Source of the DNA: a virus
DNA: 22,816 nucleotides
Direction: 5' to 3' (one strand)
IMG/VR virus record: IMGVR_UViG_3300042691_017178
Span: 1-22,816 of that record
Made by a program: the position numbers and the translations under genes. Below, piece after piece: positions 1-22,816 of this stretch; within the stretch, counting starts at the first letter, position 1; every line of letters starts with the position of its first letter. Under the pieces are notes generated by a model. It was not told the DNA's origin. It saw nothing but the letters and a program-made list of their open reading frames with translations, and did no database searches.

Positions 1-1
1 C

Positions 2-256
2 GATGCGATCAACGAATACAAAATTCTTTACAACATTAGAAGAACAAAAGAAGAGGCATTCAAACAGATTGAGAAAGAATTTGGCAAGAAAGCAGTATCA
101 GAAGTTCAAGATTTAGAGGTTAGGTTACGCAAAGAGAAAAAGCAGTTGCAAAAAGACTTTGACTCAGATCGAAAGCAAACTAGAAATGAGTGGCTGATCA
201 TCGGTCTTTTGGGATTACTAATATATGCAGTACTTAAAGTGACAAAGGTGTGGTGA
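2..256 (+). CDS. Coiled-coil protein with C-terminal membrane anchor (5'-truncated)
   Basis: The reading frame is open from base 2 to a TGA at 254-256; its start lies outside the window. The visible 84 residues are highly charged and rich in Lys, Glu and Gln, as expected of a long helix or coiled coil. They end in one hydrophobic segment (WLIIGLLGLLIYAVL) followed by a short basic tail, so the protein is probably tail-anchored with its bulk in the cytoplasm. Its stop overlaps the next start (TGATG), which places it in the same operon as the holin and endopeptidase. This topology is opposite to an Rz-type spanin, whose membrane segment is N-terminal, so I do not call it a spanin. The function is not recognised; an accessory lysis or membrane role is an inference from position. 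Confidence 0.75.
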   Translation, partial: DAINEYKILYNIRRTKEEAFKQIEKEFGKKAVSEVQDLEVRLRKEKKQLQKDFDSDRKQTRNEWLIIGLLGLLIYAVLKVTKVW

Positions 257-720
257 TGCTAGGACTAGATGCAATACTTAAAATTGGCGAAAAGGTGCTT
301 GATCGGGTAATGCCTGATCCTGCCGCCAAAGCAGAAGCGCAAGCCAAACTCATGGAGCTCGCCCAAAAGGGTGAGTTAGCCAATCTGCAAGCTGAGGTTG
401 ACTTTGCCAAGATCGATGCTGGTGATCGAGATTCAGCCCGTAATCGTGAGGCTGAGATGGCTAAAGCAGATGTTTGGGATTTAACTAAAAACATCAACAC
501 CATACTTGCCATCGGTGTTATTTGCTTGTCATTTGTTCTCTTTGGTGTGCTGATGATGATTGAAGTCAAAAGCATTGCGAAAGACATTCTTATCTACATT
601 CTTGGGGTTTTATCTGCCGCAATCACTCAAATCTTGTCCTTTTACTTTGGCTCAAGCCAAGGCTCCAAAAATAAGCAAGCTGAGATCGACAAAATGATGG
701 GAAATGGGCATAGCAAATGA
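256..720 (+). CDS. Holin, GTA 3TM-like family
   Basis: This 154-residue protein probably permeabilises the inner membrane at the end of infection so that the endopeptidase encoded next can reach peptidoglycan. A charged helical N-terminal half (residues 1-75, with DPAAKAEAQAKLMELAQ) precedes two hydrophobic segments at about 81-101 and 110-131. The C-terminus has the SFYFGSSQGSKNK-type motif followed by a charged tail. That layout matches the holin family named for gene-transfer-agent release (GTA_holin_3TM), where a DP-x-x-A-x-A helix and a YFGSS/GS-K ending are typical. I chose ATG 256 because it overlaps the upstream stop; GTG 250 and GTG 253 in the same frame would add two residues. The last bases overlap the M15 gene start (ATGA). 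Confidence 0.85.
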   Translation: MLGLDAILKIGEKVLDRVMPDPAAKAEAQAKLMELAQKGELANLQAEVDFAKIDAGDRDSARNREAEMAKADVWDLTKNINTILAIGVICLSFVLFGVLMMIEVKSIAKDILIYILGVLSAAITQILSFYFGSSQGSKNKQAEIDKMMGNGHSK

Positions 721-1166
721 ACCCCTCTGACAAACTTTCGGAGAACTTTACCTATGAAGAACTTACTCGCTCGGATACAGCAGTTCGGCTTGGCGTTGAA
801 AACACGCCTAATGACGCTGAAATCGAAAATCTCAAAAGGCTCGCTAGCCTCCTCCAAGAAGTCAAAAAAGCGGTAGGCGGCAAGGCCGTGATGATCAATA
901 GTGCCTATCGGTCTAAACCTGTCAACGATGCGGTCGGATCGAAGGATTCATCCCAACATCGGCTTGGCTGTGCGGCTGACCTCCGAGTTCCGGGGATGAA
1001 GCCACGGGAGGTGGTGGAAGCCTGCATGGCCGCCAAAGTCCCTTTTGATCAGATCATCCTTGAGTTTGACTCTTGGACGCATATTTCGGTGCCAAACACG
1101 CCTGAGATGCGGCCTCGCGGCCAAGCCCTGATAATTGATAAACAGGGAACAAGGGCATTTGCATGA
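717..1166 (+). CDS. Endolysin: M15A-type D-Ala-D-Ala metallopeptidase
   Basis: This 149-residue protein is a zinc peptidase of the M15 family (peptidase_M15_3 type), expected to cut peptidoglycan cross-links or stem peptides. The family signature is visible: YRS at 64-66, the first zinc-binding pair in SQHRLGCAADL (His81 and Asp88), and WTHIS with the third ligand His122, preceded by Glu116. Such small single-domain M15 proteins serve as endolysins in many phages, and the holin immediately upstream (ATGA overlap at 717-720) supports this. There is no signal peptide, so export would depend on the holin. A virion-associated role is possible because it sits among structural genes, but a second muralytic enzyme (the SLT protein at 12988) fills that place better. 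Confidence 0.92.
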   Translation: MNPSDKLSENFTYEELTRSDTAVRLGVENTPNDAEIENLKRLASLLQEVKKAVGGKAVMINSAYRSKPVNDAVGSKDSSQHRLGCAADLRVPGMKPREVVEACMAAKVPFDQIILEFDSWTHISVPNTPEMRPRGQALIIDKQGTRAFA

Positions 1167-1570
1167 GCACAGCAGTCAAGACCAATCCGGGCAAGTGGAA
1201 GCGCATCGTGGCCTCAGTCAAGGCTTCGGGCAAGGGTGGTGCGCCTGGTCAATGGTCGGCTCGCAAGGCTCAATTGGCAACCCAAAAGTACAAGAGTTCA
1301 GGGGGTGGTTATAAAGGCCCAAAACAGGCCGACAACAGTCTTTCTCAATGGGGTAAGCAGGAGTGGGGAACTAAGTCAGGAAAGCCCTCTACGGTAGGCC
1401 CCAAGGCCACCGGCGAGCGGTATCTGCCCAAGAAAGCCATCCAAAGCCTGTCCTCCTCAGAGTACGCCGCCACGACCAAGGCCAAGCGGGAGGGCAAGGC
1501 GGCCGGCAAGCAGTTCGTGGCTCAACCTAAAAAAATTGCGGAAAAGACCGCCAAGCATAGGAGTTGGTGA
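1163..1570 (+). CDS. Basic DUF5872-like protein
   Basis: This 135-residue protein is very rich in Lys, Gly and Ser and strongly basic. It carries a chain of motifs I recognise from the DUF5872 family: GGAPGQWSARKAQLA (25-39), YKSSGGGYKGPK (43-54), LSQWGKQEWGTKSGKP (60-75), RYLPKKA (86-92) and a final GKQFVAQ stretch (115-121). Relatives occur, as far as I recall, in phages and in large algal or amoebal viruses, and no role is established. Its start overlaps the endopeptidase stop (ATGA) and its stop overlaps the adaptor gene, so it is made with the virion proteins. A DNA- or capsid-associated basic protein would fit the charge, but that is inference. Confidence 0.8.
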   Translation: MSTAVKTNPGKWKRIVASVKASGKGGAPGQWSARKAQLATQKYKSSGGGYKGPKQADNSLSQWGKQEWGTKSGKPSTVGPKATGERYLPKKAIQSLSSSEYAATTKAKREGKAAGKQFVAQPKKIAEKTAKHRSW

Positions 1571-2205
1571 TGACAGTCGCAGCCGTTATGACCTATGACT
1601 CTTTGGTCGATGACATTTCTACCTACCTAGAGCGTACCGATCAGGCTACCCTAGATAAGATCCCGACATTCATTATGTTGGCCGAACAGGTTTTGGCTGC
1701 AGAAATCAAGTTTTTGGGCAACCTGACGGTCCAACAAAGCACGATGGTGGCCACTCAACCGGTCATCGATAAACCCGCCAGATGGCATAAAACCGTGTCC
1801 ATGAATGTGGTTGTGGCAGGTGAGCGCCGCCCTGTGCTCCTTAGGAAGTATGAGTACCTCCGGGAGTATTGGCCCGATGCCACTCAAACGGAGGTGCCTA
1901 AGTTTTACTGTGACTACGACTACACCCATTGGCTGGTCGCCCCCACCCCTGCCTCTGCCTACACCTTTGAGGTAATTTATTACGAGCGGATTCAGCCTTT
2001 GGATTCCTCAAATCAGACCAATTGGTTCACGATTTACGCTCCCCAAGCCATGCTTTACGGGAGCCTGTTGCAGGCCATGCCTTTCCTCAAAAACGATGAG
2101 CGCATCCCGATGTGGCAGGGTCAGTACGACAAGATTGTCAATGTCTTGAAGACTGAAGACCTGACCCGGATTGCAGATCGTCAAGCCACCGTATTGGATT
2201 CATAA
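1570..2205 (+). CDS. Tail adaptor / head-tail connector protein (gp4-like)
   Basis: This 211-residue protein resembles podovirus adaptor proteins (P22 gp4 / T7 gp11-like), which form a ring beneath the portal and join it to the nozzle. The N-terminal stretch is helical (YDSLVDDISTYLERTDQATLDKIPTFIMLAE, broken here only for naming: YDSLVDDISTYLERTD then IPTFIMLAEQVLAAEIK). A beta-rich middle follows (KTVSMNV, RRPVLLRKYEYLREYWPD), and then a helical C-terminal part (FTIYAPQAMLYGSLLQA) that is typical of the family. ATG 1570 overlaps the previous stop (TGATG); an in-frame ATG at 1588 is an alternative. Its position between lysis genes and the fibre- and nozzle-like genes supports the call. The family assignment rests on pattern and order, not on a search. 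Confidence 0.75.
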   Translation: MTVAAVMTYDSLVDDISTYLERTDQATLDKIPTFIMLAEQVLAAEIKFLGNLTVQQSTMVATQPVIDKPARWHKTVSMNVVVAGERRPVLLRKYEYLREYWPDATQTEVPKFYCDYDYTHWLVAPTPASAYTFEVIYYERIQPLDSSNQTNWFTIYAPQAMLYGSLLQAMPFLKNDERIPMWQGQYDKIVNVLKTEDLTRIADRQATVLDS

Positions 2206-3446
2206 TGAGCTATAACTCGCCTTTTACCGGTAATGTGATTCAGCCGACCGATGTTGCCTATCGGTCAATTACCCTGTCGGCTAATCTTCAGCTTGAGTGG
2301 CCAATCAACGGAAACGCCACCGATGACTATGCGGCCCGGATCATGGAAGTCACGGCTACGGCCGGCGGACTTCTTCTTAAGATGCCACCTGCTAATCAGG
2401 CTTCGGTGGGTAACGACGCCCTGATACGAAATGTCGGAGCCACCACATTTACGGTTGCAGACTTTGATGGCAACACAATCGTTGCGGTTGCTGCCGGGGA
2501 AGCCAAATACATCTACATTGAAACCAATCCTGATGAGGCAGGGACCTGGGGCGTCATTGCTTTCGGTGTCGGGACCTCAAATGTGGATGCCGGAACCTTG
2601 GCTGGATATGGCCTTTTAGCAAGCGGAAACACCTTAAATCAGTCTCATCCGGTCACAACGATTTCATCTAATTACTCTGTCAATGGCGCAGATCGAGCTC
2701 AGACATTGGTATGGACAGGCGGTGCGGGTACTTTTACCTTGGCATCAGCAATTACCCTAGGTAATAACTGGTTTACGGTTGTCAGAAATGGTGGAACCGG
2801 AACGCTATCGGTAGCACCAAGCGGTGGTCAATTAATTAATGGACAAGGTTCACTTGATCTCCAACCCTCCGATTCTTGCTTTGTAATTTCTTCAGGCACG
2901 GCTTTTTATTCGGTGGGTATCGGTCGATCAACGGAATTTAACTTTACCCAACTAACCAAAGCGGTAACGACAGGAACCTACACTTTAACGCCTACTGAGG
3001 CATCAAATGTGGTTCAAAAGTACACCGGAACTTTGGCAAACAATGTCACGGTTGTCTTGCCGCAGACCATTCAGGTTTACTACATCACTAATCAAACAGA
3101 TGGCACGGGTTCAAACTTTACAATTACATTCACAACCGGGGTGTCCGGTGCAGGAACGGCTATCGTTCCGGCAGGGCAGCAGGTTATCCTGATTTGCGAT
3201 TCAGTAAACCTTCTAAATGCTTCAACGATTGCCGCAGGAACTTCAAATCTTTCTATCGCAGATGGTACGGTGGGTGCGCCATCTCTGTCTTTTGCCTCTG
3301 AATCTGACACTGGCATATATCGACCTGCTGCCGGACAGTTTGGAGTATCAATTTTAGGGGTGCAAAGACTTAATGTTTTGGCAACTGGAGTGTCGGTTAC
3401 CGGAACTGGAACATTTAGCGGTGGTGTACTTGGCGGAACATTCTAA
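2205..3446 (+). CDS. Fibre-like structural protein with three beta modules
   Basis: This 413-residue protein is rich in Gly, Thr, Ser, Ala and Val, with alternating hydrophobic residues as in beta-structured phage fibres or decoration proteins. I see three loosely repeated modules at about 20-120, 150-240 and 246-335. Each has a hydrophobic strand, a G-N/RN-x-G turn, a glycine-linked strand pair and a V-x-A-G or L-Q-P-S turn followed by a strand. The C-terminal piece (347-413) contains SESDTGIYRPAAGQFG and a QRLNVLATGVSVTGTGTFSG ending, a pattern common near the ends of phage tail-fibre and head-fibre proteins. TAATG start/stop overlaps link it to the adaptor gene before and the nozzle-like gene after. 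A capsid fibre or a short tail fibre are both possible. Confidence 0.75.
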   Translation: MSYNSPFTGNVIQPTDVAYRSITLSANLQLEWPINGNATDDYAARIMEVTATAGGLLLKMPPANQASVGNDALIRNVGATTFTVADFDGNTIVAVAAGEAKYIYIETNPDEAGTWGVIAFGVGTSNVDAGTLAGYGLLASGNTLNQSHPVTTISSNYSVNGADRAQTLVWTGGAGTFTLASAITLGNNWFTVVRNGGTGTLSVAPSGGQLINGQGSLDLQPSDSCFVISSGTAFYSVGIGRSTEFNFTQLTKAVTTGTYTLTPTEASNVVQKYTGTLANNVTVVLPQTIQVYYITNQTDGTGSNFTITFTTGVSGAGTAIVPAGQQVILICDSVNLLNASTIAAGTSNLSIADGTVGAPSLSFASESDTGIYRPAAGQFGVSILGVQRLNVLATGVSVTGTGTFSGGVLGGTF

Positions 3447-5683
3447 TGACGCAAAAGGTATTCGCACTAGATACTTTAGCCGGTATCCAGCGGGATGGTA
3501 CTGTATTTGATAAGCAGTTCTATAACGATGGCCGGTGGGTAAGATTTCAGCGTGGCCGCCCTCGCAAGATCGGCGGCTATCGAGTCATCTCTAATCAGTT
3601 AATTGGCCCTTCCCGCGGGATTTGGGTCAACGCTCAGAACGCCTTTAACTTCATCTTCTCCGGATATTCTGATGGGCTTCAAGAGCTCGTCATCGATGAC
3701 AACGGGGTAGGGGCCGGGGTAAATAACTTTACTCTGTCAAACTTTACCCCTTCGCCACTCAATATGTGGCAGTTTGATGGCTTCTACGATGTTGCCGGAG
3801 CCGGGGTTCAAAGTCTTTTGGCCCACCCAGGGCAGAACCTTTCCGCAATCGATAACACAACCAATACCCCGGTTTTGATTGGAGACATTAGCGGCACGAC
3901 CATGAGTCAGATCGGGGTGTTTACAGACTCCGTAACCACGACCAACGGCCTGCCAACGGTGACTTTGGCTGCCGCAAATACTTTGATCGGAGCCGGTCAG
4001 ACAATCAGCGGAACAGGAATTCCTGCAAGCACGACTGTCGTTTCAGTCTCCGGAACCACGGTCACGATGTCAGCTAACGCCACGGCCTCAGCTACCGTTA
4101 CGGCTACTTTTAACAACAATGTTTCCGTGTCCGGCGGGGTAGTTTCGCTTCACCCCTATGTGTTTGTCTATGGGAACAACGGTCTGATCAGGAACTGCTC
4201 AGCTGGAAATGCTCAAGATTGGGTCTCAGCAGATGCTAATGAGACCAATGTGGCCACCGGCAAGATAGTCCAAGGCTTACCCGTTCGGGGCGGCTCAAAC
4301 TCGCCATCAGGACTCTTTTGGTCATTAGATTCAATCGTTCGGGTCTCTTATGCACCCCAATCCTTAGGGGTAGCTGGAACCGGAAACTTTGCTCCGCCGA
4401 CTTTTTGGCGATACGACATTATTTCCTCACAGTCCTCAATCATGTCCTCTCAGTCGGTGATTGAGTACGACGGGGTCTACTATTGGTGCGGTGTGGATCG
4501 ATTCCTGCTCTATAACGGGGTGGTGAAAGAGATTCCCAATTCAATGAACCAAAATTGGTTCTTTGATAACCTGAACTACACTCAAAGACAAAAGGTTTGG
4601 GCAACAAAGGTTCCTCGATTTGGTGAGGTATGGTGGTTTTACCCCCGCGGGAACTCCACGGAATGTAACGATGCCATCATCTATAACATCCGGGAAAACA
4701 CTTGGTACGATGCCGGTCAAGCTTTAGGCTCCCGTAGATCCGCAGGTTACTTCTCTCAAGTGTTTGCCTTTCCCGTAATGGCCGATTGGGACACCTTGCC
4801 CCAAGAGACAAAGCTAACCGCTGAGTTTACCTACACCTCCGGGTTCGATAAGTTGACTACAAACACTTACTATGTGGAGCTTCAGGTCGGTGATGTTGTA
4901 GAGGGTACAGATATTCCAGCCGGAACTGTCATTGATGCCATTCAATCAAGTGGAATTCAGACCTTGGGTGCAATTACACCCGGATCTTTGTATGCCGATG
5001 GCGTATATCCTGATGTTCCGCTGACCGGCGGATCAGGGGCTGGAGCAACGGCAGATATCACCGTGGCCGCAGGAGCGGTGACCGTGGTGACCTTGGTTGA
5101 ACCTGGTGCTGCTTATCAGGTTGGAGATGTCTTATCTGCCGATGATGCCGATCTTGGTGGATTAGGTGGCTCAGGATTTGCTATCCCTGTCACCGATCTT
5201 TGGACTATGGTCATTACCCTGAGTCAGGCTCCAACTGCTTCGGATACGGCAGATTTGACCTTTAAGACTCCCGAAAATCGGATTGAGGTCTATCAGCATG
5301 AGATTGGCGTAGATGCCATTAATGGTCAAAATGTGACCGCTATTGAGTCTTATTTTGAAACCTCAGACCTTGGATGGGTGGCCGGGGGTCCTTCTCAGCC
5401 AACTATGGATGGAGCCAACCGATGGCTAAGGCTTGAGCGAGTAGAGCCTGATTTCTTGCAAAACGGCCAAATGAGCCTAATCGTTACTGGCCGGCCATAT
5501 GCCCAAATTGAGGATCACGATTCAGATCCGTACTACTTTGATTCTGGCACCGGCAAGATCGATATGAAAGAGCAACGCCGGGAACTAAGGCTTCGATTTA
5601 CCTCCAATGTGGTTGGGGGTAACTATCAGCTTGGTCGTGTAATCCTTAATGCAGACATCGGCGATGTCAGAGGATACTCATGA
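3446..5683 (+). CDS. Tail nozzle / stabilisation-like protein with inserted beta modules
   Basis: This 745-residue protein is the likely nozzle or DNA-stabilisation component (P22 gp10 / T7 gp12-like role) that extends the adaptor ring. The N-terminus (GTVFDKQFYNDGRWVRFQRG, 18-37) and the repeated YDGVYYWCGVDRFLLYNG (341-358) and WYDAGQ-type blade sequences are characteristic of this tail-protein class. Two insertions interrupt it. A Ser/Thr/Ala-rich strand module occupies about 173-222. A second, longer block at 477-606 looks like another copy of that module split by a Gly-rich LTGGSGAGATADITVA module (505-582). Removing these leaves about 560 residues. TAATG overlap at the start and ATGA overlap at the end show tight coupling to its neighbours. 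The homology call is by pattern and gene order. Confidence 0.75.
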   Translation: MTQKVFALDTLAGIQRDGTVFDKQFYNDGRWVRFQRGRPRKIGGYRVISNQLIGPSRGIWVNAQNAFNFIFSGYSDGLQELVIDDNGVGAGVNNFTLSNFTPSPLNMWQFDGFYDVAGAGVQSLLAHPGQNLSAIDNTTNTPVLIGDISGTTMSQIGVFTDSVTTTNGLPTVTLAAANTLIGAGQTISGTGIPASTTVVSVSGTTVTMSANATASATVTATFNNNVSVSGGVVSLHPYVFVYGNNGLIRNCSAGNAQDWVSADANETNVATGKIVQGLPVRGGSNSPSGLFWSLDSIVRVSYAPQSLGVAGTGNFAPPTFWRYDIISSQSSIMSSQSVIEYDGVYYWCGVDRFLLYNGVVKEIPNSMNQNWFFDNLNYTQRQKVWATKVPRFGEVWWFYPRGNSTECNDAIIYNIRENTWYDAGQALGSRRSAGYFSQVFAFPVMADWDTLPQETKLTAEFTYTSGFDKLTTNTYYVELQVGDVVEGTDIPAGTVIDAIQSSGIQTLGAITPGSLYADGVYPDVPLTGGSGAGATADITVAAGAVTVVTLVEPGAAYQVGDVLSADDADLGGLGGSGFAIPVTDLWTMVITLSQAPTASDTADLTFKTPENRIEVYQHEIGVDAINGQNVTAIESYFETSDLGWVAGGPSQPTMDGANRWLRLERVEPDFLQNGQMSLIVTGRPYAQIEDHDSDPYYFDSGTGKIDMKEQRRELRLRFTSNVVGGNYQLGRVILNADIGDVRGYS
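3962..4111 (+). repeat. Beta module A, copy 1, in the nozzle-like protein
   Basis: Residues 173-222 of the nozzle-like protein form a Thr/Ala/Ser/Val module with the core GQTISGTGIPASTTVVSVSG followed by TTVTMSANATASATVTATF. The same framework (G-x-x-I/V-x-G-T-x-I-P-A-x-T ... V-T/I-T-x-S-x-x-x-T-A-S-x-T-x-x-x-T-F) recurs at 477-500 and 586-606 in the same protein. Modules like this are common in phage structural proteins and are usually read as surface beta domains. This is a protein-level repeat; I do not claim a nucleotide-level repeat. Confidence 0.6.
4958..5191 (+). other. Gly-rich beta module B, apparently nested inside module A copy 2
   Basis: Residues 505-582 contain PGSLYADGVYPDVPLTGGSG, GAGATADITVAAGAVTVVTL and GAAYQVGDVLSADDADLGG. 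This is the recognisable Y-x-x-G-x-Y-x-x-V-P-L-T-G-G-S-G-x-G-A-T-A module of phage tail and fibre proteins. The flanks (477-500 and 586-606) match the two halves of module A copy 1, so module B seems to have entered a loop of a second module A. Confidence 0.6.
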
Positions 5684-5946
5684 CCGTAATTAATCGAGGT
5701 GGCCAGCCCCTAATCTATGATCCGAGGTATCACACCTTTGAGTCGTGGGCGGCCCTTATGTGTGAACAATACGCAGCGCAGCAGTTAGAGATTCCGGGTC
5801 CGCTTACCGATTGGAAGCTTTGGGGCAACGGAATTAAGGCCATCGATGTCTTTACAAATGAAGCCGTTCCAAATACCGATAATTATGATGATTGGTCGGA
5901 TTGGGCGGCAGCTCTGTTGGCAGCAATCAACCCAAGGGTGTCTTAA
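5680..5946 (+). CDS. Small conserved virion-operon protein, function unknown
   Basis: This 88-residue acidic protein is rich in Trp and Asp (FESWAALMCEQY, LTDWKLWGNGIKAID, DDWSDWAAALLAAIN). The start ATG lies in an ATGA overlap with the nozzle-like gene and has a good ribosome site (AGAGGA) upstream. The stop overlaps the next start in TAATG. The amphipathic helices and tryptophans would suit a small protein packing against the tail or inner core, but I do not recognise a family with a known role. Coupling on both sides makes it a real gene of the virion module. Confidence 0.8.
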   Translation: MTVINRGGQPLIYDPRYHTFESWAALMCEQYAAQQLEIPGPLTDWKLWGNGIKAIDVFTNEAVPNTDNYDDWSDWAAALLAAINPRVS

Positions 5947-6422
5947 TGGATATCCATCCGGTCGATTCCAATCAGCATATGCTAAATCCCCAAGACATCT
6001 TCTTGGTGGCTGCTCACGAAGATCCGTTCAATGTACCGGGGTTTGATAAGGCGGCTAAAGAGGCCGGAATGAGTCATGAGCGGCTTCGGTACACCCTATT
6101 TATCAACGAATATAGCGATCCAAGACTTCTCAGAATAAGGGCTGGAAACACCTTATTTACCATCTTGGCCTTTCCTGGCCGTGTTGGTTTCGTTCGGGCT
6201 TACAACGGAGACACCGGGCAGAACTTTATCAAGAACCTTGTTGAGCTCTTTGATTCAGCAAGAGCTATGGGGTTTGATCAATTGTTGGCTCAACCCAACA
6301 AGGTGGTGACCAAAGCAATTAAATTAGCAATGCGCCAAAACACTCGGCCCGACATCAGTTCAAGGTTTGATACGGCAGCCAATATGTTCGTTATCAAAAC
6401 CGGAAAGCCGAGAACACAATGA
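5946..6422 (+). CDS. Putative internal virion protein (T7 gp13-position, possible GNAT-like fold)
   Basis: This 158-residue protein starts at the ATG that overlaps the previous stop (TAATG); an upstream extension in frame back to 5892 would run through the neighbouring gene and is rejected. A mixed pattern of helices and strands is visible: SHERLRYTLFINEYSDPRLL, GNTLFTILAFPGRVGFVRAY, then helical FIKNLVELFDSARAMGFDQ. The short strand-strand-helix arrangement and the place just before the giant ejection-type proteins recall T7 gp13, a small internal virion protein with an acyltransferase-like fold. No acetyl-CoA-binding signature can be confirmed by eye, so enzymatic activity is not claimed. 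The stop overlaps the start of the 1274-residue gene (ATGA). Confidence 0.7.
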   Translation: MDIHPVDSNQHMLNPQDIFLVAAHEDPFNVPGFDKAAKEAGMSHERLRYTLFINEYSDPRLLRIRAGNTLFTILAFPGRVGFVRAYNGDTGQNFIKNLVELFDSARAMGFDQLLAQPNKVVTKAIKLAMRQNTRPDISSRFDTAANMFVIKTGKPRTQ

Positions 6423-9400
6423 GTGGCGTAATCGAAGCAGTTGGCGATGCAATTAGCGATGTAGTTGACTTTGCCGGTGATGTAGTCAATACAGTTGTTG
6501 ATTTTGTTGGCGATGCGTTTAAGTCAATAGAAAAAACTGTTAAAGCAATTGCAAAAGATCCGCTACCAACTCTTTTAATGATTGGTGGGCAGATGGTGGG
6601 AATTCCACCGTATGTCACATCAGCAGTTATTACGGCCGCCCGTGGTGGTGATTTACAAGATATTGCAGTTTCAGCTGCGGTGTCATGGGCAAGTTCAGAG
6701 CTTATGACTACTACTGAACTCGGCAAAAGCATCGGTTCGATGACATCAAGTGTTGGTGGTGATGTCACCCAATCCATGATTCAAAACTTTGGATTAAGCG
6801 AAGCAACTGCGGCGGCAATCGGTCGGGCGGCAACATCTAGTCTTAATTCAGCCATTGTTGGAGGGGTTCGGGCAGGATTAACGGGTCAAGATGTCTCTGA
6901 TGGAATTACTTCCGGTCTTGCCCAAGGAGCGGTCTATTCAGGAACTGACAGTTTCTTCAATGAGGTAAACAAGAATCCAAATTGGGGATTAAGTGATAAC
7001 GCTATTAAGTTTGTTAAGGGGTCAACTAGCTCTGCCTTAAACGCAATTATTTCCGGCCGTGATCCAGCGGCTGCCGTGGGTAACTATGTTGCCTACGCAA
7101 CTTTGAAAGCAGGAACCTCAGAGGTAAAAAAACAGGCTCAGAAGTATTACGATGAATTTAAAACGGCAACAAACAATGCTGAAAAGTCTCAAACTAACTA
7201 TGAGCAATTAAAAGAGACTTACGATAACCGAGTAAAAGAGTATGAAAACTTTAGAACTGATGCTGAAGTTAAAACTAATGAGTACAACGATATTTTAAAA
7301 GGTCAGTACAGATATGTTCGGTCGGTTTACGATCAGCAGACGCAAGCCATGCAAACTAAGATTGATGAGTATGATCAATATGTTGCCGACTATGAGCGGT
7401 ACAAAAATGCCAACGATGCAACTAACGCAAATGCGGCCGCAGAAAAGGCTAATGCCATAGCTCCGGAAATTGACAAAATGTCTAGTGAGCTACAAAAATT
7501 CATCGATAGTAATAAGCCGATGTTTGATGAGTTAAATAGACTGTCATCAGAAATTAATCAAAATAGCGAAACAATGAAGTTAATCCTGAAAGACATTCAG
7601 GAGCCATCAGGAGATAACTTAGCCTCAAGGTTAAAACAATCAGCCGACCAATATCAAAAAGACTTTGATATCTATACGACTGCTGAGCAGAAAGCCGAAC
7701 AAGCCGCTAAAAACTACAATCAAGCCGTAGCGGAACTGGCAACAAGAGATGCCATGATCGATGCCCTAAATACCGGGGCGCTCTACCCTGTATCAATTGA
7801 TCAAAACGGCGGGTATGTTCTAAACAACGGGCTAACCCTAGCAACAAATGGAAGATTCTACGAAGGCGATGAGCAACTCTTTAGGAACGCCTCAGGCATC
7901 GATCAAAAGGAAATTAAGTTTACGGATTACAACGGCAACATGGTTGCTTTTGGTGAGGACTCCGGTCGTAATCTAAGCCAAACTGATGTCCAACAGATTT
8001 TTGAAAGAGATTTTGGATACACACCTGATCAGGCAACTCTCAATCAATTTATTGGCCGAGACTACGACTTGAATAAGAATGAATTCAAATCAGTCGTTGA
8101 AAAGCAAATTAATGATCAGTACAAAGATATTCTTGGCCGTGATGCAACCGCGGAAGAAATTGGTCGATCAATCACCCCTTCAGGCAATTCAGTCATAGCC
8201 GCCCAAGATTTAGCCGTATTTACCGCAGGAATTCCAAAATCAATGCAGTTTGGAAGCCAAGATGAAAAAATTGGTTTTGCAAAAACTTTCTTGGCCAATC
8301 AACAACAAGCAGAAATTGTCAGTCAGTCAAATCGTCAGGTATTTTTAGAGCGATCCGTAGATGAGGTCTTAAATGCCTTACAAGCTGAGGGTTACACACC
8401 GGATGATATTGATCAGATGCAAAAGTCAGGTCAGCTATCACGATATGTAGATAATTACATTAAGGCTGCCGATGATCAGATTGAGAATCTGAAAGAGGCA
8501 TCGAGAAACGCTTACTCAAACTATGGTCCAGGATCTCAGGAATATCTGAATGCTAGGAGAGCCGTGCTTGATAAGATGGATGAATACGGCGGTTATGGAA
8601 TATCAAAGCAAGAAGATGGAAGTTACCTAAGTAAAAACTTTGGCCAAATTGATAACACAAATCTTCAGCCAAATTTTATTCCGAATACAGCGTATGTATC
8701 GCCGCCATCCGATACGGGTGGCAGTCGGTCGTTTTACGATCCAGTCACAGGGATTCTCAATATTGAGATGTGGCTGCGTAGCCAAGATCAGACACCTTAT
8801 TCGGGTCTTTTCGCTATTGGTGAGTCAGCTAAGCCACCGACTGAAGGCGGCCGAACTTTATTTGGCGGTGGTTCAGGTACGGCTGGTGGACCTAATCCGT
8901 TAAAAGATTATTTCTCCGGACTTAATTTAGTCGCCGTAGATGACAAGACCGGCGGTGCTTTGTACCAAACCGGCGATGGCAAAGCACTCCTTCTTTACTC
9001 CGATGGCAAGGGCATAACCGTTGATCCTCAGACACAGGAGCCAATTTGGTTGACCCCGATGCAGATTGATCAAATTAAAGATGACCTGAAAGCAAATAAT
9101 CAGGCCCCCGGAGATGCGATTGCAATAACCAAAGCCGAAACTCAAAAAGCAATTGATGCGGGGTATATCACCGCCGATGAGGCCAGCAAGATCTTGGCCG
9201 ATAAAGGGTTTTTGAAAGTCGAAGAGGCTGACATTGCAAAACTTACGGGTGTTGTTGGCGATACCCAAACACCCGAAGAAAAGATCGGTTCCTTGGTTAC
9301 CGGATATTACGACCCGCGATATACAACAGTCGCAGAGGTTGTCCAAGAATATCGCAGACAAGGCTTAGGCGATCCGACCCAAGAAGATGTAAATAGGTTT

Positions 9401-10243
9401 GTTGGGAGAGCCACTCCTGAGGATACTGCGGCCGCCGTTAAACAAAATCTTCCTTTGGCCCAAGGCCGAATGATTCAGGCACAACTTGGCGAGATGCAAC
9501 GCCAACAGTCAATTAAAGATGCCCAAAAAGCCTTTATGGAAGCCCCCGTGGTAGCGGCCGCTACTGAAGAGGCTACCAAAGCCAAAAAGCCGTTCGTCAC
9601 CAGTATGACTAAGCAAGAGGAATTCAAAAGCCCCCTTGAAGAGTTTATGCAGGAGGTTAAAACCTCCGACTACACGGCCGAACCCTTTATGGTGACTCAG
9701 TCGCCAACTACCCCACAAGTACAGGAAAATATGCAACAAGGAGAATCCATGCCCAATTACTTCACCTATGGACAACCCGCTGATTTAGATCAGCTATTTA
9801 GTCCGTTTGGAACGGCCGGAACCTCATTTTTCGGGATGGAACCGATGATCGCTAAGCGGGGTGGTCTAGCCACCCCTCTGATGGCCGGGGGTGGATCTAC
9901 CCGCTACGGGCGATATGCCGGCGGGGGTCTTCCCTTGGTGGCTCATTCCGGTAAACATCGGTTTGACTTCCGTGAAGGGGCGGCGGTAACCGGGGAGGGA
10001 GATGGGCAGTCTGATGACATCCCGGCAATGCTTGCCGATGGAGAGTTTGTGATCCCGGCCGATGTCGTGGCCGCCCTAGGAAACGGCTCTACCAAGGCCG
10101 GATCGGACAAGCTCTACGACATGATGCACTCAATCAGGGCGCACCACAGGGCGGCAAGCCCTAAGGATTTGCCCCCACCGGCAAAGACAAACCCGTTGGA
10201 TTACTTAAAGGGCAAAAAGGCTGCCCAAAAGGTTAGGAGATAA
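6419..10243 (+). CDS. Giant internal virion / ejection-type protein (1274 aa)
   Basis: The largest gene of the window probably encodes a core or ejection protein delivered with the DNA. The N-terminus repeats a hydrophobic-acidic unit (AISDVVDFAGDVVNTVVDFV, about 11-30), then comes an Ala/Ser/Gly-rich region (50-220) that could insert into membranes. A long charged coiled coil follows (about 225-440). Two related short modules appear near 528-549 (RDFGYTPDQATLNQFIGRD) and 963-1003 (YYDPRYTTVAEVV ... DPTQEDVNRFVGRATPED). The Gly-rich C-terminus (about 1150-1274) holds DIPAMLADGEFVIPADVVAA and PPPAKTNPLDYL, a terminal domain I recognise from proteins of uncultured aquatic phages. ATGA overlap joins it to the upstream gene. 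Tape-measure function is unlikely given the podovirus-like neighbours, but cannot be excluded. Confidence 0.75.
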   Translation: MSGVIEAVGDAISDVVDFAGDVVNTVVDFVGDAFKSIEKTVKAIAKDPLPTLLMIGGQMVGIPPYVTSAVITAARGGDLQDIAVSAAVSWASSELMTTTELGKSIGSMTSSVGGDVTQSMIQNFGLSEATAAAIGRAATSSLNSAIVGGVRAGLTGQDVSDGITSGLAQGAVYSGTDSFFNEVNKNPNWGLSDNAIKFVKGSTSSALNAIISGRDPAAAVGNYVAYATLKAGTSEVKKQAQKYYDEFKTATNNAEKSQTNYEQLKETYDNRVKEYENFRTDAEVKTNEYNDILKGQYRYVRSVYDQQTQAMQTKIDEYDQYVADYERYKNANDATNANAAAEKANAIAPEIDKMSSELQKFIDSNKPMFDELNRLSSEINQNSETMKLILKDIQEPSGDNLASRLKQSADQYQKDFDIYTTAEQKAEQAAKNYNQAVAELATRDAMIDALNTGALYPVSIDQNGGYVLNNGLTLATNGRFYEGDEQLFRNASGIDQKEIKFTDYNGNMVAFGEDSGRNLSQTDVQQIFERDFGYTPDQATLNQFIGRDYDLNKNEFKSVVEKQINDQYKDILGRDATAEEIGRSITPSGNSVIAAQDLAVFTAGIPKSMQFGSQDEKIGFAKTFLANQQQAEIVSQSNRQVFLERSVDEVLNALQAEGYTPDDIDQMQKSGQLSRYVDNYIKAADDQIENLKEASRNAYSNYGPGSQEYLNARRAVLDKMDEYGGYGISKQEDGSYLSKNFGQIDNTNLQPNFIPNTAYVSPPSDTGGSRSFYDPVTGILNIEMWLRSQDQTPYSGLFAIGESAKPPTEGGRTLFGGGSGTAGGPNPLKDYFSGLNLVAVDDKTGGALYQTGDGKALLLYSDGKGITVDPQTQEPIWLTPMQIDQIKDDLKANNQAPGDAIAITKAETQKAIDAGYITADEASKILADKGFLKVEEADIAKLTGVVGDTQTPEEKIGSLVTGYYDPRYTTVAEVVQEYRRQGLGDPTQEDVNRFVGRATPEDTAAAVKQNLPLAQGRMIQAQLGEMQRQQSIKDAQKAFMEAPVVAAATEEATKAKKPFVTSMTKQEEFKSPLEEFMQEVKTSDYTAEPFMVTQSPTTPQVQENMQQGESMPNYFTYGQPADLDQLFSPFGTAGTSFFGMEPMIAKRGGLATPLMAGGGSTRYGRYAGGGLPLVAHSGKHRFDFREGAAVTGEGDGQSDDIPAMLADGEFVIPADVVAALGNGSTKAGSDKLYDMMHSIRAHHRAASPKDLPPPAKTNPLDYLKGKKAAQKVRR

Positions 10244-10245
10244 AG

Positions 10246-11373
10246 ATGGCGATCACCCAAGGCGCACCGTTACCGAATATCACTCAAACGACCACCCGTG
10301 CGGAGGTCGCGCCAGACTACTACACCCAATATCTCCAAGGACTGTCACAGGCCGCCCAAACGGGCTTGGCGAGAACCCCGGAGCAGGGCGTGGCTCCGAT
10401 GGATGTCCTACAGACTCAGGGCTACGGGATGGTCCCTGGAGCGGCTACGGCCTACCAGCCGGGCCTAGCGGCCGCCGGACAGACCGCCGCAACCGCCGCC
10501 GCAGGGTTTGATCCCAACCGAATCCAAGCCTTTATGGACCCCTACCAAAGGCAGGTGGTTGATGAGATGGCAAGGCTTCAGCAGCAGAATATCCAAAGGT
10601 CGGTGCTGCCCTCCATGAAGGGGGCTTTCGTTGGCCGGGGGGACTTGGGAAGCCAAAGGTACGCCTCTGCCACGGGGCAGACCTTGGCCGATATGCAGAG
10701 AAACCTGATGGGCCAGCAGTACGGTGCCTTGTCCTCCGGATATCAAAACGCCCTGAAAGCCGCTATGGAAGAGCTGGATCTCCAAAACCGTGCCGCCCAA
10801 ACTCAGGCAGGTATCGCCAAGGCTGAGCAGGAACTTGGACTTACCGGGGCCGGGGCTATGACTAAGGCGGGGGCCGAGCGCCAGGCTTATGAGCAAAGTC
10901 TGCGGGATTTCCCGCTGAAACAAGCCACCGCAGCCGCCGGACTGATGCGTGGGTATCAGTTACCAACGACTCAAACTGAGACTTTCGTAGGACCCAAAGC
11001 AGGGCTTTATCAGACTTCCCCCCTATCGAACATCCTTGGGGTGCTTTCAACCCTTGGGGCGATCCGTCCGGGCGGGGTGACCTACGATGCCCAAGGCAGA
11101 CCGATGGCCAGCGATAGTCTTTTGAAAGGCGCTTACGACACCATTCGGCGGAATCTACCCTCTTTTAGTCTGCCCGGAAGTGGATCGTTTAGCGAGTCTG
11201 AGCTCCAAGCCGATGAGGCCAAGGATGAGGAATTTTGGAAGGGTTTGCTTACAAGCCCGAACTACGATCAGTATTTTGAGGGAAGTACCCTCCCGATCAC
11301 CGATACCAATCCAGATCTTTATCAAAATGTTGCATATAAAACTGGCGGTTTGGTAGCTATCACAAAAAAGTAG
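10246..11373 (+). CDS. Putative internal virion protein, Ala/Gln-rich helical
   Basis: This 375-residue protein starts 2 bases after the giant gene's stop behind a clear ribosome site (AGGAGA). It is rich in Ala, Gln and Gly. The central helical block (about 88-170) contains FDPNRIQAFMDPYQRQVVDE and GAFVGRGDLGSQRYASATGQ. This MDPY-x-x-x-V-x-D-E ... G-x-x-G-S-x-R pattern is shared, as I recall, by many uncharacterised proteins of aquatic phages encoded beside giant virion proteins. The tail ends in a short hydrophobic-basic stretch (TGGLVAITKK). The place between two probable ejection proteins argues for a particle component. No enzymatic motif is visible. Confidence 0.7.
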   Translation: MAITQGAPLPNITQTTTRAEVAPDYYTQYLQGLSQAAQTGLARTPEQGVAPMDVLQTQGYGMVPGAATAYQPGLAAAGQTAATAAAGFDPNRIQAFMDPYQRQVVDEMARLQQQNIQRSVLPSMKGAFVGRGDLGSQRYASATGQTLADMQRNLMGQQYGALSSGYQNALKAAMEELDLQNRAAQTQAGIAKAEQELGLTGAGAMTKAGAERQAYEQSLRDFPLKQATAAAGLMRGYQLPTTQTETFVGPKAGLYQTSPLSNILGVLSTLGAIRPGGVTYDAQGRPMASDSLLKGAYDTIRRNLPSFSLPGSGSFSESELQADEAKDEEFWKGLLTSPNYDQYFEGSTLPITDTNPDLYQNVAYKTGGLVAITKK

Positions 11374-11382
11374 GAACCCAAT

Positions 11383-12978
11383 ATGGCTAAAGCACCTTCG
11401 ACCGTTGGATATCTGCCAGGTAATGAGCCTGAGGTTCAGGAGGCCAATCTTGCCTATCAGGAGGCCCTCCAGCGCATGAATGAGGCCCTGAGCGCCCGTC
11501 AAAATCGATTCTTAGATCCTCAGATGTTAGCTATGGCTCAAGGTTTCTTGGCCCCGACTCAGACCGGCGGCTTCGGGGAGTCCTTGGGTATGGCGGCAAA
11601 AAATATCCGTGAAGCTCAGCTTCAAGAAGAAAAAGAAGAGCGAGAGATAGCTGAGGCGAGACTTGGGCTTGCCGGCCGCGGCTTAGAGGTAGAGCGGATG
11701 CGGCAGCGCGATAAGGAATTTTCCCGTTTGATGGGTCCACCCCCGACCGGTCCCTTATCTCAAACTGGTCCTCAGGGTCCGTTATCTGCCCCGCCCAAAG
11801 GATTTGAAAGTGTTGCGGGTATTCCTGTCTCGCCACCAAATCCGAACTTTATTACCTCAAGGCAATACCTTGGGATGGCTCGCCTCGATCCAAGCATTTC
11901 AATTACATCAGCCCTTGAAAAGGCTCAGGAGCTGGATCGGAAACGCTACGAAGTTAAAGAGGGTGGAGTCCAAGACTTGTCCACCGGTATGTTCTATCCG
12001 TTTCCCAAGGGTGAGTTGGTTGAGCGTCAAATCTTCGGGTATCCGGGGACTTTCAAAATTGATGGCCGTAGTGCCGCCTTGCTTGATTTCTACGCTGCTC
12101 AAGGAGATCCTCGGTATCACGATCTTGCTAAGCGAATCATGGAAGGCCCGAAAGCCCCGCCGAAACCGGGAGAGGCTAAACCGGCTGAGGCTAAGCCCGG
12201 AGAGGCGAAAGATGAAGCCAAACCGCCTGAAGGTGCCGGTGGTCGAACACGCTTGGCAACGACCGCTGAAACCAAAGGCGAAGAGGCTGAGGCGGCAGAA
12301 ACTGGTCAACAAAGGGCTAAGGCGCGAGAGGCAGAAAGAGCCGAAACCATCAAGGCGGGTTCCGATGCTCCATCACGGCTTGGGGTGTATAGGCAACTTG
12401 ATCAGATAGCCTCAGGCCAAAATGCCGCTTTAATTTTTGGTATCTTTGAGCGGCCTGGAGTATTTCAAAACATCATGAAGCTAGTTGAGACCGGGGTAGG
12501 TACACCAGGATTCTCAATCGGTGTTCCGGCAATTCGGGATGTTTTGACTAATGCAGGGCTTGAGCAAGATATGATCAATCAGGCTCAATACGCCCTTTCT
12601 CTGATGGCCAATGTGCAGTTGCAGATGAGCCGACTTCAACAAGGTCAGGGCGCAGTCTCAGACTTTGAGCGGACCTTATTCGCCTCAGCGGCTATTGCGC
12701 GGACTGATAACCCGGAAACTGTGCGAGCTAAGTTGGATATGCTCCGTGCCCGTGCTGAGTTCGATCGGGAGGTTGCCAAAGCAGTCAGGACCTATAAGGG
12801 CAATATCGATGACTTCAAGTCTGGCGATGCTTATGCCGATATGGTTCAAAGATATGAGAGTAAGCTGGGCACAATCGTTCAAGATCGGTTGGGACAAACT
12901 CCGCCGCCGCGGCCTGGAACCGCTCCATCAACACCCGGAAGGGATAACAAGGGTGCGGCAAACCGCTTACCAGTTTAG
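11383..12978 (+). CDS. Putative internal virion protein with Lys/Glu/Ala/Pro-rich hinge
   Basis: This 531-residue protein lies between two other probable ejection proteins, 9 bases after the preceding stop, with an AGGA ribosome site. The N-terminal third is helical and charged (NLAYQEALQRMNEALSARQ; EEKEEREIAEARLGLAGRG). A Pro/Gly segment follows (116-150). A low-complexity stretch at about 255-325 has repeated KPGEAKPAEAKPGEAKDEAK-like units. The C-terminal 200 residues return to ordinary helical sequence (LMANVQLQMSRLQQGQGAVS) and end in a Pro-rich tail. The helix-hinge-helix plan would suit a flexible core protein. I do not recognise the family, and the internal-virion role is inferred from position. 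Confidence 0.7.
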   Translation: MAKAPSTVGYLPGNEPEVQEANLAYQEALQRMNEALSARQNRFLDPQMLAMAQGFLAPTQTGGFGESLGMAAKNIREAQLQEEKEEREIAEARLGLAGRGLEVERMRQRDKEFSRLMGPPPTGPLSQTGPQGPLSAPPKGFESVAGIPVSPPNPNFITSRQYLGMARLDPSISITSALEKAQELDRKRYEVKEGGVQDLSTGMFYPFPKGELVERQIFGYPGTFKIDGRSAALLDFYAAQGDPRYHDLAKRIMEGPKAPPKPGEAKPAEAKPGEAKDEAKPPEGAGGRTRLATTAETKGEEAEAAETGQQRAKAREAERAETIKAGSDAPSRLGVYRQLDQIASGQNAALIFGIFERPGVFQNIMKLVETGVGTPGFSIGVPAIRDVLTNAGLEQDMINQAQYALSLMANVQLQMSRLQQGQGAVSDFERTLFASAAIARTDNPETVRAKLDMLRARAEFDREVAKAVRTYKGNIDDFKSGDAYADMVQRYESKLGTIVQDRLGQTPPPRPGTAPSTPGRDNKGAANRLPV

Positions 12979-12987
12979 GGGTAAACC

Positions 12988-14340
12988 ATGAACCTAAGTT
13001 TCTACAAAGACTTAAACGAATCTCAGAAGCAGTACGCTCAAAAGATTGCCGCCAAGGCAAGGGAGATGGGTGTGCCGCCTGAGCTTGCCGTAGCCATCGC
13101 TTTTAAAGAAAGCGGGTTAAATCCTAAGGTTCAGGCCGGTGGTGCGGGTGAGGTTGGGATCATGCAGATTAAGCCTGATACCGCAAAAGAGGTTGGCTTT
13201 TCTGTAGAGGACATCCGAGACCCTGAGAAAAATATCGAAGCTGGACTGAAGTACATGAAAAAGTCCTTGGATATGAGCGAGGGCAATCCGAAGCTTGCCG
13301 CCGCCGGGTATAACGCAGGGATCAATCACCCGTTTTTTACTTCTAAGGGAACAAATCTTCCTGACATAACAGTTAATTATTTGAAAGATTTAAAGGGCTA
13401 CGGGGCGTTTCCGGCAACAACTGCTGCTCCCGCCGCTCAAGGAAAGCCATCTGACATTGAATTTGAGCCACCTGAGACTTTGGACTCATCAGAGTTTCAA
13501 AAGCAAATTGAGGCGGTCAGAGAGAAATCTGCCCGTGGCCGTGGTCAAATTATAGGAGGAGCCGCCGGGACCGGTCTGACTGCTGCCCGGATTGCCAAGC
13601 CCGTAATTGGTAGCGCAGCAAGATTTATCGGTGGGGCGGCTGAGGAAGGCCGACAAGCTGCCATTCAAAGGGCGGCTCCCCAACCGCCGGTCGGTGGTGC
13701 CTTGGCTCCACAACTCGCCTCTGAGGCTACTGCGGCCAACAGAATCCTCCAAGGGACTACGGATGTCGATACCGGTACAACCGGTCGGGCAAGGATGTCG
13801 GGCTTTAACATTGAGTCTGCCCAACAGGCGGCCAGGACCAAGGAAGCCGCTCGCCAAATTGGAGCTCTTCAACAGGCTGGTGTAGGAACCAAGACTGCCC
13901 AACAACTGCTTGCTGAAGCTCCTGGGCTTACTGCATCGGCATCCGGAGTGGTTTATCCGCGATCTGCCCCTCCAGCTACACCCGTAGCCCCACGGGGTGG
14001 GTTAGATGAGGTCACCCGCCTTTTCAGGCAGATGATTGAGCCGGGATCGAGGACAAGGGCACTTGCTTCCACCGCTCTTCGCTATGGCGCACCCCCGTTG
14101 GCGGGTTATCAGATGGGAAGTGAGCTGGGTTCTATGGCCGCAGAATCACAAAAAGAAAAACCGGACTACGAAAAAATGGGTTTGTCCGGTCTAAGTGCCT
14201 TAGGATTGGGTATGTCGTTATTTCCTACTACCGCTCCTGTTGGCATCCCCTTGGCTATCACGGCCCCTCTTTTGCAGTACGCAAGAGAGAATCCTGCCGC
14301 AGGTCCACTAGGTCAAACTGGCGAAATTACCGCCCCCTGA
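12988..14340 (+). CDS. Virion-associated lytic transglycosylase (SLT domain)
   Basis: This 450-residue protein begins with a lysozyme-like SLT domain at about 10-125, expected to cleave the glycan strand locally during DNA entry. Visible family motifs are the catalytic glutamate Glu41 in AFKESGLNP, GEVGIMQIKPDTA (54-66) and AAGYNAG (105-111). The remaining 325 residues are Ala/Gly-rich with helical segments (GQIIGGAAGTGLTAARIA) and a hydrophobic stretch near the C-terminus (PTTAPVGIPLAITAPLLQYA). An SLT head on a long helical, partly hydrophobic body is the plan of T7 gp16-type ejection proteins, although this one is much shorter. It is the last gene of the structural operon and is followed directly by the terminator. 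Confidence 0.88.
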   Translation: MNLSFYKDLNESQKQYAQKIAAKAREMGVPPELAVAIAFKESGLNPKVQAGGAGEVGIMQIKPDTAKEVGFSVEDIRDPEKNIEAGLKYMKKSLDMSEGNPKLAAAGYNAGINHPFFTSKGTNLPDITVNYLKDLKGYGAFPATTAAPAAQGKPSDIEFEPPETLDSSEFQKQIEAVREKSARGRGQIIGGAAGTGLTAARIAKPVIGSAARFIGGAAEEGRQAAIQRAAPQPPVGGALAPQLASEATAANRILQGTTDVDTGTTGRARMSGFNIESAQQAARTKEAARQIGALQQAGVGTKTAQQLLAEAPGLTASASGVVYPRSAPPATPVAPRGGLDEVTRLFRQMIEPGSRTRALASTALRYGAPPLAGYQMGSELGSMAAESQKEKPDYEKMGLSGLSALGLGMSLFPTTAPVGIPLAITAPLLQYARENPAAGPLGQTGEITAP

Positions 14341-14349
14341 TTCTCCTCC

Positions 14350-14384
14350 CTTGGCCGTGTGGTTCCTTCCCCCGGCCAAGTTTT
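14350..14384 (+). terminator. Upstream hairpin of a tandem terminator
   Basis: An 8-base inverted repeat (CTTGGCCG at 14350-14357, CGGCCAAG at 14373-14380) encloses a 15-base loop and is followed by TTTT. It begins 10 bases after the transglycosylase stop. The short T-run makes it weaker than the second hairpin, and the pair may work together. Confidence 0.5.
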
Positions 14385-14408
14385 CCCCGGCTAGACCGGG
14401 GTTTTTTT
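14385..14408 (+). terminator. Rho-independent terminator of the structural operon
   Basis: CCCCGG (14385-14390) pairs with CCGGGG (14396-14401) around a 5-base loop, followed by seven T residues (14402-14408). This is a classic intrinsic terminator for plus-strand transcription. Its loop and distal arm also encode the last codons and the TAG of the convergent minus-strand gene. On the minus strand neither hairpin is followed by a T-run, so leftward transcription has no matching intrinsic terminator here. Confidence 0.8.
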
Positions 14409-14663
14409 GATGCCATGAAACTCCTCTACCGATCGCACCAAAGCTTTGACCCGGTCTAAAAGAGCATCGCCGTTTTCGGTCAGCTTGATATTCATCATAA
14501 AGTCTACGACCTCACCCTCTGTCATCGGCTTTTTCTGAGCCAAAGCAAAAGCGGCAATCTTTTGGCCAAACTCAATGATGTCTACCTCATCGGCGTAATG
14601 ACCGTTTGGGTCTGTGTGATTGCAATGAAAAAATACTTGTTTGATGTCCTCAGTTTTTAGCAT
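14391..14663 (-). CDS. Small conserved early protein, unknown function
   Basis: This is the last gene of the leftward operon, 90 residues from an ATG that sits inside the final codons of the preceding gene (stop at 14650). An AAGAAA-rich stretch lies upstream. A longer reading back to 14732 exists but would overlap the neighbour by more than 80 bases, so the internal ATG is preferred. The protein has a Cys/His-containing start (VFFHCNHTDPNGHYADEVD) followed by helices (IIEFGQKIAAFALAQKK; DALLDRVKALVRSVEEFHG). It reminds me of small hypothetical proteins of proteobacterial phages with a YADEVDI-x-EFG motif. No function is recognised. The terminator of the opposing operon overlaps its stop codon. 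Confidence 0.75.
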   Translation of the reverse strand: MLKTEDIKQVFFHCNHTDPNGHYADEVDIIEFGQKIAAFALAQKKPMTEGEVVDFMMNIKLTENGDALLDRVKALVRSVEEFHGIKKTPV

Positions 14664-14865
14664 TTTCTTTTTTCCATAATTCCCAATTAATGATTGACTG
14701 TCGGGCAATACTCTTTTGCGGCAGGGCAACATACGGGTTCAAAATGCTTTTAAGAAAGTCATCGATCACATCGTACTGACTTAAAAACATTTCATGCCGC
14801 TTGGCCTCTTCCTCAGATGTAAAGACTTTGCCATCCTTGGTTTGGAAAGCCTGTACTGTTTTCAT
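14650..14865 (-). CDS. Small conserved early protein, unknown function
   Basis: This 71-residue protein starts at the ATG of an ATGA overlap with the upstream winged-helix gene, behind a GAAGAG ribosome site. A 16-residue in-frame extension would lie inside that gene and is rejected. The N-terminus (KTVQAFQTKDGKVFTSEEEA) resembles a short beta hairpin followed by an EEEAKRHE helix, a layout common in small phage hypotheticals. The C-terminus is helical and aromatic (QSIINWELWKKENAKN). No role is recognised. Tight coupling on both sides makes it a genuine operon member. Confidence 0.75.
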   Translation of the reverse strand: MKTVQAFQTKDGKVFTSEEEAKRHEMFLSQYDVIDDFLKSILNPYVALPQKSIARQSIINWELWKKENAKN

Positions 14866-15203
14866 AGATTCTCTTCTCGTAGTTTGTCCAACCCCGTGGC
14901 CGTTATTTTCCATACGGCACCCTTACGGCCACTCTTTAAAGTCCTCCGTTCATTGGAGTCATTGATATAGCCGTGCCTGTATAAAGTCACCCGCATCGGT
15001 CTATAAGAGTTTCCCTCAAGCCCATTGATGGTCTGCCCCTCCTCATCGGTGGCCCCGTTCGGGCATCGGTCCCGAAAGCTTTTAAGCAGAATCAAAGTTC
15101 GTTGGTTAAATCGAGGTGCGGCCTGAGCCGCAGAAGCCCTGCTTGTAGCGGAGTGCCTTTGATGCGGGGGGTAGGCCGCATTGAAATCGATCGCCATCTG
15201 CAT
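14862..15203 (-). CDS. Winged-helix DNA-binding-like protein
   Basis: This 113-residue protein has a low-complexity N-terminus (about 1-30, Ala/Ser/His-rich). A winged-helix-like domain follows: helix RTLILLKSFRDRCPNGATDE, then TINGLEGNSYRPMRVTLYRH as the likely recognition helix, and then a GYINDSNERR ... GAVWKITATGLDKL wing and strand. This is the pattern of small phage regulators that help control replication or transcription. I chose ATG 15203 because AAGGA lies 7 bases upstream (15211-15215); an ATG at 15227, overlapping the exonuclease, would add eight residues but lacks a site as good. The gene is coupled to its downstream neighbour by ATGA. The DNA target is unknown. Confidence 0.7.
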   Translation of the reverse strand: MQMAIDFNAAYPPHQRHSATSRASAAQAAPRFNQRTLILLKSFRDRCPNGATDEEGQTINGLEGNSYRPMRVTLYRHGYINDSNERRTLKSGRKGAVWKITATGLDKLREENL

Positions 15204-15210
15204 TTTGCTT

Positions 15211-15215
15211 TCCTT
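15211..15215 (-). promoter_or_regulatory. Ribosome binding site deciding the winged-helix gene start
   Basis: AAGGA on the minus strand lies 7 bases before ATG 15203 and overlaps the end of the exonuclease gene (stop at 15214-15216). It favours the internal ATG over the one at 15227. Confidence 0.6.
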
Positions 15216-15987
15216 ATCGATGATCATTTTTTAACTGCCAAAATTCTAAGAGTTTATAAAACATCTTCCAACCCTTGATAAGTTCAGCCTCATCCCACTC
15301 CTTGATCACGGTTAAGCCCGGAACGCTACGGGATACAAATACATTGGCGCACCGGGCCTGAGTCATGCCAAGCCCAACCCGATAGGCGGCCAACTGCATG
15401 AGATGCTCATCGTATCCATCGACCTTGGATGGATCATCAAATTCCTTAGTTTTGATGTCCAAAATGATCCCAACCTTCGGGTTATCAACGCTTCGGGTAT
15501 ACATATCGCATTTACCCCCGAAGCCTGACTCATGAGCGAAAGAGTCTTCGCAGACCCATTTGTGGTCCCCGAAAGTTTCATGAATCTTTGCATCACATCC
15601 AATTACAAACTCAGCATAGGGATAGCCGGATTCGTTCTCATAGTGTTGTTGGATGGCGGCGTGGATCTTGGTTCCCTCATCGGCGGCGGCTCGACCCTGC
15701 TCCTTTGAGTCTTCCATGATCCGACTGAGATATTCCTCTTCGGGTTCATCTTGCCGCCGGGGAAGCGTCAGGGAAGCGAACAAGACTTGTTGCATCTTCC
15801 ATTTCTCAAGCCCAGGCTTGGCGGCCACATTCAGGATTGTGGTCACCGATGGAACAAGATCATGAGCTCTTGCATCACGCAGGGTCGTGTTCCGCATCTT
15901 TTTGTTTTTGCCCTCAATGGTGTACATCGGCTCGCCCTTACGGGTGTACCAATGCCCTGCCTCTGAGGTATAGGCGGATACTTTCAT
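15214..15987 (-). CDS. RecB/Cas4-type PD-(D/E)XK exonuclease
   Basis: This 257-residue nuclease probably resects double-stranded DNA ends to give single strands for phage recombination. The RecB/Cas4-family motifs can be seen in order: LVPSVTTIL (45-52), GTKIHAAIQQHY with His109, SGFGGKCDMY with Asp161, the core LDIKTKE with Asp177 and Lys179, and MQLAAY with Gln198 and Tyr202. These make up a complete active site. No cluster of four cysteines of the Cas4 iron-sulphur type is present. The start overlaps the previous stop (ATGA) without a strong ribosome site, so translation is likely coupled. Together with the SSB-like gene of the same operon it forms a recombination cassette. Confidence 0.88.
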   Translation of the reverse strand: MKVSAYTSEAGHWYTRKGEPMYTIEGKNKKMRNTTLRDARAHDLVPSVTTILNVAAKPGLEKWKMQQVLFASLTLPRRQDEPEEEYLSRIMEDSKEQGRAAADEGTKIHAAIQQHYENESGYPYAEFVIGCDAKIHETFGDHKWVCEDSFAHESGFGGKCDMYTRSVDNPKVGIILDIKTKEFDDPSKVDGYDEHLMQLAAYRVGLGMTQARCANVFVSRSVPGLTVIKEWDEAELIKGWKMFYKLLEFWQLKNDHR

Positions 15988-16235
15988 GCTGACTCTGCCT
16001 TTGGGGGTTCGTTGGGAATCGCCGTAAAGTGTTTTGCAAGGTTATGTTGGGCGATATAAGAACCCAAGTCGATGGGTTGCTTGGCCATCATCCCGTTTAA
16101 GAACATCACCAAAATCTTGGCGCATTCTTTTCCGGTCATGTCATCAGTCGGTGAAAAGACCAAAGCCTCCTCACCTAATTGAATCCGGATGTCTCCGACC
16201 GGGACCGCTTGATTTGTTTGAACTTCTTCAGTCAT
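15984..16235 (-). CDS. Small acidic early protein, unknown function
   Basis: This 83-residue protein lies between the lipoprotein gene and the exonuclease, with AAGGAG before the start and an ATGA overlap to the exonuclease. A short strand region (VGDIRIQLGEEALVFSPTDD) precedes a helix (GKECAKILVMFLNGMM) and a loose Pro/Glu/Ala-rich tail. No membrane segment or catalytic motif is present. Coupling to the exonuclease suggests, without proof, that the two act together, for instance as an exonuclease partner. Confidence 0.75.
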   Translation of the reverse strand: MTEEVQTNQAVPVGDIRIQLGEEALVFSPTDDMTGKECAKILVMFLNGMMAKQPIDLGSYIAQHNLAKHFTAIPNEPPKAESA

Positions 16236-16244
16236 AACTTCTCC

Positions 16245-16520
16245 TTACCATGCAGGGGCACAAGTCACATCCGCAACATACGGAGTGGTGTGATTGTTGA
16301 TTCGTTTCTTTCCGTAAATCATTACGGCCCGAAGGCCGGTTGATTGACAGTCCTTTATTGCGCTGATTACCTCTACGCGATCCATCGGCTGAATCGTATG
16401 GTCCAAGACCAACATTTGGTTGCCACTTAAATTCTCAGCCGCTCTTTTGTCGGTTGTCGCACAACCCTGAATCCAACCTGTCATACAAATCGCAAGAGCA
16501 ATAAGCATAGGTCTCCTCAT
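16245..16520 (-). CDS. Small early lipoprotein
   Basis: This 91-residue protein has a classic signal peptide: two Arg at the start, a hydrophobic core (PMLIALAICMTGW) and a lipobox ending in IQGC, with the lipidated cysteine at position 20. Gln at -2 is unusual for a lipobox. The mature part of about 70 residues has two further cysteines (58 and 87), which could pair, and a strand-rich end (GLRAVMIYGKK; YVADVTCAPAW). It has a strong ribosome site (AGGAGA). It sits inside the leftward recombination operon rather than in a lysis cassette and no Rz partner is adjacent, so an outer spanin is not the natural reading. Phage lipoproteins made early often block superinfection (for example T5 Llp); that role is an inference here. 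Confidence 0.8.
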   Translation of the reverse strand: MRRPMLIALAICMTGWIQGCATTDKRAAENLSGNQMLVLDHTIQPMDRVEVISAIKDCQSTGLRAVMIYGKKRINNHTTPYVADVTCAPAW

Positions 16521-16529
16521 TTTCTTCTC

Positions 16530-17168
16530 CTAAAATGGAATGTCATCATCAAGTTTGTCAATCTTAGACATCGCTGATCCGATGCCCTCCGTTACTCCGG
16601 CCTCACGCTCTTTCCACTCCGGTGATGATGAAATCTTGTTTTTAAGGTTTTCTGAAAAGGTATCGAACAGTTCCATGTCTGGATCTTCGATTGAAAAAAT
16701 CTTCAGTTCGTTGACTCCTTGTGGAAGCCCTGCCTTTTTCATGTTGGCAGGAACCGGGTTGATCCCTGCGATATTGGTGTAGGTCTTGCCGTTAGATTCC
16801 GTATGGATCACGGATAGCATCGCCCACGCCCCTAAAACATTTTTCAACTCAAACCCACGCAACTCCTCAGCCGTGAAGTCTCGCCCACGCCACATCTGTA
16901 AATCCTTGCGGAGTGTGGATTTTTCAGCCAAGGTCAAAGAGAAACTCTTGGCAATCGATAAAGGGCGGCCATCCTGAGTTACCAAGGCGTTGCCCCGCTC
17001 ATCTTCCCCGTGAACCTCAAACTGAATCATTACCTTGGGTACATACTTTTCCTTGCCCATGTACTCCGATTTTTGGGTGCCAAGATCGATGATCCGATAG
17101 CACCTCGCAAGGTGCATTCCCGCCGGTACGGTTACAAAGTCCCCGGAGTCTTTAGCTACTAACGGCAT
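16530..17168 (-). CDS. Single-stranded-DNA-binding-like protein
   Basis: This 212-residue protein is expected to coat single-stranded DNA made by the exonuclease or at the replication fork. The N-terminal two thirds are strand-rich and consistent with an OB fold (LARCYRIIDLGTQKSEYMGK; KVMIQFEVHGED; GAWAMLSVIHTESNGKTYTN). The C-terminus is an acidic tail ending DDDIPF, the same kind of ending bacterial SSB uses to recruit partners. Related phage proteins are usually annotated SSB, and a strand-annealing role is a possible alternative. The start is supported by AGGAAAGGA. The first 17 bases overlap a 53-residue gene upstream. Confidence 0.75.
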   Translation of the reverse strand: MPLVAKDSGDFVTVPAGMHLARCYRIIDLGTQKSEYMGKEKYVPKVMIQFEVHGEDERGNALVTQDGRPLSIAKSFSLTLAEKSTLRKDLQMWRGRDFTAEELRGFELKNVLGAWAMLSVIHTESNGKTYTNIAGINPVPANMKKAGLPQGVNELKIFSIEDPDMELFDTFSENLKNKISSSPEWKEREAGVTEGIGSAMSKIDKLDDDIPF

Positions 17169-17313
17169 GATTTTTTTCCTTTCCTAGTCCGCACTCGAAC
17201 CTGATAATTTCCCAATCCTCTTCGGTTGCTTGGCCCGCCTTAGCCCTTGCCAGGGCCTCCTCGCACCGCTGCATCCGCTCCAACATCAACTGATGAACCC
17301 ATTGCTGATCCAT
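17152..17313 (-). CDS. First gene of the leftward operon, 53 aa, unknown
   Basis: This short frame starts at ATG 17313 behind AGGAAAGGTGG and ends at a TAA inside the beginning of the SSB-like gene (17-base overlap). The 53 residues form a charged helix (HQLMLERMQRCEEALARAKA) followed by EEDWEIIRFECGLGKEK. Its start lies about 27 bases from the predicted leftward promoter, so it would be the first product of that operon. It is too short to recognise. The ribosome site, the filled gap and the overlap typical of this genome support it. Antirepressor-like or antitermination roles are possible for a first early gene, but nothing in the sequence shows either. Confidence 0.65.
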   Translation of the reverse strand: MDQQWVHQLMLERMQRCEEALARAKAGQATEEDWEIIRFECGLGKEKNHAVSS

Positions 17314-17332
17314 ACAAACCCACCTTTCCTAG

Positions 17333-17340
17333 TTGTACAA
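17333..17340. promoter_or_regulatory. Small palindrome at the leftward transcription start
   Basis: TTGTACAA is a perfect 8-base palindrome lying about where the leftward transcript would begin. It could be an additional operator, or chance, as it is short. Confidence 0.25.
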
Positions 17341-17347
17341 CATCCCA

Positions 17348-17376
17348 AACATACCAAATTTAAGGCCAAGATACAA
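17348..17376 (-). promoter_or_regulatory. Predicted sigma70-type leftward early promoter
   Basis: On the minus strand a TTGTAT -35 box (17376-17371) and a TATGTT -10 box (17353-17348) are separated by exactly 17 bases. Transcription would start near 17340, about 27 bases before the first leftward gene. The spacer contains CCTTAAATT, the half-site of the palindrome at 17411-17425, so a regulator bound there would block this promoter. The -35 match is only partial. Confidence 0.45.
17357..17365 (-). promoter_or_regulatory. Operator half-site within the leftward promoter
   Basis: The minus strand reads CCTTAAATT here, identical over 9 bases to one arm and the centre of the palindrome at 17411-17425. 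It lies in the spacer between the predicted -35 and -10 boxes. Confidence 0.4.
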
Positions 17377-17403
17377 TAGTTTCCTTTTTTGAAAGACTTA
17401 ATA

Positions 17404-17409
17404 TATGAT
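17404..17409 (+). promoter_or_regulatory. Possible -10 box of the rightward early promoter
   Basis: TATGAT matches five of six bases of the sigma70 -10 consensus and lies 28 bases before the Cro-like gene start. No convincing -35 box is found at 16-18 bases upstream, so the promoter would be weak or need help. The transcription start would fall within the palindrome. Confidence 0.3.
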
Positions 17410-17410
17410 C

Positions 17411-17425
17411 TCCTTAAATTAAGGA
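17411..17425. promoter_or_regulatory. Perfect 15-base palindrome, probable Cro-like operator
   Basis: TCCTTAAATTAAGGA is a perfect inverted repeat (7+1+7) placed between the predicted rightward -10 box and the ribosome site of the Cro-like gene. A dimeric helix-turn-helix protein bound here would shut off its own transcription. The same half-site reappears in the leftward promoter. Confidence 0.6.
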
Positions 17426-17426
17426 T

Positions 17427-17431
17427 GGAGG
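17427..17431 (+). promoter_or_regulatory. Ribosome binding site deciding the Cro-like gene start
   Basis: GGAGG lies 5 bases before ATG 17437. An in-frame ATG at 17425 overlaps both this site and the palindrome and has a poorer site, so 17437 is preferred. Confidence 0.6.
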
Positions 17432-17436
17432 ATGCG

Positions 17437-17646
17437 ATGACCTTGCAGGAATACTTTCGTGACAAGAAGCGGGGAGCCAAGGATGGGCTGGCCAAGGAGC
17501 TTGGGATTAGCCGAACTTGGATGAGTCAATTGATTCAGGGGCGGCAGGTCTGTTCCCCAGAGTTGGCCAAGGAGATAGAGCGGTTGACCGGTGGGGCCGT
17601 GACCCGCAAGGACCTACGCCCCGACTTGTTCGGGGAGGTCGCATGA
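17437..17646 (+). CDS. Cro/YdaS-like helix-turn-helix regulator
   Basis: This 69-residue DNA-binding protein has a single helix-turn-helix domain: LAKELGISRTWMSQLIQGRQ (about residues 19-38) with the recognition helix in SRTWMSQLI. A helix (SPELAKEIERLTGGAVTRKD) and a DLRPDLF ending typical of YdaS/Cro-family phage regulators follow. As the first rightward gene, with a palindrome just before it and a half-site in the opposite promoter, it probably represses both early operons late in infection or sets their balance. No CI-type repressor gene lies on the opposite side, where lambda-like phages carry one. The stop overlaps the next start (ATGA). Confidence 0.85.
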   Translation: MTLQEYFRDKKRGAKDGLAKELGISRTWMSQLIQGRQVCSPELAKEIERLTGGAVTRKDLRPDLFGEVA

Positions 17647-18293
17647 TTTGGTACAAATTCTTCCTTGCCGACTACATCAAGGATACCCATCACCTTGCCG
17701 ATGCGGAGGATTTGGCCTATCGGCGGCTGATTGATATGTACTACATGACTGAGAAGCCAATCCCTTTGGACATACCCTTGGTGGCCCGGAAAATCCGCCT
17801 TGATTTGGATGTCGTGGAGTTGGTTTTAAGTGAGTTTTTTGACAAGGATGTCGATGGTTATCGCAATAGTCGTTGTGATAGAGAAATAGCTAAGTATCAG
17901 CATCAGGTTAGGGTAAACCGCAATCTCTCAAAGCTAGGCGTGGAGCGGCGGTTGACCCAATCGGTCACCGAATCGAAGTCGGTTGGGTCACCTAATCAGA
18001 TATCAGATATCAGAAAAAACAATAAAACCATTGTGTCGGCAAAGCCGACTCGCTTCGATGAATTTTGGAAGGCATGGCCATCAAGCAAAAGGAAAGTTGC
18101 CAAGTCCGCTTGTGAGGCCAAGTGGGTGAAGCAGGGCTTGGATGCCCTTGCCGATCAGATCATCGCCAATGTCCAAAATTTAAAGGGGTCGGACCAATGG
18201 CGGGAGGGTTTTGAACCTGCCCCGCTGACCTACATCAACCAACGCCGTTGGGAGGATGAAACCCCCGAAATTTTCATCAGGAGGGCAAAGTGA
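17643..18293 (+). CDS. DUF1376-type replication protein
   Basis: This 216-residue protein is probably the phage replication initiator or helicase loader. The N-terminal DUF1376 domain shows its usual start WYKFFLADYIKDTHHLADAE and the LAYRRLIDMYYMTEKPIPLD helix (25-44), then DKDVDGYRNSRCDREIAKY (68-85). A polar linker with a run of Ser/Thr/Asn (105-130) follows. The C-terminal part (FDEFWKAWPSSKRKVAKSAC and the APLTYINQRRWED ending) is the pattern seen in phage O-like replication proteins. ATG 17643 overlaps the previous stop and follows GGGGAGG; a 42-residue extension upstream lies over the Cro-like gene and is rejected. The helicase gene two positions downstream supports the role. Confidence 0.85.
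   Translation: MIWYKFFLADYIKDTHHLADAEDLAYRRLIDMYYMTEKPIPLDIPLVARKIRLDLDVVELVLSEFFDKDVDGYRNSRCDREIAKYQHQVRVNRNLSKLGVERRLTQSVTESKSVGSPNQISDIRKNNKTIVSAKPTRFDEFWKAWPSSKRKVAKSACEAKWVKQGLDALADQIIANVQNLKGSDQWREGFEPAPLTYINQRRWEDETPEIFIRRAK
18279..18284 (+). promoter_or_regulatory. Strong ribosome site for a GTG start
   Basis: AGGAGG lies 5 bases before GTG 18290, which itself overlaps the preceding TGA. It fixes the rare start codon of the next gene. Confidence 0.65.
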
Positions 18294-18637
18294 TCGGGGA
18301 ACAGGGTCTAGTTCGCATTAGGAAGGCCCGTAAGCGGCCCAAAGCGGTGTGGATATGGGTAGGTATTCCCCGTGACAAATGGGCGGCTGAGTGGGTAAAT
18401 TTTGAGGATCTGTGGGCGCACCCAGATATCTGCATCGAACCGAAGGACAACATCGATCTTTTGGACCTCAGATTTTTGGTTGGGCTTCAGGTCCACATCG
18501 ATGGGGATGACACCCCGGCCCGGATTTTGGGGGCGCATTTGGCGGCCTTAAAAGCGGGGGCAAAGGATGTCTTCACCCTGCATGAGGGTGAGTTGATTTG
18601 GGATAGGGGGGAGGACTATGCAGTACCTGCAAGCTGA
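18290..18637 (+). CDS. Unknown early protein between the replication genes
   Basis: This 115-residue protein is read from a GTG start supported by AGGAGG. The N-terminus is basic (RIRKARKRPKAVWIWVGIPRDKWA) and the rest is rich in Asp, Leu, Trp and strands (IDLLDLRFLVGLQVHIDGDD). It contains a helix ARILGAHLAALKAGAKDVFT and a Trp-containing acidic end. It lies between the DUF1376 protein and the helicase, overlapping the latter by 20 bases, so a part in loading or regulating replication is plausible. I do not recognise a family. Confidence 0.75.
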   Translation: MIGEQGLVRIRKARKRPKAVWIWVGIPRDKWAAEWVNFEDLWAHPDICIEPKDNIDLLDLRFLVGLQVHIDGDDTPARILGAHLAALKAGAKDVFTLHEGELIWDRGEDYAVPAS

Positions 18638-19568
18638 TGAAATCGACTTTTCGGCCTACTTACAGGCCACGGAGAACACTCAAAAGGTCAGGCAAGCCTC
18701 CGTTTACCTCTCAGAGATTGTGGAGGAGGTCACCAACCCGAAGAAAGAGGCCCCGATTACCCTGCCTTGGGCTAAGACCCATCAGGAGTTTTCCTTTCGG
18801 CCTGGTGAGGTAACCCTTTACGCAGGATCGAACGGGGGCGGTAAGTCTCTGATCACGGGGCAGATTGCCCTGCACCTGATCCGGCAGCACCAAAAAGTGT
18901 GCATTGCATCATTTGAGATGAAGCCAAAACGATCCTTGGAGCGGATGCTAAGGCAGTTTGCAGGGGAGAACATCCATAAGCCGCGGTACATGGATAAGGA
19001 TCAGTACATCAAGAAAATCGTGGATCGGCTGAGGATTTATTCCAACGATCACCTTTGGTTTTACGACCAACAAGGAACGACCTCAGCCGCTCAAGTTATT
19101 GCCGTGACGAGATATTGCGCCGTAAAGCTAGGCGTTACACACATTTTTATCGATTCCCTGATGAAGTGCGTTCAGGGTGAAGACGATTACAACGGGCAGA
19201 AATGGTTCATTGATGAGCTCTGCGCTTTGGCACGGGACAACAATGTCCACATCCATCTCATCCACCATATCCGGAAGCTTTCAAACGAAGAGTCAACACC
19301 GAACAAACACGACATCAAAGGTACCGGAGCGATAGCTGACCAAGTGGACAATGTCTTTATGGTTTGGAGAAACAAGAAAAAAGAGCATCAGCTATCGGCC
19401 GGCAACTCTGTCGATCCGCAGACCAACGATGCCATGCTGATGTGCGAAAAGCAGAGAAACGGGGAGGTGGAGGATTGGTATTCCCTTTGGTTTCATCGAG
19501 AATCCCAACAGTTTGTTGATTCTTGGGATGGCATACCGATGAGTTTTGATGAGCATGGGAACTTCTAA
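18618..19568 (+). CDS. RecA-fold replicative helicase (DnaB-like, helicase domain only)
   Basis: This 316-residue ATPase probably unwinds DNA at the phage fork. It begins with about 50 residues of linker, then has the RecA core. Visible motifs are Walker A GSNGGGKS (70-77), H1a FEMKPKRSLERML (99-111), Walker B HIFIDSL (175-181), H3 HIHLIHHIRK (211-220), the KGTGAIADQVDNVFMVWR sensor segment (234-251) and CEKQRNGE (276-283), which carries a finger arginine or lysine. The protein lacks the N-terminal primase-binding domain of full DnaB and has no zinc-finger primase part like T7 gp4, so priming must come from elsewhere. GGGGGGAGG precedes the ATG. The recombinase-like RepA or RadA type is an alternative reading. 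Confidence 0.85.
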   Translation: MQYLQADEIDFSAYLQATENTQKVRQASVYLSEIVEEVTNPKKEAPITLPWAKTHQEFSFRPGEVTLYAGSNGGGKSLITGQIALHLIRQHQKVCIASFEMKPKRSLERMLRQFAGENIHKPRYMDKDQYIKKIVDRLRIYSNDHLWFYDQQGTTSAAQVIAVTRYCAVKLGVTHIFIDSLMKCVQGEDDYNGQKWFIDELCALARDNNVHIHLIHHIRKLSNEESTPNKHDIKGTGAIADQVDNVFMVWRNKKKEHQLSAGNSVDPQTNDAMLMCEKQRNGEVEDWYSLWFHRESQQFVDSWDGIPMSFDEHGNF

Positions 19569-19779
19569 TGTCAAAAAGTGGCAAGAGGGCAAGGGCGAAG
19601 ATGAACACCGACATCGGTGTCTTGTCCGGTGGGTCATCCGAATGCGGATTGCCGACCGGGACCATGCCCACGGGTGGCTTCGCGGTTGGAACGAAAAACA
19701 TCCCGGCTCTATTTTGGAATCCGATGTTATCGATCAATGGCAAAAAGGCAATAAAGGCCAAGAGGGGGAGTGGAAATGA
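19549..19779 (+). CDS. DUF7696-like small protein
   Basis: This roughly 76-residue protein overlaps the helicase end by about 20 bases and finishes at the RusA start (ATGA). The sequence HRCLVRWVIRMRIADRDHAH followed by a WL helix, KHPGSILESDVIDQW and GNKGQEGEW matches a family pattern I know from phages of proteobacteria (DUF7696-like: a CEVRW helix, R-x-R, a D-V-x-x-Q-W helix and a final G-x-W). The start is uncertain: ATG 19549 after GATGAG, or ATG 19555. A competing frame starting at 19568 with TAATG gives an unstructured Gly/Ser/Lys-rich product and is rejected. No function is known. Confidence 0.65.
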   Translation: MSMGTSNVKKWQEGKGEDEHRHRCLVRWVIRMRIADRDHAHGWLRGWNEKHPGSILESDVIDQWQKGNKGQEGEWK

Positions 19780-20123
19780 TTGAGCTCACTTTACCGTGGC
19801 CACCATCGGTCAATAACTATTGGAGGATGTGGCAGGGCCGGATCGTGATCGGTACTGAGGGTCGCAAATATCGAAAAGCTGTAGCTGACCAAATTTTAAT
19901 TCAGCGTGGAGCAAAGCATTTGACCGGCACGATGAAAGTAGTCATTGAGGCATGGCGGCCCGATAAACGAAAGCGGGACTTGGACAACCTTTTGAAAGCG
20001 GTTCTCGATGCCTTGAAACACGCCGGAGTCTATGAGGATGACAGTCTGATTGTGGACCTGAGGATTTATTGGGCACCTGAAATTGCGGGGATGTTAAAGA
20101 TCAAAATTGAGGAGCAGATGTGA
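19776..20123 (+). CDS. rusA: RusA-like Holliday-junction resolvase
   Basis: This 115-residue enzyme resolves branched DNA formed by recombination and replication before packaging. The RusA signature is clear: an N-terminal strand and PPSVNNYW (9-16), the GRKYRKAVADQI helix, RPDKRKRDLDNLLKAVLDAL (61-80) and YEDDSLIVDL (86-95). The acidic residues Asp68, Asp70 and Asp88/89 correspond to the magnesium-binding triad of E. coli RusA, and Lys74 to its catalytic lysine. ATG 19776 overlaps the previous stop (ATGA) and follows GGGGGAG; a GTG at 19770 could add two residues. The length is typical of the family (about 120). Confidence 0.92.
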   Translation: MIELTLPWPPSVNNYWRMWQGRIVIGTEGRKYRKAVADQILIQRGAKHLTGTMKVVIEAWRPDKRKRDLDNLLKAVLDALKHAGVYEDDSLIVDLRIYWAPEIAGMLKIKIEEQM

Positions 20124-20326
20124 AGCGGCAACATTGTTGGGCTTTAAGAATCAAATCAGGAAAGTTTGTGAATGCACCTATCGTTCAAAATTTTTGGGAA
20201 GCCGACCGGACTTTGCTTTTCCGAACCAAGAAGATGGCAGAGGCCTGGTTATCAAGTAATAAGTTTTGGAACCCAAAGGCTTATGTCGTGAGAGTAACGA
20301 TAACAATTAAGGAGTTTGGGGAATGA
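20120..20326 (+). CDS. Small conserved early protein, unknown
   Basis: This 68-residue basic protein is read from GTG 20120 with GAGGAGCAG upstream and a TGA overlap with rusA. It is strand-rich with aromatic residues (QHCWALRIKSGKFVNAP; LFRTKKMAEAWLSSNKFW; AYVVRVTITIKEFGE) and could form one small beta-alpha-beta domain. It ends overlapping the next start (ATGA). The pattern 'W-x-L-x-x-K-S-G-K-F' ... 'R-T-K-K-x-A-E-x-W' recurs in phage hypotheticals that seem to be substrate-like single domains, but no function is known. Confidence 0.75.
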   Translation: MKRQHCWALRIKSGKFVNAPIVQNFWEADRTLLFRTKKMAEAWLSSNKFWNPKAYVVRVTITIKEFGE

Positions 20327-20658
20327 CAGAGCAAAACAGAGACCCACATTTGGCGGTCGATTACATCATTGCAAACGCCAAAAAGTTTGCTAAGGCGAAA
20401 GCGGAGCGGATTTACCTTGAGGAATACCGCAAGAGCCTGAAGTCAATCCTGATGAAAAGAAGTCTGGAGGAAAGCCTTGGAGCTCAGGAGCGGGAGGCTT
20501 ATGCCCATGAGGAATACAGAAAGATTTTACAGGGATTAAAAGAGGCCGTGGAGATCGAAGAGAAGCTTCGTTGGGATCTGATTGCCGCCCAAGCCCGTGT
20601 AGAGATTTGGAGAAGCGAGCAGGCCAACCTGCGGGTAGAGGGTAAGGCCACGCTATGA
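20323..20658 (+). CDS. Conserved helical phage protein, unknown
   Basis: This 111-residue protein is almost entirely helical and charged, with segments AVDYIIANAKKFAKAKAERI, YLEEYRKSLKSILMKRS, SLGAQEREAYAHEEYRKILQ and a final WDLIAAQARVEIWRSEQANL. The order (K-A-x-A-E-R, then Y-x-x-S-L-K-x-x-L-M-K, then A-Q-E-R-E-A-Y-A-H, then the A-x-A-R-x-E-x-W-R end) matches a family I recall from many phage recombination and replication clusters without a known role. A strong ribosome site (GGAGTTTGGGGA) precedes it. A coiled-coil partner of another early protein is the likeliest type. Confidence 0.78.
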   Translation: MTEQNRDPHLAVDYIIANAKKFAKAKAERIYLEEYRKSLKSILMKRSLEESLGAQEREAYAHEEYRKILQGLKEAVEIEEKLRWDLIAAQARVEIWRSEQANLRVEGKATL

Positions 20659-20876
20659 CAGTAATAAACGCAGGCGATTGGGTCTTGGTTTGTGAGACCG
20701 GGGAGAAAGGCTGCGTACTTGAAGTTTTTGATGATGGCGAACGATTTTTACTGGAGGTTCCACCTAATGAAAAGTGGCCATTTACAAAACGCATTCATGT
20801 CATGGTGGAGAAAATCAGAAAGATACGGCCGATAAAGCCAACAGGGAAAGTTTGGAAGCAGTCAACTTTATTCTAG
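20655..20876 (+). CDS. Small SH3/KOW-like protein, unknown
   Basis: This 73-residue protein, coupled to its neighbour by ATGA, begins AGDWVLVCETGEKGCVLEVF, then DDGERFLLEVP, then a basic C-terminus ending GKVWKQSTLF. The short strands with G-D-x-V-x-V ... G-x-V-x-x-V-x-x-D-G resemble SH3- or KOW-like barrels that bind nucleic acid or protein partners. Two cysteines (13 and 20) are present. The function is not known. Confidence 0.7.
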   Translation: MTVINAGDWVLVCETGEKGCVLEVFDDGERFLLEVPPNEKWPFTKRIHVMVEKIRKIRPIKPTGKVWKQSTLF

Positions 20877-20884
20877 GAGGAAAG

Positions 20885-21229
20885 ATGAAAAAACTACTGA
20901 CAGTCTTGTTAATGTTTCCTGCCTTGGCGCAAGCTGAGTTTGAGACCGGCAATAGCCTTTACACCAAGATGCAGGATCAAAGTAATGGTGAGCGGATGTA
21001 TGTCATGGGTTATGTCACGGGGGTCTTTGATGCCCATCAGCACATTAATCATTGCCCTCCAGGCCATGTAAATCTTACGATTGGACAGGTTACCGACATC
21101 GCCCGGATGTATCTGCAGCAGAACCCGGCGATCCGACACAAGACCGCTGATGTTCTTTTACGAGATGCTTTCAGAGCGATATGGCCGTGCGCCAACCGAA
21201 ACAATAGCGGGGGGACTACAAGACTATGA
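20885..21229 (+). CDS. Secreted Rap1a/Tai-like protein
   Basis: This 114-residue protein has a signal peptide (MKKLLTVLLMFPALAQA, probable cut after Ala17) and so is expected in the periplasm. The mature part follows the Rap1a/Tai pattern: YVMGYVTGVFDAHQHI, CPPGHVNLTIGQVTDIA, MYLQQNPAIRHKTADVLLRD and a final AFRAIWPC, with two conserved cysteines (57 and 102) for a disulphide. Members of this family neutralise amidase toxins of type VI secretion, and relatives occur in phage genomes with no proven role. ATG 20885 follows GGAGGAAAG; a longer reading back to 20774 has no supporting site and would overlap the previous gene heavily. The next gene, a membrane protein, is coupled to it by ATGA. Confidence 0.82.
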   Translation: MKKLLTVLLMFPALAQAEFETGNSLYTKMQDQSNGERMYVMGYVTGVFDAHQHINHCPPGHVNLTIGQVTDIARMYLQQNPAIRHKTADVLLRDAFRAIWPCANRNNSGGTTRL

Positions 21230-21477
21230 GATCAGTCATCCACATGATATTTGTTCTAATCCTAGTTTCTGTGGCTTGGGGATACCTCGGATATGTAATT
21301 GGAATTGATAGAGGAAAGAATCAGGCCCTGAAACTTGCTTTGAAGACTAACCCGCCTTCGGAGGAGCTGGAGATGACTTGCGCCGGATTGTGGGTTGGCC
21401 AGCAGAATTTTAAGTATTGGGAGAAAGAAAATGGACCTCGATTACCACGAAATGGATATGCAACTAGCAACCGCTAA
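21226..21477 (+). CDS. Small membrane protein coupled to the Rap1a-like gene
   Basis: This 83-residue protein has one hydrophobic segment near the start (IHMIFVLILVSVAWGYLGYVIG, residues about 5-26, broken by Trp and Gly) and a hydrophilic remainder (EELEMTCAGLWVGQQNFKYW). One membrane pass with a short tail is likely. The ATGA overlap with the Rap1a-like gene suggests equal synthesis of the two envelope proteins. No family is recognised; an inner-membrane partner for the secreted protein is an inference. Confidence 0.72.
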   Translation: MRSVIHMIFVLILVSVAWGYLGYVIGIDRGKNQALKLALKTNPPSEELEMTCAGLWVGQQNFKYWEKENGPRLPRNGYATSNR

Positions 21478-21661
21478 CGACAAGGTAAAAGAGTTGCAGG
21501 CCAAACTGATCGATAAGAACACGATGTTCCTTGCCTATAAAGCAATCGCTCAAAGGCAACGGGACAACCTTGACCTTTGGAAGCCACCGATGACCGCTTT
21601 TGGTCATGAACTACAGATGGCACTCCGCGAGCTTCACGCCGTGATCTTGGACAGTAAATGA
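21431..21661 (+). CDS. Small coiled-coil protein, unknown
   Basis: This 76-residue protein starts at ATG 21431 with GGGAGAAAGAA upstream; an alternative TTG at 21395 would add 12 residues and is less likely. It is largely helical with a heptad-like stretch (LATANDKVKELQAKLIDKN) and a C-terminal amphipathic helix (HELQMALRELHAVILDSK). It overlaps the membrane protein by 47 bases and the methyltransferase start by 4 bases (ATGA). Its role is unknown; it may oligomerise. Confidence 0.68.
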   Translation: MDLDYHEMDMQLATANDKVKELQAKLIDKNTMFLAYKAIAQRQRDNLDLWKPPMTAFGHELQMALRELHAVILDSK

Positions 21662-22816
21662 AATATCTATCGGTCTGCTCAGGCATTGAGGCGGCGACCT
21701 CAGCTTGGCATCACATGGGGTGGGAACCCGTAGCGTTTGCGGAGATTGATGCGTTTCCATCAGCCGTACTCAAACATCATTATCCCGATGTCCCAAACCT
21801 TGGGGATATGTCGAAATTTAAGGAGTGGAATCTTGGAACAGTTGACCTTCTTGTCGGAGGAACCCCCTGTCAGTCCTTCTCTGTCGCCGGACTCAGAAAA
21901 GGATTGGACGATCCGCGTGGCAACCTCATGCTCACCTTTGGTGCCATTGCTCGCCACCTCGCTCCCCGTTGGTTGGTTTGGGAGAATGTCCCTGGGGTCC
22001 TGTCGTCAAACGGAGGACGGGACTTTGGTTCCTTCCTTGGAATGTTGGGAGAATGCGGGTATGGGTTCGCCTACCGAGTTCTTGACGCTCAGTACTTCGG
22101 AGTGGCACAAAGACGCCGCCGTGTGTTCGTTGTCGGATGTCTTGGAGACTGGCGACCTGCCGCGGCGGTTCTTTTTGAGCTCGCAAGCCTGTCGGGGAAT
22201 CCTCCGCCGAGCAGAGAAGCGGGGAAAAGAGTTACCTTTGGCTCTGCAGCAGGCCCTCAGTACGGTGGCTCAAGCAAAGACATCGCCGATACAGTCACAA
22301 GCAAGTGGGCCAAAGGATCAGGAGGACCCGCAGGAAACGAATGCGGACTCTTTGTAGCCCAACCGGCAGTCTTGATGGATCAAGGCGGTAGTGTTATGGA
22401 AGTCAGGACTGATGGCACGACCGGCACCTTGAGAAGAGAGACTCACGGCCATGAACCCATAGTTATGCAACCAGTTGGCGTTCCCGATGTGATGTCCACC
22501 CTGCTTTCCTCAACCGCAGGGGTATCGAGGCCGGGAAACGCCGCAACGGAGCATGAGACCTACATTCCGGTCGCCTACCGAAAATCTAAGCGAGCTCACA
22601 CCGTTGATGATGATGAAACTTGGGTAGAGGACGGGGTGGCTAACACTATCAATTTGTTCGATCAGGGTGATATCAAGACCACCCATGCCGTAGTTCAGCC
22701 AATCTCATGGGATGAGGAATTAAATGCCAACACCGACTTGGCCGGCACCTTGATCCGGGGTGGGCAGGGAGGCAGGAGGGATGGAGTGTTGGCCTTCTCT
22801 TCCAATATGAGCGTTC
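21658..22816 (+). CDS. DNA cytosine-C5 methyltransferase (3'-truncated)
   Basis: The frame is open from ATG 21658 (ATGA overlap with the previous stop) to the window end. It gives at least 386 residues and lacks the C-terminal motifs IX and X. Motifs are visible in order: I at LSVCSGIEAATSAW (4-17), IV with the catalytic cysteine Cys71 in GGTPCQSFSVAGLRKGLDDP (67-86), VI ENVPG (109-113) and VIII QRRRRVFVVG (151-160). The target-recognition region beyond about 165 is unusually long and has five short units, each built on a T-L/V/I core (TVTSKWAKG, GTLRRETHG, STLLSSTAG, NTINLFDQG, GTLIRGGQG). Such genes protect phage DNA from host restriction or shape replication control. A separate short frame seen across 21737-22357 is a shadow of this gene. 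Confidence 0.9.
   Translation, partial: MKYLSVCSGIEAATSAWHHMGWEPVAFAEIDAFPSAVLKHHYPDVPNLGDMSKFKEWNLGTVDLLVGGTPCQSFSVAGLRKGLDDPRGNLMLTFGAIARHLAPRWLVWENVPGVLSSNGGRDFGSFLGMLGECGYGFAYRVLDAQYFGVAQRRRRVFVVGCLGDWRPAAAVLFELASLSGNPPPSREAGKRVTFGSAAGPQYGGSSKDIADTVTSKWAKGSGGPAGNECGLFVAQPAVLMDQGGSVMEVRTDGTTGTLRRETHGHEPIVMQPVGVPDVMSTLLSSTAGVSRPGNAATEHETYIPVAYRKSKRAHTVDDDETWVEDGVANTINLFDQGDIKTTHAVVQPISWDEELNANTDLAGTLIRGGQGGRRDGVLAFSSNMSV

Follow-up and report, generated by a model that had tools for sequence, protein, structure and literature searches.

A small gene on the minus strand of a virus record encodes what we take from its sequence to be a phage lipoprotein, and the product belongs to a large unnamed family with several hundred members, mostly in aquatic phage sequences. 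The window analysed here is the whole of that IMG/VR record, 22,816 bases in length, classed as linear and possibly a fragment. Based on the analogy with Llp, Cor and Rtp45 and on the gene context, we tentatively read the product as an early, periplasm-facing outer-membrane lipoprotein that would exclude superinfection in the manner of those proteins, and we put the chance of this at a little under even. Expressed from a recombination operon early in infection, the lipoprotein would leave the cytoplasm, receive its lipid at Cys20 and end up in the inner leaflet of the outer membrane. There, a disulphide-braced domain of about 45 residues would face the periplasm and bind an outer-membrane protein from below, which would shut the cell to further phages. 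What we infer here covers the steps of export and lipidation, the disulphide bond and early expression as well as the target and the exclusion of other phages.

The open reading frame is a real gene under purifying selection, since it combines a dN/dS of about 0.1 with tight operon spacing, a Shine-Dalgarno sequence and several hundred relatives in IMG/VR. Against the nearest relative, which is 81% identical, dN is 0.136 (about 0.14) and dS is 1.28 by the NG86 method, and the differences are distributed 14/9/40 over the three codon positions. The start codon lies 9 nt past the SSB-like gene, the overlap of the Shine-Dalgarno sequence with that gene's stop codon reading TAGGAGAAGAAAATG, and the next gene begins 9 nt beyond the lipoprotein stop codon. 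A codon-usage gene caller overlooked the gene in the window as well as in many of the relatives, and conservation-based calls were used afterwards. The proposal of a lipoprotein, made in the first-pass annotation, is borne out by the sequence: the lipobox is IQGC, with Cys20 at its end, and a lipobox is present in most of the 207 loci collected. Cys12 is part of the signal peptide, and the mature part has no cysteines other than Cys20, Cys58 and Cys87. According to the Lol rule, the residue at +2 after the lipidated cysteine governs sorting between the membranes; because this residue is Ala here, sorting to the outer membrane is expected (Table 1).

Table 1. The lipoprotein gene, its sequence and model features, and the genes around it (window positions)
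Feature	Position	Strand	Basis
Lipoprotein gene, 91 aa	16245..16520	-	ATG at 16520, stop at 16245; relatives, dN/dS
Signal peptide, residues 1-19, lipobox I-Q-G at its end	16464..16520	-	Sequence, family lipobox statistics
Cys20, expected lipidation site; +2 residue Ala	16461..16463	-	Sequence
Predicted helix, residues 48-60, with invariant Cys58 (16347-16349)	16341..16379	-	AlphaFold2 model, alignment
Predicted beta hairpin, residues 64-88, with invariant Arg64, Lys71 and Cys87 (16260-16262)	16257..16331	-	AlphaFold2 model, alignment
Shine-Dalgarno AGGAG, overlapping the stop codon of the SSB-like gene	16527..16531	-	Sequence
SSB-like protein gene, phrog_862, tail ...DDDIPF	16530..17168	-	Directly upstream
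Small first gene of the operon, 53 aa	17152..17313	-	ORF list, gene caller
Downstream gene, 83 aa, function not assigned	15984..16235	-	ORF, PHROG annotation
Exonuclease, phrog_298, probably PD-(D/E)XK type	15214..15987	-	PHROG; PF12705 below its cut-off
YdaS/Cro-like regulator, divergent	17389..17646	+	PF15943

The operon spans 17313 to about 14391 and is convergent with the late genes, which end at 14340. A terminator-like stem lies at 14385-14401, such sites being no commoner in the window than in shuffled sequences, and a promoter scan likewise gave no more matches than shuffles. The upstream neighbour is called SSB-like from its acidic DDIPF tail and its place, the PHROG itself having no named function. 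An early recombination operon had been claimed for this region; both parts of the claim stand for the neighbours, the SSB-like protein (phrog_862) and the exonuclease (phrog_298), though the early timing is what we infer from gene content. Elsewhere among the replication-side genes, 20885-21229 on the plus strand codes for another protein directed to the envelope, an exported immunity protein of the Rap1a type (PF18602, E 1.2e-13). Proteins of this type confer immunity to secreted amidases, and this one might guard against the amidases of rivals. A DNA cytosine methyltransferase gene (21658-22815, plus strand) runs off the end of the record and is the sole part of the window for which GenBank phages give near DNA matches.

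Scanning IMG/VR with the window protein alone gave no relatives; alignment-based scans did retrieve them, and in three profile-guided scans the matched stretches that were confirmed numbered 381 of 488, 388 of 397 and 481 of 498. Three GenBank phages carry relatives at 44-50% identity by tblastn. The first scan of GTDB genomes confirmed none of its 34 matched stretches, and a second scan of bacterial genomes confirmed 3 of 30, two from Polynucleobacter and one from an uncultured proteobacterium. The working set of 207 loci consists of the window, the three GenBank phages and at most 80 loci from each IMG/VR scan, with some contigs represented twice. Where hosts are known they are Gram-negative, as with Limnohabitans phage DC33, the Polynucleobacter genomes and a phage-like plasmid of Burkholderia that encodes a 43% identical relative. 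This plasmid, pBVIE05 of Burkholderia vietnamiensis G4 (loci L221 and L222), carries genes for a terminase, a phage repressor, ERF, an exonuclease, RdgC and RepB, and because of the first four it looks like a phage-plasmid. On a Polynucleobacter MAG contig (L218, 6399-6989), a HigB/HigA-like toxin-antitoxin pair was recognised by eye near the lipoprotein gene. No Pfam, NCBIfam or PHROG family covers the lipoprotein convincingly among the 42, 42 and 25 members scanned, the Pfam and NCBIfam scans giving scattered weak matches in one or two members each, and nothing that we recognised as describing the family was found in the open-licence PMC literature.

In 207 of 207 loci the two mature cysteines keep a spacing of exactly 29 residues, and the earlier remark on two mature cysteines extends from Cys58 and Cys87 to an invariant pair. 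A strict filter recognised the lipobox in 184 of the 207 rows; among the other 23, a lipobox can be seen by eye in 21, and two (L015 and L076) are cut or shifted at a contig start. The residue at -2 is Ser in 103, Thr in 35, Ala in 18, Val in 16 and Gln in 6 of the 184, and the Gln of the window protein, initially singled out as unusual, is thus rare in the family too. Asp at +2 occurs in none of the 184. In members of several groups (loci L010, L012, L043, L061, L068, L070, L075 and L140), among them groups in which the gene precedes ERF, the membrane segment and lipobox are preceded by some 20 further conserved residues, (I/F)..(D/E)GPY; this is unusual for a lipoprotein.

An AlphaFold2 model built from 42 sequences has a mean pLDDT of 76, with a block at 80-94 from residue 41 onward, and predicts a helix (48-60) followed by a hairpin with strands at 64-74 and 77-88. 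Cys58 is placed close to the end of the helix and Cys87 close to the end of the second strand, positions that would fit a disulphide between them. A structure search, which had been proposed at the outset, yielded no significant PDB match: Foldseek found nothing at E 0.001, and the best VIA-align Z was 3.3. The structures of Llp, Cor and Rtp45 are absent among the PDB matches listed, which is not exclusionary, partly because AlphaFold is reported, in passages of PMC9586334 and PMC12685063, to mispredict lipoproteins of this sort. In BFVD there were two viral matches below 0.001, one of them titled only 'Lipoprotein'.

Across the aligned lineages, Arg48, Glu50, Arg64, Lys71, Arg72 and Lys73 (family numbering) are conserved. 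Receptor blocking by the lipoprotein would be consistent with the analogy to known proteins, but the strong conservation of the domain over many phage lineages speaks against a receptor-specific blocker, which should track its receptor. Because of this conservation, the target would rather be a conserved part of the envelope. The main rival to superinfection exclusion starts from the same point: the lipoprotein may bind a conserved outer-membrane or periplasmic machine, such as Bam, Lpt, Lol, Tol-Pal or the peptidoglycan enzymes, and tune envelope growth or stress in infection instead of blocking phages. That the same positions are kept across lineages is easier to reconcile with a single conserved partner than with a variety of phage receptors, and the gene is under strong purifying selection. 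Yet homology to any envelope regulator was lacking in the Pfam, NCBIfam and PHROG searches (42, 42 and 25 members), and we regard such a takeover of the envelope as a serious idea that is nevertheless on the unlikely side.

To describe the gene context, the 207 loci were clustered into 36 groups (85% identity over the last 58 residues), and their neighbours were annotated with PHROGs. These neighbours include exonucleases (phrog_298, 149, 434 and 1990), annealing proteins (Erf, RecT, Bet and Sak4) and single-strand binding proteins, and the recombination systems that adjoin the lipoprotein gene are unrelated to one another: SSB with an exonuclease, ERF, RecT, and Sak4 with a Cas4 exonuclease. 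The first-pass annotation had placed the gene next to DNA-processing genes, and this holds in most lineages: in 25 of the 36 groups a recombination gene lies no more than 260 bp away on the lipoprotein's own strand. When another small plus-strand gene was picked at random from these loci 5000 times, 11.3 groups qualified on average and never more than 20; the excess is somewhat overstated, as the recombination families that were counted had come to notice as neighbours of the lipoprotein in the first place. A single SSB-exonuclease module is common to ten of the groups. One Polynucleobacter genome has genes for Sak4-like, SSB-like, lipoprotein, Cas4-like exonuclease and helicase products in that order, the names being given by resemblance to annotated loci. 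On a poorly resolved tree (36 rows, 60 columns) there are 17 label changes, against a least number of 5 and a shuffled mean of 21.4. This suggests that the lipoprotein gene may have been joined repeatedly to different recombination modules.

This association can be explained in more than one way. The gene might be a passenger, an accessory gene that rides early promoters and has settled beside recombination genes by chance; early operons house many accessory genes, and 11 of the 36 groups are without a listed recombination gene within 260 bp. The count of 25 groups against the random draws, with its caveat on how the families were found, argues against chance, and we consider a mere passenger quite unlikely. 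The linkage to several unrelated recombination systems could also be taken to mean that the lipoprotein serves the recombination module from the periplasm and works at the envelope on DNA that is incoming or co-infecting. Recombination proteins are cytoplasmic, however, and the lipoprotein should be outside the cytoplasm; we know of no precedent for such a helper and find the idea hard to credit. In a combined scheme, which seems to us improbable, the two would travel together because they jointly decide the fate of a second phage genome: the lipoprotein would close the envelope by jamming an outer-membrane machine that is conserved, and any DNA still entering would be handled by the recombination genes. 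For superinfection exclusion, the placement itself has a precedent in sieB, which in both lambda and P22 belongs to the early left operon and is close to recombination genes.

A role in lysis would make the lipoprotein an Rz1-like outer spanin with its partner elsewhere. The product is by sequence a small outer-membrane lipoprotein, and its gene is convergent with an endolysin or Rz-like gene in several lineages. The window has no other convincing lipobox ORF, the one further filter match (19375-19187) being antisense to the helicase gene, and no Rz1-like ORF was found in the window, a record that may be incomplete. We rejected the outer spanin for the family because relatives carry their own Rz/Rz1 pairs: an Rz-like gene is present in 25 loci, and at this gene 24 of them, from 6 groups, have a separate lipobox ORF rich in proline. 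In the relatives examined in detail the lipoprotein is encoded on the strand opposite the lysis genes, and the holin/endolysin region of the window (250-1166) is 15 kb away, in another operon and on the other strand. In place of a proline-rich tail the protein has a conserved domain with the invariant Cys pair. PHROG matches to Rz-like spanin families (25 members scanned) fall largely over the signal peptide in the 10 members inspected. The initial judgement that the gene is out of place for lysis therefore agrees with the separate Rz/Rz1 genes of its relatives, and we hold a spanin role to be very improbable. Rz1-type outer spanins are likewise small phage outer-membrane lipoproteins of Gram-negative hosts, but they are proline-rich, are encoded within Rz or next to it in the lysis cassette, and coexist with the present family in the same loci.

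If the lipoprotein does exclude phages, the family would be a common means of competition among aquatic phages, as several hundred members occur in environmental phage contigs and the known hosts include freshwater Burkholderiales. The conservation of the domain suggests that its target in the envelope is conserved too, and why the gene is so often linked to unrelated recombination systems is a question that can be tested.

A few laboratory phages have provided the known superinfection-exclusion lipoproteins. As described in passages of PMC9586334, T5 Llp is a small, periplasm-facing outer-membrane lipoprotein with a Cys11-Cys58 disulphide that excludes superinfection, binding FhuA from the periplasm and shifting its outer loops. 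Rtp45 of phage Rtp, in passages of PMC12685063, is likewise a periplasm-facing outer-membrane lipoprotein, of about 6 kDa, with a Cys30-Cys38 disulphide and a hairpin, and binds LptDE from the periplasm. The protein reported here is similarly a small lipoprotein by sequence and has a cysteine pair in its mature part that may form a disulphide like the single one of Llp and Rtp45, the likeness to Rtp45 being one of description. It differs from Llp in that no similarity of the mature part is detectable beyond the signal peptide (Cor against Llp itself also scores low) and in that T5 llp adjoins the gene for the receptor-binding protein, which the present gene does not. Cor of N15, HK022 and T1 is again a small lipoprotein, and of its two mature cysteines the second is close to the C-terminus. 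A mature Cor profile of 8 sequences aligned to the family with hhalign gave a weak score of 21.6 (probability 25.7% over 19 columns), compared with decoy maxima of 16.3 for 100 column-shuffled Cor alignments and 19.7 for 200 natural alignments. PHROG 1119 (Cor) matches 5 of 25 members with a best E of 0.0065, all matches starting in the signal peptide and some running into the domain among the 10 members inspected. In contrast, the AGYPF motif of the eight Cor sequences is absent from the family, and N15 cor sits among tail genes rather than recombination genes; sequence kinship to Cor is suggestive only. The family is new and unnamed, whereas small periplasm-facing outer-membrane exclusion lipoproteins with one disulphide are an already known format; by analogy, the lipoprotein probably acts like Llp, Cor or Rtp45, and we do not file it as a member of any of these.
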